This document shows, in pieces, positions 1-64,000 of a DNA stretch of 64,000 nt. A model generated the notes under the pieces. The model did not search any database. It had not been told where the DNA came from and was given only the letters and a program-made list of their open reading frames with translations. How positions within the stretch are numbered: position 1 is the first letter of the stretch; the number at the start of each line of letters is the position of its first letter. Origin of the DNA: Agromyces humatus. GTDB lineage: Bacteria > Actinomycetota > Actinomycetes > Actinomycetales > Microbacteriaceae. The stretch is from NCBI RefSeq assembly GCF_021228295.1, contig NZ_JAJQPD010000001.1:124001-188000 (forward strand), given 5' to 3'. A program made the translations under genes and the position numbers.

Positions 1-339
1 GAGTACGCCCGGCTCGACGACGGCCAGTTCGTCTGCGTCGGAGATCTCGAGGATGCGGTTCATTCGCGAGACATCGAGCACGATCGCCCCGGGGCTCGCG
101 ATGGCGCCGCCCGCGAGGCCCGTGCCGGCACCGCGCGGCACGACGGGCGTGTCGGTGGCGTGGGCGATGCGCATGACTGCTTGGACCTCGTCGACGGATG
201 TCGCGTGCACGACGGCGATCGGCAGGCTGGCGCTGCGCCAGCCCGAGCGGTCGTCGCGTGTCGCCTCCAGCACACTCGGTTCGGTGGTGACGGAAGCCCC
301 CAGGATCTCGTGAAGGCGGGCGACGACGGTGTGCGACAT
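1..339 (-). CDS. FAD-linked oxidase (GlcD/D-lactate dehydrogenase type), N-terminal part
   Basis: The frame is open from an ATG at 339 to the window edge, giving 113 codons without a stop. The N-terminus reads [14 protein letters not shown], and at about residues 72-83 it has the FAD-binding PCMH motif [12 protein letters not shown]. This is typical of VAO-family flavoproteins such as glycolate oxidase subunit GlcD and D-2-hydroxyacid dehydrogenases, which oxidise 2-hydroxyacids in the cytoplasm or at the membrane. The upstream 75 nt are shared with the divergent Ada-AlkA gene. The C-terminal substrate domain and cap lie outside the window, so the substrate cannot be named. Confidence 0.85.
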
Positions 340-413
340 CCCTCAACACTATCGACGCCGGTCGTGTCCGATTCCCGCCGACCGTGGTCGGTGGCGCGTG
401 CGAGGCTTGGAGT

Positions 414-2024
414 ATGACGCAGACCGCATCCGCCCGCATGGCCGACCCCGCGGCCGCTCCGACCCGACCCGGCGATCCGTTGGTCGACCCCGTGTTCGCC
501 GAGCGCTACCGCGCCATGCGCGCCCGCGACTCGCGGTTCGACGGCCAGTTCATCACGGGCGTGCACTCCACCGGCATCTATTGCCGACCGAGCTGCCCCG
601 CCGTGTCGCCGAAGCCCACGAACGTGAGCTTCTACCTCACCGCAGCCGCCGCGCATGAAGCGGGGTTGCGCGCCTGCAAGCGGTGCCTGCCCGACGCCGT
701 GCCGGGCTCCCCCGAGTGGGACCTGCGCGACGACCTGGCCGCGCGTGCCATGCGGCTCATCGCCGACGGCGTCGTCGAGCGCGAGGGCGTGCCGGGCCTC
801 GCCGCGCGGCTCGGCTACACCACCCGCCACCTGAACCGCGTGCTCACGGCCGAACTCGGGGCCGGGCCGCTCGCACTCGCTCGGGCGCACCGCGCACAGA
901 CGGCTCGAGTGCTGCTCACGAGCACGGCGCTGCCGGCGGCCGATGTCGCGTTCGCGTCGGGCTTCGGCAGCGTGCGGCAGTTCAACGACACGATCCGCGA
1001 GGTCTACGACCGCAGTCCGCTCGAACTGCGGGCATTGGCTCGCGTGCGTGAGCGGGTCGCACATCGGCCGCGTGCCGCCGCGGCGGCCCCCGGAATCGTG
1101 CACCTGCGGCTTCCCGCCCGGCCCCCGTTCGACGCCGCGGGCGTGTTCGCCTGGCTCGAGGCGAGGGCCGTCGACGGCATCGAGGTCGCCGGCCACGACC
1201 GATTCCGGCGCACGCTGCGACTTCCCGGCGGACCGGCGCTCGTCGAGCTCGGCGCAGGGGGCGATGCCGGCTCCCCCGCGATCGACGTCGACGCGAGGCT
1301 CGCGAGCCTCGCCGACCTGCCGCCGCTCGTCGCCCGGGTCCGCCGCCTGTTCGACCTCGACGCCGATGCGGTGGCCATCGACGAGGTGCTCGCCGCCGAC
1401 CCCGTACTGGCTCCGTCGGTCGCGGCCACACCGGGCATCCGGGTTCCGGGGTGCCTCGATCCGCACGAGCTGGTGTTCCGCGCGCTCATCGGGCAGCAGG
1501 TCTCGGTGAAGGCCGCGCGCACCGCGCTCTCGCGCCTTGCTGCCGAGCTCGGCGAACATGTCGACCCTGCCGGGGTCGACCTCCTCGGCGGCGCCGGGCG
1601 AGCCGCGAGCGACGGCGGCTCGACCACCGTGCCCCATCTGCTGTTCCCCACGGCGGCGGCCATCGCCGAGCACGGCGCCGATGTACTGCGTGGTCCGGCC
1701 GCGCGCGTGCGCACGATCGTCGACGTCGCGCGGCGGCTCGACTCGGGCGAGCTCGTCGTGGCGGCCGAGCGCGAGCGCGAAGACCTGCGACTCGACCTCC
1801 TCGAGGTGCCCGGCATCGGTCCGTGGACGGCAGGGTACGTCTCCATGCGCGTCACCCGCGCTCCCGACGTGCTGCTCACGGGCGACCTCGCGCTGCGCAA
1901 CGGTGCCGAACGCCTCGGCCTGCCCGGCACCGCCACCGATCTCGACGCCCTGGGCTCGCGCTGGGCGCCCTGGCGCAGCTATGCCTCGATGCACCTCTGG
2001 CGCGCCGCCGGAGCGAAGCCCTGA
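414..2024 (+). CDS. Ada-AlkA fusion: methylphosphotriester sensor plus DNA-3-methyladenine glycosylase II
   Basis: A protein of 536 aa combining alkylation sensing and base excision. Residues about 25-100 form the Ada zinc domain with Cys57, Cys61, Cys88 and Cys91 (CX3C...CX2C), the site that accepts methyl groups from DNA phosphotriesters. An AraC-type helix-turn-helix follows (about 110-215), then the AlkA N-domain and an HhH-GPD glycosylase domain. [10 protein letters not shown] opens the HhH-GPD part, VPGIGPWTA is the hairpin, and the likely catalytic Asp is near residue 491 (TGDLALR). The fusion is well known in actinobacteria and probably autoregulates as a methylated activator. I chose ATG 414 rather than GTG 384 because the extra residues are not Ada-like. 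There is no separate Ogt gene in the window. Confidence 0.92.
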
Positions 2025-2074
2025 TCGTCGATGCCATCCCGATCGTCGATCCGAACCTGATTGTCGATGCGAAC
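2021..2074. repeat. Three tandem 18-bp repeats after the Ada-AlkA stop
   Basis: Three head-to-tail units (2021-2038, 2039-2056, 2057-2074) begin at the stop codon of the Ada-AlkA gene. Each carries the core GATCGTCGAT or a one-base variant (GATTGTCGAT), itself a near-palindrome (ATCG-T-CGAT). They lie about 60 bp upstream of the FAH-family gene promoter. They could be a protein-binding array or simply expanded coding-end sequence. No function is shown. Confidence 0.6.
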
Positions 2075-2143
2075 CCGCGACCACGCCCGTTCGTTGTACA
2101 CCTCCCACACAGGTCGCGCGGGTGCGCCCGATAGCCTAGACAG

Positions 2144-3019
2144 GTGAAGTTCGCGCACCTCAGAGCCGAAGGCCAGACGACCCCTCGACTCGCGGTGGTC
2201 GTCGGCGAAGCCGCCCTCTTCCTCGACGAGGTGATGCCCGAGGCGCCGCGCGACCTGCAAGACCTCATCGAGCGCGGTCCCCAGGGGCTCGACGCGGTTC
2301 GCGAGGTCGTCGATGCGAACGGCCACATCGGCGCCGAGCTCACGCCGGTCGCCGAACTGCGTCATTCGTCGGCGGTGCTCCGGCCCGCCCAGGTGCTGGC
2401 GATCGGCGCGAACTACGCCGCCCACGCCTCCGAGCTCAAGCTGCGCTCCGAGACCGCCATGACGGTGTTCTCCCTGTGGCCGAACTCGCTCACGGCGCAC
2501 GGCGCCACGACCACGTGGCCCGGCGACCTCGCGACCCAGGTCGACTACGAGGCCGAGCTCGGCGTGATCATCGGCCGGCCGGCTCGTGCAGTGCATACCC
2601 GCGACGCACTCGACTACGTCTGGGGCTACACCGTCGTCAACGACATCACCGCACGCGACATCCAGTTCAGCGAGGCGCAATGGTCGCGCTGCAAGTCCTT
2701 CGATGGTTTCACCCCCACCGGACCCGTCGTGGTCACCGCCGACGAGATCGCCGACCCGCAAGACCTGTGGCTCACGACGAACCTCGACGGGCACATCCTG
2801 CAAGACGCCTCGACCAACGAGATGGTACGCCCGGTGGCCGACATCATCGCCTACCTCTCACGGTCAGCGACGATTCCGCCGGGCACCCTCATCTCGACCG
2901 GCAGCCCCGGCGGCGCGGGCTACTCCCGCAATCCCCAGGTGTTCCTGCGCGACGGCTCGACCGTGACCGTGACGATCGAGGGCATCGGCTCGCTCACCAC
3001 GCACTGCCGCGTCCTGTAG
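2144..3019 (+). CDS. Fumarylacetoacetate hydrolase (FAH) family protein
   Basis: A protein of 291 aa with the full FAH fold: N-terminal domain, then the motif AIGANYAAHASEL (about residue 87), the acidic metal ligands in DYEAELGVIIGR, and NDITARDIQF. FAH-family enzymes use Mg2+ or Mn2+ to cleave or decarboxylate acyl-pyruvate-type compounds. The family includes acylpyruvases and 2-hydroxyhepta-2,4-diene-1,7-dioate isomerases, so the substrate is open. A TAGCCT -10 box at 2132-2137 is followed by 6 nt and the GTG, so the mRNA should be leaderless. It stands alone, convergent with aspartase. It could serve a distant aromatic or sugar-acid pathway. Confidence 0.85.
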   Translation: MKFAHLRAEGQTTPRLAVVVGEAALFLDEVMPEAPRDLQDLIERGPQGLDAVREVVDANGHIGAELTPVAELRHSSAVLRPAQVLAIGANYAAHASELKLRSETAMTVFSLWPNSLTAHGATTTWPGDLATQVDYEAELGVIIGRPARAVHTRDALDYVWGYTVVNDITARDIQFSEAQWSRCKSFDGFTPTGPVVVTADEIADPQDLWLTTNLDGHILQDASTNEMVRPVADIIAYLSRSATIPPGTLISTGSPGGAGYSRNPQVFLRDGSTVTVTIEGIGSLTTHCRVL

Positions 3020-3116
3020 TCGACCCGCAGCGCGACATCGACCGTTCTCCCGAGTTCGCCGCCGAGCGAGAGGGTGAGGATCATCGGCAGGGCGTGGGCG
3101 CGGCGAGCGGGGCGAC

Positions 3117-3161
3117 CGGCCGTGGGTGCGTTCAGGCGATGGAGCACGCCACGCACGGCCG
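3117..3161. terminator. Hairpin between convergent FAH-family and aspA genes
   Basis: CGGCCGTG at 3117-3124 pairs exactly with CACGGCCG at 3154-3161, with further imperfect pairing inside the loop. It lies in the 152-bp space between two convergent genes and could terminate both. There is no U-tract, which is common in GC-rich actinobacteria. Nothing else is visible in this gap. Confidence 0.45.
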
Positions 3162-3171
3162 CGTCATCTCG

Positions 3172-4683
3172 TCACTCGCTCGGTTCCCCCTGCATGTCGA
3201 TCACCGGAATCGCCATCGTGATCGGGCGCATGCCCGACAGCTTCGACGGCGAGAGTTGCGCCGTGACGTCTTCACGGGTCATGAGCCCCGACTCGACCAC
3301 GAGATCGGCGACCGGACGACCGCTCGCCAACGCCTCCTTCGCGAGCGTCGCCGCCGCGGTGTAGCCGATGAACGGGATGAGCGCCGTGATGACGCCGACG
3401 CTCGACGCGACCATCGCGTCGAGGCGCGCGGTGTTCGCGGTGATGCCGTCGACGCAATTGACCCGAAGCGTCCAGCATGCCTGGCGCATCCACGTGATCG
3501 ACTGCAGCAGCGAGTGCGCGATCACCGGCTCGAAGGCGTTGAGCTGCAGCTGGCCGCTCTCGGCCGCCATCATGACGGTGACGTCGGCCCCGGCGACCGC
3601 GTAGGCGACCTGGCTCACGGCCTCGGGGATCACGGGGTTCACCTTGCCCGGCATGATGCTCGACCCCGCCTGCTTGGGCGGCAGGTTGATCTCGCCGAAC
3701 CCGGCCTGCGGCCCGGATGACAGCAGGCGCAGGTCGTTGCAGATCTTCGAGAGCTTGATCGCGCTGCGCTTGAGCGCACTCGAGAACGTCATGAAGACAC
3801 CCGTGTCGCTGGTGGCCTCGATGAGGTCGGGCGCCGACTCGAGGCGCATGCCCGTGATGGCGCTGAGGTGGGCGACCGCGGCGGCGGTGTAGCCGGGCTC
3901 GGCCGTGATGCCGGTGCCGATCGCCGTGGCGCCGAGGTTCACCTCGGACAGCAGCTTGATGGTCTCGCGCAGCCGGTCGACGTCTTCGCCGAGCGTCGTG
4001 GCGAAACTGTGGAACTCCTGCCCGAGCGTCATGGGCACGGCGTCCTGGAGTTGGGTGCGGCCGACCTTGAGGACGTCGTTGAACTCGCGGCCCTTTCGCC
4101 CGAAGGCGATGCGCAGCTGGTCGAGCTCGGTCAGCATCGTACGCAGCGAGAACGCCATCGCGAGCTTCACCGCGGTCGGGTACGTGTCGTTGGTGGACTG
4201 GCTGCGATTCACGTCGTCGATGGGATGCAGCACGTCGTAGCGGCCCTTGGCGTAGCCGCCGATCTCGAGCGCCAGGTTCGTGATGACCTCGTTGGCGTTC
4301 ATGTTGGTCGATGTGCCGGCGCCGCCCTGGATGACTCCGACGACGAACTGGTCGTGCAGTTCTCCGTCGATCACGCGCTGGCAGGCCTCGTCGATCCACG
4401 CCGCCTTCTGCTGCGTGAGCACGCCGAGCTCTCGGTTGGCACGTGCGGCGGCCTGCTTGACCGAGGCGAGTGCGATGACGAGTTCGGGGTAGACCGAGAT
4501 CGGCCGCTTCGAGATCGGGAAGTTCTCGAGTGCCCGCATCGTGTGCACGCCCCAGTACGCATCGGCGGGCACCTCGACCATGCCGAGCGAATCACTCTCG
4601 GTGCGCGTCGGCGCACCGGGCGCGGCGAGGTGCTCGCTCGCACCGAGACGGCGTTCGGCTGAAGGGTATGCGGGCGTCGACAC
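3172..4683 (-). CDS. aspA: Aspartate ammonia-lyase (aspartase)
   Basis: Catalyses reversible L-aspartate to fumarate plus ammonia, in the cytoplasm, linking amino-acid nitrogen to the TCA cycle. It is about 503 aa with the fumarase/aspartase signature GSSIMPGKVNPVIPE, plus GGAGTSTNMNANEV and STNDTYPTA substrate-binding segments and the start VPADAYWGVHT. I chose GTG 4683 because it has GGAG eight bases upstream. A longer in-frame ATG at 4767 starts only 4 nt after the TAGGCT -10 box (4772-4777) and would lie upstream of the expected transcript start. The first ~30 residues are a variable Pro/Ala/Arg stretch. Fumarase shares the superfamily, but the VPADAYWGVHT and aspartase-type residues favour AspA. 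Confidence 0.92.
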   Translation of the reverse strand: MSTPAYPSAERRLGASEHLAAPGAPTRTESDSLGMVEVPADAYWGVHTMRALENFPISKRPISVYPELVIALASVKQAAARANRELGVLTQQKAAWIDEACQRVIDGELHDQFVVGVIQGGAGTSTNMNANEVITNLALEIGGYAKGRYDVLHPIDDVNRSQSTNDTYPTAVKLAMAFSLRTMLTELDQLRIAFGRKGREFNDVLKVGRTQLQDAVPMTLGQEFHSFATTLGEDVDRLRETIKLLSEVNLGATAIGTGITAEPGYTAAAVAHLSAITGMRLESAPDLIEATSDTGVFMTFSSALKRSAIKLSKICNDLRLLSSGPQAGFGEINLPPKQAGSSIMPGKVNPVIPEAVSQVAYAVAGADVTVMMAAESGQLQLNAFEPVIAHSLLQSITWMRQACWTLRVNCVDGITANTARLDAMVASSVGVITALIPFIGYTAAATLAKEALASGRPVADLVVESGLMTREDVTAQLSPSKLSGMRPITMAIPVIDMQGEPSE

Positions 4684-4771
4684 GAGATGGGCTCCATTGC
4701 CTCGGGCGCGCGGGATGAGGCGCGGCGGGTGTTCGGTTCGGGTGCGATGCGGGATCGCCGCTTGCATCTCG

Positions 4772-4777
4772 AGCCTA
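4772..4777 (-). promoter_or_regulatory. -10 box (TAGGCT) of aspA
   Basis: TAGGCT on the minus strand predicts a transcript start near 4765 and a leader of about 80 nt before GTG 4683, unlike the many leaderless genes around it. Confidence 0.5.
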
Positions 4778-4798
4778 GCCGTCGTCGCGGCACACGAA

Positions 4799-4829
4799 GG
4801 GCCGCGCTCCCGAAACGGGAGCGCGGCCC
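4799..4829. terminator. Perfect 14-bp hairpin terminator
   Basis: GGGCCGCGCTCCCG (4799-4812), loop AAA, then the exact reverse complement (4816-4829). It sits 20 nt past the stop of the DUF4190 gene on the minus strand and upstream of the aspA promoter, so it should insulate the two. The stem is perfect and strong. There is no U-tract. Confidence 0.8.
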
Positions 4830-4848
4830 GGTCGACCGGTTCGGTCGA

Positions 4849-5178
4849 TCAGATGAAGGCGAACGGCAGCATCGCGAGGCCGACGAAGGCCGCGCCGATG
4901 CCGACGAGCACGGCACCGCCGAGCATCACCGCGTTGAGCACGATGCCCCAGATCGCCATGGTCCGCGATTCGGGTTCGCGCTTGAGCGCCATGATGCCGA
5001 GCACGAGGCCCGCGGCCGGAACGACGAACGTGTAGCTCGCGACGATCGAGACGAGTCCGAGCACGAGGCTCGCGATGCTGAACCCACGCGACTCGGCGAC
5101 GGGGGCCGAGGGTGCGGCGTACGGGTTCGGCTGGTCGGCGAACGGCGCCTGCGGTTCGTTGTGGGTGGCGGTGCTCAT
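4849..5178 (-). CDS. DUF4190 small membrane protein
   Basis: A protein of 109 aa. Residues 1-30 are Pro/Ala/Asn-rich and cytoplasmic (PNPYAAPSAPVAE). Two hydrophobic segments follow (about 34-62 and 75-108), separated by a short basic loop ALKREPESR, with the ALVLG...GIMALK pattern of DUF4190. These proteins are common in actinobacteria and their function is unknown. AGGAGA stands eight bases before the ATG. It is a single gene with its own strong downstream hairpin. Confidence 0.8.
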   Translation of the reverse strand: MSTATHNEPQAPFADQPNPYAAPSAPVAESRGFSIASLVLGLVSIVASYTFVVPAAGLVLGIMALKREPESRTMAIWGIVLNAVMLGGAVLVGIGAAFVGLAMLPFAFI

Positions 5179-5363
5179 GATCTGAATCTCCTGTTCGTGG
5201 AAGGTGATTCAAAATTACGGATGCCCCGTGCGCCGCGATATGGGGCTATCCCCCCGATCCCGAGGTGGGCGTGCATGCCGGTCGTACCCGATGCGAACCG
5301 CCCGCCCGCTACGATCGCAGGGACCCGCCCCACTCCCCACACCTCGCCCGCGAACGGAGCCGC

Positions 5364-6650
5364 ATGAACCTGCCCTGGACCCTTCACGGCGACGGCAAGC
5401 ACGTCAGGCCCGGTGAGGTCGTCGCCCCGGGCGAGCGCCTGAGCTGGCCCCGCACGATCGGTCTCGGCGCGCAGCACGTGGTCGCGATGTTCGGCGCGAC
5501 GTTCCTCGTGCCCATCCTCACCGGGTTCCCCCCGGCGACGACGCTGTTCTTCTCGGGCCTCGGCACGATCCTCTTCCTCGTGATCACGCGAAACCGGGTG
5601 CCGAGCTATCTCGGCTCGTCGTTCGCATTCATCGCCCCCATCGCGGCCGCCATGGGCGCCCAGGGCATCGACGACCCTATGGGGGCGGCGCTCTTCGGCA
5701 TCGTCGTCGTGGGCGTGCTGCTCGCCGTCGTGGGCCTCATCGTGCAGTGGGTGGGTTCGCGCTGGATCGACGCGCTCATGCCGCCGGTGGTCGCCGGCGC
5801 GATCGTCGCGCTCATCGGCTTCAACCTCGCCCCCGCCGCTCGCGATAACTTCATGCTCGCCCCGCTCACGGCGATCATCACGCTCGCGACCGTCATCATC
5901 GCGAGCGTCGCGTTCCGCGGCATCCTCGGGCGCATGTCGATCCTGGTCGGAGTCGTCGTCGGCTATGTCGCCGCGACCGTCCAGGGCGAGATCGACTTCA
6001 GCGCGATCGAGCAGGCGGCTTGGGTGGGCCTGCCCGCGTTCCACCTCCCCGCCAACCCGTTCGCCGACGCGGCGCTCTGGGGCCTGCTCCCGGCGTTCCT
6101 GCCGGTCGTGCTCGTGCTCATCGCCGAGAACGTGGGGCATATCAAGGCCGTCGCGCAGATGACCGATCCGGCCGTCAACCGCTCGATCGGCCGTGCCCTG
6201 TTCGCCGACGGGTTCGCGACGACCATCGCCGGCTTCTTCGGCGGGTCGGGCACGACCACGTATGGCGAGAACATCGGCGTCATGGCCGCCACCCGCGTGT
6301 ACTCGACCGCTGCATACTGGATCGCCGGAATCGTGGCGCTGCTGCTCGGCCTCTCGCCGAAATTCGGCGCGGTCATCAACACGATCCCACCCGGAGTGCT
6401 CGGCGGCGTGACGACGGCGCTCTACGGCCTCATCGGCATCATCGGCGTGAAGATCTGGCTCGACAACAAGGTCGACTTCACGAAGCCGGTCAACCAGTTC
6501 ACCGCGGCCACCGCGCTCATCATCGGCATCGCCGACTTCACCTTCGCGATCGGCGGAGTCTCGTTCAACGGCATCGCGCTCGGCACCATCGCGGCGATCG
6601 TGATCTACCACGTGATGAACGGCATCGCGAAGGCACGCGGCACCGACTGA
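5364..6650 (+). CDS. NCS2 uracil/xanthine permease
   Basis: A protein of 428 aa in the nucleobase:cation symporter-2 family, an inner-membrane importer. The N-terminus (LSWPRTIGLGAQHVVAMFGAT) and the signature TTYGENIGVMAATRVYS (about residue 300) match the UraA/PbuX group; the conserved Glu in AENVGHIKA contacts the base in UraA. About 12-14 hydrophobic spans are visible. ATG 5364 follows GGAG CCGC. Longer in-frame starts upstream add non-conserved sequence. Whether uracil or xanthine is carried cannot be decided, although GENIGVMA is the form seen in uracil permeases. Confidence 0.88.
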   Translation: MNLPWTLHGDGKHVRPGEVVAPGERLSWPRTIGLGAQHVVAMFGATFLVPILTGFPPATTLFFSGLGTILFLVITRNRVPSYLGSSFAFIAPIAAAMGAQGIDDPMGAALFGIVVVGVLLAVVGLIVQWVGSRWIDALMPPVVAGAIVALIGFNLAPAARDNFMLAPLTAIITLATVIIASVAFRGILGRMSILVGVVVGYVAATVQGEIDFSAIEQAAWVGLPAFHLPANPFADAALWGLLPAFLPVVLVLIAENVGHIKAVAQMTDPAVNRSIGRALFADGFATTIAGFFGGSGTTTYGENIGVMAATRVYSTAAYWIAGIVALLLGLSPKFGAVINTIPPGVLGGVTTALYGLIGIIGVKIWLDNKVDFTKPVNQFTAATALIIGIADFTFAIGGVSFNGIALGTIAAIVIYHVMNGIAKARGTD

Positions 6651-6669
6651 GACTGCGCTGCCGGGCGGC

Positions 6670-7017
6670 TCACGCGCCGAGGAGGCCGAGCACCTTCTCG
6701 CCGACGATCAGGTAGATGCCGAAGAGCACGGCGAATCCGCTCAGTGCGAAGCACGCCCAGGCGCAGACGAGCGCGGCACGCTTCTGGCCGTCGCTCAATG
6801 GGCTCTTGCGCGCCGCCTTCGCCGCGCGCTTCTCAGCTTGACGGGCCTCGGCGGGTGTCACGATCGTGATCGCATCGGTGAACTCCGCCGGTGTGACGAT
6901 GGGCGTACGGCCCGAGATCGTCAGCAGCCGGATACCGAGCGCGTAGGCCGACACCACGACGGCCGAACTGACGAACGCCGCCACGAAGACCAGGAGGAAG
7001 GCGAGCCAGTCGATCAT
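6670..7017 (-). CDS. Small two-span membrane protein coupled to the phosphate transporter
   Basis: A protein of 115 aa with a first membrane span at residues about 3-30, a basic cytoplasmic loop (RQAEKRAAKAARK at about 60-73) and a second span at about 85-110. Its ATG overlaps the stop of the PiT gene by 4 nt (ATGA), so the two are translationally coupled. I do not recognise a named family. The coupling suggests an accessory or regulatory subunit of the phosphate permease, which is inference. Confidence 0.75.
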   Translation of the reverse strand: MIDWLAFLLVFVAAFVSSAVVVSAYALGIRLLTISGRTPIVTPAEFTDAITIVTPAEARQAEKRAAKAARKSPLSDGQKRAALVCAWACFALSGFAVLFGIYLIVGEKVLGLLGA

Positions 7018-8192
7018 GCCTTCACCTTCTTCTTCGGCTTGGGATTGCGCTTGATCTTCACGGCGCGACCGGAATCGGCGACCTCGCTCAGCACGTTGTC
7101 GGGCGAGACCTCGCTGCGGCGCGACCAGAGGAAGATGCCGATGATCACGGTCACTCCGACGACCGCGTCGATGAGCACGCCGACGACGCCGAGGTGCGCT
7201 ACCGCCGCCGCGAGGGCACCGACCGCGCCCGCCGCGGGCAACGTCAGCAACCAGCCCACGCCGATGCGGCCGGCGGTGCGCCAACGCACCTTCGAACCGC
7301 GCCGTCCGAGGCCAGAGCCGATGACCGAGCCCGACGCCACCTGCGTCGTCGAGAGCGCGAAGCCGACGTGGCTCGAGGCGAGGATCGTGGCCGCGGTGGC
7401 GGTCTCGGCTGCGAAGCCCTGGGCCGGCTTCACGTCGGTGAGCCCGGTGCCGAGCGTCTTGATGATGCGCCAGCCCCCCATGTAGGTGCCGAGGGCGATC
7501 GCGACGGCGCACGTGACGATGACCCAGGTCTGCACCTCGCTGCCGGCCTCCTGCATGCCTGCCGCGACGAGCGTGAGCGTGATGACGCCCATGGTCTTCT
7601 GGGCGTCGTTCGTGCCGTGTGCGAGGGCGACGAGCGATGAAGAGAAGATCTGCGCATGGCGGAATCCGTCGCGACCGTCGGGTTTGCCGTCGTAGCGGCG
7701 CGTGATGGCATAGGCGAGCTTCGTCGCGGCGTAGGCGATGAGCCCTGCGGTGAGCGGGGCGAGCAGTGCAGGCAGGATCACCTTCGACATGACGACGGCG
7801 AAGTCGATCGCGCCGACGCCGAAGCCGACGATCGCCGCACCGATGAGCCCGCCGAACAGTGCGTGGCTCGACGACGACGGCAGCCCGAGGAGCCAGGTGA
7901 CCATGTTCCAGACGATCGCGCCGATGAGTCCGGCGAAGATGAGCTCAGGCGTGATGAGCACGCCGCCGTCGCCTTCCTTGATGATGCCGCCCGAGATGGT
8001 CTTGGCCACCTCGGTCGACAGGAATGCGCCCACGAGGTTGAGGACCGCGGCGAGCGCGACCGCGGTCTTGGGGCGCAGCGCACCGGTCGCGATGGGCGTG
8101 GCCATCGCGTTCGCCGTGTCGTGGAAGCCGTTCGTGAAGTCGAAGAAGAGCGCCAGTGCGATGACCAGCACGACGATGAGGGTGAGATCCAC
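7014..8192 (-). CDS. pit: Inorganic phosphate transporter, PiT family
   Basis: A protein of 392 aa. The N-terminal span carries the PiT signature DFTNGFHDTANAMA at about residues 17-30, and the second half repeats the fold with SSLVALAHGTNDAQKTMGVI. PiT proteins import metal-phosphate with protons as low-affinity phosphate uptake systems. I chose GTG 8192 (VDLTLIVVLVIALALFFDF) with AAAGG just upstream; longer frames add 32 residues that are not transporter-like. It leads a two-gene operon with the 115-aa membrane protein. There is no PhoU-like (DUF47) partner next door, which many Pit genes have. Confidence 0.9.
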   Translation of the reverse strand: MDLTLIVVLVIALALFFDFTNGFHDTANAMATPIATGALRPKTAVALAAVLNLVGAFLSTEVAKTISGGIIKEGDGGVLITPELIFAGLIGAIVWNMVTWLLGLPSSSSHALFGGLIGAAIVGFGVGAIDFAVVMSKVILPALLAPLTAGLIAYAATKLAYAITRRYDGKPDGRDGFRHAQIFSSSLVALAHGTNDAQKTMGVITLTLVAAGMQEAGSEVQTWVIVTCAVAIALGTYMGGWRIIKTLGTGLTDVKPAQGFAAETATAATILASSHVGFALSTTQVASGSVIGSGLGRRGSKVRWRTAGRIGVGWLLTLPAAGAVGALAAAVAHLGVVGVLIDAVVGVTVIIGIFLWSRRSEVSPDNVLSEVADSGRAVKIKRNPKPKKKVKA

Positions 8193-8319
8193 CGGCGCCT
8201 TTCGTACGTGAATACAGCCTCTGGGATCGGTGAGGCCCATCCTTCGGGAATGAACTTTCACCAGATGTTCATGGAAAGCGGGTTGCAAGCTCGGCGCTCA
8301 CGACACACCTCCGAAGATG

Positions 8320-8802
8320 TTACGCGACGGGAGTGTGCTCCGACACCACGGTGGCGAGATCCTCACCGAACACGAAGACGCGCCGAACGCTCGCCCCGGC
8401 GAGCACCTGCGGCAGCCAGCGGCGGGCATCGTCCCACATCTCGTCGAACGGGATCGACGAGAGCTCGAACCACTCGGGGTCGAGTTCGTCGGATGGCCCG
8501 GGGTCGCCATCCCACTCGCGGCAGACGAACACACTCGATTCCTGGCTCCAGGCCTCGCGGTGGGGGAAGTGATAGCTGAGCAGGCCCCGCGCCTCGAGCG
8601 CGGACGCGTGCACGACGACACCCGACTCCTCGAACACCTCGCGCACCGCGGCATCCGTCGCCGTCTCGCCGGGTTCGAGCTTTCCGCCCAGTCCGACGAA
8701 GTTGCCCATGCCGAGGCCGTGCTTCTTGCGGCCGAGCAGCACCTCGGTCGCCCCCGCGCGTTCGCGCACGAGGTAGCAGACGCAGACCTGGGGCAACGGC
8801 AT
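8320..8802 (-). CDS. Nudix hydrolase, MTH1-like (8-oxo-dGTP diphosphatase type)
   Basis: About 160 aa. The Nudix box runs from GGKLEPGE to REVFEESGVV (residues about 39-63), with all Mg-binding Glu residues present. The start PLPQVCVCYLV and the WFELSSIPFDEMWDD segment resemble MTH1-type sanitising enzymes that hydrolyse oxidised purine nucleoside triphosphates. ATG 8802 has AGGAA six bases upstream; ATG 8817 is an in-frame alternative without a ribosome site. It follows pfkA by about 22 nt and is probably co-transcribed. Confidence 0.85.
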   Translation of the reverse strand: MPLPQVCVCYLVRERAGATEVLLGRKKHGLGMGNFVGLGGKLEPGETATDAAVREVFEESGVVVHASALEARGLLSYHFPHREAWSQESSVFVCREWDGDPGPSDELDPEWFELSSIPFDEMWDDARRWLPQVLAGASVRRVFVFGEDLATVVSEHTPVA

Positions 8803-8824
8803 CGGTCGTTCCTGCATCGTCGGA

Positions 8825-9856
8825 TCAGCCGAAGAGGATCTTCGCCTCGTCGTAGCGGTGCTGGGGCACGCGGTTGAGGCTGTGCGTCGCATCGGCGATC
8901 GAGACCGTCTCGATGTCGGTGCCCCGAAGCGTCACCATCGAGCCCCATGCCTGCGCGTAGACGGCGTCGACGGCGGCCATGCCGAGGCGGGTCGCGAGGA
9001 CGCGGTCGTACGCGCTCGGCGCACCGCCGCGCTGGATGTGTCCGAGCACCGTCGCCCGCGACTCGATGCCCGTGCGTTCCTCGATGATCGGCGCGAGCTG
9101 CTCGGAGATGCCGCCGAGCCGGGGGCGGTTGAACGCGTCGAGGCCCTTGTGGGAGTGCGCCTCCTCCATGGAGTCGAGGGTGAATCCCTCGGCGACCACG
9201 ATGAGCGGCGCTCGGCCGCGGTTGCGCACCGACTCGACCCATTCGCAGATCTGCTCGATCGACTGGGGTTGCTCGGGGATGAGGATCGCGTGCGCTCCCC
9301 CGGCCATGCCCGAGTGCAGCGCGATCCAGCCGACGTGTCGGCCCATGACCTCGAGCACCATGCAGCGGCCGTGCGAGTCGGCGGTGGTGCGCAGCCGGTC
9401 GATCGCCTCGGTGGCGATCTCGACCGCGGTGTCGAAGCCGAACGAGTAGTCGGTGGCCGCGAGGTCGTTGTCGATGGTCTTCGGCACGCCGACGACCTTG
9501 ATGCCGCCCTCGTCGTACAGGCGGCGCGCGGCGGTGAGAGTGCCCTCGCCGCCGATCGCGATGATCGCGTCGATGCCGTGCTCGTCGAGCATGCGCTGGA
9601 TGTTCTCGGGGCCGCCACCCTCACCCTCGTAGGGATTCGTGCGACTGGAGCCCAGGATCGTGCCGCCCTGCTTCGAGAGACCGCGCACGTCGTGGCGGGT
9701 GATCGGCATGATGTCGGCCTCGACGACGCCCTTCCAGCCCCACCGGAAGCCGACGAACTCGGTGTCGTGCGAGATGACACCGTTCAGCACGGCGCCTCGG
9801 ATCACCGAATTGAGGCCGGGGCAGTCGCCGCCCGAGGTGAGGATGCCGATCTTCAT
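8825..9856 (-). CDS. pfkA: 6-phosphofructokinase
   Basis: A protein of 343 aa, phosphorylating fructose 6-phosphate in glycolysis. It begins MKIGILTSGGDCPGLN (ATP-site glycine loop) and shows GGEGTL, PKTIDNDL (catalytic Asp) and MGRHVGWIA. The position matching E. coli Gly104 is Gly, which favours ATP rather than pyrophosphate as donor, while the position matching 124 is Lys. This Gly/Lys combination is known from Streptomyces-type ATP-PFKs. GGAG stands ten bases before ATG 9856. Two possible -10 boxes lie upstream (TAATGT at 9885-9890 and TAGACT near 9940), within the 117-bp gap before the SNF2 gene. Confidence 0.92.
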   Translation of the reverse strand: MKIGILTSGGDCPGLNSVIRGAVLNGVISHDTEFVGFRWGWKGVVEADIMPITRHDVRGLSKQGGTILGSSRTNPYEGEGGGPENIQRMLDEHGIDAIIAIGGEGTLTAARRLYDEGGIKVVGVPKTIDNDLAATDYSFGFDTAVEIATEAIDRLRTTADSHGRCMVLEVMGRHVGWIALHSGMAGGAHAILIPEQPQSIEQICEWVESVRNRGRAPLIVVAEGFTLDSMEEAHSHKGLDAFNRPRLGGISEQLAPIIEERTGIESRATVLGHIQRGGAPSAYDRVLATRLGMAAVDAVYAQAWGSMVTLRGTDIETVSIADATHSLNRVPQHRYDEAKILFG

Positions 9857-9973
9857 GGTGAGGTGACTCCAAATGCGCGTCGGAACATTAGGTGTGCCGG
9901 ATGCCACGACGCCGGGGCGGTTCGACTGCCGCAGTCTATCCGTTCCGGCGGCGGTGCCCCGCTCGAGGGTGCG

Positions 9974-12097
9974 CTACAGCGCACCGTCCAACGCGCGACG
10001 GAGCAGGTGCTGCAGCGCGTCGAGCTGCACCGAGTCGGCCGAGCCGGGCTCGACGTCGCTGCCGTCGAGCGCACGGGCGGCGAGGCCCTGCTTCGAGTCG
10101 ATGAGCTCGGCGATCCGGGCGTCGATGGTGTGCGCCGCGATGATGCGCCACGCCGTGACCGGTTCGTCCTGCCCGATGCGGTGCACGCGGTCGATCGCCT
10201 GGGTCTGCTCGGCCGCGGTCCAGCTGAGCTCGGCGAGCACGACGTTCGAGGCGGCCTGCAGGTTGACACCGACGCCGGCCGCGGTGAGCGAGCAGACGGC
10301 GACGGCGACCTCGGGATCCTTGTTGAACGCGTCGATCGCGGCCTGGCGCTGCAGGGCGGTCTGGTCGCCTCGCAGCGACACGGTGCGCAACTCGCGTGCC
10401 GCGAGTGCAGCCTCGGCCTGGTCCATGACGTCGATGTGCTTCGCGAAGAACACCACCTTGCCCACCGAGCGGGCGAGCTGCGCGGCATAGTCGGCAGCGA
10501 GGCCGGCCTTCGCCTGGCCGATGCGCCGCACCATCGTGAAGACGTTCTCGCCGGACTTCGCCGACTTCGACTCCTCGAGCTCAGCGCTCGCGACCGCACG
10601 GATGAACTGGTCGCGCTGGTCGTCGTCGAGGTCGCCGACACGCAGGGCACGCGACTCGACGAGTGCGCGGAAGCGCGAGACGAGGCGGTTGCCGAGCTCG
10701 CGCTCGGCGGCACGTACCGACCGGCCGAGCTCGTCGTCGAGTTCGACGGGGAGGTCGGCGATGCGCTTGTCGGGCAGGTCGGCAGCGACGTCGACCTTGC
10801 GGCGGCGCACGATGCCGAGGTCGATGACGGTCTGCCGGGCCGCGGTGTAGAAGCCGTTGTCTGCGGGCGTGAGCCCCGTCTCTTCGAGCTTTCCGAGCAG
10901 CTCTGCCGATGGCTTGTCGCTCTCGATCCAGCCGAGGAACTTCCAGATCGCGCGGAAGTCGTCGACGTCGTTGATGAGCGGGGTGCCGGTGAGCGCGAGC
11001 AGCAGCGGGTCGCCGCCGGGCGCGGCCCGGCGGATGCGATCGGCGAGCGCGAGCACGTTCTTCGAACGCTGCGACTGCAGGTTCTTGATGAAGTGCGCCT
11101 CGTCGACGACCATGCCCTTGAACCCGAGGGTCGAGAGCCACGCCATGTGCCGGTCGAGCACGTCGTAGTTCACGACTACGACGTCGGCGAATGCATCGAG
11201 CGAGTCGCCGTCGCCGTGGATGACGGTGGCCCGGCGCTGCGGGGTCCACCGCTCGACCTCGCGGGCCCAGTTCATCTTGACCACGTTGGGCACGACGGCG
11301 AGCAGCGGGTAGGCGTCGGCGACGGATGCCGCGAGCACCGACTGCGCCGTCTTGCCGAGGCCCGGCTCGTCGGCGAGCAGGAACGTGCGGTGCCCGTCGC
11401 GGGCGCTCTCGATGAACCGCGCCTGGTGTTTCATGAGCTCGAGGCCTCGCGGTGAGAGCCGGTCGACGACCGGGGCCTCTGGCAGGTCCATCGAGGCGGC
11501 GCGCCCGCCCGAGCCCATCTCGAACGACTTGAACAGGGGACCGAGCAGTTCCCAGTTGGCGAGGCGGCGAACCGGCACGATCGGCGCGGCGGGCTTCGAG
11601 AAATCGGGGGCCAGGAACGGGTTGGCGAGCTGCCTCGAGCGAACGGAGGCCGGAATGACCTGGTTCTCGGCGAGTTCGAGTCTGACCTCGGGCTCGCGAG
11701 TGATGATGAGTTCGTCGGGGCTGAGCTCGGCACCGGACTCGAGCAGCCAGTCGCGGCGGAACCGCTGCGCGACCGTCGAGATCGAGGCGTCGGGTTCGAG
11801 CAGGGCGATGAGGCTCGTGTCGCGTGCCGCGGTCTTCGCGAGGATCTGCGCGATCCCGTCGAGGCGCTTCAGCAACTCGACCCGTGCGGCATCGGCGACC
11901 TCGGTGTCGGCCTTGACCCTCGCGCGCTCTTCGCGCATCAGCAGCGCGATGACTTGGAACTTCGTGCGGTTCGTCGGGCCGAGCTTGCCCTTCTGGGCCT
12001 TCTGCTCGACCTCTCGCACCTTGCGGGCGAGGATCGGGATGATGGGGGCGTCGTCATCGCGCGAACGCGTACGTTGCCGCTGCCTCGTCTGGGCCAT
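9974..12097 (-). CDS. SNF2-family DEAD/DEAH-box ATPase
   Basis: A protein of 707 aa. The N-terminal ~200 residues are charged and without a known domain. The SNF2 core then shows ADEPGLGKTAQSV (Walker A, about 247), DEAH (about 330), LTGTPLIND, and in the second RecA lobe FFAKHIDVMDQAE, AGVGVNLQAA and the arginine-finger segment QAIDRVHRIGQ. Such proteins translocate on double-stranded DNA to move or remodel bound factors. Compact forms resemble SMARCAL1-type annealing helicases. ATG 12097 has GGGAGG six bases upstream. It appears monocistronic with a 5' leader of perhaps 170 nt if the TAGAAT at 12273-12278 is its -10. No nuclease or methylase partner adjoins it, so a role in DNA repair or transcription recycling is likelier than defence. 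Confidence 0.88.
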   Translation of the reverse strand: MAQTRQRQRTRSRDDDAPIIPILARKVREVEQKAQKGKLGPTNRTKFQVIALLMREERARVKADTEVADAARVELLKRLDGIAQILAKTAARDTSLIALLEPDASISTVAQRFRRDWLLESGAELSPDELIITREPEVRLELAENQVIPASVRSRQLANPFLAPDFSKPAAPIVPVRRLANWELLGPLFKSFEMGSGGRAASMDLPEAPVVDRLSPRGLELMKHQARFIESARDGHRTFLLADEPGLGKTAQSVLAASVADAYPLLAVVPNVVKMNWAREVERWTPQRRATVIHGDGDSLDAFADVVVVNYDVLDRHMAWLSTLGFKGMVVDEAHFIKNLQSQRSKNVLALADRIRRAAPGGDPLLLALTGTPLINDVDDFRAIWKFLGWIESDKPSAELLGKLEETGLTPADNGFYTAARQTVIDLGIVRRRKVDVAADLPDKRIADLPVELDDELGRSVRAAERELGNRLVSRFRALVESRALRVGDLDDDQRDQFIRAVASAELEESKSAKSGENVFTMVRRIGQAKAGLAADYAAQLARSVGKVVFFAKHIDVMDQAEAALAARELRTVSLRGDQTALQRQAAIDAFNKDPEVAVAVCSLTAAGVGVNLQAASNVVLAELSWTAAEQTQAIDRVHRIGQDEPVTAWRIIAAHTIDARIAELIDSKQGLAARALDGSDVEPGSADSVQLDALQHLLRRALDGAL

Positions 12098-12333
12098 GGT
12101 CCTCCCGTTTCCTCGTGCCGATCCGGCACCCCCTCGGCACCGTTGTGGTGAACGAGCCCGCACGGAGCGGCTGGGATGCCGCTGGGCGCAGTACGCCGAA
12201 ATCCCGAACCGAGCAGCGGTGAGCGGGGCTCACACGGTCGGACGACAGAGCGGATTCGTCGGGCGCGTGTTCATTCTAGCGGGCGCGACGCCCGCCGCGG
12301 GACATCCGTGCGCAGATCGCCGGAGCGGCGGCC

Positions 12334-13065
12334 TCAGCCGACGACGTGGATGGCGTAGCTCAGCAGGAACCCCGCGGTCGCCAGCAGTCCTGTGAACGCG
12401 TGCGCCGATCGGAACGCCTCGGGGATCATCGTGTCGCAGATCATCGCGAGGATCGCACCTGCGGCCAGCGCCGTGATGAACGCGGTCAGCTCTCCGCCGA
12501 CGCCGTCGAGCAGCAGGAAGCCCGCAAGCGACGCGAGGGCGCTCGCGAGCGCGATCCCCGTCCACAACATGAACACGTACGTGCGCGAGCGCCCGCCCGC
12601 CTTGAGTTCCGCGGTGCTGGAGAGCCCCTCGGGCACGTTCGAGATGACGATGGCGACGAACACGGGAATGCTCACTCCCCCGCCGCCGACCATGCTGAGT
12701 CCGAGCACCGCCGACTCGGGGATCCCGTCGAGCAGCGCGCCGAGTGCGATGCCGAGGCCCGTGCCCGGGCTCTCGCCGCGCCCCCGGGGATTGCGCTGAT
12801 CGGATCGGTCGAGCAACCGGTTCGCCATGACGTAGACGACGGCGCCGACGGCGAACCCGCCCACGGTCGGCCAGAAGCCGCCCTCGTCCTGTGCCTCGAG
12901 CACGAGGTCGTACGCGAGGGCCGAGATCAGCACGCCGGCGCCGAACGCCATGACGGCAGCGACGACTCGATCCGGCACCCGCACGAACCAGGCGACGACC
13001 GCACCGGCGAGCAGCGCGCCGCCGGCGAGGAGTCCGGCGATCGCCGCCAAGAGCCAGTCGGGCAT
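12334..13065 (-). CDS. ZIP-family divalent metal transporter
   Basis: A protein of 243 aa with about eight hydrophobic spans. The ZIP metal site is visible as GALLDGIPESAVLG (span 4) and ISNVPEGLSSTAEL (span 5), with the late ICDTMIPEAF motif. ZIP proteins import Zn2+, Fe2+ or Mn2+ down their gradient. The large His-rich loop of eukaryotic members is absent. TAGGCT (13072-13077) lies 6 nt before the ATG, so translation should be leaderless. Metal preference cannot be told from sequence alone. Confidence 0.85.
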   Translation of the reverse strand: MPDWLLAAIAGLLAGGALLAGAVVAWFVRVPDRVVAAVMAFGAGVLISALAYDLVLEAQDEGGFWPTVGGFAVGAVVYVMANRLLDRSDQRNPRGRGESPGTGLGIALGALLDGIPESAVLGLSMVGGGGVSIPVFVAIVISNVPEGLSSTAELKAGGRSRTYVFMLWTGIALASALASLAGFLLLDGVGGELTAFITALAAGAILAMICDTMIPEAFRSAHAFTGLLATAGFLLSYAIHVVG

Positions 13066-13148
13066 GCTGCGAGCCTAGGCGGCGGGCGGCGTCCGTCGTG
13101 GCTGATTTCACCCGTGCGTGTTCCGGGCGACGGGCATACCCTTGAAGC

Positions 13149-13358
13149 ATGGATGAGCTCCCGGGGGTGGGCGCCGCAGTCACGCCCGAAGATGACGAAT
13201 TCACGGTCTCGCAGGACACCGAGTTCGACGAGCCCGACGAGGCCCGCGACGACGACGGCCGCTCCGTCGACGACAGCCTCGACGACGAGTTGCCGGGTGT
13301 CGACGCCGAGCGGCGCGTCGACCTGCGCGACGAGCGCGCGGTCGCCGGCGACGACTGA
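13149..13358 (+). CDS. Small highly acidic hypothetical protein
   Basis: A protein of 69 aa with roughly a third Asp plus Glu (for example TEFDEPDEARDDDGRSVDD). I see no domain, signal or membrane span. TACCCT at 13137-13142 stands 6 nt before the ATG, giving the same leaderless architecture as neighbouring genes, which supports it as a real gene. It is divergent from the ZIP transporter and convergent with the DUF2207 gene. Function unknown. Confidence 0.7.
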   Translation: MDELPGVGAAVTPEDDEFTVSQDTEFDEPDEARDDDGRSVDDSLDDELPGVDAERRVDLRDERAVAGDD

Positions 13359-13430
13359 CCGCTCTGGCTGATCATCGAACCGCGGCGGTCAGCGTGACGG
13401 ATGGCGACCGGTACGCGCGACCGCGCGAAC

Positions 13431-15329
13431 TCAGACGCCGCCGCCGCCCCCGCCGCCTCCGCCGCCGCCCGATGAGCCGCCGCCGCCCGATCCGCTCGAC
13501 GACGAGCTCGAGCTCGAGCCCGACCACGACGCGCTCGACGCCGACGAGAACGACGACACGCCCACGGCGAAGGCGCCGGCGTTGAAACCGCTGCTGCCCG
13601 AGTACCAGCTCGGCGAGCCGCCCTCGCGTGCGTACAGCTCTGCGAGAACCTCGCTCCACTCGCGTTCGAGGCCGAACAGCACCGAGTAGGGCAGCAGTCG
13701 CTCGTTGAGCTTCAGCACCGTCGCGGGGTCGGGCACCTGCCCGGCCACGGGTGCCGCAGCCCCGGGCGCGCCGACCCGCAGCGCCCCGCTCGGGCTCTGC
13801 AGCACCCGCAGCCGATCCGCCTCGGCGAGTCGGATGTAGAGACGAAGCCCCTCGAGGTGGTCGCGCGCGGCGCGCCCCGCCTCGGTGAGCGGCCTCACGC
13901 CGGCGACGATGACCACCGTCGCGAGTGCCCCGATGATCGCGACGACGAAGACCAGGAACGGCCAGGCTCCGCCGCGCCGATCGTCGAGCGCGATGATGCC
14001 GAAGACGACGCTGAGCACGGCGGCAGCCACCGCGACGACGGCGAGCAGCAGGCGGATGCCGAGGTCAGGACGATGCCGGAGCCCTGACTTCACGACCCGC
14101 TTGTGCACCTTCTGCCGTAAGGAGAGCAGTCTTCGCCCGAGCGACGGATCGCGGGACTTCAACGCTCGTCGCGCGCCCGGATAGGGGTTGTCGCGGTAGA
14201 GCGCGCGCACGACCGACTGCGCATCGTGGTCGCCGAGTTCGCCGCCGACGAAGTCGACCGCGTACCGCTTGCGCCCGGTCTCGACGACGCGAAGCTCTCC
14301 GGCTACGGCGCGTTCGAGGATCGTCGCGGTGACGCCCTTGCCGGCATGCCCGGCGAGGTCGGCCGCCTCCATCGCGCTGAGCCCGGTCGGCGGTTCATAT
14401 TGCGCGATGATCGTGCCGCGCCCGGGGTGGTTGCGCCAGCGCACGGCGCGCAGCACGATCGTCGTCAGCATCGCGAACAGCGCGAATGCGGCCCCGACGG
14501 CGCCGGTGATCGCGGCCGGCGATGCCCCGAACGACGCGTCGCGCGGCTCGAAGGTGCCATCGCGGAACGCGACCGCGAGCGACAAGTTCTCGAACGGCCC
14601 CAGGCCTGCGGCCTCGGCGACGGCCGCCGGAGGGTCGATGACGAGCGAGTCGCACGGCTGGATCGATCCGCTCGGGCCCCGGTAGCACGCCGCGTCGCCG
14701 GTGAGCGCGTCGACGAGGTCGGGACTCAGCCGCAGTTCTGCGCGCACCGAGCCGAACGGCTGGCGCCATCCGGTGCCGTTCACGTCCCAGAAGAACTCGT
14801 CGATCGCCGCGTCGTCGGGCTCGAACGTCACGTTCTGCTGGCGGTAGGTGATGACGTATGTCTGTTCGCCGTGCACGAAGTCGTCGGCACGCACCGTGAC
14901 GAGGAGGAACTCGCCCGCCTCGTCGCGCTCGGTCTCGAACGCGCGGGGCGCGCCCGAGGCATCCGTCACCGATTCGACGACGAGGTCGGTGGGATGGCCG
15001 TCGTAGTCGAGCGGGATCGCGCGCCTGATGCCGCGGTTCTGGTCGAACTGGGGGAATTGCGCCACGAGCGTCTCGGTGGTCTCGAGCACCGAGCGGCGAT
15101 CGGCGTCGCGCGAGAGTCGGTACACGGCGTCGAAGGACCGGAAGCTGAAGTCGTCGACGTTCGGCATGGGCTCGCCGATGACGGATGCCGCGACCACGAC
15201 CCGCTCGCCCGACCGGTCGTCGCCCGTCATCGGCGTGCCGGACGCCGCAGCCGATGCCGCCGGCGCCGCCGCAAGCGCAGCACCCGCGATGAGGAGGGAG
15301 ATCGCTCGCACGAGACCAGGACGGGCCAT
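13431..15329 (-). CDS. DUF2207 domain membrane protein
   Basis: A protein of 632 aa. A signal peptide (residues 1-30, ending near ASAAASG) is followed by an extracytoplasmic domain of about 250 residues. There is one span near residue 285, a cytoplasmic region with a winged-helix-like segment (GVTATILERAVAGELRVVE), and two more spans near 430-490. The last ~50 residues are a Ser/Gly tract ending in a run of about ten glycines. This is the DUF2207 (YciQ-like) layout; function unknown. TAGCGT at 15336-15341 is 6 nt before the ATG. It diverges from csoR, and the two promoters share about 80 bp. Confidence 0.85.
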   Translation of the reverse strand: MARPGLVRAISLLIAGAALAAAPAASAAASGTPMTGDDRSGERVVVAASVIGEPMPNVDDFSFRSFDAVYRLSRDADRRSVLETTETLVAQFPQFDQNRGIRRAIPLDYDGHPTDLVVESVTDASGAPRAFETERDEAGEFLLVTVRADDFVHGEQTYVITYRQQNVTFEPDDAAIDEFFWDVNGTGWRQPFGSVRAELRLSPDLVDALTGDAACYRGPSGSIQPCDSLVIDPPAAVAEAAGLGPFENLSLAVAFRDGTFEPRDASFGASPAAITGAVGAAFALFAMLTTIVLRAVRWRNHPGRGTIIAQYEPPTGLSAMEAADLAGHAGKGVTATILERAVAGELRVVETGRKRYAVDFVGGELGDHDAQSVVRALYRDNPYPGARRALKSRDPSLGRRLLSLRQKVHKRVVKSGLRHRPDLGIRLLLAVVAVAAAVLSVVFGIIALDDRRGGAWPFLVFVVAIIGALATVVIVAGVRPLTEAGRAARDHLEGLRLYIRLAEADRLRVLQSPSGALRVGAPGAAAPVAGQVPDPATVLKLNERLLPYSVLFGLEREWSEVLAELYAREGGSPSWYSGSSGFNAGAFAVGVSSFSSASSASWSGSSSSSSSSGSGGGGSSGGGGGGGGGGGV

Positions 15330-15375
15330 GGGCCAACGCTAGCGCGCCGCGGGCGGCGACACGATGGCGTTTCAG

Positions 15376-15390
15376 TACCCACTCGGGGTA
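15376..15390. promoter_or_regulatory. Probable CsoR operator (TACCC-N5-GGGTA)
   Basis: TACCC (15376-15380) and GGGTA (15386-15390) form an inverted repeat with a G-rich centre, very like CsoR-family operators of the TACCC...GGGGTA type described for Bacillus copper operons. It lies over the expected -35 region of csoR, whose -10 is TATCCT at 15407-15412, so binding should repress csoR and the macrodomain gene. It also lies upstream of the divergent DUF2207 promoter. Confidence 0.75.
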
Positions 15391-15418
15391 TCACAGAATC
15401 CGCGAGTATCCTGTGAGG

Positions 15419-15697
15419 GTGATCGAGGACATCAAGAAGCGCGCCCTGCACCGCACGAAGATCATCGAGGGCCAGTTGCGCGGCATCGAGAAGATGATCG
15501 AGAACGACGACTACTGCGTCGACATCATCACGCTCTCGCTCGCGGTGCAGAAGTCGCTCGCGTCGCTCAACAAGCTCCTCGTCGAGAACCACCTGCGAAC
15601 GCACGTCACCGAGATGTACGAGGCGGGCGGTGAGCAGCGCGAGGCCGCCGTCGCCGAACTGGTTCGCGTGTTCGAGCTGTCGAACAACCGGAGCTGA
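15419..15697 (+). CDS. CsoR/RcnR-family metal-sensing repressor, C-H-H variant
   Basis: A protein of 92 aa, all-helical, cytoplasmic. The family core KIIEGQLRGIEKMI is present, followed by the ligand positions: Cys33 (DYCVDII), His58 and His62 (ENHLRTHV). Copper CsoRs have Cys-His-Cys; here the last Cys is His, as in RcnR nickel/cobalt sensors, but the N-terminal His of RcnR is missing. TATCCT at 15407-15412 gives a leaderless start at GTG 15419; GTG 15413 directly abuts the -10 and is unlikely. The stop is 1 nt before the macrodomain gene. It is probably autoregulated through the operator at 15376-15390. The metal or electrophile sensed is uncertain. Confidence 0.88.
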   Translation: MIEDIKKRALHRTKIIEGQLRGIEKMIENDDYCVDIITLSLAVQKSLASLNKLLVENHLRTHVTEMYEAGGEQREAAVAELVRVFELSNNRS

Positions 15698-15698
15698 C

Positions 15699-16253
15699 GT
15701 GACCCGCATCGAACTCATCACCGGCGACATCACCGGCGAGCGGGTCGATGCGATCGTAAACGCCGCCAACTCGAGCCTGCTCGGCGGTGGAGGCGTCGAC
15801 GGGGCGATCCACCGCGCTGGCGGCCCGTCGATCCTCGCGGAGTGCCGCGAACTCCGCGCGACGACCCTGCCCGACGGCCTGTCCGTTGGCGACGCCGTCG
15901 CGACCGGCGCCGGGCGCTTGCACGCTCGATGGGTCGTGCACACCGTCGGTCCGGTGTGGCCCGGTCCAGGGGCCGAGGCTGAAGCCCGGCGGGAGCTGCT
16001 GCGCGCGGCCTACCGCAACTCGCTCGGGCTGGCGGCACGGCTCGGTGCGACCTCCATCGCGCTCCCCGCCGTGTCGGCCGGAATCTACGGCTGGCCCGCC
16101 GACGACGCCGCGACCCTCGCCCTGGCCGCTGCGAGCAGTGCGGCAGCGGATACGGTGCCGGGTCGTGTGCGCTTCGTGCTGTTCTCGGCCCGCATGCACG
16201 ATGAGTTCCGCGCGGCGGCCGAGCGGCTCGGCATCACGATCGAACTCGACTGA
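15699..16253 (+). CDS. Macrodomain protein (O-acetyl-ADP-ribose deacetylase-like)
   Basis: A protein of 184 aa with a single macrodomain: ITGDITGERVDAIVNAANS at residues about 6-24, the ribose-binding loop LLGGGGVDGAIHRAGG at about 26-41, and the second ADP-ribose loop LPAVSAGIYGWP near 122. YmdB-type members hydrolyse O-acetyl-ADP-ribose or remove ADP-ribose from proteins and nucleic acids. It starts at GTG 15699, one base after the csoR stop, so the two form an operon. The pairing of a metal sensor with an ADP-ribose hydrolase, without a copper ATPase or chaperone, is unusual. Confidence 0.9.
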   Translation: MTRIELITGDITGERVDAIVNAANSSLLGGGGVDGAIHRAGGPSILAECRELRATTLPDGLSVGDAVATGAGRLHARWVVHTVGPVWPGPGAEAEARRELLRAAYRNSLGLAARLGATSIALPAVSAGIYGWPADDAATLALAAASSAAADTVPGRVRFVLFSARMHDEFRAAAERLGITIELD

Positions 16254-16262
16254 CGTCGCTGC

Positions 16263-17231
16263 TCACGTGCCGGGCGCGGTGGCGGCGAGCCATGCGTCGA
16301 GGTCGCTCGGCTGGTCGGTGATGATGCCGTCGACGCCGAGGGCGCTGACCTCCTGCCACCGCTCGTGCGAATTGAGCGTGTAGCAGAGCACCGCGACCCC
16401 GACCTCGTGGAGCGCCTCGAGCGCCCCGGGCTCGGCCGAGACCGATGCCGCCGTCGTGCCGAATCCGATCACCCCGAGGCGTTCGGCCATCGGCACCGGA
16501 TCGGCGGGCAGCTCGCGGATCAGGAGGATTCGCGGCGTCGTCGGCGACACCCGCTGCACGGCGAAGAGCGTCTCGAGGCTGAAGCTCTGCAACACGACGC
16601 GCTGGCGCAGCCCATGCCGTTCGATCAGGTGGAGCACCGTGCGCACCTCGTCGGGCCGCCAATCGGCCTTGAGCTCCACGAGCGCACGGGCGGACTCGCG
16701 ATCGGCGAGCGCGGCGAGGAACTCGTCGAGCGTCGGGATGCGCTCGCCGGCGTGGTCACGGTCGTACCATGCGCCCGCGTCGAGACGCCGGAGCTCGGTG
16801 ACGTCGAGTTCGCCGACGGTGCGACGGTCGCCCGTGATGCGCTCGAGGGTCGTGTCGTGGAACAGCACGGGAACGCCGTCACGGCTGAGCTGCACGTCGG
16901 TCTCGACGTACGCGAGGTCGTCCATGGCGAGTTCGAGCGATGCCATCGTGTTCTCCGGCGCTTCGGCGCGGTCGCCGCGATGACCGACGATGAACGCGGC
17001 CTCGCCGGGCAGCCGCAGGGCACCGAAGACGTCGACCGCCGAAGCGACCGTCGGGGTGGCCGCGATGAGCAGCACCGAGGCGATGACGATGGTGCCCGTC
17101 AGTGCGCAGGCGACGCGGACGGCGCGTCGCGGCTGCACGAGGAGTCGGTCGAGCCGTGGTCGGGCGGGTGCCGGCGCGGGCATCGGCGAGGATGCGACCG
17201 CGGGGTCGGTCGCCCTGGACGTTCGGGTCAC
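16263..17231 (-). CDS. Membrane-anchored glycerophosphodiester phosphodiesterase
   Basis: A protein of 322 aa. A basic cytoplasmic head (1-38) precedes one membrane span (about 40-62), then a GDPD catalytic domain outside the cell: VGHRGDRAEAPENTMAS (catalytic His and metal site), ETDVQLSRDGVPVLFHD (Glu, Asp and second His) and a final GVDGIITDQPSDL. GDPDs cleave glycerophosphodiesters to sn-glycerol-3-phosphate and an alcohol. A TAGAGT -10 box at 17285-17290 predicts a ~50-nt leader that contains a perfect 8-bp hairpin (17254-17273). Confidence 0.88.
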   Translation of the reverse strand: MTRTSRATDPAVASSPMPAPAPARPRLDRLLVQPRRAVRVACALTGTIVIASVLLIAATPTVASAVDVFGALRLPGEAAFIVGHRGDRAEAPENTMASLELAMDDLAYVETDVQLSRDGVPVLFHDTTLERITGDRRTVGELDVTELRRLDAGAWYDRDHAGERIPTLDEFLAALADRESARALVELKADWRPDEVRTVLHLIERHGLRQRVVLQSFSLETLFAVQRVSPTTPRILLIRELPADPVPMAERLGVIGFGTTAASVSAEPGALEALHEVGVAVLCYTLNSHERWQEVSALGVDGIITDQPSDLDAWLAATAPGT

Positions 17232-17253
17232 GGGTGTTCGGGCCTTTCCGCCG

Positions 17254-17273
17254 GCCGCGCACCGTTGCGCGGC
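17254..17273. other. Hairpin in the GDPD leader
   Basis: GCCGCGCA (17254-17261) and TGCGCGGC (17266-17273) pair perfectly around CCGT, between the TAGAGT -10 box and the GTG start. It could modulate expression, or be chance in GC-rich DNA. Confidence 0.4.
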
Positions 17274-17370
17274 GGGTGCAGGTCACTCTAGCAACACCGT
17301 TACCGTTTCGTTACCTCCAATTTCGGGGGCCGAGACCGAGCTCACCGCCCGCCGCCGGCACTGAGGCCGG

Positions 17371-17610
17371 TCAGCCTCGCTCGTTGCCTCGCTTGTAGTT
17401 GCCCGTGATGCGCGCGAGCAGATGCTGCGTCGTCAGGTCGTCGGCGCGCTGCAGGGCAGCAGCGAGCCTGCCCGCATCGCGACCCCCGACCGTGGTGACC
17501 GGTCGGCCGCCGCGCGACACGATCACCGCCCCGTCCTTCGCGATGCGGTAGTCGAACGGGTCGGACGCCAGCCGCCCGCGTTGGTCGGACGCGCCATTGC
17601 GACCTGCCAT
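17371..17610 (-). CDS. Small conserved hypothetical protein after the aldehyde dehydrogenases
   Basis: A protein of 79 aa, basic, with no membrane span. Readable parts include DPFDYRIAKDGAVIVSRGGR and TQHLLARITGNYKRGN. It starts 11 nt after the stop of the half-length aldehyde dehydrogenase in the same direction and so is the last gene of the deoC operon. I do not recognise a family. The sequence pattern (Asp-Pro-Phe-Asp-Tyr-Arg near the start) looks like a small folded domain rather than a random frame. Confidence 0.65.
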   Translation of the reverse strand: MAGRNGASDQRGRLASDPFDYRIAKDGAVIVSRGGRPVTTVGGRDAGRLAAALQRADDLTTQHLLARITGNYKRGNERG

Positions 17611-17620
17611 GTGCTGCTCC

Positions 17621-18481
17621 CTACTTGAGGCTCTTGGTGTGCCAGACGGTCTTCGTCTCGGTGAACGCGGTGATGCGACCGAGCGTCGGCGCTGCCGCGT
17701 CGGCGCCGCCCTCTGGGCGCAGCACGCGCTTCAGCGTGTCGGCCGCGTCGATCTCGAGCGAGACCCAGTCGAGATCGCCGGCGCCGACGAGATCGAGCGC
17801 GTTGACATCGGAGTGGCTCGCGAGCCACGGCGCGATCTCGGCAGGCGAACCCGTGAGCACGTTGACGACGCCCCCGGGGACGTCGCTCGTCGCGAGCACC
17901 TCGGCGAGGCTGATCGCCGAGAGTGGGTACCGTTCGCTCGCCACGATGACGGCCGAGTTGCCGGCGACGAGCGCGGGTGCGAGCGCCGAGACGAACCCGA
18001 CGAGCGAGGAGTCCTGCGGCGCGATGATCGCCACGACGCCCGTGGGCTCGGGCACCGAGATGTTGAAGTACGGACCGGCCACCGGGTTGGCGTTGCCGGT
18101 GACCTGCGCGAACTTGTCGGCCCACCCGGCGTACCAGACCCAGCGATCGATCGCCTCGTCGACCTGGGCGGATGCCACGGCACGCGACGCCCCCTCGGCC
18201 TCTTCGATCTCGGCGACGAACTGGGCCCGCCGACCCTCGAGGAGCTCGGCGATGCGATAGAGCACCTGCCCACGGTTGTACGAGGTCGCGCCCGACCAGC
18301 CGGAGACCGCGCCGCGCGCCGCGACGACCGCGTCGCGCGCGTCTTTGCGGGATGCCTTCGCGACGTTCGCGAGGAACGCGCCGTCGGCGCGGAGCACCTC
18401 GTAGGTGCGCCCTGATTCGCTGCGCGGGAACGCGCCGCCGATGTAGAGCTTGTAGGTCTTCGGCACGGCGAGGCGGCTCAC
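17621..18481 (-). CDS. Half-length aldehyde dehydrogenase lacking the catalytic domain
   Basis: A protein of 286 aa, where normal members have ~480-500. It retains the N-terminal NAD-binding half: KLYIGGAFPRSESGR, then WYAGWADKFAQVTGN and PTGVVAIIAPQDSSLVG. The nucleotide-binding pattern is altered and there is no counterpart of the catalytic Cys region or of the C-terminal oligomerisation strand. The last ~20 residues (FTETKTVWHTKSLK) look evolved rather than a frameshift remnant. It starts at GTG 18481, overlapping the stop of the full-length enzyme by 4 nt. It is probably a non-catalytic partner or regulator of that enzyme, or it binds nucleotide only. Confidence 0.82.
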   Translation of the reverse strand: MSRLAVPKTYKLYIGGAFPRSESGRTYEVLRADGAFLANVAKASRKDARDAVVAARGAVSGWSGATSYNRGQVLYRIAELLEGRRAQFVAEIEEAEGASRAVASAQVDEAIDRWVWYAGWADKFAQVTGNANPVAGPYFNISVPEPTGVVAIIAPQDSSLVGFVSALAPALVAGNSAVIVASERYPLSAISLAEVLATSDVPGGVVNVLTGSPAEIAPWLASHSDVNALDLVGAGDLDWVSLEIDAADTLKRVLRPEGGADAAAPTLGRITAFTETKTVWHTKSLK

Positions 18482-20091
18482 TTCGCTGCTCCCTTCTTCG
18501 CGGGCGTGGCTGATCGCGTGGTCTTCGCGGCATCCTTGGTCTCGATACGCGGCTTCGCCGCTCGTCGCCCAGCGGTGGCGGGCTTCGCCGCTGCTCGACC
18601 GGCGGAAACCGACTTGGCGCCTGTTCGACCGGCGGTGACCGCCGCCTGGCCGACCGGCGCGGGCGTCAGGTAGGCGGCAAGGCCGTGGCGGCCGCCCTCG
18701 CGCCCATAACCCGACTCCTTGTAGCCGCCGAAGGGGCTCGACGGGTCGAACCGGTTGAACGTGTTGGCCCAGATCACCCCGGCGCGGAGCTTGTCGGCGA
18801 CAGCGAGGATGCGGCTGCCCTTGTCGGTCCAGATGCCGGCCGAAAGCCCGTAGGGCGTGTTGTTCGCCTTGGCGATCGCCTCGGCGGGCGTGCGGAACGT
18901 GAGCACCGAGAGCACCGGGCCGAAGATCTCTTCACGCGCGATGCGGCTCGAGGTCTGCACGTTCGTGAAGATCGTCGGCGCGTACCAGAACCCGTTCTCG
19001 GGGATCTCGCACGGCACGCTCCACCGGTCGGCGCCCTCTGCGACGCCGATGTCGCTCAGCTCGCGGATGCGCTCGAGCTGCTCGCGCGAGTTGATCGCGC
19101 CGATGTCGGTGTTCTTGTCGAGCGGGTCGCCGAGACGCAGGGTCGAGAGGCGCAGCTTCAGGCGCTCGACGACCTCGTCGTGGATGTTCTCTTGCACGAG
19201 CAGTCGCGAGCCGGCGCAGCACACATGGCCCTGGTTGAAGAAGATGCCGTTGACGATGCCCTCGATGGCCTGGTCGATCGGTGCGTCGTCGAACACGATG
19301 TTCGCCGCCTTGCCGCCGAGTTCGAGCGTGGCCTTCTTGTCGGTGCCCGCGATCTGCTTCGCGATCGCCCGGCCGACCGCGGTCGAGCCGGTGAACGCGA
19401 CCTTGTCGACGTCGTCGTGGGCGACGAGGTTCGCGCCGGTGTCGCCAGCGCCGGTGATGATGTTCACGACCCCGGGCGGCAGGTCGGCCTGCTGCAGGAT
19501 CTCGGCGAAGATGAGCGCGGTGAGCGAGGTCGTCTCGGCTGGCTTCAGCACGACGGTGTTGCCCGCGGCGAGCGCGGGTGCGATCTTCCACGAGAGCATC
19601 AGCAGCGGGAAGTTCCACGGGATCACCTGGGCGGCGACGCCGTGCGCGCGGGGGCCTGCGCCGAGTCCGGCGTGGTCGAGCTTGTCGGCCCACCCGGCGT
19701 AGTAGAAGAACCACGCCGCGACGAGCGGCACGTCGACGTCGCGCGACTCCTTGATCGGTTTGCCGTTGTCGAGCGACTCGGCGACCGCGAGTTCACGCGC
19801 GCGCTCCTGCACGAGCCGGGCGATGCGGAACAGGTACTTGCCGCGGTCGCGACCGCTCATCTTCGACCACGTGCGGTCGTACGCGCGACGCGCGGCGGCG
19901 ACGGCGTCGTCGACGTCGGCCGCATTCGCGTTCGCGATCATCGCGATGCGCTCTTCGCTCGCCGGCGAGATTGTCTGGAACGGGGTGCCGCGACCCTCGA
20001 CGAATTCACCGTCGATGAAGAGGCCGTACTGGTCGCGCAGCGACAGGATCGCCCGCGACTCGGGGGCGGGTGCGTATTCGAGGAAACTCAT
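18478..20091 (-). CDS. Aldehyde dehydrogenase with repetitive basic C-terminal tail
   Basis: A protein of 537 aa. The NAD(P)-dependent ALDH core shows VIPWNFPLLMLSWKIAPALA, VAFTGSTAVGRAIA, LELGGKAANIVF (general-base Glu), NQGHVCCAGSRLL (catalytic Cys near 290) and EEIFGPVLSV. Placed directly after deoC, it probably oxidises the acetaldehyde released by DeoC to acetate. After the normal end (about residue 480) the frame runs on through three tandem decapeptides of the form (T/S)AGRxxAKx and an Ala/Lys-rich end, coded by repeat DNA. The stop overlaps the next gene by 4 nt. The RBS is a weak GAAGGG. Confidence 0.9.
   Translation of the reverse strand: MSFLEYAPAPESRAILSLRDQYGLFIDGEFVEGRGTPFQTISPASEERIAMIANANAADVDDAVAAARRAYDRTWSKMSGRDRGKYLFRIARLVQERARELAVAESLDNGKPIKESRDVDVPLVAAWFFYYAGWADKLDHAGLGAGPRAHGVAAQVIPWNFPLLMLSWKIAPALAAGNTVVLKPAETTSLTALIFAEILQQADLPPGVVNIITGAGDTGANLVAHDDVDKVAFTGSTAVGRAIAKQIAGTDKKATLELGGKAANIVFDDAPIDQAIEGIVNGIFFNQGHVCCAGSRLLVQENIHDEVVERLKLRLSTLRLGDPLDKNTDIGAINSREQLERIRELSDIGVAEGADRWSVPCEIPENGFWYAPTIFTNVQTSSRIAREEIFGPVLSVLTFRTPAEAIAKANNTPYGLSAGIWTDKGSRILAVADKLRAGVIWANTFNRFDPSSPFGGYKESGYGREGGRHGLAAYLTPAPVGQAAVTAGRTGAKSVSAGRAAAKPATAGRRAAKPRIETKDAAKTTRSATPAKKGAAK
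18538..18636. repeat. REP-like palindrome and 30-bp tandem repeats inside the ALDH 3' end
   Basis: GGTCTCGATACG at 18538-18549 and GCTGCTCGACC at 18590-18600 match the two arms of the element also seen at 42583 and 54334. Between them GGCTTCGCCGCT occurs twice, 30 bp apart. 18547-18636 holds three 30-bp units, each starting or ending with a CTGxTCGACCGGCGG-like block. Because 30 is divisible by three, the protein gains three decapeptide repeats instead of frameshifting. Confidence 0.75.
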
Positions 20092-20173
20092 GAGGTGGAA
20101 CCCTTCGGTTCGGAGTCGTATGGATGAGGGTGGTTCGGTGCCTGAGGAGGCCCCCAGGGCCGTCTCGAAGGGC

Positions 20174-21181
20174 TCAGTCGATGGTGACGTAGTCGGGACC
20201 GGAGTAGTGGCCGGTGGTCATCTTCTGGCGCTGCAGCAGCACGTCGTTCAGCAGGCTCGATGCGCCGAACCGGAAGAGGTGGGGCACGAGCCAGTCTTCG
20301 CCGACCGTCTCTGCGACGGTGACCAGGTACTTGATGGCGTCCTTCGAGGCGCGAATGCCGCCGGCCGGCTTCACGCCCACCTTGTGGCCCGTGGCCAGAT
20401 GCCAGTCGCGCACGACCTCGAGCATGAGCAGCGTCACCGGTAGGGTCGCCGCCGGCGAAACCTTGCCGGTGGAGGTCTTGATGAAGTCGCCGCCCGCGAG
20501 GATCGAGAGCCACGAGGCCCGGCGCACGTTGTCGTAGGTGACGAGTTCGCCGGTCTCGAGGATGACCTTGAGGCTCGCGCTCGTGCCGTCGGCACGGCGG
20601 CAGGCGTCTTTCACGGCGGAGATCTGGTCGAAGACCTGCCCGTAGCGACCGGCGAGGAACGCTCCGCGATCGATGACCATGTCGATCTCGTCGGCTCCGG
20701 CGGCGACGGCTTCGGCTGTGTCGGCGAGCTTGATCTCGAGCGACGACCGACCGCTCGGGAACGCGGTCGCGACGGCGGCCACCGAGATGAGCCCGTCGTC
20801 GGGATCTCCGTGGGCGCCGCCCAGGGCGTCGACCGCGAACGGCACCATGTCTCCGTACACGCAGACCGCTGCGACGCGCGGCGTCGACGGGTCGGCGGGA
20901 TCGGGGTTCATCGCCTTGGCGACGAGGGAACGCACCTTGCCGGGGGTGTCGGCACCCTCGAGCGTGGTGAGATCGACGAGCGAGATGATCTTGTCGAGCG
21001 CCCATTTCTTGGACGAGGTCTTGATCGAGCGGGTGCCGAGCCCGGCGGCGCGCTGCTCGAGGCCGACCGCGTCGACCCCGGGGATGCCGTGCAGGTACCG
21101 GCCGAGCGTCTGGTCGTCGGGTTCGCCGCCGAGCACGGCGAGCGCGCGCTCGCGGGCGGTGACGAGTGAAGTGCCTGACAT
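20174..21181 (-). CDS. deoC: Deoxyribose-phosphate aldolase
   Basis: A protein of 335 aa, splitting 2-deoxyribose 5-phosphate into glyceraldehyde 3-phosphate and acetaldehyde. Class I aldolase signatures are present: EIDMVIDRGAFLAG (Asp), SLKVILETGEL (Lys), the Schiff-base lysine in GDFIKTSTGK, and GVKPAGGIR. It is longer than the ~220-aa E. coli-short forms and resembles the ~330-aa group. It begins 47 nt after the SorC/DeoR-type regulator and is followed by the aldehyde dehydrogenases, forming a deoxynucleoside/deoxyribose catabolic operon. ATG 21181 is the only good start. Confidence 0.93.
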   Translation of the reverse strand: MSGTSLVTARERALAVLGGEPDDQTLGRYLHGIPGVDAVGLEQRAAGLGTRSIKTSSKKWALDKIISLVDLTTLEGADTPGKVRSLVAKAMNPDPADPSTPRVAAVCVYGDMVPFAVDALGGAHGDPDDGLISVAAVATAFPSGRSSLEIKLADTAEAVAAGADEIDMVIDRGAFLAGRYGQVFDQISAVKDACRRADGTSASLKVILETGELVTYDNVRRASWLSILAGGDFIKTSTGKVSPAATLPVTLLMLEVVRDWHLATGHKVGVKPAGGIRASKDAIKYLVTVAETVGEDWLVPHLFRFGASSLLNDVLLQRQKMTTGHYSGPDYVTID

Positions 21182-21228
21182 GGTGTTCGACCTGTCTTTC
21201 GTGTGAGGGGTGAGGCGGTGGTGCGACG

Positions 21229-22173
21229 TCAGCCGTCGAGGAGGTGGAGCGCCGTGGATTCGTCGGTGACGAGCACCGAGCAGAGACGGCTGCGCACGAC
21301 GGCGTCGGCGACGGCGTGCTTGGCGGAGCCGGCGATCACGGCGATCGCCAACTGCGATGCGCGGAGCTCGTCGAGCGTGAGGCCGACCGTGCGCGCGTCG
21401 AGCGCGGGGTCGACGATGTTGCCGTCGGAGTCGATGTAACGCCCCACGACATCGCCGACCGCGCCCTTCTGCACGAGCAGGTCGACGTCGGCGGTCGAGA
21501 GGTAGCCGCTCTCGACGTGCACCGAGCTGTGGTCGGCGGCGCCCGCACTGAAGAGGTACGCGTCGGCCGAGCGGGCGAGGTCGATGACCCCGGCCACCAC
21601 CCGGTCGGACTCGATGGCCTCTTTGGTGGAGAGCTGTTCGAGGATCGCGGGGCTCGGCAGCAGCGTGGCGCTGCCGCCGCCCTTCTGCGCGATGGCGACC
21701 GCGGTCGCGGCGGCGGTGCCGGCTCGACGGTTGAGGCTGACGCCGCCGTTGATCTGCACCACGTTGACCCCCGCGGCCCACCCGTTGCGCAGGTGCTGCG
21801 AGATGTCGAAGAGGGTGCGCCCCCAGCTCACGCCGAGGGTGCGCGGCACGGGGCGCAGCGCGGTGAGGTAGTCGGCCGCGGCCTGGGCGGTGCGCGCCTG
21901 CAACTCTTCGGCCGAGACGACGCCGGCCGACGACACGACGATCGCGTCGGTGAGCCCCCGCTCGTCGCGGAGCCGACGCTCGATCGGCAGGCGTCGAGCG
22001 CGCGGATGCAGGATCTCGATGCGGATGAAGCCGCGCTGCTTCGCCTGCGCGAGCAGCCGCCCGACCTTCCACCGGGTGAGGCGCAGGGCCTGCCCGATCT
22101 CGTCCTGCGTCTTGTTCTCTTCGTAATAGAGTTCGGCCGCCCTGATCGAGAGCAGCTCGTCGATCTCGTCCAT
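21229..22173 (-). CDS. SorC-family sugar-binding transcriptional regulator (DeoR of Bacillus type)
   Basis: A protein of 314 aa. An N-terminal helix-turn-helix (about 10-55: AELYYEENKTQDEIGQALRL and TRWKVGRLLAQAKQRG) is followed by the SorC effector domain (LGVSWGRTLFDISQHLR, VVQINGGVS, and a late AVIAGSAKH). Such regulators bind phosphorylated sugars; in this context deoxyribose 5-phosphate is the likely inducer. The DNA has GGAGGGGC before ATG 22173. It is first in the operon with deoC and the ALDHs, so it probably also controls itself. Confidence 0.9.
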   Translation of the reverse strand: MDEIDELLSIRAAELYYEENKTQDEIGQALRLTRWKVGRLLAQAKQRGFIRIEILHPRARRLPIERRLRDERGLTDAIVVSSAGVVSAEELQARTAQAAADYLTALRPVPRTLGVSWGRTLFDISQHLRNGWAAGVNVVQINGGVSLNRRAGTAAATAVAIAQKGGGSATLLPSPAILEQLSTKEAIESDRVVAGVIDLARSADAYLFSAGAADHSSVHVESGYLSTADVDLLVQKGAVGDVVGRYIDSDGNIVDPALDARTVGLTLDELRASQLAIAVIAGSAKHAVADAVVRSRLCSVLVTDESTALHLLDG

Positions 22174-22311
22174 GCCCCTCCGTCTGGCCCGGCGCCTCCG
22201 CCGGGCCTCGCATTCCAGCGTAGGCAGGTCGAGGCGCATCGGCAACACTCGCGGGTGATCCTGCTCAGATGAGCATCCGAGCGTCGGATGTCGCGCGCCT
22301 ATGCTGAAGGG

Positions 22312-23244
22312 ATGCCACTGCCGCTCGCCCTCGCCGTCGACTTCGGCGGAACCAAGGTCGAGGCAGCGCTCGTCGATGCCCGAGGCGCGCTCGTGGCGGG
22401 CTCCCGCCATCGTCGGCCGACCGGCGCCGGCGCGTCCTCGCCCGAGCTCGACGCCGCGGTGCGCGACGTCGTCTCGGCCGCACTCTTCGCCCGCCCCGCC
22501 GACACGCCGCTCCTCGGAGTCGGCGTCGGCGCGGCAGGCCCCATCGACCTCGAGCATGGCACGGTCTCGCCCCTCAACGTGCCCGCCTGGCGGGGACATC
22601 CGCTGGTCGAACGCACCTCCGAGATGGTGCACGACGCACCCGTGACGCTGCGCATCGACGGACTCTGCATCGCGCTCGCCGAATACTGGGTCGGCGCCGG
22701 CGTGGGCGCCGCGAACATGCTCGGCATGGTCGTCTCGACTGGCGTCGGCGGCGGCCTCGTGCTCGGCGGCCGCGCCGTGCCGAGCCCGACGGGCAACGCC
22801 GGGCACATCGGCCACGTCGAGGTCGGCGGATTCGACGACCTGTGCGCGTGCGGCGGCAGCGGGTGCCTCGAAGCCGTCGCCTCGGGCCCGCGCACCGTCG
22901 CGTGGGCGCGCACCCGGGGCTTCACGGGCGAGACCGGTGAAGACCTCGCGCTCGCCCACGCCGCGGGCGACCCGGTCGCGCTCGCCGCCGTCGAACGCGC
23001 CGGCACCGCGATCGGGCATGCCGTGGCCACGTCGGCCAGCCTGCTCGATCTCGACGTCGTCGCCATCGGCGGCGGCTTCTCGCGGGTCTCCCCCGCGCTC
23101 TTCGACCACGCACGTGCGGCCGTGGCTGAGCGCACCTCGTTCCCGTTCGTGACGCGCGTCGAGATCGTGCCGTCCGGACTCTCCGACGAGGGCCCGCTCA
23201 TCGGAGCAGGGGCGCTGGTGCACCGGCCCGAACTGCTGGCCTGA
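22312..23244 (+). CDS. ROK-family sugar kinase (glucokinase/N-acetylhexosamine kinase type)
   Basis: A protein of 310 aa. The ATP-site motif LAVDFGGTKVEAALVD opens the protein; GNAGHIGHVEV supplies the catalytic His region and CACGGSGCLEAVASG the ROK zinc motif (CXCGXXGCXE). No helix-turn-helix precedes it, so it is a kinase rather than a repressor. ROK kinases phosphorylate glucose, fructose or amino-hexoses. TATGCT at 22300-22305 is 6 nt before ATG 22312, so it is leaderless. It diverges from the deo-type regulator, but a functional link is not shown. Confidence 0.88.
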   Translation: MPLPLALAVDFGGTKVEAALVDARGALVAGSRHRRPTGAGASSPELDAAVRDVVSAALFARPADTPLLGVGVGAAGPIDLEHGTVSPLNVPAWRGHPLVERTSEMVHDAPVTLRIDGLCIALAEYWVGAGVGAANMLGMVVSTGVGGGLVLGGRAVPSPTGNAGHIGHVEVGGFDDLCACGGSGCLEAVASGPRTVAWARTRGFTGETGEDLALAHAAGDPVALAAVERAGTAIGHAVATSASLLDLDVVAIGGGFSRVSPALFDHARAAVAERTSFPFVTRVEIVPSGLSDEGPLIGAGALVHRPELLA

Positions 23245-23268
23245 AGCCCGCGCCCGCGGCCTCGACGA

Positions 23269-24483
23269 TCAGCCGTCGCGCTCGTCCTCGAAGTAGCGCG
23301 GGCGGGCGACCACCGCCCCCGCGATCGCCACCGGCACGGCCGATGCCAGCAGCAGCAGCAGCGGCCAGACCCAGCCACCGGTCTGCTCCGCGAGGATGCC
23401 GACGAGCAGTGGCCCGGTCGCAACCATCAGGTAACCCGCGGACTGCACGAATGCCGAGAGGCCCACGGCGCCCGAGTGCGTGCGCGTGCGCAGGTTGATG
23501 AGCACGAGGGCGAGCGGGAAGAGCATCGGACCGATCCCGGCGAGCGCGACCCACAGCCACGTCGCCACCGTGGGGACGATGAGCAGGCCGAGGTAGCCGA
23601 TCGCCAGCGTGACGATCGCCACGACGACGAGCAGCCGGACCTTGCCGTAGCGCGCCGCCACGACGGGCACGATGAGCCCGGCGGGCAGACCCATCGCCGC
23701 GTACAGCGCGAGCAGCGCGCCCGCCTCGGCGGGTGAGACCCCGGCGAGGTCGCGCAGGATCACCGGAAGCCAGGCGAACGCCGTGTAGCTGTTGAACCCC
23801 GGCATGGCGAACACGACGGCGAGCGACCAGGCCAGCGGCGAACGCAATGCGTGGCGCAGCTGTCCGCGATCGGCTTCCTCGGGCAACGCCTCGGGTGCCT
23901 GGCGTTTCGGGTGCACGAGCAGCGCGATCCACGGCACGAGCGCCAATGCGGCCACGATCGCCCATTCGCCCAACGAGACCCGCCAGCCCGCGGCATCCGC
24001 GACCGGCACCGCGACGAGCGGCGGCGTGAACGCACTGATCGACATCGCGGTCACGTACAGGGCGGTCATGAACCCGATGCGATCGGGGAAGTACCGTTTC
24101 ACGAGCGGCGGCAGCAGCACGTTGGCGACGCCGATCGCGGCGAACGTGAGCGTGCTCGCGGCGACGAGCGTCAGCGCCGAGCCCGACAGCCCCCGCCACG
24201 CGAGCCCTGCGGCGAGCGCGATGAGCGAGACGATGAGCGTGCCCTCGAGGCCGAAGCGGCGGGCGACGAGCGGAGTCAGGATGCCGAACACGGCGAAACT
24301 CAGCGGCGGAAGCATGCCGAGGAACCCGAGCACGACCGGATCGAGCGTGATCTCGGCCCCCACCTGGTCGAGGATCGGCGAGAGCGATGCCACCGCGGTG
24401 CGCAGGTTGAACGCAACGAGCACGATCCCGATGAGGGCGAGAGAGCGCCCCGCCCAGAGCGGTCGGGGCGGGATCGAGGGCAT
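23269..24483 (-). CDS. MFS transporter, CynX/NimT family
   Basis: A protein of 404 aa with 12 hydrophobic spans. The N-terminal AFNLRTAVASLSPILDQVG and the LPPLVKRYFPDRIGFMTALY segment are typical of the CynX (cyanate/2-nitroimidazole) branch of the major facilitator superfamily. Substrates of this branch are mostly unknown. TAGACT at 24491-24496 stands 7 nt before the ATG. GTG 24486, one codon earlier, is an alternative. It is convergent with the ROK kinase, 24 nt apart. Confidence 0.87.
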   Translation of the reverse strand: MPSIPPRPLWAGRSLALIGIVLVAFNLRTAVASLSPILDQVGAEITLDPVVLGFLGMLPPLSFAVFGILTPLVARRFGLEGTLIVSLIALAAGLAWRGLSGSALTLVAASTLTFAAIGVANVLLPPLVKRYFPDRIGFMTALYVTAMSISAFTPPLVAVPVADAAGWRVSLGEWAIVAALALVPWIALLVHPKRQAPEALPEEADRGQLRHALRSPLAWSLAVVFAMPGFNSYTAFAWLPVILRDLAGVSPAEAGALLALYAAMGLPAGLIVPVVAARYGKVRLLVVVAIVTLAIGYLGLLIVPTVATWLWVALAGIGPMLFPLALVLINLRTRTHSGAVGLSAFVQSAGYLMVATGPLLVGILAEQTGGWVWPLLLLLASAVPVAIAGAVVARPRYFEDERDG

Positions 24484-24577
24484 CACGTCGAGTCTATGGC
24501 TCCGACCAGCCACCGAACGCCTGGGGCGGGCGGCTGGGACGTCCACGGAAACCGCCCGTCGCGGGCGGTGCTCGCGT

Positions 24578-25510
24578 TCAGTCGGCCAGGATCTCGCGGG
24601 AGTGGTCGACGTCGCCGCGCATGGTGTCGATGAGGTCGGGGATGTTCGTGAACGCCACCATGCCGCGGATGCGCTCGACGAACTCGATGTCGACGACATG
24701 ATCGTAGAGGTCGAGCTCGCGGTCGAGCACGTACGCTTCGACCTGCTTCTTCGCGACGCCCTCGAACGTGGGATTGTCGCCGACCGAGATCGCGGCGGGG
24801 TACCGGGTGCCGGCGTCGGTGAGCCAGCCTGCGTAGACGCCGTCGGCGGGGATGAGCCCCTCTGACTCGGGCGTGAGGTTCGCGGTCGGGAATCCCAGTT
24901 CGCGGCCGCGCTTGGCACCGTGCACGACGATGCCCGACACCGTCGGAGTGTGCCCGAGCAGTTCGGTCGCGTGCCGGACGTCGCCCTCGGCGAGCAGCTC
25001 GCGCACCCAGGTCGACGACACGCGCCTCCCGCCCTGCGGGGTCACGTCGTCGATGACCTCGACCGTGAACCCGAACGTCGCCCCGAGGTCGACGAGGAGG
25101 TCGACGTCACCGGCGCCGCGAGCTCCATAGCGGAAGTCCCGGCCGACCAGCACGGCCTTGGCCGCGAGGGTGTCGACCAGCACGCGCTCGACGAACTCGG
25201 TCGCGGGAACCGAGGCCAGCGCGCGATCGAACGGCAGCATCAGCGTCGCGTCGATGCCCGTGGTGGCGAGCAGCTCGAGCTTCTGGCGAACGCTCACGAG
25301 CGCGTCGGGGCACTTCTCGGGCGCGAGCAGCGCGAGCGGGTTGCGGTCGAACGTGACGACCGCCGCTTTCAGCCCCTCGGACTCGGCGATGCCGCGGAGC
25401 CGGCTGATGACGGCGCGATGCCCCTGGTGCACCCCGTCGAACTTGCCGATCGTCACCGCCGACGGGCCGAAGCCTGCGGGCACTCCGGCGAGGCCCTTGA
25501 AGATCTTCAC
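24578..25510 (-). CDS. ribF: Bifunctional riboflavin kinase / FAD synthetase
   Basis: A protein of 310 aa that makes FMN and then FAD in the cytoplasm. The N-terminal adenylyltransferase half has TIGKFDGVHQGHRAVI and FRYGARGAGDVDLL. The C-terminal kinase half has GAKRGRELGFPTANL, with Pro-Thr-Ala-Asn metal/nucleotide contacts, and ADGVYAGWL. It starts at GTG 25510, overlapping the preceding membrane-protein stop by 4 nt. It is the last gene of the truB operon, a common actinobacterial arrangement. No FMN riboswitch is visible. Confidence 0.93.
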   Translation of the reverse strand: MKIFKGLAGVPAGFGPSAVTIGKFDGVHQGHRAVISRLRGIAESEGLKAAVVTFDRNPLALLAPEKCPDALVSVRQKLELLATTGIDATLMLPFDRALASVPATEFVERVLVDTLAAKAVLVGRDFRYGARGAGDVDLLVDLGATFGFTVEVIDDVTPQGGRRVSSTWVRELLAEGDVRHATELLGHTPTVSGIVVHGAKRGRELGFPTANLTPESEGLIPADGVYAGWLTDAGTRYPAAISVGDNPTFEGVAKKQVEAYVLDRELDLYDHVVDIEFVERIRGMVAFTNIPDLIDTMRGDVDHSREILAD

Positions 25511-25989
25511 GCGGCACCCTCCCCCGCCGGGCCGGCGGCCGGACGTGCGCTCGACGAGCCCGGCGCGGCGGGCCGATGCGTGGCGAGCCACCACATGCCG
25601 AGCACCGGCAGGACGAGCGGAATGTAGAGGTAGCCCCGGCCGAACCCCGACCACACCGTGTCGTGCGGGAACAGGTCGGGCATCATGACGCTGAGGGCGC
25701 CGACGACGATCACGCCCATGAACTCGAAGACGATCGTCGCCCACGCCACGCGGTACCACACGACCCCGGGGCGCACGAGCGCGATCGTGGCGACGATGTA
25801 GACGACCGCCGCGAGGGCCGACAGCGCGTAGGCGAGGGGCGCTTCGTCGAACTTCGACACGATCTGCACGAACGAGCGTCCGGTCGCCGCGAGCGCGAGT
25901 ACCCCGTAGACGGTGACGAGCACGCGTCCGACGCCGCTCATGCGGGTCGACGGTCGCACTTCTTCCGGGGGATTCTGCAGCTTGCTCAT
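25507..25989 (-). CDS. Hypothetical four-span membrane protein in the truB-ribF operon
   Basis: A protein of 160 aa. Spans are visible at about 20-40, 50-70, 82-105 and 118-138, with a Pro/Ala/Gly-rich cytoplasmic tail. Readable parts are VSKFDEAPLAYALSAL and DTVWSGFGRGYLYIP. It overlaps ribF by 4 nt and lies 25 nt after the small membrane protein at 26015. Similar small membrane genes sit beside truB/ribF in related genomes as far as I recall, but I cannot name a family. Confidence 0.75.
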   Translation of the reverse strand: MSKLQNPPEEVRPSTRMSGVGRVLVTVYGVLALAATGRSFVQIVSKFDEAPLAYALSALAAVVYIVATIALVRPGVVWYRVAWATIVFEFMGVIVVGALSVMMPDLFPHDTVWSGFGRGYLYIPLVLPVLGMWWLATHRPAAPGSSSARPAAGPAGEGAA

Positions 25990-26014
25990 GTCGCTCGATT
26001 CTCTCAGACGCGGA

Positions 26015-26383
26015 TCACGCGGACTGCACGGTCCAGATCTGCAGCATGCGGTACACCATGACGCCGACGGCGAGCGCGGCGACGCCCAGCACGACCGTCG
26101 ACCACCGGTTGCGCTCGAGCAACGCCCAGAACGCGGCGGCCGGCGGCAGCAGCAGCGCGCTCACGAGGTAGGTGTAGAACTCCAGCAGGCTGCCGGTGGG
26201 CTCGTTGCCAAAGGCCGGAGCGAGGATCGCGACGACGAGCTGCACGACGAGCAACACCTCGACGAGCGCCAGCGCACCGATCGTGAGGTCGCTCGGCACC
26301 CGGCCTGCGAGCCCGAGCACGAGGCAGAGCACGCCTGCGGCGACGGCGACGGCGAGCTGCACCCAGGTGAACCACTCGATCAC
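26015..26383 (-). CDS. Hypothetical small membrane protein coupled to truB
   Basis: A protein of 122 aa with four hydrophobic spans (about 5-25, 33-53, 66-86, 95-115). The GTG start at 26383 overlaps the truB stop by 4 nt (GTGA). The sequence begins VIEWFTWVQLAVAVAAG and ends MLQIWTVQSA. No recognised family; probably co-expressed with the next gene as a membrane pair. Confidence 0.75.
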   Translation of the reverse strand: MIEWFTWVQLAVAVAAGVLCLVLGLAGRVPSDLTIGALALVEVLLVVQLVVAILAPAFGNEPTGSLLEFYTYLVSALLLPPAAAFWALLERNRWSTVVLGVAALAVGVMVYRMLQIWTVQSA

Positions 26384-27294
26384 GACTGCTCCTGCTGCGG
26401 GAATCCGGTGATGACCTTGAGTTGATCGCCGCGCCGCTCGACGATCGCGATGAGCCGGTCGCCGGGCGCGATCGCCGCGAACGACGCGTCGCGATCGGAT
26501 GCCGCGAGCCGCGCCTCGTCGACCGCGACGCGCTTGCCGTGGCCGAGGTCGACGGCCTCGGCGGCGGTGACCTCGACGACCGGCATGGATCGCCTCGCGG
26601 CGGCGGCGGGTCCGATGAGCGACGCGACGACGTCGAACCCTTCGAGCTCGCTGGCCTCGTCGACCGAGTACTGCCCGATGCGGCTGCGGCGCAGTGCCGT
26701 GAGATGGCCGGCCGTGCCGAGCGCGGAACCGAGGTCGCGCGCGAGGGCGCGCACGTACGTGCCCGACGAGCATTCGACGCGAACGTCGAGGTCGACGTAT
26801 CCGTCGCCGGCACGCGACTCGAGCAGTTCGAACGCCGACACGGTCACGCGGCGGGATGCCAGCTCGACCTGCTCGCCGTCGCGAACGCGCTGGTAGGCGC
26901 GCTTGCCGTCGACCTTCACGGCGCTGACCGCGCTCGGAACCTGGTCGATCTCGCCGACCTGTCGGAGCATCGCGACGTGGATCGACTCGTCGGTCAGCGC
27001 GGCGATGGCCGCCCGATCGACGTCGGTCGCGGGCAACGGCTCGCCCTCGGCATCGTCGGTCGTCGTGCCCCAGCCGAGGCGGATCGTCGCGAAGTACTCC
27101 TTGTCGAGCCCGACGAGGTAGTGCAGCAGCCGAGTCGCGCTGTCGACCCCGAGCACGAGCAGGCCCGTCGCCATCGGGTCGAGCGTGCCCGCGTGCCCGA
27201 TCTTGCGGGTTCCGGCGAGGCGGCGCATGCGGGCGACGACGTCGTGACTCGTGATTCCCTGCGGCTTGTCGACGAGGAGGATGCCGCTGTTCAC
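26380..27294 (-). CDS. truB: tRNA pseudouridine(55) synthase
   Basis: A protein of 304 aa that isomerises U55 in the T-loop of tRNAs. Catalytic Asp is in GHAGTLDPMATGLL; DKEYFATIRLG, QVPSAVSAVKVDGKRAY and SSGTYVRALARDLG are further TruB motifs, and a C-terminal PUA-like part follows. TAGCCT at 27302-27307 lies 7 nt before GTG 27294, whereas ATG 27300 is only 1 nt from the -10, so the GTG is the likely leaderless start. It leads a four-gene operon ending in ribF. Confidence 0.93.
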   Translation of the reverse strand: MNSGILLVDKPQGITSHDVVARMRRLAGTRKIGHAGTLDPMATGLLVLGVDSATRLLHYLVGLDKEYFATIRLGWGTTTDDAEGEPLPATDVDRAAIAALTDESIHVAMLRQVGEIDQVPSAVSAVKVDGKRAYQRVRDGEQVELASRRVTVSAFELLESRAGDGYVDLDVRVECSSGTYVRALARDLGSALGTAGHLTALRRSRIGQYSVDEASELEGFDVVASLIGPAAAARRSMPVVEVTAAEAVDLGHGKRVAVDEARLAASDRDASFAAIAPGDRLIAIVERRGDQLKVITGFPQQEQS

Positions 27295-27367
27295 GCCCAT
27301 CAGGCTAACAGCCGGCCGACCCGTGGTCGGCACACGGGGGCGACTGCGCGCCGCCTACGCTGAGACC

Positions 27368-28363
27368 GTGAGGATCGGGATCATCGGCGCCGGCGCGCTC
27401 GGAGGGACCTTCGCCGCCCTGCTCGTGCGGGCCGGCCACGACATCGAGGTCGCGGCGCGCGGCGCCGGTTTGGCGGCGATCCGCGAGAGCGGCATCCGGA
27501 TGAGCGGCGGGTACGGCGACGTGCACGCCACCGTCGCCGCCTCCGAGACGCTGTCGATCCGGCCCGACCTCGTGCTCGTCTGCACGAAGGCGCAGGATGC
27601 CGAGGCCGCGATCACGGCGAACGCGCTGCGCATCGACGGCGTGCCCGTCGTGGTCGTGCAGAACGGGCTCGACGGCGTCGCGACAGCGACGAGGCTGCTG
27701 CCGCAGTCGTCGTGCATGGGTATGCTCTCGATCATCGCGGCGAACTACACGGAGCCGGGCGTGGTGCGCGTCACGACTCCCGCGACGAGCTACCTCGGCC
27801 GCGGCGACGGCCCGGCCGACGCCGAATGCGTGAGGGTCGCCGGAGTACTGTCGGGCGCCGTACCCGTCGTCGCGATCGACGGGTTCCGGGGCGCGCAGTG
27901 GACGAAGCTCATCGTCAACATGCTGAACGCCGTCCCCGCGATCGTGGGCGAGAGCGTGCAGGACGTCGTCGACGACCCCCGCCTGCGACGCGTCGTCGCC
28001 GCGTCGATGCGCGAGGCCGTGCGTGTGGGCATCGCCCGGGGCATCCGCTTCGGGTCGTTGCAGGGACTCGGCGATCGGCGCCTGCGCCTGTTCGCACGAC
28101 TCCCGCTCGCGATCGGCCAGGTGCTGCCGTGGTCGATGCGCATCCGCATGGGCGGCGTGCCCAACCTCGGGTCGACACAGCAGAGCCTGCGTCGCGGGCA
28201 ACCCACCGAGATCGACTTCCTCAACGGGGCCGTCGTGCGCGAGGCATCCGCCGCCGGTCTCGACGCACCCGTCAGCCGTGCGCTGACCGCGCTCGTGCAC
28301 GAGGTCGAGCGGCGCGGCGAGCCGCTCACCCCCGACCGGGTGCTCGCCGACGTACCGGTCTGA
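27368..28363 (+). CDS. Ketopantoate reductase family protein (PanE-like)
   Basis: A protein of 331 aa. The N-terminal Rossmann motif is IGIIGAGALGGTFAALL; VLVCTKAQDAEAAI and VVQNGLDGV follow as in 2-dehydropantoate 2-reductases, with the catalytic Lys in AQWTKLIVNMLNA and a C-terminal helical domain. PanE reduces ketopantoate with NADPH for coenzyme A synthesis, but many genomes have several paralogues acting on other 2-keto acids. TACGCT at 27356-27361 is 6 nt before the GTG (leaderless). It is one of four genes placed between truB and rbfA. Confidence 0.82.
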   Translation: MRIGIIGAGALGGTFAALLVRAGHDIEVAARGAGLAAIRESGIRMSGGYGDVHATVAASETLSIRPDLVLVCTKAQDAEAAITANALRIDGVPVVVVQNGLDGVATATRLLPQSSCMGMLSIIAANYTEPGVVRVTTPATSYLGRGDGPADAECVRVAGVLSGAVPVVAIDGFRGAQWTKLIVNMLNAVPAIVGESVQDVVDDPRLRRVVAASMREAVRVGIARGIRFGSLQGLGDRRLRLFARLPLAIGQVLPWSMRIRMGGVPNLGSTQQSLRRGQPTEIDFLNGAVVREASAAGLDAPVSRALTALVHEVERRGEPLTPDRVLADVPV

Positions 28364-28375
28364 CGGATCGGGATT

Positions 28376-28963
28376 TCAGCCTCGGGTCGGGTGGTCGGGA
28401 TCGGTCAGGTCGATGATCGCCGCCGCCACCGCTCGCGGGTCGCGCTCGCCATAGGCGAGGACGTCGGCCGGGTCGATGGGATCCCCGTCGACGGCGATAC
28501 GCACGTCCCACAGCCCCGCGAGCCGCTCACGCAGCACGAACCGGCCGTCGATGACGAGGATCGCGTCCTCGGGGCCGGTGATCCACTTCGGCTCGACCCA
28601 GGCGTCGCGAGTGGGATCGAACACGCGGGTGACGAAGGCGGTCGACCCGCCCATGCGGAACGGCTCGACGAGCACGCGCCGCAGCGCCGACTCGTCGATG
28701 CCGTACCCGTAGTACCGGGCCGGGGTGTCGGCGCCGTACGCCGCCTGCGCCGCCCTCGACCGATGGAAGTCCTCGATGCTCGCACGGAACACCGAATGCT
28801 CCCGTTCGCGGAGCACATCGGCGAGGTCGTCACCGAACTTCGATTTGCCGCTGCGCAGCGGCCCGTCGATCGCGACGATCATTCGGCCGTGCCCGTACTG
28901 CGCCACGATCTCATCGGCGAGCCCACGCAGGAACGTGACCCTTGGCGTCGTGACGAGTCGCAT
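28376..28963 (-). CDS. P-loop uridine-kinase-like protein
   Basis: A protein of 195 aa with a P-loop at residues about 32-41 (IDGPLRSGKSKFG), a following SIEDFHRSR segment like the substrate lid of uridine/phosphoribulokinase relatives, and GPEDAILVIDGRFVL as the Walker-B region. It probably phosphorylates a nucleoside or small sugar, but the substrate is not identifiable. TAGGCT (28970-28975) lies 6 nt before the ATG. It diverges from mutY with only 58 bp between starts, so two leaderless promoters sit back to back. Confidence 0.75.
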   Translation of the reverse strand: MRLVTTPRVTFLRGLADEIVAQYGHGRMIVAIDGPLRSGKSKFGDDLADVLREREHSVFRASIEDFHRSRAAQAAYGADTPARYYGYGIDESALRRVLVEPFRMGGSTAFVTRVFDPTRDAWVEPKWITGPEDAILVIDGRFVLRERLAGLWDVRIAVDGDPIDPADVLAYGERDPRAVAAAIIDLTDPDHPTRG

Positions 28964-29021
28964 GCTCCGAGCCTAGCCGCGAGCCCCCACCCGTGCCGGG
29001 TCGACGTCATAGGCTGAGCGG

Positions 29022-29909
29022 ATGTCGCGCCACACGCCATCGCCGATCGCCGACACGCTCATCGGCTGGTTCGCAGATGCCGCGCGGCCCCTGCCGTGGC
29101 GTGCGGCCGACGTTTCGCCGTGGGCGGTGCTCGTGAGCGAGTTCATGCTGCAGCAGACGCAGGTCGCCCGGGTCCTCCCGCGCTGGGAGGCGTGGATCGA
29201 GCGATGGCCGACCCCGGCGGCGCTCGCGGCCGAGCCTCCGTCCGAAGCGGTGCGGGCCTGGGACCGGCTGGGCTATCCGCGGCGGGCGCTCTGGCTCCAC
29301 CGGGCCGCGACCGAGATCGTCGAGCGGCACGGCGGCGAGGTGCCGCACGACCTCGATGCGCTGCTCGCGCTGCAGGGCATCGGCCCCTACACGGCGCGCG
29401 CGATCGCCGCGTTCGCGTTCGGCCTGCGACATCCGGTGGTCGACACGAACACGCGACGCGTGCTCGCACGCGCCGTCGCGGGGCAGGGTGAAGCGGGGCC
29501 GCCATCGACGGCCCGCGATCTCGCCGCGATGGAGGCACTGCTGCCCGATGACCCGCCCTCGGCGCGCATCGTGAACGCGGCGACCATGGAACTCGGCGCC
29601 ACGGTGTGCGCCGCCCGTGCCCCGCGCTGCGACGAGTGCCCCATCGCCGACGCGTGCGCCTGGCGCCGGGCGGGCTACCCGCCGTACGAGGGCGCTCGGC
29701 GACCCGTGCAGGCGCGTTTCGCGGGCTCCGATCGGCAGGTGCGCGGCCTCGTCATGCGAGAACTGCGTGCCGCACACCGACCGGTCGACCGCGTCGAGCT
29801 CGCCCCCGTCTGGGCGGATGCCGCCCAGCTCGACCGCGCGATCGCGGGACTGCTCGCCGATGGGCTCCTGGTCGGTGACGACGCGGGATACCGCCTGCCC
29901 GAACGGTGA
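29022..29909 (+). CDS. mutY: A/G-specific adenine glycosylase
   Basis: A protein of 295 aa, removing adenine paired with 8-oxoguanine. The HhH-GPD domain shows SEFMLQQTQVARVL (catalytic Glu), LQGIGPYTARAIAAFAF (hairpin) and VDTNTRRVLAR (catalytic Asp). The [4Fe-4S] cluster ligands are complete in CAARAPRCDECPIADAC (CX6CX2CX5C). It is shorter than E. coli MutY (350), lacking most of the 8-oxoG-recognition Nudix-like C-domain, as in many actinobacteria. TAGGCT at 29010-29015 gives a leaderless ATG. Confidence 0.93.
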   Translation: MSRHTPSPIADTLIGWFADAARPLPWRAADVSPWAVLVSEFMLQQTQVARVLPRWEAWIERWPTPAALAAEPPSEAVRAWDRLGYPRRALWLHRAATEIVERHGGEVPHDLDALLALQGIGPYTARAIAAFAFGLRHPVVDTNTRRVLARAVAGQGEAGPPSTARDLAAMEALLPDDPPSARIVNAATMELGATVCAARAPRCDECPIADACAWRRAGYPPYEGARRPVQARFAGSDRQVRGLVMRELRAAHRPVDRVELAPVWADAAQLDRAIAGLLADGLLVGDDAGYRLPER

Positions 29910-29973
29910 GGATTCTGCGACCGAGTGCAGAACGCCCGGCTGCCTGCGGCATCGCGTGTGCGAATATGCAGGA

Positions 29974-30894
29974 GTGCCCTCGCTGAAGCTCCCGCCATCC
30001 CGGCCGAACCCCGACGACCTGCTGGTGCTGCTGGCCGTGGCCAGGGCGGGCCGCTACACGGCGGCCGCGGCCGAGCTGGGCCTGAACCACACCACCATCG
30101 CTCGTCGCATCACGGCCCTCGAAGCCGCGCTCGGCGGCCGGGTGCTCGCGCGGGGGGCGGCCGGTTGGGTGCTGACGGCTCTCGGCGAGCATGCGATCAC
30201 CGCGGCCGAGGGCGTCGAGCGCGCGCTCGGCGCGCTCTCCCCCGAGTCGGCGCGGCTCTCGGGCGTCGTGCGCCTCTCGGCGACCGACGGCTTCAGCGGG
30301 TTCATCGCGGCCCCCGCGATCGTCGCCGTCCGGCGCGCGCATCCCGACGTCTCGCTCGAGATCGTCGCGGCGCAACGCCGTGCCGCCCAGCAGCGCGTCG
30401 GCGTCGACCTCGAGGTCGTCGTCGGGAAACCGCACGTCAACCGCGCCGAAGCGGTGCACCTCGCCGACTACGCGCTCGGCCTGTATGCGAGCCGCCCGTA
30501 CCTCGAGCAGCACGGGACGCCACGCACGACGGCCGACCTCGACGGCCGGCCGCTCGTCTACTTCATCGAGTCGATGCTGCAGGTCGACGCGCTCGACGAG
30601 GCGCGTCGCTCGACCCGCCGCATGGTCGACGCGGTCTCGAGTACCAACGTGTTCGTCCACGTCGACGCGACGCGCGCGGGCGCGGGATACGGCCTCCTGC
30701 CGGCATTCCTCGCGGACCGGCACGACGACCTCGTGAGACTGTTCCCCGCCGAGATCGACGAGCGACTGCCCTACTGGCTGGTGTGCCGGCCCGAGGCGTT
30801 GCGACAGCCGGTCGTGCTGGCCTTCATCACCGCCATGCAGGCGCGCATCGCCGAGGTCGCCGCCGACCTGCACGGCAGTGGCGGGCCGCGCTGA
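29974..30894 (+). CDS. LysR-type transcriptional regulator
   Basis: A protein of 306 aa. N-terminal winged helix (about 12-70: LLAVARAGRYTAAAAELGLN, then HTTIARRITALEAALGGRVL), followed by a periplasmic-binding-like effector domain. The recognition helix sequence Asn-His-Thr-Thr-Ile is of the branch with less conserved effector domains. It starts at GTG 29974, 64 nt after mutY in the same direction. No divergently transcribed target adjoins it, so the target may be itself or distant. Function otherwise unknown. Confidence 0.85.
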   Translation: MPSLKLPPSRPNPDDLLVLLAVARAGRYTAAAAELGLNHTTIARRITALEAALGGRVLARGAAGWVLTALGEHAITAAEGVERALGALSPESARLSGVVRLSATDGFSGFIAAPAIVAVRRAHPDVSLEIVAAQRRAAQQRVGVDLEVVVGKPHVNRAEAVHLADYALGLYASRPYLEQHGTPRTTADLDGRPLVYFIESMLQVDALDEARRSTRRMVDAVSSTNVFVHVDATRAGAGYGLLPAFLADRHDDLVRLFPAEIDERLPYWLVCRPEALRQPVVLAFITAMQARIAEVAADLHGSGGPR

Positions 30895-30921
30895 GGCCGT
30901 CGCGGACCAGCCCGTGCGGAC

Positions 30922-31413
30922 CTAGCCCGCGCGCCCCTCGTCGGCGACGTCGACGGTGTCACCGTCGAGCTCGTCGGCGCCGTCGTCGTCGAGGTCACGC
31001 GGCTTGACGTACGGATCCGCCTCACCGGCGTACTCGGCCGTCGACGCGAGTTCTGTGGTCTCCGCGTCGCGCTCGCGCGCCTCGCGGAGCAGTTCCTCGA
31101 TGTGCTCGGCGTTCTCGGGGATCGCGTCGGCGATGAACTCGAGCGACGGGGTGAGCCGCGCGGTGATGTTGCGGCCGACCTCGGTGCGGAGCATCCCGGT
31201 CGCCGACTTGAGCGCCAGTGCAGAATCGCGACGCTCTTCATCGGTGCCGTACACCGTGTAGAAGATGCTCGCGTGCTGCAGGTCGCCCGTGACGCGCACG
31301 TCGGTGATCGTCACGAACCCGAGCCGCGGGTCGCGAAGGCCCTTGTCGAGCCGTTTCGCGACGATCTCCTTGATGCGGTCGGCCATCTTCCTGGCCCGTG
31401 CCGGATCAGCCAT
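30922..31413 (-). CDS. rbfA: Ribosome-binding factor A
   Basis: A protein of 163 aa; a cold-shock 30S maturation factor with a KH-like fold. Core: ARKMADRIKEIVAKRL, DPRLGFVTITDVRVTGDLQHA and LRTEVGRNITARLTPSLEF. The last ~45 residues are an acidic tail (Asp/Glu-rich), as seen in other actinobacterial RbfA. It lies 56 nt after infB with a strong hairpin between them. AAGGAAA precedes ATG 31413. Confidence 0.93.
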   Translation of the reverse strand: MADPARARKMADRIKEIVAKRLDKGLRDPRLGFVTITDVRVTGDLQHASIFYTVYGTDEERRDSALALKSATGMLRTEVGRNITARLTPSLEFIADAIPENAEHIEELLREARERDAETTELASTAEYAGEADPYVKPRDLDDDGADELDGDTVDVADEGRAG

Positions 31414-31437
31414 GGTGCAGTGTTTCCTTCCGAGCGA

Positions 31438-31463
31438 GGCCGGGGCGGCAAGCCGCCCCGGCC
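31438..31463. terminator. Perfect hairpin between infB and rbfA
   Basis: GGCCGGGGCGGC (31438-31449), a 2-base centre, and its exact complement (31452-31463). It lies 6 nt after the infB stop and before rbfA in the direction of transcription, so it may be a partial terminator or RNA-processing/stability element that lowers rbfA relative to infB. Confidence 0.7.
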
Positions 31464-31469
31464 GTTCGA

Positions 31470-34289
31470 TCAGGCGCGAGGCTTCTCGCGCATCTCGATG
31501 GTCTCGATCTCGTCGCCGACCTGGATGTCGTTGAACTTGCCGAGGCCGATGCCCGCCTCGAAGTCCGTGCGGACCTCGGTGACGTCGTCCTTGAACCGGC
31601 GCAGCGACTCGATCGCGAGGTTGTCGCCGACGACGACGCCATCGCGGATGACGCGTGCCTTGGCGTTTCGCGTGATCGTTCCCGACCGCACGATGACACC
31701 GGCGATGTTGCCGAACTTCGAGGAGCGGAACACCTCGCGGATCTCGGCGACGCCCGACTGGACCTCTTCGTACTCGGGCTTGAGCATGCCCTTGAGCGAG
31801 TTCTCGATGTCGTCGATCGCGTTGTAGATGACCGAGTAGAAGCGCACGTCGACACCCTCGCGGGCGGCACGCTCCCGCGCCTTCACGTCGGGGCGCACGT
31901 TGAACCCGATGACGATCGCGTTGTCGATCGTCGCGAGGTCGATGTCGCTCTCAGTGACGGCACCCACACCGCGGTGGAGGATGCGCAGCTGCACCGATTC
32001 GTCGACCTCGATCTTCAAGAGCGACTCCTCGAGCGCCTCGACGGCACCCGACACGTCACCCTTGATGATGAGGTTGAGCGACTCGACCTTGCCCTCTTCG
32101 AGCGCACGGGTGAAGTCCTCGAGCGAGATGCGCTTGCGCGCCTTCGCGAGCAGGGCGTTGCGCTCTGCCGCCTCGCGCTTCTCGGCGATCTGGCGGGCCG
32201 TGCGGTCCTCCTCGGTGACGAGGAAGGTGTCGCCCGCTCGCGGAACGCTCGAGAGGCCCTGCACCTGCACCGGGCGAGCCGGTGTCGCCTCGGCGACCGC
32301 GTCGCCGTTCTCGTCGGCCATCGCACGAACGCGGCCATAGGCGGTGCCCGCGACGATCGCGTCGCCGACCCGGAGCGTGCCCGACTGGATGAGCACGGTC
32401 GCGACCGCACCACGTCCCTTGTCGAGCTTCGCCTCGATCGCGACGCCACGTGCGTCCTTGTCGGGGTTCGCGCGCAGGTCGAGTCCGGCGTCGGCGGTGA
32501 GGAGCACTGCGTCGAGCAGTTCCTGGATGCCGATGCCCTCACGAGCCGAGACGTCGACGAACAGCACGTCGCCGCCGTACTCCTCGGCCACGAGGCCGAA
32601 CTCGGTGAGCTGCTGGCGCACCTTGGCGGGGTTCGCGTCGGGCTTGTCGATCTTGTTCACCGCCACCACGATCGGCACGTTCGCCGACTGCGCGTGGTTC
32701 AGCGCCTCGATCGTCTGCGGCATGATGCCGTCGTCGGCCGCGACCACGAGGATCGCGATGTCGGTCACCTGCGCACCACGGGCACGCATGGCGGTGAACG
32801 CCTCGTGACCGGGGGTGTCGATGAAGGTGATCGCGCGGTCGATGCCCTCGTGCTCGGTGTGAACCTGGTAGGCGCCGATGTGCTGCGTGATGCCACCGGC
32901 CTCGCCCGCGACGACATTCGCGTTGCGGATGGCGTCGAGCAGGCGGGTCTTACCGTGGTCGACGTGACCCATGACGGTGACGACCGGCGGACGCGCCGCG
33001 AGGTCGTCGTCGGTCTCGTTCTCGAGCTCCTGGTCGAGGTCGATGTCGAAGCCCTCGAGGAGTTCGCGGTCTTCGTCTTCGGGAGACACGACCTGGATCT
33101 TGTAGCCGAGCTCGGCGCCGAGCACCTCGAAGGTCGCCTCATCGAGCGACTCGGTCGCCGTCGCCATCTCACCGAGGTGGAACAGCACGGTGACGAGCGA
33201 ACCGGGGTTCGCATCGATCTTGTCGGCGAAGTCGGAGATGGAGGAGCCGCGACGCAGCCTGATGACGGTGTTGCCGTCGCCGCGGGGAACGCTCACGCCG
33301 CCGAGCGACGGGGCCTCCCGCATCTCGAACTCGGCCCGCTTCGTACGCTTCGACTTGCGCGACTTGCTCTTGCCACCGCCGCGACCGAAGGCACCTGCCG
33401 TACCGCCGCCGGGGCCACGACCACGGCCGCCGCCACCCGCAGGACGCGGGCCGCCGAAGCCGCCGCCTGGCGCGCCACCGGGACGCTGGAAGCCACCGCC
33501 GGCACCGCCGGGACGAGCGCCTGCGCCGCCACCGCCGCCGGGACGCTGGAAGCCGCCGCCGGGGCGGCCGCCGGCGCCGGCCGGGCGGGGAGCGCCGGGG
33601 CGCGGCGAACCTGGCCGCGGCGCCTGCGGGCGCGGGATGTTGCCGGGGCTCGGCCGCTGTCCCATGCCCTGCGAGCTCGAGAACGGGTTGTTGCCCGGAC
33701 GAGGCTGAGCCGGACGCGAGCCCATGCCCTGCGAGCTCGAGAACGGGTTGTTGCCGGGGCGAGGAGCACCGGGGCGAGGGGCGCCGGCCGGGCGCGGGAC
33801 CGCGCCGCCGGGCTTGGGACCGGTCGACGGCTTCGCGACGTCGGAGGCGGTGGCAGCGGCGGCAGCGGCGGGCTTCTCAGCCTGCTCAGCCTGCTGTTCG
33901 GCCTTCTCGGCAGCCGCGTGCGCGGCCTTCTCTTCAGCCTGGGCCTGACGTTCGGCGACCGTGAGGGGCACCTCGGCGACGGGCGCCGCCGGCGCCGGCG
34001 CCTCGGGCTCCTCGACGACGGGCTTGGCGGCCGGCTTGGGGCCGGGCTTGACGCCGGGCTTCACGGTCGACGACGCGGGCTTGGCCGCGGCGGCAGGGGC
34101 GGGCGCCGCTGCCTTGGCCGCGGCGCCGTCGGCTTCGAGCGCCGCCTTCAGGCGGCGCGCGACGGGGGGTTCGATGGACGACGAGGGTCCCTTGACGTAC
34201 TCGCCCATCTGCTTGAGCTTCTCAAGCGCGATCTTGCTGTCGACACCGAGTTCGGATGCGATCTCGTGTACACGTGGTTTGGCAGCCAC
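31470..34289 (-). CDS. infB: Translation initiation factor IF-2
   Basis: A protein of 939 aa. An IF2-N module ([21 protein letters not shown]) starts the protein. A long disordered Ala/Pro/Gly/Arg linker (about 55-320) includes two copies of [12 protein letters not shown] and Gly-rich repeats. A second IF2-N part precedes the GTPase: [14 protein letters not shown] (G1, about 440), DTPGHEAF (G3), [10 protein letters not shown] (G4). Domains II-IV for fMet-tRNA binding follow. It delivers initiator tRNA to the 30S subunit. GTG 34289 has GGAGAGAA upstream. Confidence 0.95.
33661..33764. repeat. 60-bp-period direct repeat in the infB linker
   Basis: Two copies of a ~44-bp block (33661-33704 and 33721-33764) encode [12 protein letters not shown] twice in the disordered IF-2 linker. 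The copies differ at two or three bases. In-frame expansion is tolerated because the linker is unstructured. Confidence 0.75.
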
Positions 34290-34348
34290 TTCTCTCCTGT
34301 TCCGGGCCCGACCCCGGACAGGGGCGGACCATCAATGGCGGACGGGTC

Positions 34349-34621
34349 TCATTTCGAGCCGCTCATGAGTTGTCCATTTGCCTTCAGCCTGTTCTCTACG
34401 TTGCTGGTGTCCAGTTCGCCGCGGACGCGAAGTGCGCGGGTGAACGCGCGTCGCCGCACGGCGAGCCGGTAGCACTCGAGTGACGGATGCAGCCACGCAC
34501 CCCTTCCCGGAAGCACAGCCGAATCATCTGCGATGACGTGGGAGTTCTGGGTGACGACCCTCAGAAGTGAGGATCGCGGGGAGCGCGAACGGCATCCGAT
34601 GCACGTTCTGACGGGTTCCAT
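34349..34621 (-). CDS. ylxR: YlxR family RNA-binding protein (DUF448)
   Basis: A protein of 90 aa with the YlxR motif EPVRTCIGCRSRSPRSSLLR at the start and GRGAWLHPSLEC in the middle. Family members bind RNA, and in some bacteria they bind RNase P RNA or act in transcription regulation. It sits between nusA and infB, its standard place. GAGGTG precedes the ATG. Confidence 0.9.
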   Translation of the reverse strand: MEPVRTCIGCRSRSPRSSLLRVVTQNSHVIADDSAVLPGRGAWLHPSLECYRLAVRRRAFTRALRVRGELDTSNVENRLKANGQLMSGSK

Positions 34622-34637
34622 GTTACACCTCTGAGCT

Positions 34638-34668
34638 GTGCGCCCGCCGACACGGCCGGCGAGCGCAC
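34638..34668. terminator. Hairpin after nusA
   Basis: GTGCGC-C-CGCCG (34638-34649) pairs with CGGCG-A-GCGCAC (34657-34668), with a single mismatch, in the 55 bp between nusA and ylxR. It probably tunes read-through into ylxR-infB. Confidence 0.6.
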
Positions 34669-34676
34669 GGCAGACG

Positions 34677-35675
34677 TCAGTTCGACTCGAGGATCGAGTC
34701 GGGCTGGATGTCGATCTTCGCGCCGGTCAGCTTGGCTGCGAGACGGGCGTTCTGGCCCTCCTTGCCGATCGCGAGCGAGAGCTGGTAGTCGGGCACGAGG
34801 GCGCGGACGGCGCGTGTCGACTCGTCGATGACGAACGCGCTCGTGACCTTGGCCGGCGACAGGGCGCTCGCGACGAACGTGGCGAGGTCGTCGGACCAGT
34901 CGACGATGTCGATCTTCTCGGCGCCGAGCTCTGCCGTGACCGCGCGGACCCGCTGCCCGAGCTCGCCGATCGCCGCACCCTTGGCGTTCACGCCCGGCTG
35001 GTTCGCACGCACCGCGATCTTCGTGCGGTGCCCGGCCTCGCGAGCGAGCGAGACGATCTCGACCACGCCGGACGCGATCTCGGGCACCTCGAGCGCGAAC
35101 AGCTTGCGCACCAGTGCGGGGTGGGTGCGCGAGACCGTGATCGACGGGCCCTTCGTGCCCTTGGCGACGCTCGTCACGTAGACGCGGATGCGCTGGCCGT
35201 GCGGGTACTCCTCGCCCGGCACCTGCTCTTCGGGCGGCAGGATCGCCTCGACCGTGCCGAGGTCGATGTGCACCATCTTCGGGTTGGGACCCTGCTGGAT
35301 GATGCCGGCGACGATATCGCCCTCACGCCCGCGGAACTCCCCCAGCACCGCGTCGTCGGCCAGGTCGCGCAGGCGCTGGTTGATGACCTGCTTCGCCGCG
35401 AATGCCGCGATGCGACCGAAGTCGCTCGGCGAGTCCTCGGCCTCGCCGATGACGTTTCCCTCGTCGTCGAGCTCGGGCACGAACACCGAGACGTGCCCGG
35501 TCTTGCGGTCGAGGTGCGCGCGAGCCCCGTTCGGGTTCGCATGGCCGTGCTGCCCCGGATTGGTGTGCTTCAGGTAGGCCATCAGGATGGCCTGTTCGAT
35601 GATCTCCACCAGTTCGTCGAACGGGATCTCCTTCTCGCGCTCCATCATGCGAAGCACGCTGAGGTCGATATCCAT
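34677..35675 (-). CDS. nusA: Transcription termination/antitermination factor NusA
   Basis: A protein of 332 aa, binding RNA polymerase and nascent RNA. The N-domain (MDIDLSVLRMMEREKEIPFD) is followed by S1 (GDIVAGIIQQGPNPKMVHIDLG) and two KH domains (VSRTHPALVRKLFALEVPEI and QLSLAIGKEGQNARLAAKLTG). The length is the actinobacterial form without the E. coli acidic repeats. GAGGAGG precedes the ATG, and a TATCGT -10 box lies in the 108-bp leader after proS. Remarkably, no rimP gene stands before it. Confidence 0.94.
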   Translation of the reverse strand: MDIDLSVLRMMEREKEIPFDELVEIIEQAILMAYLKHTNPGQHGHANPNGARAHLDRKTGHVSVFVPELDDEGNVIGEAEDSPSDFGRIAAFAAKQVINQRLRDLADDAVLGEFRGREGDIVAGIIQQGPNPKMVHIDLGTVEAILPPEEQVPGEEYPHGQRIRVYVTSVAKGTKGPSITVSRTHPALVRKLFALEVPEIASGVVEIVSLAREAGHRTKIAVRANQPGVNAKGAAIGELGQRVRAVTAELGAEKIDIVDWSDDLATFVASALSPAKVTSAFVIDESTRAVRALVPDYQLSLAIGKEGQNARLAAKLTGAKIDIQPDSILESN

Positions 35676-35783
35676 CGCCGGCCTCCTCTATTCAGCTCTC
35701 AGTGCCGCTCTCCCCTCGGAGTCGGCAGGACTCAACGATACCGGTTGACGCGGGGCGGGTCATCCGCTCGCGCCTTCGGGCGG

Positions 35784-37544
35784 TCAGGAGAGCGCGGCGA
35801 CGACCCCGTCGATCGGCACCTGCGTACGCTCGCCCGTTGCGCGATCCCAGACCTCGACGACGCCGTCGGCGACGCCGCGGCCCGCGATCACGATCTTGGG
35901 CACGCCGATGAGCTCGGCGTCGCCGAACTTCACGCCCGGCGATACCTTGGGCCGGTCGTCGTAGAGCACGTCGAATCGGGATGCCTCGAGCGCGGCCACG
36001 ATCGTCTCGGCGGTGTCGAACACCGCGGCGTCCTTGCCGGTCGCGAGCACGTGCACGTCGAACGGCGCCACGGCGGCGGGCCACACGAGGCCCTTCTCGT
36101 CGTTGTTGCCCTCGGCGAGGATCGCGAGGATGCGCGTGACGCCGATGCCGTAGGAGCCCATGGTGACGGTCGCGAGCTTGCCGTTCTCGTCGAGCACCTT
36201 GAGGCCGAGCGCCTCGGCGTACTTGCGGCCGAGCTGGAACACGTGGCCGATCTCCATGCCGCGAGCGAGCTCGACCGGGCCCGAGCCGTCGGGCGCTGGG
36301 TCGCCGGCGCGCACGTCGGAGATGTCGATCACGCCGTCGGCGACGAAGTCGCGACCGGCGACGAGTGAGAGCACGTGCTTCTGGTCGATGTTCGCGCCGG
36401 TCACCCACGCGGTGCCCTCGACGACGCGCGGGTCGACGAGGAATCGGATGCCGCTCGCAGACTCCTCGCCGAGCACGGGACCCTCGGGCGACCAGGGTCC
36501 GATGTAGCCCTTGACGAGGCCGGGGTGCTTCGCGAAGTCGGATTCGGTGGCCGCCTCGACCTCGGCGGGGGCGAACGCGACTTCGGCCCGCTTGACCTCG
36601 ACCTCGCGGTCGCCGGGCATGCCGACGACGACGAGCTCGCGCCTGCCGTCGAGGTGGGTGAGCGCCAGCACGACGTTCTTGAGCGTGTCGGCGGCACGCC
36701 AAGCACGGTCGGTGCGCGGCTCGTGCTCGTTGACGTGGTCGACGAGGGTCAGGATCGTCGGCGTGTTCGGCGAGTCGAACACGACCGGCGCAGGCTGGCC
36801 GTCGACGGGCAGCGACTCGGGCACGATCGTCTGGAACGCCTCGACGTTCGCCGCATACCCCCCGGCCGAGCGTACGAAGGTGTCTTCGCCGACGGGGGTC
36901 GGGTGCAGGAACTCCTCGCTCTTCGAGCCGCCCATGGCGCCCGCATCGGCCTGCACGATGACGTACTCGAGCCCGAGGCGCGCGAAGATGCGCTCATACG
37001 CGTCGCGCTGCGCCTGGTACGAGGCATCGAGACCCTCATCGGACACGTCGAACGAGTACGCGTCCTTCATGGTGAACTCGCGGCCGCGCAGCAGGCCGGC
37101 ACGCGGCCGCGCCTCGTCGCGGTACTTGTCTTGGATCTGGTATATCGACAGGGGCAGGTCTTTGTACGAGTTGTAGAGGTCTTTCACGAGCAGCGTGAAC
37201 ACCTCTTCGTGCGTGGGCGCGAGCAGGTAGTCGGCGCCCTTGCGGTCGTGCAGGCGGAAGAGCGCGTCGCCGTACTCGGTCCACCGGTTGGTGACCTCGT
37301 AGGGCTCGCGCGGCAGCAGCGCCGGGAAGTGCACCTCGTGCGCGCCCGCGTTCGTCATCTCTTCGCGGATGATCGCCTCGATCTTCGCCTTCACCCGCAG
37401 CCCGAGCGGCAGCCACGCGAACACCCCCGGCGCCTGACGGCGGATGTAGCCGGCGCGCACGAGCAGCTTGTGGCTCGTCACCTCGGCGTCGGCGGGGTCT
37501 TCGCGGAGCGTACGGAGGAAGTAGTTGGTCAGGCGTGTGGGCAC
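35784..37544 (-). CDS. proS: Prolyl-tRNA synthetase
   Basis: A protein of 586 aa of the bacterial class II type with an inserted editing domain (about 225-390). Motifs: [16 protein letters not shown] at the start, [13 protein letters not shown], the [24 protein letters not shown] segment (motif 2) and [15 protein letters not shown] (motif 3). TAGACT at 37551-37556 is 6 nt before GTG 37544, predicting a leaderless mRNA. It diverges from the RNB ribonuclease with 79 bp between starts. Confidence 0.95.
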
Positions 37545-37550
37545 CCGCCC

Positions 37551-37617
37551 AGTCTAGAAGGCGAGCGGATGTCGCGACTTCACGCCCTCCCCTCGTCGCG
37601 CCCACCCGCCGTAGGCT
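37551..37617. promoter_or_regulatory. Divergent leaderless promoters of proS and the RNB ribonuclease
   Basis: TAGACT on the minus strand (37551-37556) and TAGGCT on the plus strand (37612-37617) each lie exactly 6 nt from a start codon (GTG 37544 and ATG 37624). About 55 bp separates the two -10 boxes, so the -35 regions nearly abut and the two promoters may compete. Confidence 0.65.
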
Positions 37618-37623
37618 GGGCAG

Positions 37624-39054
37624 ATGTCCGCCCTCCGGTCGCACATCGCAGCATCCGTCGCGCAGAGCGAACTCGCCGTCGCGCTCGCCGAGTTGCGCGC
37701 GTCGCTCGAGCTGCCCGCCGAGTTCCCGGCCGAGGTGCTCGCCGAGGCCGAGGCCGCGACATCCGCTTCGCCGCCGCCCGAACGCGACCGGCGCGACCTC
37801 GAATTCCTCACGATCGACCCGGTCGGCTCGATGGACCTCGATCAGGCCCTGCACCTCGCACGTCGCGAGGGCGGGTACACCGTGCACTATGCGATCGCGG
37901 ATGTCCCGGGCTTCGTCACCCCCGATCGCGCGGTCGATCTCGAAGCGCGCGAGCGCGGGCAGACGCTCTACGCGGCCGACGGCCGCATTCCGCTGCATCC
38001 GCCCGTGCTCAGCGAGGATCGCGTTTCACTGCTACCCGGCGTCGACCGGAGCGCCTACGTGTGGGCGCTCGACCTCGACGAGGCGGGCGCGGTCGTCGGC
38101 ACCCGGCTCGAGCGCGCGATCGTTCGCTCACGCGAGCGACTGAGCTATATCGAGGCGCAGGAGCGCATCGACGCCGGCGCAGCAGACGGGCCGCTCGGCC
38201 TGCTGAAGCAGATCGGCCTGCTTCGCATCGAGCAGGAGCGGGCACGCGGCGGAGCGAGCCTGAACTCGCCCGAGGCCGAGATCGTGCGCTCCGACGGTGG
38301 CTACGCGCTCGAGTGGCGCAGCCTGCTGGCGGTCGAGGACTGGAACGCGCAGCTCTCGCTCATGACCGGGATGGCCGCGGCACAGCTCATGGTCGATGCC
38401 CGGGTCGGGATCCTCCGAACGATGCCGGCGCCTGATGCGTCGCGCATCGCCGCATTCCGCACGCAGACCGAGGCGCTCGGGCGGCCATGGCCCGAGTCGG
38501 TCTCGTACGGCGAGTACCTGCGGGGCCTCGATCGCACCGACCCGGCGTGCCTCGCCGTGATGCGCGCTGCCGGAGGACTGTTCCGCGGCGCAGGCTACGA
38601 GGCGTTCGACGGAACTGTGCCGCGCGACCCCATGCAATCGGCGATCGCGGCGCCATATGCGCACGTCACCGCGCCCCTGCGTCGACTCGTCGACCGGTGG
38701 GGCCTCGTCGTGTGCGAGGCGGTGAGCGCGGGCCGAGAGGTGCCGGGCTGGGCACGACAGTCGCTCGCGGCGCTCCCCTCGCTCATGGGTGCCTCGTCGC
38801 AGCGGGCGAGCCAGCTCGAATCGGCGTCGGTGGCCAGGGTCGAGGCGGCCGTGCTCGCCGATCGCGTCGGCGAGCGCTTCGACGCGACCGTGCTCGAACT
38901 GCGCGACGATCGCGCGGTCGTGCAGCTCGCCGACCCCGCGGTCACGGCGACCTGCCCAGCGAGCGATCGGACGCGTTCGGGCGAGCGCATCGCCGTCGTG
39001 CTCGCCAGCGCCGACATCGCTTCGGGCGCCGTGCAGTTCGCGCTCGCGGACTGA
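37624..39054 (+). CDS. RNB-domain ribonuclease (RNase II/R-like)
   Basis: A protein of 476 aa, shorter than RNase II (644) because the N-terminal cold-shock and C-terminal S1 domains are lacking or reduced. The catalytic segment TIDPVGSMDLDQAL gives Asp65, Asp71 and Asp73, matching RNase II Asp201, Asp207 and Asp209; the fourth acidic residue (Asp210) is Gln74. Further RNB motifs are YAIADVPGFV and YAHVTAPLRRLVDRW. It should degrade single-stranded RNA 3' to 5' in the cytoplasm if the Gln is tolerated. Related actinobacterial RNB proteins also have Asp-Leu-Asp-Gln as far as I recall. Confidence 0.88.
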   Translation: MSALRSHIAASVAQSELAVALAELRASLELPAEFPAEVLAEAEAATSASPPPERDRRDLEFLTIDPVGSMDLDQALHLARREGGYTVHYAIADVPGFVTPDRAVDLEARERGQTLYAADGRIPLHPPVLSEDRVSLLPGVDRSAYVWALDLDEAGAVVGTRLERAIVRSRERLSYIEAQERIDAGAADGPLGLLKQIGLLRIEQERARGGASLNSPEAEIVRSDGGYALEWRSLLAVEDWNAQLSLMTGMAAAQLMVDARVGILRTMPAPDASRIAAFRTQTEALGRPWPESVSYGEYLRGLDRTDPACLAVMRAAGGLFRGAGYEAFDGTVPRDPMQSAIAAPYAHVTAPLRRLVDRWGLVVCEAVSAGREVPGWARQSLAALPSLMGASSQRASQLESASVARVEAAVLADRVGERFDATVLELRDDRAVVQLADPAVTATCPASDRTRSGERIAVVLASADIASGAVQFALAD

Positions 39055-39102
39055 GTCGGACCGAAGCTCGGCAACCGGCGATCCGCCGTTCGAAGGCGCC
39101 GT

Positions 39103-39121
39103 GTTCGGACGGTGCCCGAAC
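39103..39121. terminator. Weak hairpin between convergent genes
   Basis: GTTCGG (39103-39108) and CCGAAC (39116-39121) pair around a 7-nt loop, just before the stop of the small acidic gene on the other strand and 50 nt after the RNB gene. It could terminate either; a short stem without a U-tract. Confidence 0.4.
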
Positions 39122-39124
39122 GCG

Positions 39125-39322
39125 TCAGACGTTGCCGTCGACGTCCTCCTCGTCGTCGAGCGCGAACTCCTCGAGGTCGTGTTCTGCCGCCGTCGCGGCG
39201 TCGTCGGCACGGTCGTCGGTGCCTGCTTCGTTGTCCTCGTCGACGCCCTCGTGCAGCGTTCCCATCCCGTCGGGATAGCCGGCCTGGTCGGGATACTCGA
39301 ACTCGAACTTCTCGCCGCTCAT
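39125..39322 (-). CDS. Small acidic hypothetical protein
   Basis: A protein of 65 aa. It opens MSGEKFEFEYPDQAGYPDG, and the rest is Asp/Glu/Ala-rich, ending EEDVDGNV. AGGGGA lies 5-6 nt before ATG 39322. It follows ispG by about 75 nt in the same direction. The Phe/Tyr-rich head and ribosome site support a real gene, but no family or function is recognised. Confidence 0.6.
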   Translation of the reverse strand: MSGEKFEFEYPDQAGYPDGMGTLHEGVDEDNEAGTDDRADDAATAAEHDLEEFALDDEEDVDGNV

Positions 39323-39397
39323 CGCGATCCCCTCTCGCGCACGGACGCCGGTGGGGCATCCGGTGCCGCCCACTGTACTCGCGGCGGCCGCCGGCGA

Positions 39398-40549
39398 CTA
39401 CGGGGTCAGCACCTGCGGCGAGCCGACCGGGGCGTCGGCGCCCATCTCGTCGGCGATGCGCTGCGCCTCGGCGATGAGGGTTTCGACGATCTCGGACTCG
39501 GGGACGGTCTTGATGACCTCGCCCTTGACGAAGATCTGCCCCTTGCCGTTGCCCGACGCGACGCCCAGGTCGGCCTCGCGGGCCTCGCCGGGTCCGTTCA
39601 CGACGCAGCCCATGACCGCGACGCGCAGCGGCACGGTCATGCCCTCGAGCCCGTCGGTGACGTCGTTGGCGAGCTTGTAGACGTCGACCTGCGCGCGGCC
39701 GCACGAGGGGCACGAGACGATCTCGAGCTTGCGCTCGCGAAGGTTCAGCGACTGCAGGATCTGCAGTCCGACCTTGACCTCTTCGACCGGCGGGGCGCTG
39801 AGCGACACGCGGATCGTGTCGCCGATGCCCTCGCTCAGCAGGATGCCGAACGCGGTGGCGCTCTTGATCGTGCCCTGGAAGGCCGGCCCGGCCTCGGTGA
39901 CGCCGAGGTGCAGGGGCCAGTCGCCGCGTTCGGCGAGCATGCGGTAGGCCTTCACCATGACGATCGGGTCGTTGTGCTTGACCGAGATCTTGAAGTCGTG
40001 GAAGTCGTGCTCCTCGAAGAGGCTCGCCTCCCACACGGCCGACTCGACGAGCGCCTCGGGCGTCGCCTTGCCGTACTTCTCGAGCAGGCGCGGGTCGAGC
40101 GAACCGGCGTTCACGCCGATGCGCAGGCTCACGCCGGCCGCCTTCGCGGCCTTGGCGATCTCGCCGACGCGGTCGTCGAACTTGCGGATGTTGCCCGGAT
40201 TCACGCGCACCGCCGCGCAGCCCGCGTCGATCGCGGCGAACACGTAGTTCGGCTGGAAGTGGATGTCGGCGATCACCGGGATCTGGCTCTTCTTGGCGAT
40301 GATCGGCAATGCCTCGGCGTCGTCGCGGCTCGGCACCGCGACCCGCACGATGTCGCAGCCCGATGCGGTGAGCTCGGCGATCTGCTGCAGGGTGGCGTTG
40401 ATGTTCGTGGTGGGCGTCGTGGTCATCGACTGCACGCTCACCTGGGCGTCGCCGCCGACGAGCACCTTGCCCACCTTGATCTGGCGCGACTTGCGTCGCG
40501 GGGCCAAGACCTCAGGGACTTTGGGCATTCCGAGATTCACAGCAGGCAC
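39398..40549 (-). CDS. ispG: 4-hydroxy-3-methylbut-2-en-1-yl diphosphate synthase (flavodoxin)
   Basis: A protein of 383 aa, the penultimate MEP-pathway enzyme for isoprenoids. The TIM-barrel part has [21 protein letters not shown] and [14 protein letters not shown]. The [4Fe-4S] ligands are in SCPSCGR and [10 protein letters not shown] (two Cys, a third Cys and the Glu). TAGACT at 40557-40562 stands 7 nt before GTG 40549. In many actinobacteria ispG directly follows dxr and rseP; here those lie 18 kb away at 58-60 kb. Confidence 0.95.
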
Positions 40550-40605
40550 GTGTCCGAGTCTACTTCCGGATCGCCGGGCGAACCCCCAGCGCCGGGCGGG
40601 ATGCC

Positions 40606-41343
40606 TCAGGCGCAGCCGTCTTCGTGGATCGGAAGCGGGGCGCGGACCCGCGCGATGCTCGACCCGTCACCGTTCACGACGAAGTCGACGCCGAACCGTT
40701 GCTCGTGCACCGTGCCGTCGGGCCATGTCTCCTCATGCGTCGTGTAGTCGAGGTACGGCCCCGAGCAGCCGCTGGGGTTGATCTGCAGGCCCGGCATCGC
40801 CGAGAGCTCCGCCCACGATGCGCCGGCGACGACGCCCTGCTCGGTGGCAAGCGCGACCCCCGCGGAGTTCGGCCCGGTGAAGATCACGCCGAAGCTCGGC
40901 TTGTACAACGTGCGCTCCTGCCCGGCGAATTCAGCCCAGCGGTCGACATACCGCCGTTCCCAGAGCTCGAACGCACCCCATCGGTGCGCCGTGGAAGGCG
41001 AGAAGTGGCTGGAGCCCGGATGATCCTCTGCCGTCGGGTCGGCACCGAAGACCACGGTGAGCGAGTCGATCGCCTGGTCGACGTCATCGAGGTAGCCGAA
41101 CTCGGCGACCACCGCATCGGAGGCGTCGCGCAGCTCCAGCGATTCGGGTCGCGCGACGATCGCGGTGACCGTCGTGAGCGGATCGACCGGCGCGGCGCTC
41201 GGTGTCGGCTCCGCGGTTGCCGCCGGTGCTTCGGCGTCGGGGGCCGGCGCCGCCGCAGGCGAACCCCCGAAGCATCCGGTCAGGGCCCATGCAAGCGCGA
41301 GCGCGAGCGCGGTAAGAGCGCCAGCGCGGTGGATTCGGGGCAT
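40606..41343 (-). CDS. Hypothetical secreted lipoprotein
   Basis: A protein of 245 aa with a lipoprotein signal ([20 protein letters not shown]) and lipobox ALTGC (Cys about 24), then an Ala/Pro-rich linker and a globular domain. Two Cys near the end (SGCSGPYL and HEDGCA) may form a disulfide. DUF-type domains of this sort occur in Microbacteriaceae; I cannot name a function. It follows a 169-bp gap that holds a perfect palindrome at 41421. Confidence 0.75.
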
Positions 41344-41420
41344 CGGACACCTATCGGGAGGGATGGGCAGCAGGTGCGTGCCTGTGATGATCGTGACAGC
41401 GTCGCGGCAAGCGAGCCATC

Positions 41421-41434
41421 CGTGACGCGTCACG
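41421..41434. promoter_or_regulatory. Perfect 14-bp palindrome upstream of the lipoprotein gene
   Basis: CGTGACGCGTCACG is self-complementary, about 80 bp upstream of the lipoprotein ATG and about 80 bp past the hydrolase stop at 41513. It has the form of a repressor site, but no regulator adjoins it. Confidence 0.4.
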
Positions 41435-41512
41435 ATCTGATATCGAAGCCGTGGCGCCGTCTCGGGTGCTCCTCGTCGGCGTCACCGAATCGGGACGCCG
41501 GCACGCGCGGGT

Positions 41513-42559
41513 TCAGCCGATCAGGTCGAGCAGCGCCGCGCGGAACTCGTCGGGGCGCTCGAGGTGCGGCGAATGGCCGCAGTTCTCGAGCTCGAGCTCG
41601 GTGACCGCGCCGCCCGCCGCTCGGTAGCGTTCGAGCACCGCACGGGTCTGCTGGATCATCGGCTGCGGCGGCGCCACGTCGTCGCCCGGCCAGCCCGGGA
41701 TGATGCCCGCCTTGCCCAGCTGGTTGAGGTCGAAGAACGAGGCGTCGCCGACGATCGCGTCTTGAGCACCGTGGATCCAGAGGATCGGCGGCTTCGATTC
41801 GAGGTCGACGATCGCCGTGGTGTTGAAGAGCGACGGCGCCAGGGTGTTGAGCACGCCCCGGCTGCCCGGGGCGAAGCCCGGCCAGTTGTCGGAGGTCGTC
41901 GAGTCGCCCGGGTCGTTGTCGATGCCGGTCTTGGTCGTGAGCATCGACTCGACCCAGACGTCTTCGTGCTCGGCCTCGAAGCCCGGTACGACATACGTTG
42001 CGCGGAACACCGCACGCGGCGACCCCGGCTCGTCGCTGCGGTCGCCGCGCGCGAGGCGGGCGATGAAGTCGGGGTTCGCTCCCCCGCCACCCGTGCCCGC
42101 GGCATCCGGTGTCAGGAGCGAGCCGTCGGCGCCGGTCCCGCCGAACCCGTACGGCGAGACCGGCGCGACGAGCGTGAGGCTCGTGACGAGGTCGGGGCGG
42201 TCGAGCACCAGCTGCATCGCGACGCCACCGCCGAGGCTCCAGCCGACGACGTGCACCGCACCGAGGTCGAGCGCCTCGATGACGGATGCCACGTCGTCGG
42301 AGAAGTCGCGAACGCCGCGCGTCGCGTCGACCGGGAGCGTCTCGCTGTCGCCGAAACCGCGCAGGTCGACGGCGAGCGCCCGCACGTCATCGGGCAGGGC
42401 CAGCATCATCGGCTGCCAGAACAGCGACGACGACGTGTTGCCGTGCACGAACACCACGATCTTCGTCGCGGATTCCGATGGCCGCTCGAGCACATTGGCT
42501 GTGAGGCGATCGGTCTCGACCCGGTTGGTGGTGATGCCCGGGAAGATCGTGTCGACCAT
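41513..42559 (-). CDS. Alpha/beta hydrolase, last gene of the ketone-body operon
   Basis: A protein of 348 aa. The fold shows VVFVHGNTSSSLFWQPM (oxyanion loop), DLRGFGDSE, the nucleophile elbow VGWSLGGGVAM (Ser), LWIHGAQDAIV (acid) and CGHSPHLERPDEF (catalytic His). An insertion between strand 6 and the acid forms a large cap. AAAGG precedes ATG 42559, 68 nt after the CoA-transferase B gene and just past a REP-like element. It may hydrolyse an ester precursor of 3-hydroxybutyrate or acetoacetate; substrate unknown. Confidence 0.85.
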   Translation of the reverse strand: MVDTIFPGITTNRVETDRLTANVLERPSESATKIVVFVHGNTSSSLFWQPMMLALPDDVRALAVDLRGFGDSETLPVDATRGVRDFSDDVASVIEALDLGAVHVVGWSLGGGVAMQLVLDRPDLVTSLTLVAPVSPYGFGGTGADGSLLTPDAAGTGGGGANPDFIARLARGDRSDEPGSPRAVFRATYVVPGFEAEHEDVWVESMLTTKTGIDNDPGDSTTSDNWPGFAPGSRGVLNTLAPSLFNTTAIVDLESKPPILWIHGAQDAIVGDASFFDLNQLGKAGIIPGWPGDDVAPPQPMIQQTRAVLERYRAAGGAVTELELENCGHSPHLERPDEFRAALLDLIG

Positions 42560-42582
42560 GGTGTTGCCTTTCGTGAGAGGTG

Positions 42583-42637
42583 GGTCTCGATACGGCCCTG
42601 ACGGGCCTACTCGACCGACGAGAACAGCTATTCGACC
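42583..42637. repeat. REP-like palindrome overlapping the CoA-transferase B stop
   Basis: A complete element runs from GGTCTCGATACG (42583-42594) through the hairpin GGCCCTGACGGGCC to CTACTCGACC (42607-42616). A second partial copy (42621-42637, ending CTATTCGACC) contains, in reverse, the TAG stop codon and last codons of the CoA-transferase B gene (42628-42630). Confidence 0.75.
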
Positions 42638-43269
42638 GCTGAGGTGTCGAGCGGCGGCTCGGTGGCGGCGACGACCTCGTCGACGGTGACGCCGGGTGCG
42701 AGTTCGATGAGCTTGAGCCCCTCGGGCGTGATGTCGATGACGGCGAGGTCGGTGATGATGCGATCGACGACGCCCTTGCCCGTGAGCGGCAGGGAGCACT
42801 CGTTCACGATCTTCGCCGAGCCGTCCTTGGCGACGTGCTCCATGAGCACGATCTTGCGGCGGGCGCCATGGACGAGGTCCATGGCACCGCCGGGGCCCTT
42901 GACCATCTTGCCGGGGATCATCCAGTTGGCGAGGTCGCCGGCCGCCGAGACCTGCATGGCGCCCAGGATGGCGGCGTCGATCTTGCCGCCGCGGATCATG
43001 CCGAAGCTCGTCGCCGAGTCGAAGTACGCGGCGCCGGGCAGCACCGTGACCGTCTCTTTGCCGGCGTTGATGAGGTCGGGGTCGACGGCGTCTTCAGTCG
43101 GGTACGGGCCGACGCCGAGGATGCCGTTCTCGGACTGCAGCAGGATCGTGACGTCGTCGGCCACGTAGTTCGGCACGAGCGTCGGCAGCCCGATGCCGAG
43201 GTTCACGTACGAACCGTTGGAGAGCTCCTTCGCGGCGCGGGCCGCCATCTCAAGACGTGTGAGTGCCAT
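42628..43269 (-). CDS. 3-oxoacid CoA-transferase, subunit B
   Basis: A protein of 213 aa. The catalytic Glu47 lies in the class-I motif [12 protein letters not shown], and [14 protein letters not shown] opens the domain, with [19 protein letters not shown] in the middle. With subunit A it moves CoA from a donor such as succinyl-CoA to a 3-oxoacid such as acetoacetate. It begins 3 nt after the subunit A stop. Its final codons and stop come from a repeat element. The family also includes AtoA, PcaJ and ScoB; the adjoining 3-hydroxybutyrate dehydrogenase and thiolase favour acetoacetate. Confidence 0.92.
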
Positions 43270-43272
43270 GGC

Positions 43273-44076
43273 TCAGGCTCCTTCGGGCATCTCGCGGGAT
43301 GCCGCGTTCTCGACGGACACGGTGCGACGTTCGATGCGCTTCTCGATGTCGGGCCCCACGACGACGATGCGGTCGACGTAGATGCCGGGCAGGTGCACGG
43401 CGTCGGGGTCGATCTCGCCCGCCTCGACGATCTCCTCGACCTGGGCGATGCAGACCCGGCCCGCCATCGCCGCGAGCGGCGAGAAGTTGCGGGCCGACTT
43501 GTCGAACACGAGGTTGCCGAACCGGTCGCCTTTCAGGGCGTGCACGAGCGCGAAGTCGGTGGTGATGGCCTCTTCGAGCACGAACTCGCGCGACTGGCCG
43601 TCGACGTCGAACGACTGCACCTGCTTCGGCGAGCTCGCGACCGCGATGGTGCCGTCGGCGTGGTACCGGCGCGGCAACCCGCCCTCGGCGACCTGCGTGC
43701 CGACACCGGTCTGCGTGAAGAACCCCGCGATGCCGCTGCCGCCGGCGCGGAGCTTCTCGGCGAGGGTGCCCTGGGGGGTGAGCTCGAGCTCGAGCTCACC
43801 CGAGAGGTACTGCCGTTCGAACTCCTTGTTCTCGCCGACGTACGACGAGGTCATCTTGGCGATGCGCTGCTTCGCGAGCAGCACGCCCAGACCCCAGTCG
43901 TCGACGCCGCAGTTGTTCGAGACGACCGAGAGGTCGTCGACGCTCGCGTCGAGCAGCGCCTGGATCAGGACCATGGGGATGCCGCAGAGCCCGAACCCGC
44001 CGACGGCGAGGCTTGCTCCTGATGGGATGTCGGCGACCGCCTCTTGAGCGGACCCGACGACCTTGTCGAGTGTCAC
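43273..44076 (-). CDS. 3-oxoacid CoA-transferase, subunit A
   Basis: A protein of 267 aa. Class-I CoA-transferase A signatures: GASLAVGGFGLCGIPMVLI (glycine-rich CoA loop), NNCGVDDWGLGVLL, KMTSSYVGENKEFERQYL and GIAGFFTQTGVGT. It starts at GTG 44076 with a 4-nt overlap with the upstream hydrolase, so it is translationally coupled. It pairs with subunit B to activate acetoacetate or a related 3-oxoacid. It is about 35 residues longer than typical bacterial AtoD because of its C-terminal segment. Confidence 0.92.
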   Translation of the reverse strand: MTLDKVVGSAQEAVADIPSGASLAVGGFGLCGIPMVLIQALLDASVDDLSVVSNNCGVDDWGLGVLLAKQRIAKMTSSYVGENKEFERQYLSGELELELTPQGTLAEKLRAGGSGIAGFFTQTGVGTQVAEGGLPRRYHADGTIAVASSPKQVQSFDVDGQSREFVLEEAITTDFALVHALKGDRFGNLVFDKSARNFSPLAAMAGRVCIAQVEEIVEAGEIDPDAVHLPGIYVDRIVVVGPDIEKRIERRTVSVENAASREMPEGA

Positions 44077-44972
44077 GATGCACCTTCCTGTGTTTGCGCG
44101 GCCTGGATGCGGTCGCGGATGACGGGCATCACACTATCCACTCCGAGGGCCGACATGACGATCGTGTAGTGGTTGACGTCGGCGACGTCGTGCACGACCA
44201 GCTGCGGCATCCGCACCGCCCACTCGGCGGCGAGCTCCTCGGCGTAGAGCGGCGCCCCGTCGAGCAGGCCCCGCGGCGCGCGGAAGAAGTCGACCGGCCC
44301 GCGAGTCGCGAGCAGTGCCTCGGTGTAGCCCGCCGAGCCGTCGAGCTCGACCGCGTTCACCGCGACGGCGGCGGCGCTCGCCGAGCTGCGCAGCGCCGGC
44401 TCGTCTCCGTCGAGGTCGTACTGCACGTACGCCTCGATCGCGGAGTTCCAGTACGGCCCGAGGGCCGGATGCCGCTGCCAGAACTCGACGTAGTCGGCGC
44501 GGCTGGGGAACGTCATCGACAGCCGGTCGAGGGCCGGCCCGAGCAACACCTTCGGCAGGTCCGCGGGCGCGATGCCCTCGGGGCTCGGCACCGGCAGCCC
44601 GCCGTCGATCAGGGAGACGCCTGCGACCCGTTCGGGGTGTCGCTCGGCGAATCGCACCGAGACGAACGCGCCCATCGAGTGACCGAGCACGTAGACGCGT
44701 TCGACGTCGAGCGCGTCGAGGGTCGCGGCGAGGTCGTCGGCGTGCTGCTCGATCCCGTAGGGCGCCGGAAGGCCGTTGCTGCGGCCTCGGCCGCGCAGGT
44801 CGGGCGCGATGACCCGTCGATCGGGCAGGGCGTCGGCGACGAGGTCCCAGTTGCGATGGCTCGCCGTGATGCCGTGCACCGCGAGCACCGCGAGGTCCGG
44901 GGCATCCGCTCGCCATTGCCCGCCGGCCAGGTCGCCGCCGGCGACGGGTGCAGCGAAGGTGGTCTCGGTCAT
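44073..44972 (-). CDS. Alpha/beta hydrolase (MhpC-like)
   Basis: A protein of 299 aa. Motifs: LAVHGITASHRNWDLVAD, APDLRGRGRSNG, nucleophile elbow VLGHSMGAFVSV, and VVHDVADVNHYTIV as the expected His region. GGAG lies eight bases before ATG 44972. It overlaps the dehydrogenase stop by 4 nt and CoA-transferase A by 4 nt. The short distance and coupling suggest it feeds the pathway, for example by cleaving hydroxyacid esters or lactones. The exact reaction is unknown. Confidence 0.85.
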   Translation of the reverse strand: MTETTFAAPVAGGDLAGGQWRADAPDLAVLAVHGITASHRNWDLVADALPDRRVIAPDLRGRGRSNGLPAPYGIEQHADDLAATLDALDVERVYVLGHSMGAFVSVRFAERHPERVAGVSLIDGGLPVPSPEGIAPADLPKVLLGPALDRLSMTFPSRADYVEFWQRHPALGPYWNSAIEAYVQYDLDGDEPALRSSASAAAVAVNAVELDGSAGYTEALLATRGPVDFFRAPRGLLDGAPLYAEELAAEWAVRMPQLVVHDVADVNHYTIVMSALGVDSVMPVIRDRIQAAQTQEGAS

Positions 44973-45715
44973 CGCGCGCTCCATCCGCCGTCGATGACGT
45001 AACTCGCGCCGGTCGCCATGCCGGCCTCGGGGCTCGCCAGCCACAGCGCGAGGCTCGCGACCTCGGCGGGCTCGACGAGGCGCTTGATCGCCGACTCGGT
45101 GAGCATGATCTTCGGCAGCACCTCGTCTTCGGGGATGCCGTGCAGACGAGCCTGGTCGGCGATCTGCTTCTCGACGAGCGGCGTGCGCACGTACCCGGGG
45201 TTGATGCAGTTCGAGGTGACGCCGTGCGGGCCGCCCTCGAGGGCGGTGACCTTCGACAGCCCCTCGAGGCCGTGCTTCGCGGCGACGTACGCCGACTTGA
45301 ACGGCGAGGCGCGCAGGCCGTGCACGCTCGAGATGTTGATGACGCGGCCGAATCCGCGCTCGTACATGCCCGGCAGGGCCGCGCGGATGAGCAGGAACGG
45401 CGACTCGAGCATGAGGCGCAGGATGAGCGAGAACCGCTCGGGTTCGAACTGCTCGATCGGGCGCACGTGCTGGATGCCGGCGTTGTTGACGAGGATGTCG
45501 GCGTCGAGCGTGAGGTCGGCGAGCGCGCCGGTGTCGCCGAGGTCGACCTGCCAGGCCTCGCCGCCGACCGCGCGAGCGACCTGCTCGGCGGCCTCGCCGT
45601 TCAGGTCGGCGATCACGACGTGGGCGCCGGCCGCGGCGAAGGCGCGCGCGCACGCCTCGCCGATGCCGCTCGCGCCGCCGGTCACGACCGCCCGCCGTCC
45701 GCTCAGATCGGTCAC
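44969..45715 (-). CDS. bdhA: 3-hydroxybutyrate dehydrogenase (SDR)
   Basis: A protein of 248 aa, NAD-dependent. SDR motifs: TGGASGIGEA (12-21), NNAG (77-80), Ser129/130, Tyr143 and Lys147 in SSVHGLRASPFKSAYVAAKHG's span. Bdh-type substrate residues are visible in NAGIQHV, in the His of SSVHGL and in CINPGYVRTPLVEKQI, which is closely matched by known 3-hydroxybutyrate dehydrogenases. It oxidises (R)-3-hydroxybutyrate to acetoacetate. GTG 45715 overlaps the TetR stop by 4 nt. Confidence 0.88.
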   Translation of the reverse strand: MTDLSGRRAVVTGGASGIGEACARAFAAAGAHVVIADLNGEAAEQVARAVGGEAWQVDLGDTGALADLTLDADILVNNAGIQHVRPIEQFEPERFSLILRLMLESPFLLIRAALPGMYERGFGRVINISSVHGLRASPFKSAYVAAKHGLEGLSKVTALEGGPHGVTSNCINPGYVRTPLVEKQIADQARLHGIPEDEVLPKIMLTESAIKRLVEPAEVASLALWLASPEAGMATGASYVIDGGWSAR

Positions 45716-46395
45716 GATTCCTCCTTCTGGGGCGCGTCGGCGCGCCGCGTTCCTGCGGTCCCAGGGCGCCCGAGGGCTCCCTCGATGAACCGCATCATCT
45801 CGTCGAGCACGTGCTGGGGCACCTCACGGGTGCCGCTCGCGGTGGGGTCTGCGCCGGCGCCGGGCGCCGCATCGGGGTCGCCCCAGAGCACCCAGCGCAT
45901 GCCGATCATCTCACCGATGCCCATGAGTGCCCACGCGGCCACAGTCGGGTCGATATCACTGATCTCACCGTCGTCGAACGCGTCGCGGAGGCCGTCGATG
46001 TACCCCTCGACGATGCGCGTGTAGTGCAGTCGAAGCGCATCGGGCGACACCTGCTCGGCCTCGCGCACGACACGGTAGAGGCCCGGGTGCTCGGCCGTGA
46101 AGCGGAAGAACGCGGCGAAGCCCGCCCGCTCGGCCTCGAGCCGGCTCGAGGCGCCGCGCGCGCCCTCGCTCATCGCCTGACGCACGCGATGGTTGAGATC
46201 TTCGACGAGCTCGTTGAAGATCGCGAGCTTCGAGTCGAAGTAGAGGTAGTAGGTTCCCTGTCCGACGCCGGCGACATCGGTGATGCGAGAGACGGATGCC
46301 TCGTGGTACCCGTTGGCCGCGAACACGTGCTCTGCGGCCTCGAGCAGCTTGCGCCGGGTCTTCTCGCCCCGTGCCGTGCGGGGTGCCGCGCTCAT
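45712..46395 (-). CDS. TetR-family regulator of the ketone-body operon
   Basis: A protein of 227 aa. The N-terminal helix-turn-helix (about 12-55) reads EKTRRKLLEAAEHVFAANGY then ITDVAGVGQGTYYLYFDSK. The C-terminal ligand domain is helical with no known signature. It lies inside the operon, overlapping the ligase stop (ATGA) and the dehydrogenase start (GTGA), so it is co-expressed and probably autoregulatory. Its likely operator is the inverted-repeat region at 53012-53037. An acyl-CoA or the transported acid is the probable inducer. Confidence 0.88.
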   Translation of the reverse strand: MSAAPRTARGEKTRRKLLEAAEHVFAANGYHEASVSRITDVAGVGQGTYYLYFDSKLAIFNELVEDLNHRVRQAMSEGARGASSRLEAERAGFAAFFRFTAEHPGLYRVVREAEQVSPDALRLHYTRIVEGYIDGLRDAFDDGEISDIDPTVAAWALMGIGEMIGMRWVLWGDPDAAPGAGADPTASGTREVPQHVLDEMMRFIEGALGRPGTAGTRRADAPQKEES

Positions 46396-48101
46396 CGCGC
46401 GTCCTCCTCACCCGCGGGTTGAGGAGGTCGCGCAGCGATCGTCTCGAAACCCGGTCGCCCGCGGGGTGTCTTTCGAGACGCATCCTCCTTCGTCGGACGC
46501 TCCTCAACCCGCTCGATGTTCGTCTCGCGGCTTCGAGACGCATCCTCCGTCGTCGGACGCTCCTCAACCGGCGGCTGCGAGCTCTCGACGAGCACGCGTC
46601 GCAGCACCTTGCCCGCGGTCGAGCGCGGCAGCGCGTCGACGAAGTGCACCTCGCGCGGCACCTTGTAGCGCGCGAGCGAGCCGGCCGCGAACTCGAGCAG
46701 TTCCGCGGCGTCGGTCGCGCGCCCGCGGGTGACGACGACCCACGCCACGCCGGCCTCTCCCCACCGCTCGTCGGGGACCCCGGCGACGGCGACGTCGGCG
46801 ACGGCCGGGTGCCCCATGAGCACGGCCTCGACCTCGGCGGGCGCCACGCCTTCGCCGCCCGAGATGTAGATGTCCTTGATGCGGTCGACGATCGTGAAGT
46901 AGCCGTCGGCGTCGCGCCGCACGAGGTCGCCGGTGCGCAGCCAGCCGTCGACGAGCGTCGCCTCGGTCGCGGCCGGGTCACGGAAGTAGCCGGCGAACAC
47001 CGATGGCCCGTGCACGAGCAGCTCACCCTCGGCCTCGCCCTCGAGGTGCTCGCCGGTGACCGGATCGGCGACGGCGACATCGACGTGCGGGTACGGCTTT
47101 CCGGCCGAGCCCGCGCGGCCGAGCGCGTCGTCGTCGGGAAGGCAGAGCACGTTGGGCGACGCCTCGGTGAGTCCGTAGCCCTGGGTGAGCGCGATGCCGC
47201 GGGCGTGCCACGTGCGCAGCAGCGCCGGAGGCATCGGCGCACCGCCGACGATCGTGTGCACGAGGCTCGACAGGTCGGTGCGCTCGAAGTCGGGATGCTG
47301 CGCGAGGAACAGGTAGTTGGCGGGCACGCCCATCATCGTCGTGATGCGTCGCTCTTGAATGAGGTGCAGCACGCGTGCCGGGTCGAAGGTGCGTTCGAGC
47401 ACCACCGTCGCCCCGGTCCACCACGCGAGCAGCGGCTGGATGTTCCACCCGCCGACGTGGTACTGGGGCAGCACCGCGAGCACGCTGTCGCCGGGACCGA
47501 TCTCGGCGATGCGCGAGAACGAGAGGTTGGTCCAGAAGCAGTTGGCGTGGGTGAGCACCGCGCCCTTCGGCTTCGCCGTGGTGCCCGAGGTGAAGATCAT
47601 GAGCAGGGCGTCGTCGTCGGCGACATCGCGAACGGCGGCGGATGACCCGTGCCGCGGGTCGCCCGCGGGCGCGGGAACGTCGGACTCGACGCCGTGCGCG
47701 CCGAGCGGCGCGGTCGGGATGCGGCGCGCGAGTCGCGAGAGCGTCGCCTTCGCGACCGACTCGAACTCGGTCTCGACGAGCAGCAGCGCCGGCTCGGCGA
47801 TCTCGAGCTGCTCGGCGAGCTCGCGCGGCGCGAGCCGCCACGACAGCGGTACGAGCGTGAGGCCGGCTTTCGCGCACGCGAAGAAGAGCACCACGTGGTC
47901 GGAGCTGTTGCCGGTGATCGTGGCGACGCGATCGCCGATCACATAGCCCGCGGCGCGCAGGGCCACGGCGAGGCGCTCGGCGCGGACGTCGAGCTCGCGG
48001 TAGCTGAGGACGACGCCGCGGTCGTCGATCGCGATGCGTTCGGGGGTCGCCCGGGCCCGATCGCGGGTCCAGCGACCGAGGGTGTGCAGACCGTCAGGCA
48101 T
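46392..48101 (-). CDS. Acyl-CoA ligase (AMP-forming) with repeat-coded tail
   Basis: A protein of 569 aa in the ANL superfamily. Motifs: TSGTTAKPKGAVLTH (phosphate loop), GYGLTEASPN, GWLRTGDL and the catalytic Lys in PRSTAGKVLRRVL. It activates a carboxylic acid to its acyl-CoA; the length and sequence suit a short or medium-chain acid. The core ends near residue 509, and a 60-residue charged tail follows with VEERPTTEDASR and VEERPTKEDASR 20 residues apart, coded by REP-like DNA. The stop overlaps the TetR start by 4 nt, and the ATG overlaps livM by 8 nt. Confidence 0.88.
   Translation of the reverse strand: MPDGLHTLGRWTRDRARATPERIAIDDRGVVLSYRELDVRAERLAVALRAAGYVIGDRVATITGNSSDHVVLFFACAKAGLTLVPLSWRLAPRELAEQLEIAEPALLLVETEFESVAKATLSRLARRIPTAPLGAHGVESDVPAPAGDPRHGSSAAVRDVADDDALLMIFTSGTTAKPKGAVLTHANCFWTNLSFSRIAEIGPGDSVLAVLPQYHVGGWNIQPLLAWWTGATVVLERTFDPARVLHLIQERRITTMMGVPANYLFLAQHPDFERTDLSSLVHTIVGGAPMPPALLRTWHARGIALTQGYGLTEASPNVLCLPDDDALGRAGSAGKPYPHVDVAVADPVTGEHLEGEAEGELLVHGPSVFAGYFRDPAATEATLVDGWLRTGDLVRRDADGYFTIVDRIKDIYISGGEGVAPAEVEAVLMGHPAVADVAVAGVPDERWGEAGVAWVVVTRGRATDAAELLEFAAGSLARYKVPREVHFVDALPRSTAGKVLRRVLVESSQPPVEERPTTEDASRSRETNIERVEERPTKEDASRKTPRGRPGFETIAARPPQPAGEEDAR
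46416..46570. repeat. Cluster of three REP-like elements in the acyl-CoA ligase 3' end
   Basis: One inverted copy (46416-46452, GGGTTGAGG...CTCGAAACCC) and two direct copies (46471-46510 and 46531-46570, TTCGAGACGCATCCTCC...CTCCTCAACC) spaced exactly 60 bp apart and differing at only a few bases. All are read in frame as the ligase tail. No transposase or RAYT gene lies in the window. Confidence 0.8.
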
Positions 48102-49278
48102 CCGCGGCCTCCTCCGATTCGACCGGGTGCTGCTTCCGACCGGTTCGGATGCGTTGCGGGATTCCCGCGATCCCCCCGGGCAGGAACAGCACCACGAGGA
48201 TGAAGAGCGTTCCCAGAATGAACAGCGGCTCGGACAGCGGCACGCGGAGCACGGCGGGCAGACCTGCGATGAAGTCGGAGCCCGCGAGCGCCGTGAGCCG
48301 CTGGTCGAGCAGTGTGTAGACGATACCGCCCACGATCGCGCCCCAGCGATACCCCACCCCGCCGAGTACCACGATCACGAGGATCGTGAGGGTGAAATCC
48401 GCCGTCGCGACCCGGGGCGACGCGCCCGACTGCAGCAGCAGGTAGCCCATGCCGGCGATCGCGGCGAGCGTCGACGCGACGATGAAGATGAGGAACTTCA
48501 CCTGGTACGGACGGATGCCGAGCACCCGGACGCGCAACTCGTTCTCGCGCGTCGCCTCGGCGACGTGCCCGGCGCGGCTGCGCTCGACCCAGAGCACGAC
48601 GAGGTACACGAACACGAGGATGCCGAGCGAGAGCCAGTAGAGATTTCTCGTGTTCAGCACCCCCACGAGCGCATCGGGCACGTTCGCGATGTCGAGCGAG
48701 AGGCCCTCGTCGCCACCGGTCGCGCCGCCGGGGTTGCGGCGGATGAGCACCGACCCGGCCTGCGCGAAGGCGAGCGTGACCATCGCGAACGAGATGCCCG
48801 TGACCCGCAGTGCCAGCGACCCCACGGTCGCGGCCAGCACGATGCCGAAGATCAGCGTCACGACGATCGACGCGAGGAAGATGAGCTCGCTCTGCCACTC
48901 GACGGGCGCGAAGTACTCGAGCGCCATGCCGAGTCCGTATGCCCCCGCGGCGAAGAACAGCGCATGCCCGAACGAGAGCAGCCCGGCCAGGCCGAACATC
49001 ATGCGGTAGCTGAGCGCGAGCGCCGCGATGAGCATCGCGTAGGCGAGCAATTGCAGGGTTCCCGGCGTGTACGTCGGCCCGGGCAGCACGCCAGGGATCT
49101 CGATCGCGAGCAGCGGCAGGATCGCGAGCACGACGACGAGCGCGATGCCCCCGATGAGCAGCACGAGCGGTCGCCGGCCGGATGTCGCGCCGCCGGCCCT
49201 GCCGTCGGGTGCCGGTGCGGGCGCCTCGGTCGCCGAGCCCGTCGAAGCGGGCGCGGAATCGGTGAGCTGCTGGTTCAT
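48094..49278 (-). CDS. Branched-chain-type ABC transporter permease, LivM-like
   Basis: A protein of 394 aa. A Ser/Ala/Pro-rich cytoplasmic head (1-35) precedes about ten spans, with the LivM pattern MFGLAGLLSFGHALFFAAGAY and the EAA-like loop ENELRVRVLGIRPYQVKFLIF. A partial REP-like sequence at the head (near 49240) codes the Ser/Thr/Ala stretch. It overlaps livH by 4 nt (ATGA) and the ligase by 8 nt. It probably imports a short organic acid rather than amino acids, from context. Confidence 0.9.
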   Translation of the reverse strand: MNQQLTDSAPASTGSATEAPAPAPDGRAGGATSGRRPLVLLIGGIALVVVLAILPLLAIEIPGVLPGPTYTPGTLQLLAYAMLIAALALSYRMMFGLAGLLSFGHALFFAAGAYGLGMALEYFAPVEWQSELIFLASIVVTLIFGIVLAATVGSLALRVTGISFAMVTLAFAQAGSVLIRRNPGGATGGDEGLSLDIANVPDALVGVLNTRNLYWLSLGILVFVYLVVLWVERSRAGHVAEATRENELRVRVLGIRPYQVKFLIFIVASTLAAIAGMGYLLLQSGASPRVATADFTLTILVIVVLGGVGYRWGAIVGGIVYTLLDQRLTALAGSDFIAGLPAVLRVPLSEPLFILGTLFILVVLFLPGGIAGIPQRIRTGRKQHPVESEEAADA

Positions 49279-50150
49279 GCGACCTTCCCCATGAGTCCAC
49301 GCGGGCGCACGAGCAGCACCGCGGCGAGGGCGATGACGACGACGAGGTCGCCGGTGCCGCCGAGGTAGAAGTTGGCGAACTGCTGGAGCACCGCCACGAG
49401 CACCGACGCGATCGCCGCACCCGTCAGCGAGCCGAGCCCGCCGATGACGGTGACGATGAACGCGAAGATGAGCAGCACCGATCCGAGGTGCGCCGAGACA
49501 TAGCCGTAGTAGACCGAGGCGAGCACGCCGCCGAGTCCGGCGGCAGCACCGCCGATCGCGAACACGAGCGTGAACGAGCGCCGTACGTCGATGCCGAGCG
49601 CGGTGACCATCGAGCGGTTCTCGACGCCGGCTCGGATGATCAGCCCGTAACGGGTCTTCCGAAGAAAGAGCACGATGCCGCCGAGCACGAGGGCCGCGCA
49701 CACGATGAGCAGGAACCGGTCGTTCGGAATCTTGGCACCGAGGATCTCAGTGGTCTGGGTCAGCCACTCGGGTCGGGCCGTGTAGATCGGGTCGGTGCCC
49801 CAGATGCCCTCGAAGAGGGCGACCGTGGCGAGTGCGAGGCCGACGGTGATGAGCGCCTGCTCGATATGCCGCTCGTAGAGGCGGCGGATGAGGAAGTACT
49901 CGGTGGCCGCGGCGACCACGGCACCGACGATCATGCCGACGAGCGCCGAGACGAGCAGCCCCCACCAGGTGCCGTCGGAGACCCGGCGCCCGACCTCCCA
50001 GCCGATGAAGGCCGCGATCGTGAGGAACGAGCCGTGCGCGAAGTTCAGCACGCCCATGAGCCCGTAGATGAGCGACAGACCGCTGGCGACCAGGAAATAG
50101 AGGGCGCCGAGCCCGAGCCCGGTGATGACGAGGAGGAGCACGGTGCTCAT
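49275..50150 (-). CDS. Branched-chain-type ABC transporter permease, LivH-like
   Basis: A protein of 291 aa with about eight spans: LIYGLMGVLNFAHGSFLTIAA (LivH signature), RRLYERHIEQALITVGLAL and the loop GVENRSMVTALGIDVRRSF that contacts the ATPases. It overlaps livF (4 nt) and livM (4 nt). It forms the transmembrane pore with LivM. Confidence 0.9.
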   Translation of the reverse strand: MSTVLLLVITGLGLGALYFLVASGLSLIYGLMGVLNFAHGSFLTIAAFIGWEVGRRVSDGTWWGLLVSALVGMIVGAVVAAATEYFLIRRLYERHIEQALITVGLALATVALFEGIWGTDPIYTARPEWLTQTTEILGAKIPNDRFLLIVCAALVLGGIVLFLRKTRYGLIIRAGVENRSMVTALGIDVRRSFTLVFAIGGAAAGLGGVLASVYYGYVSAHLGSVLLIFAFIVTVIGGLGSLTGAAIASVLVAVLQQFANFYLGGTGDLVVVIALAAVLLVRPRGLMGKVA

Positions 50151-50935
50151 CGGAGTTCCTCCGTGGTGTCGGCGACGGGTATCGCAGTGGCGGCGTCGTG
50201 GTCGGGGGCGTGCGCCGGAGCGGCACGGTCGTCGGTGGCGTCGTGCACGCCGAGGTAGCGCTGGATGCGCGCCTCGTCGTCGAGCAGGTCGGCGGCCGAC
50301 CCGGTGAACACCACGCGGCCGCCCGAGAGCACGACGACGCGCTCGGCGAGCTTGCGGATGACGTGCAGGTTCTGTTCGACGAGGAGGATCGGCACGGTCG
50401 CAGCGGCCTCGGCGAGCGCGGCCGCGACCTCGTCGACGATGCGCGGGGCGAGTCCCTTCGTGGGCTCGTCGACGAGCAGCAGCCGGTTCTCGTTCACGAG
50501 CGCCCTCGCGAGCGACACCATCTGCTGCTGGCCGCCCGAGAGTGTGCCGGCGCGCTGGGCGCGGCGGGCGTGGATGTCGGGAAACAGCCGCTCGATGAGC
50601 TCTCGGCGCGGCCGGTCGTCGCGCTCGGCGAGCCGCAGGTTCTCGGCGACGCTGAGCGAGCCGAAGATCTCGCGGTCTTCGGGCACGTAGCCGACGCCGC
50701 GTTGCACGATGCGGTGCGTGGGCAGCCGGTCGATGCGCTCTCCGCCGAGGTGCACCGCACCGGTGCGGTCGATGAGTCCGAGGATGGACTTGATCGTCGA
50801 GGTCTTGCCGACCCCGTTGCGGCCGAGCAGGGCGGTCACACCCGAGGCCGGGACTTCGAAGGAGATGTCCTCGACGACCTGCTGCCCGGCGATGCGGCCG
50901 TTCAGGCCGTCGACGACGAGGATGGGCTCGCTCAT
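50147..50935 (-). CDS. ABC transporter ATP-binding protein, LivF-like
   Basis: A protein of 262 aa. Walker A GRNGVGKTST, Q-loop region YVPEDREIFGSLSVAENL, signature LSGGQQQM, Walker B LLLVDEPTKGL and switch His in EQNLHV. The C-terminal ~25 residues are His/Ala/Asp-rich and non-conserved. ATG 50935 overlaps the livG stop by 4 nt. Confidence 0.92.
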   Translation of the reverse strand: MSEPILVVDGLNGRIAGQQVVEDISFEVPASGVTALLGRNGVGKTSTIKSILGLIDRTGAVHLGGERIDRLPTHRIVQRGVGYVPEDREIFGSLSVAENLRLAERDDRPRRELIERLFPDIHARRAQRAGTLSGGQQQMVSLARALVNENRLLLVDEPTKGLAPRIVDEVAAALAEAAATVPILLVEQNLHVIRKLAERVVVLSGGRVVFTGSAADLLDDEARIQRYLGVHDATDDRAAPAHAPDHDAATAIPVADTTEELR

Positions 50936-51687
50936 ACCGGCTCTCCAAGATAGGCGGACTGCACCGTGGGGTTCGCCATCACGGCCTCGGGGGTGTCGAC
51001 GGCGAGCAGCTCGCCGTGGTGCATGACCGCAACCCGGTCGACGAGACCGAGTACGACCTCCATGTGGTGTTCGACCATGAGCACGGTGCGGCCGCCGCGG
51101 TGCAGGCCGCGGATGACCTCGGTGATCGCTGGCATGTCGCCCGAGGCGACCCCGGCCATCGGCTCGTCGAGCAGGATGACCTTCGGATCCATGGCGATGA
51201 GCATCGCGATCTCGAGCTTGCGCTTCTCGCCGTGCGCGAGCCCCGCGGCGGCGGTGCCGGCCCGGTCGGCCAGGCCGACCTCGGCGAGGGCGGTGCGCGC
51301 GGCCGCGGTCGCAGCATCCGTGCGACGAGGAGTGCGGAAGACGGATGTCGCATGCCCCGTGTGCGCCTGGGCCGCAAGCCGCACGTTCTCGAGCACGGTG
51401 AGTGCCGGGAACAGGCTCGACGTCTGGAACGTGCGCCCGAGGCCGGCGGCGGCTCGGCGGTGGATCGGCTGCTGGGTGACGTCGCGCCCGTCGAGGTGCA
51501 CGGTGCCCTCGGTGGGTCGCACGACGCCCGAGATGACGTTGAAGAGGGTCGTCTTGCCGGCGCCGTTGGGGCCGATCACCCCGAGCATCTCGCCCGCGGG
51601 CACCTGCAGCGACACATCCTCGAGGATGCGCGCACCGCCGATGCGGAGGCCGATGTGCTCGAGGGCGAGCACGGCGTGGTCGGTCAT
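50932..51687 (-). CDS. ABC transporter ATP-binding protein, LivG-like
   Basis: A protein of 251 aa. Walker A GPNGAGKTTL, LGRTFQTSSLFPALTVLENV, signature LAHGEKRKLEIAM, Walker B VILLDEPMAGV, and switch His in VEHHMEVV. It starts 81 nt after the binding-protein gene, across a strong hairpin, so its mRNA level is probably lower than the binding protein's. Confidence 0.92.
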   Translation of the reverse strand: MTDHAVLALEHIGLRIGGARILEDVSLQVPAGEMLGVIGPNGAGKTTLFNVISGVVRPTEGTVHLDGRDVTQQPIHRRAAAGLGRTFQTSSLFPALTVLENVRLAAQAHTGHATSVFRTPRRTDAATAAARTALAEVGLADRAGTAAAGLAHGEKRKLEIAMLIAMDPKVILLDEPMAGVASGDMPAITEVIRGLHRGGRTVLMVEHHMEVVLGLVDRVAVMHHGELLAVDTPEAVMANPTVQSAYLGEPV

Positions 51688-51720
51688 GGTTGCCTTACCT
51701 GTTCGTGGCGTCAGGGGGTG

Positions 51721-51754
51721 GTCCGGCGGCCGCGTTCGGGCGCGGCCGCCGGAC
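51721..51754. terminator. Strong hairpin between the binding-protein gene and the ABC core genes
   Basis: GTCCGGCGGCCGCG (51721-51734), loop TTCGGG, and its exact complement (51741-51754). It lies 15 nt after the substrate-binding-protein stop and 34 nt before the livG ATG. It would act as an attenuator or 3'-stability element that makes the binding protein more abundant than the membrane complex. Confidence 0.8.
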
Positions 51755-51768
51755 TGCACGGCAGGGGA

Positions 51769-52965
51769 TCAGCCGGCGGCCGGAGGGGCGACCTGGTCGG
51801 CAGCGATCGTGTCGATGAGTTCGGGCACCCAGTCGGCGCCGTCTTGGACGAGCTTCGCCTGGTACATCGGCTGGATGACCGCGTGGTCGCCCTCGCGCAC
51901 CGTGATCTCGCCCTTGACCGAGTCGAACGTGTAGCCCTCGAGCGCACCGATCATGCCGTCGACGGTGTCGCCGCCTTCGCGCACCGCCTGCACGATCATC
52001 TGCGCGGCCACGAAGCCGTCGGGCGAGAAGAGGTCGGCGACCGCGCCCTCAGCCTCGAGGTGCTCGATCATCGCGGTCTCGGCGTCGGTGCCCGAGGCGC
52101 CGCCGAAGTAGTGGTTGAGGAACGAGATGTCGGCGGATGCGTCGCCGTAGGCGCCGTAGGTCGCGACGTCGCCGAGGCCGGTCACGACCGGGACGGCGTC
52201 GAACACGCCCTGCTGCGACAGTGCCGTCCACATCGCACCCGACGAGGCGCCGGCCCATGCGACGAACACGAGGTCGGGCGAGGCTGCGAGCAACTGCTGC
52301 GCGAACGGGGTGAACTCGGTGGCGTCCTCGGCGACGAGCACGCCCTCGACCGTGGCGCCCTGACCGCCGAGCACGGCCTGCACGCCGGCGAGGTTGCCCT
52401 GGCCGAACGCGGTGTCCTGAGCGAAGACGACGACCTTCTTGCCCTCGGGGTCGCCGATGAACGTACCGGCGGTGGCGACGTCCTGGAACGTCTGGCGGCC
52501 CGACCGGAAGGTGTACTCGTTGACGCCCGTGATGGCGTCGGTGGCGGCGGGGCCCGAGATGTAGAGGATCTTGTTCTGGGCGGCCTGCTCGGCGAGGGCC
52601 GTGGCGATGCCCGACACGACCGTGCCCGCGATGATCTGCGTGCCCTGGCCGATGACGTCCTTCGCGAGCGAGACTGCCGTGTCGGGGTTGCCCTGGTCGT
52701 CGAGCCACTCGATGTCGAGCTCGCGGCCGTCGACCGTGCCGGTGCCGTCGGTGGCGTAGTCGAGGCCCGCCTCGAAGCCCTTGGTGTAGGCCTCGCCGTA
52801 GGCCGCGAGCGGCCCGGTCTGGCTCGTGATCATCGAGACCGACACCGGCGCACCGGCGTCGGTCGACTCGGCGTCGCCGCCCGAGGTGGTCGGAGCGCAC
52901 CCGACCAGTGCAATGGTCGCGGCGGCGATGACGGCCGTCGCGAGGTACTTCTTCGTAACCCGCAT
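51769..52965 (-). CDS. ABC transporter substrate-binding lipoprotein (Liv type)
   Basis: A protein of 398 aa. Lipoprotein signal [20 protein letters not shown] with lipobox LVGC. A type-I periplasmic-binding fold (Peripla_BP_6) follows: [40 protein letters not shown] and [18 protein letters not shown]. It captures the substrate outside the cell. AGAGG precedes ATG 52965; ATG 52980 would lengthen the signal unhelpfully. It is the first gene of the minus-strand operon, divergent from the thiolase. Confidence 0.9.
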
Positions 52966-53011
52966 TGGATTGCCTCTCAACAGTGAATGGCTGGACGTGT
53001 GATGCAGAACC

Positions 53012-53049
53012 TGACAGGTGGTTCAGGTGTCATGAACGTACCATAGAGT
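53012..53049. promoter_or_regulatory. Divergent control region with two inverted repeats and thiolase -10 box
   Basis: TGACA-N11-TGTCA (53012-53032) and GTTCA-N7-TGAAC (53021-53037) overlap. A TAGAGT -10 box follows at 53044-53049, predicting a thiolase transcript start near 53056, then AAGGAG (53078-53083) before ATG 53094. The repeats cover the thiolase -35 area and the region upstream of the binding-protein gene, so one TetR-type repressor could control both transcripts. Confidence 0.55.
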
Positions 53050-53093
53050 TGAACGCGAGCAGCTCGCAACCCGAACGAAGGAGTTCCGAAGAC

Positions 53094-54278
53094 ATGAGCA
53101 TCCCCGACGTCGTCATCATCGCTGGGGCACGCACCCCGTTCGCCCGCATCAACGGCAACCTCGCGAATCAGACGGCGGTCCAGCTCGGCACCGTCGCGAT
53201 CCGCGGCGCACTCGAGAAGGCCGGGGTCTCCCCCGACGACGTCGATGCCGTCATCATGGGCCAGGTGCTGCAGGCAGGGGCCGGCCAGAACCCCGCCAAG
53301 CAGTCGGCCGTGGCGGCCGGCATCCCGTGGCGCGTCCCGGCGACGACCCTCAACAAGGTGTGCCTCTCGGGCCTCGTCGCCATCACCGACGCCGCACGCC
53401 TCATCCGCCTCGGCGAGGCATCCGTCGTCGTCGCTGGCGGCCAGGAGTCGATGACCAACGCTCCCCACCTGCTGCCCGGTTCGCGGGCAGGTCACGTCTA
53501 CGGCTCGGTCGAGATGCTCGATCACGCCGCCGCCGACGGGCTCACCGACGCGTTCGACCACGACTCGATGGGCGCCTCGACCGAGCGCTTCAATGCCCGC
53601 TACGGCATCGAGCGTCCTGAACAGGACGAGATCGCCTCCGCCTCGCACGTGCGCGCCGGCGCCGCACAGGCCGCCGGGGTCTTCGCCGACGAGATCGTGC
53701 CCGTCGAGATCCCGCAGCGCAAGGGCGATCCGGTCGTCGTCGACGCCGACCAGGGCGTTCGGCCCGACTCCACCGTCGAGGTGCTCGCGAAGCTGCGCCC
53801 GGCATTCACCGCCGACGGCTCGATCACCGCGGGCAACTCGTCGCCGCTCTCCGACGGCGCCGCCGCCGTGGTGGTCGCGAGCCGCGAGTGGGCCGAGTCG
53901 AAGGGCCTGCCGTGGCTCGCCCTCGTCGGCGCCGCCGGCCAGGTCGCCGGTCCCGACAACTCGCTGCACTCCCAGCCGTCGAACGCCATCGCCGCGGCCC
54001 TCGAGAAGGGCGGTGTCGCGGCATCCGACCTCGACGTCGTCGAGATCAACGAGGCCTTCGCCGCGGTCTCGCTGCAGTCCACCCGCGACCTCGACCTCTC
54101 GAGCGACATCGTCAACATGCACGGCGGCGCCATCGCGGTCGGCCACCCGATCGGAGCCTCGGGCGCGCGCCTCGCACTGCACGCGGCGCTCGAGCTCTCG
54201 CGTCGGGGCAGCGGCAACGCCGCGGTCGCGCTGTGCGGCGGCGGCGGCCAGGGCGAGGCACTGCTGCTCTCGCGCTGA
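53094..54278 (+). CDS. Acetyl-CoA C-acetyltransferase (thiolase)
   Basis: A protein of 394 aa. Nucleophile Cys90 is in [22 protein letters not shown] carries the catalytic His and [14 protein letters not shown] the second Cys. In degradative mode it splits acetoacetyl-CoA with CoA into two acetyl-CoA. It faces the ABC/ketone-body operon across a 128-bp control region, which fits the last step of that pathway. AAGGAG lies 10 nt before the ATG. Confidence 0.92.
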
Positions 54279-54292
54279 TCGCGGCCCTCGTC

Positions 54293-54365
54293 GGTCGAGC
54301 AGGCGCGAAGCGCCGTGTCGAGACCCGGTCACCGGTCTCGATACGCGCCTTCGCGCTACTCGACC
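54293..54365. repeat. Inverted pair of REP-like elements after the thiolase gene
   Basis: The first copy (54293-54325) runs GGTCGAGC...GTCGAGACC. The second (54334-54365) runs GGTCTCGATACG...CTACTCGACC in the opposite sense. They are 8 bp apart, as in bacterial interspersed mosaic elements. The pair fills most of the gap before ltrA and may stabilise or terminate the thiolase mRNA. Confidence 0.8.
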
Positions 54366-54393
54366 GGCGCCCGCGCGTGCGACGATGTGTGCC

Positions 54394-55662
54394 ATGAGCA
54401 CGCCGACCGCGCATCCCCCACTCGACCACCGCCTGCGGCGCATGGTCGGTCGTGACCCGAACGAACCGCACCGCGGCGCGACCCCGCTCGAGCTGCTCTT
54501 CGACCTCACGTTCGTCGTCGCGTTCAGCCAGGCGGGCGCACAGGCAGCTCACCTGCTCGAACTCGGGCACTGGGGCCCCGCGTTCCTCGGCTTCTCGATC
54601 GCGGTGTTCGCGATCTGCCTGGCCTGGATCAACTACTCGTGGCTCGCGTCGGCCTACGACACCGACGACGCGTTCTTCCGCATCGCCACCATGGTGCAGA
54701 TGCTCGGCGTGCTCGTGCTCGCCCTCGGGCTGCCCCCGGCGTTCCATTCGATCGACGAGGGCGAGCACCTCGACAACGGCGTGATGGTCGCCGGCTACGT
54801 GATCATGCGCGTGGCGACCATCGCGCTCTGGCTGCGCATCGCCCGCGACGACCCCGCGCACCGGCGGTCGGCGCTGACCTACGCGACCGTCGTCGGGATC
54901 ATCCAGGTGGGCTGGGTGATCTCCATCTTCATCAACCCGTCGCTGCCGGTGATGCTCGGCATCTTCGCGGTGCTCGGCACGCTCGAACTGGTCTGCCCCT
55001 ACGTGATCGAGCGCCGGGTCGGCGGCACCCCGTGGCACGCCCACCACATCGCCGAGCGCTATGGGCTGCTCGTCATCATCACCCTCGGCGAGGTCGTGCT
55101 CGGCACGATCCTCGCGATCTCGGCCGTGGTCGAGGAACAGGGCTGGTCGGTCGAGGCGGCCCTCGTGGCGTTCGGCGGCACGCTGCTCGCATTCGCCATG
55201 TGGTGGGTGTACTTCACGATGCCATCGGCCAAGATACTGACGAGCTTCCGCGAACGCGGATTCACCTGGGGTTACGGCCACTTCTTCATCTTCGGATCGC
55301 TCGCCGCGACGGGCGCCGGCCTGCACGTCGCTGCGTACGAGATCGGGGGTGTCGCGCACATCGGCACCGTCGAGGCGCTGCTCACGGTCGTCGTTCCCGT
55401 GGCGGTCTTCTCGGTGGCGCTGTTCACCCTGTACTCGTTGCTGTTGCGGCAGTTCGACCCGTTCCACATCTGGCTCTTCATCGGCAGCATCATCATCCTC
55501 GTGATCGCGGTGTGGGCGGTCGCCGCCGGCGCGAGCATGGGCACGGGCATCGTGCTCACCGCGCTCTCACCGGTCGTGGTCATCGTCGGCTACGAGACCG
55601 TCGGGCACCGCCACCAGGCGGCCGCGCTCGAGCGGGCGCTCCCGCCGCGCCCGCCGGCATGA
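54394..55662 (+). CDS. Low temperature requirement A (LtrA) family membrane protein
   Basis: A protein of 422 aa with about 12 hydrophobic spans. The LtrA signature ATPLELLFDLTFVVAFSQ is at residues about 29-46, and AERYGLLVIITLGEVVLGTI is in the middle. Family function is unknown; it is named after a Listeria cold-growth mutant. A weak GACGAT box is 7 nt before ATG 54394. A strong palindrome follows the stop. Confidence 0.88.
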   Translation: MSTPTAHPPLDHRLRRMVGRDPNEPHRGATPLELLFDLTFVVAFSQAGAQAAHLLELGHWGPAFLGFSIAVFAICLAWINYSWLASAYDTDDAFFRIATMVQMLGVLVLALGLPPAFHSIDEGEHLDNGVMVAGYVIMRVATIALWLRIARDDPAHRRSALTYATVVGIIQVGWVISIFINPSLPVMLGIFAVLGTLELVCPYVIERRVGGTPWHAHHIAERYGLLVIITLGEVVLGTILAISAVVEEQGWSVEAALVAFGGTLLAFAMWWVYFTMPSAKILTSFRERGFTWGYGHFFIFGSLAATGAGLHVAAYEIGGVAHIGTVEALLTVVVPVAVFSVALFTLYSLLLRQFDPFHIWLFIGSIIILVIAVWAVAAGASMGTGIVLTALSPVVVIVGYETVGHRHQAAALERALPPRPPA

Positions 55663-55663
55663 A

Positions 55664-55697
55664 CGAGGGGGCGGATGCCGCGGCATCCGCCCCCTCG
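55664..55697. terminator. Perfect 34-bp palindrome between ltrA and the SHOCT gene
   Basis: CGAGGGGGCGGATGCCG (55664-55680) is followed immediately by its exact complement (55681-55697). It begins 2 nt after the ltrA stop and ends before the convergent SHOCT gene, so it should terminate both. Confidence 0.85.
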
Positions 55698-55710
55698 TCG
55701 CCTGCGAACG

Positions 55711-56022
55711 CTAGGCGTTCGGCCGGTTCGCGCGCAGCACCTCGAGGCGCGCGCGGTACTCGGTCTCGTCGATGTCGCCCTTCGCGAACCGCTCGGCGAG
55801 CGTCGACTCGGCGCTCGCGCCGGCCCGCATCCAGGGCGGGCCGTACGAACCGTCGGGACCGCCGTGCGCCCAGTATCGACGCCGGTTGCGGACGATCAGG
55901 AAGACGATGAGCCCGATGACCAGGAACCAGAAGATCGGGATGAGGATGAATGCCCATCCGAACCCGGCCCCCCATGGGCTGGCGTGGGCGGCCACCGAGG
56001 TGGCGGCGAGGGTGGTGAGCAT
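55711..56022 (-). CDS. SHOCT-domain membrane protein
   Basis: A protein of 103 aa. The N-terminal part is exported or membrane-inserted, with one long span (about 20-45, FILIPIFWFLVIGLIVFLIV), then basic RNRRRYW. A C-terminal SHOCT helix pair follows, ESTLAERFAKGDIDETEYRARLEVL. SHOCT motifs mediate oligomerisation. GGGAGA precedes ATG 56022. It lies beside the two-component system in the same direction but with a 150-bp gap that holds a 14-bp palindrome (56123-56136) and CGAGAC-GA-GTCTCG (56063-56076). Confidence 0.82.
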   Translation of the reverse strand: MLTTLAATSVAAHASPWGAGFGWAFILIPIFWFLVIGLIVFLIVRNRRRYWAHGGPDGSYGPPWMRAGASAESTLAERFAKGDIDETEYRARLEVLRANRPNA

Positions 56023-56172
56023 GAGATTCTCCCGTGTTCGTGCGGCCTGCGGTTCAGGCCGTCGAGACGAGTCTCGCGATGAGCGGGCGGCGGCGAATCC
56101 GCCCGGCGGAGGCACCTGCGCTGCTCCCCGGGGAGCATGACGACCCCGGCGGGCGACTGCCGTCTACTGCGG

Positions 56173-56835
56173 CTACTGCCAGCCGGGCGCGACGAGGCCC
56201 GACTCGTAGGCGACCACCACGAGGTGCACCCGGTCGCGCGCGTGCAGCTTCGACATGATGCGCGAGACGTGCGTCTTCGACGTGAGGGGCGAGAGCACGA
56301 GCCGCCCGGCGATCTCGTCGTTCGTGAGGCCCTGCCCGACGAGGCGCAATACCTCGCGCTCGCGCTCGGTGAGCGCCGCGAGACGCTGCTCGTCGGGTGC
56401 GTCGCGCAGGCCCACCGCCATGCGCTCGAGCAGGCGCTTCGTGACCCCCGGCGAGAGCAGCGCCTCGCCGCTCGCGACGACCCGCACCGCGCGCAGCAGG
56501 TCGACGGGCTCGGTGTCCTTCACGAGGAAGCCGCTCGCACCCGCACGCACCGCCCTGGCGACGTACTCGTCGAGCTCGAACGTCGTGACGATGACGACGT
56601 GCACTCCCCCGAGTGCCGGGTCGGCGGCGATCTGCTCGGTCGCCCAGAGCCCGTCGGTGCCCGGCATGCGGATGTCCATGAGTACGACGTCGACGGGTTC
56701 GCGACGCACGAGCTCGAGGAGCTCTTCGCCGGTCGACGCCTCGCCGACGACGTGGAGGTCGGATTCGGCCTCGAGCAGCGCGCGGAAACCTGCGCGAACG
56801 AGCACCTGGTCGTCGGCCAGCGCGACGCGAATCAT
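56173..56835 (-). CDS. NarL/LuxR-family response regulator
   Basis: A protein of 220 aa. The receiver domain has ADDQ (acidic pair), phospho-acceptor Asp in VVLMDIRMPGTDG, Thr and Lys in FLVKDTEP. The LuxR helix-turn-helix is ALTEREREVLRLVGQGLTNDEIAGRLVLSPLTSKTHV's span near the end. ATG 56835 overlaps the sensor kinase stop by 4 nt. Target genes are unknown. Confidence 0.9.
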   Translation of the reverse strand: MIRVALADDQVLVRAGFRALLEAESDLHVVGEASTGEELLELVRREPVDVVLMDIRMPGTDGLWATEQIAADPALGGVHVVIVTTFELDEYVARAVRAGASGFLVKDTEPVDLLRAVRVVASGEALLSPGVTKRLLERMAVGLRDAPDEQRLAALTEREREVLRLVGQGLTNDEIAGRLVLSPLTSKTHVSRIMSKLHARDRVHLVVVAYESGLVAPGWQ

Positions 56836-58055
56836 GCGGTGGCCCGCCATGGCAGGTGCGCGACGACCCTGACGCCGCCGAGATCGGATGTCTCGAGATC
56901 GACGGTTCCGCCGAGCAGGGTCGCGCGTTCGCGCATACCGAGGATGCCGGTACCGGTGTGCTCCTCGTCGACCGCATCGACGGCGTCGGTATCGGCACGC
57001 TCCCCGAATCCCGACCCGTCGTCGTCGATCGTGACCACCAGTTCGTCGCCGACGTGTTCGAGCTCGACCACCGCACGCGTCGCCCCGGAGTGACGCACCA
57101 CGTTCGTCAGCGCCTCCTGCACGATGCGGTACGCCGCGAACTGCGCGGCGCGACCGGGCACGGCGTCGAGCCGGTCGATGAGTTCGGCCGAGAAGTCGGG
57201 CGAGCCCACACCCCGCAGCAGGCGCGGCAGTTCGGCGATCTCGGCCTGAGGGGCGAGTGGGGCATCGCCGTCGCGGATGACACCGAGCACGCTGCGCACC
57301 TCGTCGAGCGCCGTCTTCGACGTCTCCTTGATGCTGCTGAGGGCCGTGCGCGCCTGCTCGGGATCGCGGTCCATGAGATGCAGCCCAACGCTCGCCTGCA
57401 CGTTGATCTGCGAGAGCGCGTGGCCGATGACGTCGTGCAGTTCGCGGGCGATGCGCACGCGTTCGCGCGCTTCGGCCGACCTGCGACGGCGCAGGGCCTG
57501 TTCGCGGTACGCGGCGGCACGGGTGCGCCGCACGCGCACGAACCAGCCGATGCCGAAGCATGCCGCGAGCGCGAGGGTGGTCGCGGCGATGCGGAACGGA
57601 TGCCACGACAGCCCCAGCACCGCGCCGAGCCAGATCGCGGCGACCCATGCGACGACCGTCGACACCGCCGCCCAGACGACCGCCCCGCGAGCGACCGCGA
57701 GCACGATCGCGAACGCGAACGCGAGGTACGGGGGTCCGGCGTCGGGCGTGACGAGCAGGTCGGCGAGAGCGAGCGCCGCGACCACGGCGACCGTCGGCCC
57801 GGGGAACCGGCGCGACGCGAGCAGCGCGAGCGGTCCGGCAATGGCCAGTGCGACCTGACCGAGACCCGCCGCCCAGCCGACATGGGTCCAGACGGCGATG
57901 CCGATCGCCGCGGGTACCTGCACGAGCAGGCTGATGACGACGGGCGCGAGCAGCACGAACGCTGCCGGTGGCCGTCGGTATCGGTCGGGAGGCGGACCCC
58001 ACGGAGGCCCGGGCATCGCCCGATCGGAGGGACCGCTCCACGAGGGCGCGGGCAT
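56832..58055 (-). CDS. Sensor histidine kinase (HisKA_3 type)
   Basis: A protein of 407 aa. About six hydrophobic spans form the sensor half (35-175). The HisKA_3 dimerisation box ERVRIARELHDVIGHALSQI holds the phospho-His near 208, and ATPase motifs follow: EALTNVVRHS (N box), DDGSGFG and GTGILGMRERA. There is no extracytoplasmic loop of note, so it probably senses a membrane signal (DesK/LiaS-like). TACGAT at 58062-58067 is 6 nt before ATG 58055, giving a leaderless mRNA. Confidence 0.9.
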   Translation of the reverse strand: MPAPSWSGPSDRAMPGPPWGPPPDRYRRPPAAFVLLAPVVISLLVQVPAAIGIAVWTHVGWAAGLGQVALAIAGPLALLASRRFPGPTVAVVAALALADLLVTPDAGPPYLAFAFAIVLAVARGAVVWAAVSTVVAWVAAIWLGAVLGLSWHPFRIAATTLALAACFGIGWFVRVRRTRAAAYREQALRRRRSAEARERVRIARELHDVIGHALSQINVQASVGLHLMDRDPEQARTALSSIKETSKTALDEVRSVLGVIRDGDAPLAPQAEIAELPRLLRGVGSPDFSAELIDRLDAVPGRAAQFAAYRIVQEALTNVVRHSGATRAVVELEHVGDELVVTIDDDGSGFGERADTDAVDAVDEEHTGTGILGMRERATLLGGTVDLETSDLGGVRVVAHLPWRATA

Positions 58056-58152
58056 TCCTCGATCGTAATGCCCCGGGCGCGCGCGCGGATCTGCCCGGCG
58101 AAGGCTCACGCCCTACTCCCCCGGGTGTACGGGCGGCGCCGCGCACCCTGCA

Positions 58153-59478
58153 TCAGAACAGCGACACCGGCTTCACGATGTCGGCGTAGATGAGCAGCGC
58201 GCTCATCGCGCCGAACACCACGACGACGGCGAGCGTCACCGGCATGAGCTTCGCGAGGTCGACCGGCCCCGGATCGGGCCGCTTGAAGAGCTTCGCGAAC
58301 CCGCGGCGGATCGCCTCCCACAGCGCGCCGGCGATGTGGCCGCCGTCGAGCGGCAGCAGCGGGATCATGTTGAAGACGAAGAGCGCGATGTTCAGCGATG
58401 CGAGCAGGCCGATCAGCCCGGCGGCCTTGGAGGCGATCGGAATCTCGTCGAGGCTCGCGATCTCGCCGGCGACCCGGCCCACGCCCACGACCGAGATCGG
58501 GCCGTTCGGGTCGCGCTCGCCGGGGCCGAACGCCGCGTTGGCGACGTCGACGAGGCGCTGCGGCAGGTTCACGATGATGCCGGCGACCCGTGCCACGTTG
58601 TCGCCGACCGCAGGCAGCACCGCCGTCGCCGGCTGCTGCACCGTCTCGGTCGCGGCGCCCACGCCGATGAACCCCGCCTGCACGACGACCGGCTCGCCCG
58701 AGGCATCGGTCACCACCTGACCGTTGGCGTCGATGGCGTACCGCTCGCTGAGCATGGGCGTGACCGTCAATGCGACCTCGTCGCCGTCGCGGACGACGAC
58801 GAGCTCGACCGCCTCGTCGGGGTGGTCGCGGATGATCGCGGTCGACTCGCCCCACGTCGCGATGGGCTCGCCCGCGACCGAGACGATGCGGTCACCGGGT
58901 TCGATGCCGGCCGCGGCGCCGGGCGCAGCAGGATCACCCGGTTCGCACGTCTGCCGCTCGCTCGTCGCCGGAAGCGCGCACGCCGAGACGGTGCCGACCG
59001 TCGTCGACGCCTGGGTGACGCCGAAGCCCATGAGCAGCACCGCGAACAGCACGACCGCGAGCAGCAGGTTCATGAACGGGCCGCCGAACATGATGATGAG
59101 GCGCTTCCAGACCGGCAGCGTGTAGAACGCCCTGCTCTCGTCGCCCGGCGTGATCGACTCCATGCTGGAGTCGCGTGCGTCCTGCACGAGACCGCGGAGG
59201 AATCCCGTGGAATCGGCGTGCACCTTGGCGCCCTTCGCCGGCGGGAACATGCCGATCATCGAGATGTAGCCGCCGAGCGGGATCGCCTTGACGCCGTACT
59301 CGGTCTCACCCTTGCGCTTGGACCAGATCGTGGGCCCGAAGCCGATCATGTACTGCGTGACCTTGACGCCGAAGAGCTTCGCGGGCAGCAGGTGCCCGAT
59401 CTCGTGCAGCCCGATCGACAGCGCGAGGCCGATGACGACGATGACGACGCCCCCGATGAACAGCAGTACGGATTCCAC
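58153..59478 (-). CDS. rseP: RIP metalloprotease (site-2 protease, RseP/Rip1)
   Basis: A protein of 441 aa. The zinc site HEIGH (25-29) lies in the first span, followed by VTQYMIGFGP; a PDZ domain (about 190-270: GDRIVSVAGEPIATW) precedes NMIPLLPLDGGH with the third zinc ligand. It cleaves anti-sigma factors or signal peptides within the membrane. TACGCT (59486-59491) stands 7 nt before GTG 59478, so that start is favoured. It follows dxr by about 57 nt. Confidence 0.93.
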   Translation of the reverse strand: MESVLLFIGGVVIVVIGLALSIGLHEIGHLLPAKLFGVKVTQYMIGFGPTIWSKRKGETEYGVKAIPLGGYISMIGMFPPAKGAKVHADSTGFLRGLVQDARDSSMESITPGDESRAFYTLPVWKRLIIMFGGPFMNLLLAVVLFAVLLMGFGVTQASTTVGTVSACALPATSERQTCEPGDPAAPGAAAGIEPGDRIVSVAGEPIATWGESTAIIRDHPDEAVELVVVRDGDEVALTVTPMLSERYAIDANGQVVTDASGEPVVVQAGFIGVGAATETVQQPATAVLPAVGDNVARVAGIIVNLPQRLVDVANAAFGPGERDPNGPISVVGVGRVAGEIASLDEIPIASKAAGLIGLLASLNIALFVFNMIPLLPLDGGHIAGALWEAIRRGFAKLFKRPDPGPVDLAKLMPVTLAVVVVFGAMSALLIYADIVKPVSLF

Positions 59479-59534
59479 GGCGTTCAGCGTACTGCCGATG
59501 GCTTCGAGTGGGCTGGCCGTCTGCTGGGAGCGCG

Positions 59535-60620
59535 TCAGGCGCGCGCGATGCGGGCGTCGGCGGCGCGCCGGGCCGCCCGCTCGGCGTCGGCGAGCGAGTC
59601 GACGGTGAGCGTGCGATCGGATGCCTCGTGCGCGTCGACGACGTCGCGCACGGTGTCGACGATTCCCGTGAATCCGATGCGGCCCGCATGGAACGCCGCC
59701 ACGGCCTGCTCGTTCGCCGCATTGAACACCGCGGGATACTCGCCGCCGGCCCTGCCCACCTGCTTCGCGAGCGCGACCGCGGGGAAGGCCTCGGCGTCGA
59801 GCGGTTCGAAGGTCCACGACTGCGCCGTGGTCCAGTCGAGCGGGCGACCGACCGCCGCGACGCGGTTCGGCCAGTCGAGCCCGAGCGAGATCGGCAGCCG
59901 CATGTCGGGCGGCGAGGCCTGCGCGATCGTCGAACCGTCGATGAACTCGACCATCGAGTGCACGATCGACTGCGGGTGCACGACGACGTCGATGCGGTCG
60001 TAGTCGACGTCGAAGAGCAGGTGCGCCTCGATGACCTCGAGGCCCTTGTTCACGAGCGTCGCCGAGTTCGTCGTGACGACGAGCCCCATGTCCCAGGTGG
60101 GGTGGGCGAGCGCCTCGGCGGGCGTGACGCCGACGAGTTCTGCACGCCGTCGGCCGCGGAACGGTCCGCCCGACGCGGTGAGCACGAGTCGGCGCACCTC
60201 GTCGTCGGTGCCCGAGCGCAGCGCCTGCGCGATCGCCGAATGCTCAGAGTCGACGGGCACGATCTGGCCCGGTTGCGCGAGGCGGGTGACGAGGTCGCCG
60301 CCCACGATGAGCGACTCCTTGTTGGCGAGTGCGAGCGTGGTGCCGCGCTCGAGGGTCGCCAGGGTCGGTGCGAGCCCGACGGAGCCGGTGATGCCGTTGA
60401 GCACGACGTCGGCCTCGACATCTCTGACGAGTTGCACCGCCTCGTCGATGCCGACGGCGGTGTGCTCGACGTGGAATTCCGCGGCCTGCTCGGCGAGCAG
60501 CGCCCGGTTCGATCCGACGGCGAGGCCGACGACGTCGAAGCGGCGTGGATTCGCCCGGATGACGTCGAGGGCCTGCGTGCCGATCGAACCTGAGGACCCG
60601 AGGATGATGACGCTGCGCAC
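59535..60620 (-). CDS. dxr: 1-deoxy-D-xylulose 5-phosphate reductoisomerase
   Basis: A protein of 361 aa, the first committed step of the MEP isoprenoid pathway (NADPH and Mn2+/Mg2+). Motifs: [15 protein letters not shown] (NADPH loop), [23 protein letters not shown] (metal-binding Asp and Glu), ASGGPFRG and HPTWDMG. TACAGT at 60627-60632 lies 6 nt before GTG 60620 (leaderless). It is slightly shorter than E. coli Dxr (398). Confidence 0.95.
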
Positions 60621-60717
60621 GCCTCAACTGTATGGCCGCGACCGGGCGGCCGCGGGATGGCCCCGGCGCGGGTCATCTGATCGGCCGAGGCGATTCGGCA
60701 CTGCCGAGACGCGCCGA

Positions 60718-61362
60718 TCAGCCGAGGACGGCGACCGACCCGGCGCGGTTGCCGGGCACCGGAACGTCGTGGAACCGGATGTCGCGCCATCCGGGCCCGA
60801 ATTCGGGGACGCTGCGCTCGACGCGGCCGACGCCGCCGTCGTCGCCGGGAACCGAGACCGCGAGCGTCGACGGCTCGATGAACCCCGTGTGCCCCACCGC
60901 TCGCAGGAGCGCCGACTTCCGCGCCCACAGCGCGGCGCGCACGAGCGGACGCCGCGCGGGGTCGAGCTCGGCGAGCGCCGCGAGCTCGCTCGAATGGAAC
61001 GCCGCCTCGTCGATGACGTCATCGACGCCGGCGACCGCGGACTCGATGGCGACCCCCACAGGTCGCCTGGTGCCGGCCGCAGCCACGATCGCATCGCCCG
61101 AGACCGCGGCGTCTGCGAACCACGCACCACCCGACGGCGTCGTCGGATAGGCGACGACCGGCCGGCCATGCCGCGCGCCGCACACCTCGCACGCGTGCAC
61201 GAGCTCGACATCGTCGGCCGGCACGCCCGCGCCCCCGGCGACGAGCCGCCGCAGCACCGAGTCGGTGCCGGGCCCTCGACGGCCGCGCACGACCACGAGC
61301 ACGCGCACGCCCGACTCCTCGAGCTCGATGAGCTCGCCGTCGGCCGTGGCATCCATGGACAT
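60718..61362 (-). CDS. 4'-phosphopantetheinyl-transferase-like protein with altered metal site
   Basis: A protein of 214 aa. The Sfp-type layout is recognisable: CEVCGARHGRPVV, then RPVGVAIES in the place of the VGxDxE metal motif, then ALWARKSALLRAVGHTG in the place of WxxKEAxxKAxG. The first metal Asp is Ala and the KEA Glu is Ser; only one acidic ligand (the Glu of AIES) remains. It may be a diverged, inactive or repurposed relative. GGAGG precedes ATG 61362, with ATG 61356 as an alternative. It is divergent from plsC. Confidence 0.65.
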   Translation of the reverse strand: MSMDATADGELIELEESGVRVLVVVRGRRGPGTDSVLRRLVAGGAGVPADDVELVHACEVCGARHGRPVVAYPTTPSGGAWFADAAVSGDAIVAAAGTRRPVGVAIESAVAGVDDVIDEAAFHSSELAALAELDPARRPLVRAALWARKSALLRAVGHTGFIEPSTLAVSVPGDDGGVGRVERSVPEFGPGWRDIRFHDVPVPGNRAGSVAVLG

Positions 61363-61447
61363 GGCTCCAATCCTCCCCCATCAGCGCGGCCCGGGCCGAC
61401 CGCCGGATATGCCGTGCGGTGCATACCCGTGCTCGTAGGGTCGGATG

Positions 61448-62209
61448 GTGAGCGAGATCGTGGCCGACGCCGTCCCTGCCGCGCCGGTTCGGCAAGGGCC
61501 CCTCTACCGCATCGTCCGTGGCATCCTCAGGCCCCTCGTGCGCCTGATCTACCGGCCGACCATCACCGGCGCCGAGCACGTGCCCAAGCACGGGGCGGTG
61601 ATCCTCGCCTCGAACCACCTGTCGTTCGTCGACAGCATCGTGATCCCGCTCGCCTCACCGCGCCCGGTGCAGTTCCTCGCGAAGTCGAGCTATTTCACCG
61701 GCACCGGATTCTCGGGCTGGGTCTCACGCACCTTCTTCGGCGCCATCGGCGCAGTGCCCGTCGAGCGCGGCGCCGGCTCGCAGGCTCAGGAGGCCCTCGA
61801 TGCCGGCAAGCGCGTCCTCGACGAGGGCAGCGCGTTCGCGCTCTACCCCGAGGGCACCCGATCGCTCGACGGGCGGCTCTACCGGGGCCGCACGGGTGTG
61901 GCATGGCTCGCGCTCACCACCGGCGCCACGGTCGTTCCCGTCGGACTCATCGGCACCGAGCAGATCCAGCCCGTCGGTGCCAGGCTCCCACGCATCAGGC
62001 CGGTGACGGTGCGCTTCGGCGAACCGCTCGACCTCGCACACCACGGCGGCGCGACCTCGGGCCGGGCCCGACGCGCCGCCACCGACGAGATCATGACGGC
62101 CATCCAGGCGCTCAGCGGGCAGGAGCCGTCGGGCCGATACAACGAGGTGCCGCCCCACGGTGCGCTCGCGCGACTCGCCGACAAGGTCGTCCCGCGCGAG
62201 CGGATGTGA
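61448..62209 (+). CDS. plsC: 1-acyl-sn-glycerol-3-phosphate acyltransferase
   Basis: A protein of 253 aa, making phosphatidic acid for membrane lipid synthesis. The catalytic HX4D motif is SNHLSFVD (about 57-64), and GAVPVERG and YPEGTRS follow. TAGGGT at 61436-61441 lies 6 nt before GTG 61448, which I prefer over ATG 61445. The tail (about 215-253) is basic and variable. Confidence 0.9.
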   Translation: MSEIVADAVPAAPVRQGPLYRIVRGILRPLVRLIYRPTITGAEHVPKHGAVILASNHLSFVDSIVIPLASPRPVQFLAKSSYFTGTGFSGWVSRTFFGAIGAVPVERGAGSQAQEALDAGKRVLDEGSAFALYPEGTRSLDGRLYRGRTGVAWLALTTGATVVPVGLIGTEQIQPVGARLPRIRPVTVRFGEPLDLAHHGGATSGRARRAATDEIMTAIQALSGQEPSGRYNEVPPHGALARLADKVVPRERM

Positions 62210-62278
62210 ACGGATTTCCCAGCAGATGCCGGTGAGGCTCCCAGCCGACGCCGGTCGTGTGCCGGTATCGTCGCTTCG

Positions 62279-63205
62279 GTGAATTTCACGAAGTCGGCCG
62301 CCCGCATCGTCGCGGCGGTGCTCGTACTCGTCGGCCTCGCAGCCTGCACCTCGCCGACGACTCCGAACGAACCATGGGACGGCGGTGCAGCCACCCGGGT
62401 CACCCCGACCCCCGAGTTCGAGATCCCCGACGCAGTGGGATTCGACCCCGGGTTCATCGTGAGCGACGACGCGTTCTACGACAGCGGGGCGATGAGCGAG
62501 CGCGAGATCCAGACATTCCTCGGCGGGCTCGACTGCCGCCCGGCCGACGACGTGCCGTGCCTCGCCGATTTCCGCGAGACCACGTCGACCCAGCCCGCCG
62601 TCGGCGGGGAGCACTGCGCCGAGTACCGAGGCGCGACTGGCGAACGCGCGAGCCGCATCCTCGCGAAGGTCGCGGTCGCGTGCGGGGTGAGCCCGCGCAC
62701 GCTGCTCGTGCTGCTGCAGAAGGAGCAGTCGCTGCTGACCCGGCCGAACGCGTCGGGATACGAGCGCGCCACCGGCTACGCGTGCCCCGACACCGCCGAC
62801 TGCGACCAGAAGTACTTCGGGTTCTTCAATCAGGTGTACCACGCGGCGTGGCAGTTCCGGCAGTACACCGAAGAGCCGAAGCGGCAGTACCGCATCGGCA
62901 CCGTGAAGGTGCAGTACCACCCCGATGCGGCCTGCGGAGCCACCGCGGTCGACGTGCGGAACCAGGCGACCGCGAACCTGTACAACTACACGCCGTACCA
63001 ACCGAGCCCGGCGACGATCGCCGCCCCCGAGACCGGCGATTCGTGCTCGGCATTCGGCAACCTCAACTTCTGGCGGCTCTGGCACCGTTGGTTCGGCGAC
63101 CCCGAGACCGAGCGCTATCCGGGATTCCTGCCGGCCTGCACCCGACTCATCGGCGGGCACCCGTGCCCGCCGGGCGCGACGCTGCCGGCCGTGCCGGCGA
63201 GCTGA
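62279..63205 (+). CDS. Secreted lipoprotein with a 'hemagglutinin'-type cell-wall domain
   Basis: A protein of 308 aa. Signal and lipobox MNFTKSAARIVAAVLVLVGL...AAC. The domain begins IVSDDAFYDSGAMSEREIQTFL and contains VSPRTLLVLLQKEQSLLT (a lysozyme-like Glu), ATGYACPDTADCDQKYFGF and NQATANLYNYTPYQPSP. This domain recurs in actinobacterial surface proteins often labelled hemagglutinin and is thought to be muramidase-like. Eight or so Cys suggest disulfides. TATCGT is 7 nt before GTG 62279. Confidence 0.8.
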   Translation: MNFTKSAARIVAAVLVLVGLAACTSPTTPNEPWDGGAATRVTPTPEFEIPDAVGFDPGFIVSDDAFYDSGAMSEREIQTFLGGLDCRPADDVPCLADFRETTSTQPAVGGEHCAEYRGATGERASRILAKVAVACGVSPRTLLVLLQKEQSLLTRPNASGYERATGYACPDTADCDQKYFGFFNQVYHAAWQFRQYTEEPKRQYRIGTVKVQYHPDAACGATAVDVRNQATANLYNYTPYQPSPATIAAPETGDSCSAFGNLNFWRLWHRWFGDPETERYPGFLPACTRLIGGHPCPPGATLPAVPAS

Positions 63206-63208
63206 CGA

Positions 63209-63685
63209 TCAGCCGACGACGACCGACATCGCCTCGTGGCGCACGGGGAACGCGACCGACGCCGCGATGAAGCACTTCTGCGCCGCCTCGGCATGCAGTT
63301 CGTCGGCGAGCGCGAGCATCGACGCGTCGGCCACCGTCACGGTCGGACGCAAGGTGACCTCGGTGAACGCGCCCCCGCCACGGCCGTCCTCATGCATCGT
63401 GCCCGTCGGGGCGTCGGTGTACGCGCGCACCACGACCCCGTGGTTGGTCGCCACGTGCAGGTACGACAGCATGTGGCACTGGCTGAGTGCGGCGAGCAGC
63501 AGCTCCTCTGGGTTCCAGCGCTCGCGGTCGCCGTGGAAGACGCGGTCGCTCGACCCGTCGATCTCGTGGAGCTTGCCGACGGCGCGCACGACGTGCTGCC
63601 TGCCGTAGGCGCGATAGCCGCTCGTGCCCTCGCCGCGGTCGCCCTGCCACTCGAGTGCCACCTCGTACCGATGTTCGCCCAGCAT
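63209..63685 (-). CDS. OsmC-family peroxiredoxin
   Basis: A protein of 158 aa. The two reactive cysteines are in LSQCHMLSYL and AQKCFIAAS, with the usual spacing; ERWNPEELLLAALSQC is the family signature. OsmC proteins reduce organic hydroperoxides in the cytoplasm. GGAGG lies close before ATG 63685. It is convergent with the lipoprotein gene; the two stops are only 3 bp apart within the palindrome GCTGACGATCAGC. Confidence 0.88.
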   Translation of the reverse strand: MLGEHRYEVALEWQGDRGEGTSGYRAYGRQHVVRAVGKLHEIDGSSDRVFHGDRERWNPEELLLAALSQCHMLSYLHVATNHGVVVRAYTDAPTGTMHEDGRGGGAFTEVTLRPTVTVADASMLALADELHAEAAQKCFIAASVAFPVRHEAMSVVVG

Positions 63686-63780
63686 CGGATCCTCCGCCTC
63701 TCGCGCCGCCCCGTGACATCCGATTCTGCCGTATGCGCGGCCGCGGTGCGCCCGGCCTGCGGCGATAGGGTTGAGACACC

Positions 63781-64000
63781 ATGACTGACACCCAGATCTC
63801 CGCCCAGAAGGCTGCCGCCCCCGTCTACTCGGTGCCGCAGCAGCGCAAGGTCGTGACCGCCATCCCCGGTCCGAAGTCTCAGGAGCTGCACGACCGCCGC
63901 TCGAAGGTCGTCTCCGCCGGCGTCTCATCGGCCCTTCCCGTCTACATCGAACGCGCCAACGGCGCGATCCTCGTCGACGTCGACGGCAACCAGTTCATCG
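63781..64000 (+). CDS. gabT: 4-aminobutyrate-2-oxoglutarate transaminase, N-terminal part
   Basis: The first 73 residues are present. PGPKSQELHDRRSKVVSAGV then SSALPVYIERANGAILVDVDGNQFI is the typical start of class-III PLP transaminases of the GabT type (GABA to succinic semialdehyde). TAGGGT at 63766-63771 is 9 nt before the ATG, so the leader is only about 2-3 nt. The PLP lysine and most of the protein are beyond the window. Confidence 0.85.
   Translation, partial: MTDTQISAQKAAAPVYSVPQQRKVVTAIPGPKSQELHDRRSKVVSAGVSSALPVYIERANGAILVDVDGNQFI

Follow-up and report, generated by a model that had tools for sequence, protein, structure and literature searches.

In-frame REP-like repeats in an Agromyces acyl-CoA ligase and a repeat-flanked GIY-YIG nuclease that may mobilise them

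The ligase–TetR junction

The window, a 64,000-nucleotide stretch of the genome of the soil bacterium Agromyces humatus, contains an AMP-dependent acyl-CoA ligase gene (46392..48101, minus strand, an ORF of 569 aa) whose stop overlaps the start of a gene for a TetR-family regulator (45712..46395, minus strand, 227 aa) by the 4 nt ATGA, as the first-pass annotation had stated. Such 4-nt overlaps join several genes of this neighbourhood, which also encodes a branched-chain amino acid/urea-type ABC transporter, a 3-hydroxybutyrate dehydrogenase-like SDR, a hydrolase, and 3-oxoacid CoA-transferase subunits. In the ligase, the Pfam domains PF00501 and PF13193 cover residues 14-373 and 423-498, respectively, and everything past residue 498 lies outside domains. 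The core of the protein reaches up to Lys498, which is invariant among 28 aligned sequences, and the tail beyond it is coded by an array of REP-like elements.

Elements 1 and 2 of this array (46530..46568 and 46470..46508, minus strand, 39 nt each) lie in the sense orientation, are separated by a 21-nt linker (46509..46529, minus strand), and are read as VEERPTTEDASR and VEERPTKEDASR, respectively. Element 3 (46417..46451, plus strand) is inverted relative to the gene; the ligase ORF reads VEERPTTEDASR...VEERPTKEDASR and then ...GFETIAARPPQP, all in one frame. As a whole, the array has the order (+)(+)(-) and a length of 153 nt, which is divisible by 3. The two direct copies and the inverted third described earlier are present (46532-46572, 46472-46512, and 46417-46451), with 95% identity over 41 nt between the direct ones. 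What had been called an exact 60-bp period is a single 60-bp spacing between these two copies, the third being inverted. The array stands ahead of the last native ligase codons, which are retained 3' of it (46392..46416, minus strand) and bear both the TetR Shine-Dalgarno sequence (GAGGAGG, 46403-46409) and the ATGA overlap (46392-46395).

Other elements in the window belong to a second family, B (GTCGAGTAG...GTATCGAGAC). One of them (42584..42615, minus strand) lies downstream, between two same-strand genes, and a B-type pair in plus-then-minus order (54294..54364) lies downstream of the gene at 53094-54278. In addition, an ALDH gene (18478-20091, minus strand) extends 4 nt into the gene that follows it, and near 18520-18600 its tail reads ...KPRIETK... 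through what appears to be a degenerate B-type element end (GTATCGAGACC).

REP-like families and their in-frame copies in proteins

The family A palindrome has the form GTTGAGGAG...GTCTCGAAAC. Its strict core, GTTGAGNAG-N4-30-GTCTCGAAAC, occurs 104 times in the 4.04-Mb genome, compared with 0 occurrences of the pattern read backwards. The repeats in the ligase therefore go beyond chance, and the suggestion that they are REP-like and have further copies genome-wide is borne out. Family B (GTCGAGNAG...GTATCGAGAC) has 54 strict copies, again with 0 for the control. The genome of the sister species, Agromyces cavernae, holds 87 A copies, and at least one strict A match was found in 23 of 199 Microbacteriaceae genomes. 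In stretches from A. humatus and its sister, the strict A element measures 25-39 nt in 177 of 181 copies. Among 24 distinct 33-nt copies, compensatory stem changes were counted in 25 cells, against 10.2 in shuffles, none of 500 shuffles being as high. Predicted folds of 12 elements mostly leave just G and AAC unpaired at the element ends; an unpaired terminal GTAG or CGTC tag was seen in none of them, and GTAG lies within the 5' arm of B.

To describe where the elements lie, we surveyed 45 stretches around strict-core sites plus the window with a looser pattern, which yielded 14 B elements and 140 A elements. Intergenic positions account for 108 of the 140 (81 in codirectional, 22 in convergent, and 5 in divergent gene pairs), and the remaining 32 fall within called ORFs. 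The median distance from an array is 13 nt to gene 3' ends (68 edges) and 57.5 nt to 5' ends (48 edges). A plus-then-minus order is found in 35 of 52 multi-element arrays, and 43 of the 44 plain A. humatus arrays with mixed orientations follow (+)n(-)m. The elements thus show these traits expected of REPs: high copy number, a 20-40 nt palindrome, a mostly extragenic position near 3' ends, and inverted dimers. At six homologous sites (L045:5730; L051:3371, 4342, and 9509; L055:13219; L074:2509), the element family differs between A. humatus and its sister (A/B, B/A, or a mix), as if one had replaced the other in place.

The coding of gene ends by such repeats, which had been proposed for this genome, was also observed. 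At 9 of the 68 array edges facing a gene 3' end, the TGA stop is part of the element, and in-frame elements occur in 19 called ORFs. Gene calls came from a home-made codon-score finder, whose starts are approximate and which overlooked the L049 nuclease ORF described below; N-terminal in-gene elements are accordingly uncertain except in CysD and CysN. At least nine of the genes with in-gene elements are supported by domains or orthologs. Pfam domains flank or span the insert in six of them (ClpC, a LuxR-type response regulator, an MFS protein, a LysR-type regulator, an SMC_N-domain ATPase, and a TPP enzyme), and ortholog comparison backs the in-frame elements of the ligase, CysD, CysN, and ClpC. 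Elements with arms of either family were found, in different species, in 13 of 25 ClpC loci and in the N-terminal part of CysD in 7 of 25 loci, and the CysN insert of A. humatus corresponds to an empty site in its sister. The elements thereby behave like protein-coding palindromic elements (RPE-like), being inserted in frame in unrelated proteins and missing from their orthologs, and Agromyces proteins contain many such insertions, the ligase array among them. In the TPP-enzyme ORF (L044:5317-7317, minus strand), a repetitive DASRNPDASRNPDGSRNP stretch lies beside element sequence; it is possibly a repeat expansion inside an insert.

In-frame insertion into a length-variable ligase tail

Comparison of the junction in related genomes, which the first-pass annotation had proposed, separates two groups. 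A. cavernae (G240, L088) has an identical array layout, frame, and length (569 aa), and all three of its copies fit the strict pattern. The array is missing from 27 other Agromyces ligase orthologs, in which the tail after the core measures 15-54 aa, compared with 68 aa in A. humatus and A. cavernae. Whatever the tail length, the ligase gene overlaps the following gene by 4 nt in 28 of 29 Agromyces loci, A. humatus and its sister included, and in 78 of 80 orthologs of a wider set that spans many genera and partly overlaps these 29 loci. The ligase tail is therefore an in-frame insertion of the array into a length-variable linker, common to A. humatus and A. cavernae. Of the earlier proposal that the gene grew through the repeats without breaking its coupling to TetR, the intact overlap stands, and the growth is better described as an insertion into a variable tail, since the native end follows the array.

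The shared array also bears on what the tail is. Since A. cavernae has it in the same frame, the ligase frame is no sequencing slip, and the possibility that a sequencing error or a misplaced stop conceals a ligase that really ends before the repeats is negligible, the more so as the conserved overlap follows the array. It is very improbable, too, that selection maintains the tail as a functional part of the protein. Its frame and equal length in two species would fit such a role, but between A. humatus and its sister dN is 0.085 and dS 0.038 in the tail (12 nonsynonymous and 2 synonymous changes), against dN of 0.020 and dS of 0.256 in the core (22 nonsynonymous and 87 synonymous changes), and the tails of other orthologs are unlike the array-coded one. 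Among 214 candidates, a search with the ligase tail alone found no protein relatives at E<=10. The tail shows no sign of constraint as protein, and its coding content drifts. A further explanation holds that the array is kept as a controller of TetR translation. The 3' end of element 3 (CCUCCUCAACC) is complementary to, and may pair with, the Shine-Dalgarno region of TetR (GGUGAGGAGG), in which case only ribosomes that reach the ligase stop would go on to translate TetR. Folding predictions with 60-100 nt upstream leave the Shine-Dalgarno sequence nearly closed. With 60 nt, its unpaired probability is 0.001 in both A. humatus and its sister, against a wide spread in the orthologs, where one other among 79 rows (L123) also reaches 0.001; the local hairpin has a z of -3.8 in A. 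humatus and -4.4 in the sister, and removal of the array in silico raises the unpaired value to 0.21-0.40. With 150-300 nt upstream, however, the value shifts between 0.002 and 0.40, and these variable results from longer contexts weaken the idea. Moreover, among eight A. humatus genes with an element at most 45 nt upstream and a good Shine-Dalgarno sequence, the site is hidden in the ligase-TetR case alone, and the array, with an identity of 0.932 to its counterpart in the sister, does not stand out among 44 matched arrays. That element 3 hides the Shine-Dalgarno site is possible on this unstable prediction, and a controlling role for the array appears unlikely. As RNA unfolding is one proposed mode of translational coupling (discussed in PMC12548453), the idea would be testable.

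A general tendency of arrays to hide Shine-Dalgarno sites was considered and rejected (P = 0.88). A special DNA-level constraint on the ligase array was likewise rejected on its ordinary identity among the 44 matched arrays; these are 44 of 79 arrays, with 34 unmatched and 1 at a contig edge, and, as the sister stretches were taken around her own elements, an unmatched array does not mean an absent one. The ligase array is most likely near-neutral. The selective loss of frameshifting insertions would be enough to explain why the ligase-TetR coupling is unbroken, and no finding here indicates that the repeats serve it.

A GIY-YIG nuclease between repeat arrays

The first-pass annotation had advised looking for a RAYT-type transposase. 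With the PF01797 profile, none was found in 41 Agromyces genomes or in 10 element-bearing genomes, whereas 5 of 14 control genomes match; the Y1/HUH tyrosine transposase that characterises REPtrons is thus missing from this search. Mobilisation as classical REP/BIME sequences by a RAYT is accordingly highly improbable, even though size, palindromy, copy number, inverted dimers, and a position after the stop match the REPs described in PMC3733652.

A different enzyme gene accompanies the repeats. On contig C4 of A. humatus (L049:2479-3460, at about 395678-396659), four (+) A elements, a 94-aa GIY-YIG ORF (about 2915-3199), and four (-) elements form a unit of 982 nt. At this site the sister has just 34 nt, similar to a single decayed element; a deletion in the sister could account for the difference. 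A second GIY-YIG gene of the YVGS type lies near a contig start (L347; C11:1-835) with B-type elements flanking it, so that A. humatus has one nuclease with A-type arrays and one with B-type. Across 14 genomes, a PF01541 search gave 30 matches, of which 9 are small and of the YVGS type, 14 are long-frame, and 7 are neither. Small GIY-YIG genes lie between element arrays in 8 of 9 cases, compared with 0 of the 14 long-frame loci with an element (these we label uvrC on presumption only); of the other seven matches, the two inspected (L285 and L289) have no element.

A profile built from the nine small YVGS-type proteins found the nuclease gene in 49 of 199 Microbacteriaceae genomes. We compiled 31 loci, 30 from this search plus the second A. 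humatus copy. Elements stand on both sides of the gene in 23 of them and on one side in 3; the other 5, G046 among them, have no A- or B-type element and carry an inverted repeat that exceeds those in all of 300 random window intervals, so that a flanking repeat of some kind is present in all 31. At the YVGS-type loci L298, L303, L308, L316, and L321, the flanks are different inverted repeats (e.g., GTTGAGCTTGTCGAAAC), which probably represent further element families. Elements of the A/B superfamily thus flank a small stand-alone GIY-YIG gene in many Microbacteriaceae. Phylum-wide, the profile matched 25 of 396 genomes; among 27 further loci, YVGS-type genes are flanked in 3 of 4 cases, the fourth falling just below threshold, whereas distant GIY-YIG loci (YTGY, YIGV, and similar types) are flanked in 1 of 23. 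Arm type clusters on the nuclease tree, with 6 changes against 9.6 in shuffles (5 of 500 as low), for 28 labelled rows of 36 in a tree of low support (2 starred of 33 inner branches). The nuclease occurs in 14 of 23 genomes with an A element and in 35 of 176 without (P = 8e-5, with no phylogenetic correction); these 35 lack a strict A element, though other arm types occur.

The small nuclease exceeds the PF01541 cut-off, and Y5, Y15, G17, R25, H29, and E62 are invariant among nine aligned proteins; we take these residues to have the catalytic roles ascribed to them. Relatives are abundant (7969 of 7999 scored candidates at E<=1e-12), and source names among the best 120 of the 7999 resemble "GIY-YIG nuclease family protein" or "putative endonuclease". 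UPF0213 stand-alone GIY-YIG proteins (PDB 1zg2 and 1ywl) and GIY-YIG homing endonucleases resemble the nuclease in domain and size; tyrosine, glycine, arginine, and glutamate positions of the domain are invariant among the nine. The distant GIY-YIG relatives differ from the YVGS type in mostly lacking flanking repeats. Three of nine nucleases weakly match a GIY-YIG homing endonuclease model in NCBIfam; around eight nuclease loci, no Rfam family reached its gathering score, including the group I intron typical of such homing endonucleases, and none of the nine matched a defence-system model.

On these sequence comparisons, the stand-alone GIY-YIG nuclease may be the mobiliser of the repeats. 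The plain arrays have the (+)n(-)m polarity of the C4 nuclease unit and could be read as such units minus the gene. Elements are shared between the two; MITEs would be recognised by ends shared with an autonomous element together with a target-site duplication. We favour, with some confidence, the reading that the ligase tail arose by in-frame insertion of a REP-like array, with the nuclease as autonomous partner and the plain arrays as its nuclease-free relatives. Under such a model, the nuclease would cut palindromic elements or extruded hairpins, the break would be filled during repair with a copy of an array or of the entire unit, and insertions would persist in linkers when they keep the frame, or directly behind stop codons.

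The flanking arrays could instead mark the gene as a passenger that repeatedly landed in, or was captured by, REP arrays that spread otherwise, by recombination, replication slippage, or an unrecognised recombinase. Several observations fit this alternative or count against the nuclease model: the sister, despite its 87 A copies, has as PF01541 matches one long frame and one weak match (in the PF01541 search only); G162 and G128 carry elements without a detected nuclease, and G012 does so without a good PF01541 match; the copy number of arrays alone varies, as in L048, with seven elements in A. humatus and two in the sister; and the order of the flanks is cleanly (+) left and (-) right in only 11 of the 23 two-sided loci, with 12 mixed or alternating. 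Against a passenger, the association recurs across many genera and is absent or nearly so from the long-frame and distant GIY-YIG loci, arm type tends to track nuclease subtype, and only 2 of 145 genes of at most 250 aa in the REP-rich A. humatus stretches lie between (+) and (-) elements. We regard the passenger explanation as a serious but doubtful one. Our preferred reading, with the nuclease as autonomous partner, extends to a broader proposal on which we are evenly divided: a mobile system of a new class in Microbacteriaceae and some other actinobacterial families, in which REP-like palindromes would be spread by a small repeat-flanked GIY-YIG nuclease instead of a transposase, enzyme and repeat subtypes would co-evolve, and nuclease-free copies would seed protein linkers and operon junctions.

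Intragenic REPs and REP-coded gene ends are already known in other phyla, according to the accounts in PMC3733652 and PMC2229807. For the GTAG and CGTC REPs of Di Nocera et al. (2013, PMC3733652), ORF ends are reported to hold slightly over 10% of the intragenic repeats, and intragenic clusters to code 43-82 aa. As described there, these REPs share with the Agromyces elements short palindromes, dimers, a position near gene 3' ends, the supply of stop codons, and in-frame copies; they differ in arms and tags, and GTAG REPs pair with a RAYT, whereas the Agromyces elements pair with a GIY-YIG gene. The word "actinobacteria" does not occur in the main text of that paper. Rickettsia palindromic elements (Ogata et al. 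2000/2002, as summarised in PMC2229807) likewise lie in frame within many unrelated proteins; compared by description, they differ in host, and the passages of that summary covered here mention no nuclease partner. The REPtron or REPIN-RAYT system, as presented in PMC8266576 and PMC3116915, resembles the present one in having one enzyme gene tied to repeats, scattered inverted doublets, and enzyme/repeat co-evolution, but its enzyme is an HUH tyrosine transposase and the Agromyces candidate a GIY-YIG nuclease. Among the papers listed in literature searches, none pairs a GIY-YIG nuclease with REP sequences as judged from titles, abstract openings, and term counts, and those listed for the element sequence string deal with other organisms, many of them eukaryotic.

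For CGTC REPs, whose transposase is given as not known, PMC3733652 poses the spread of RAYT-less REPs as an open question. A repeat-flanked nuclease whose subtype tends to track the repeat type provides a concrete candidate enzyme, with which the question of how REPs spread becomes testable. The in-frame copies, in turn, show that core proteins, ClpC and CysD among them, recurrently gain in-frame linker segments from short repeats.
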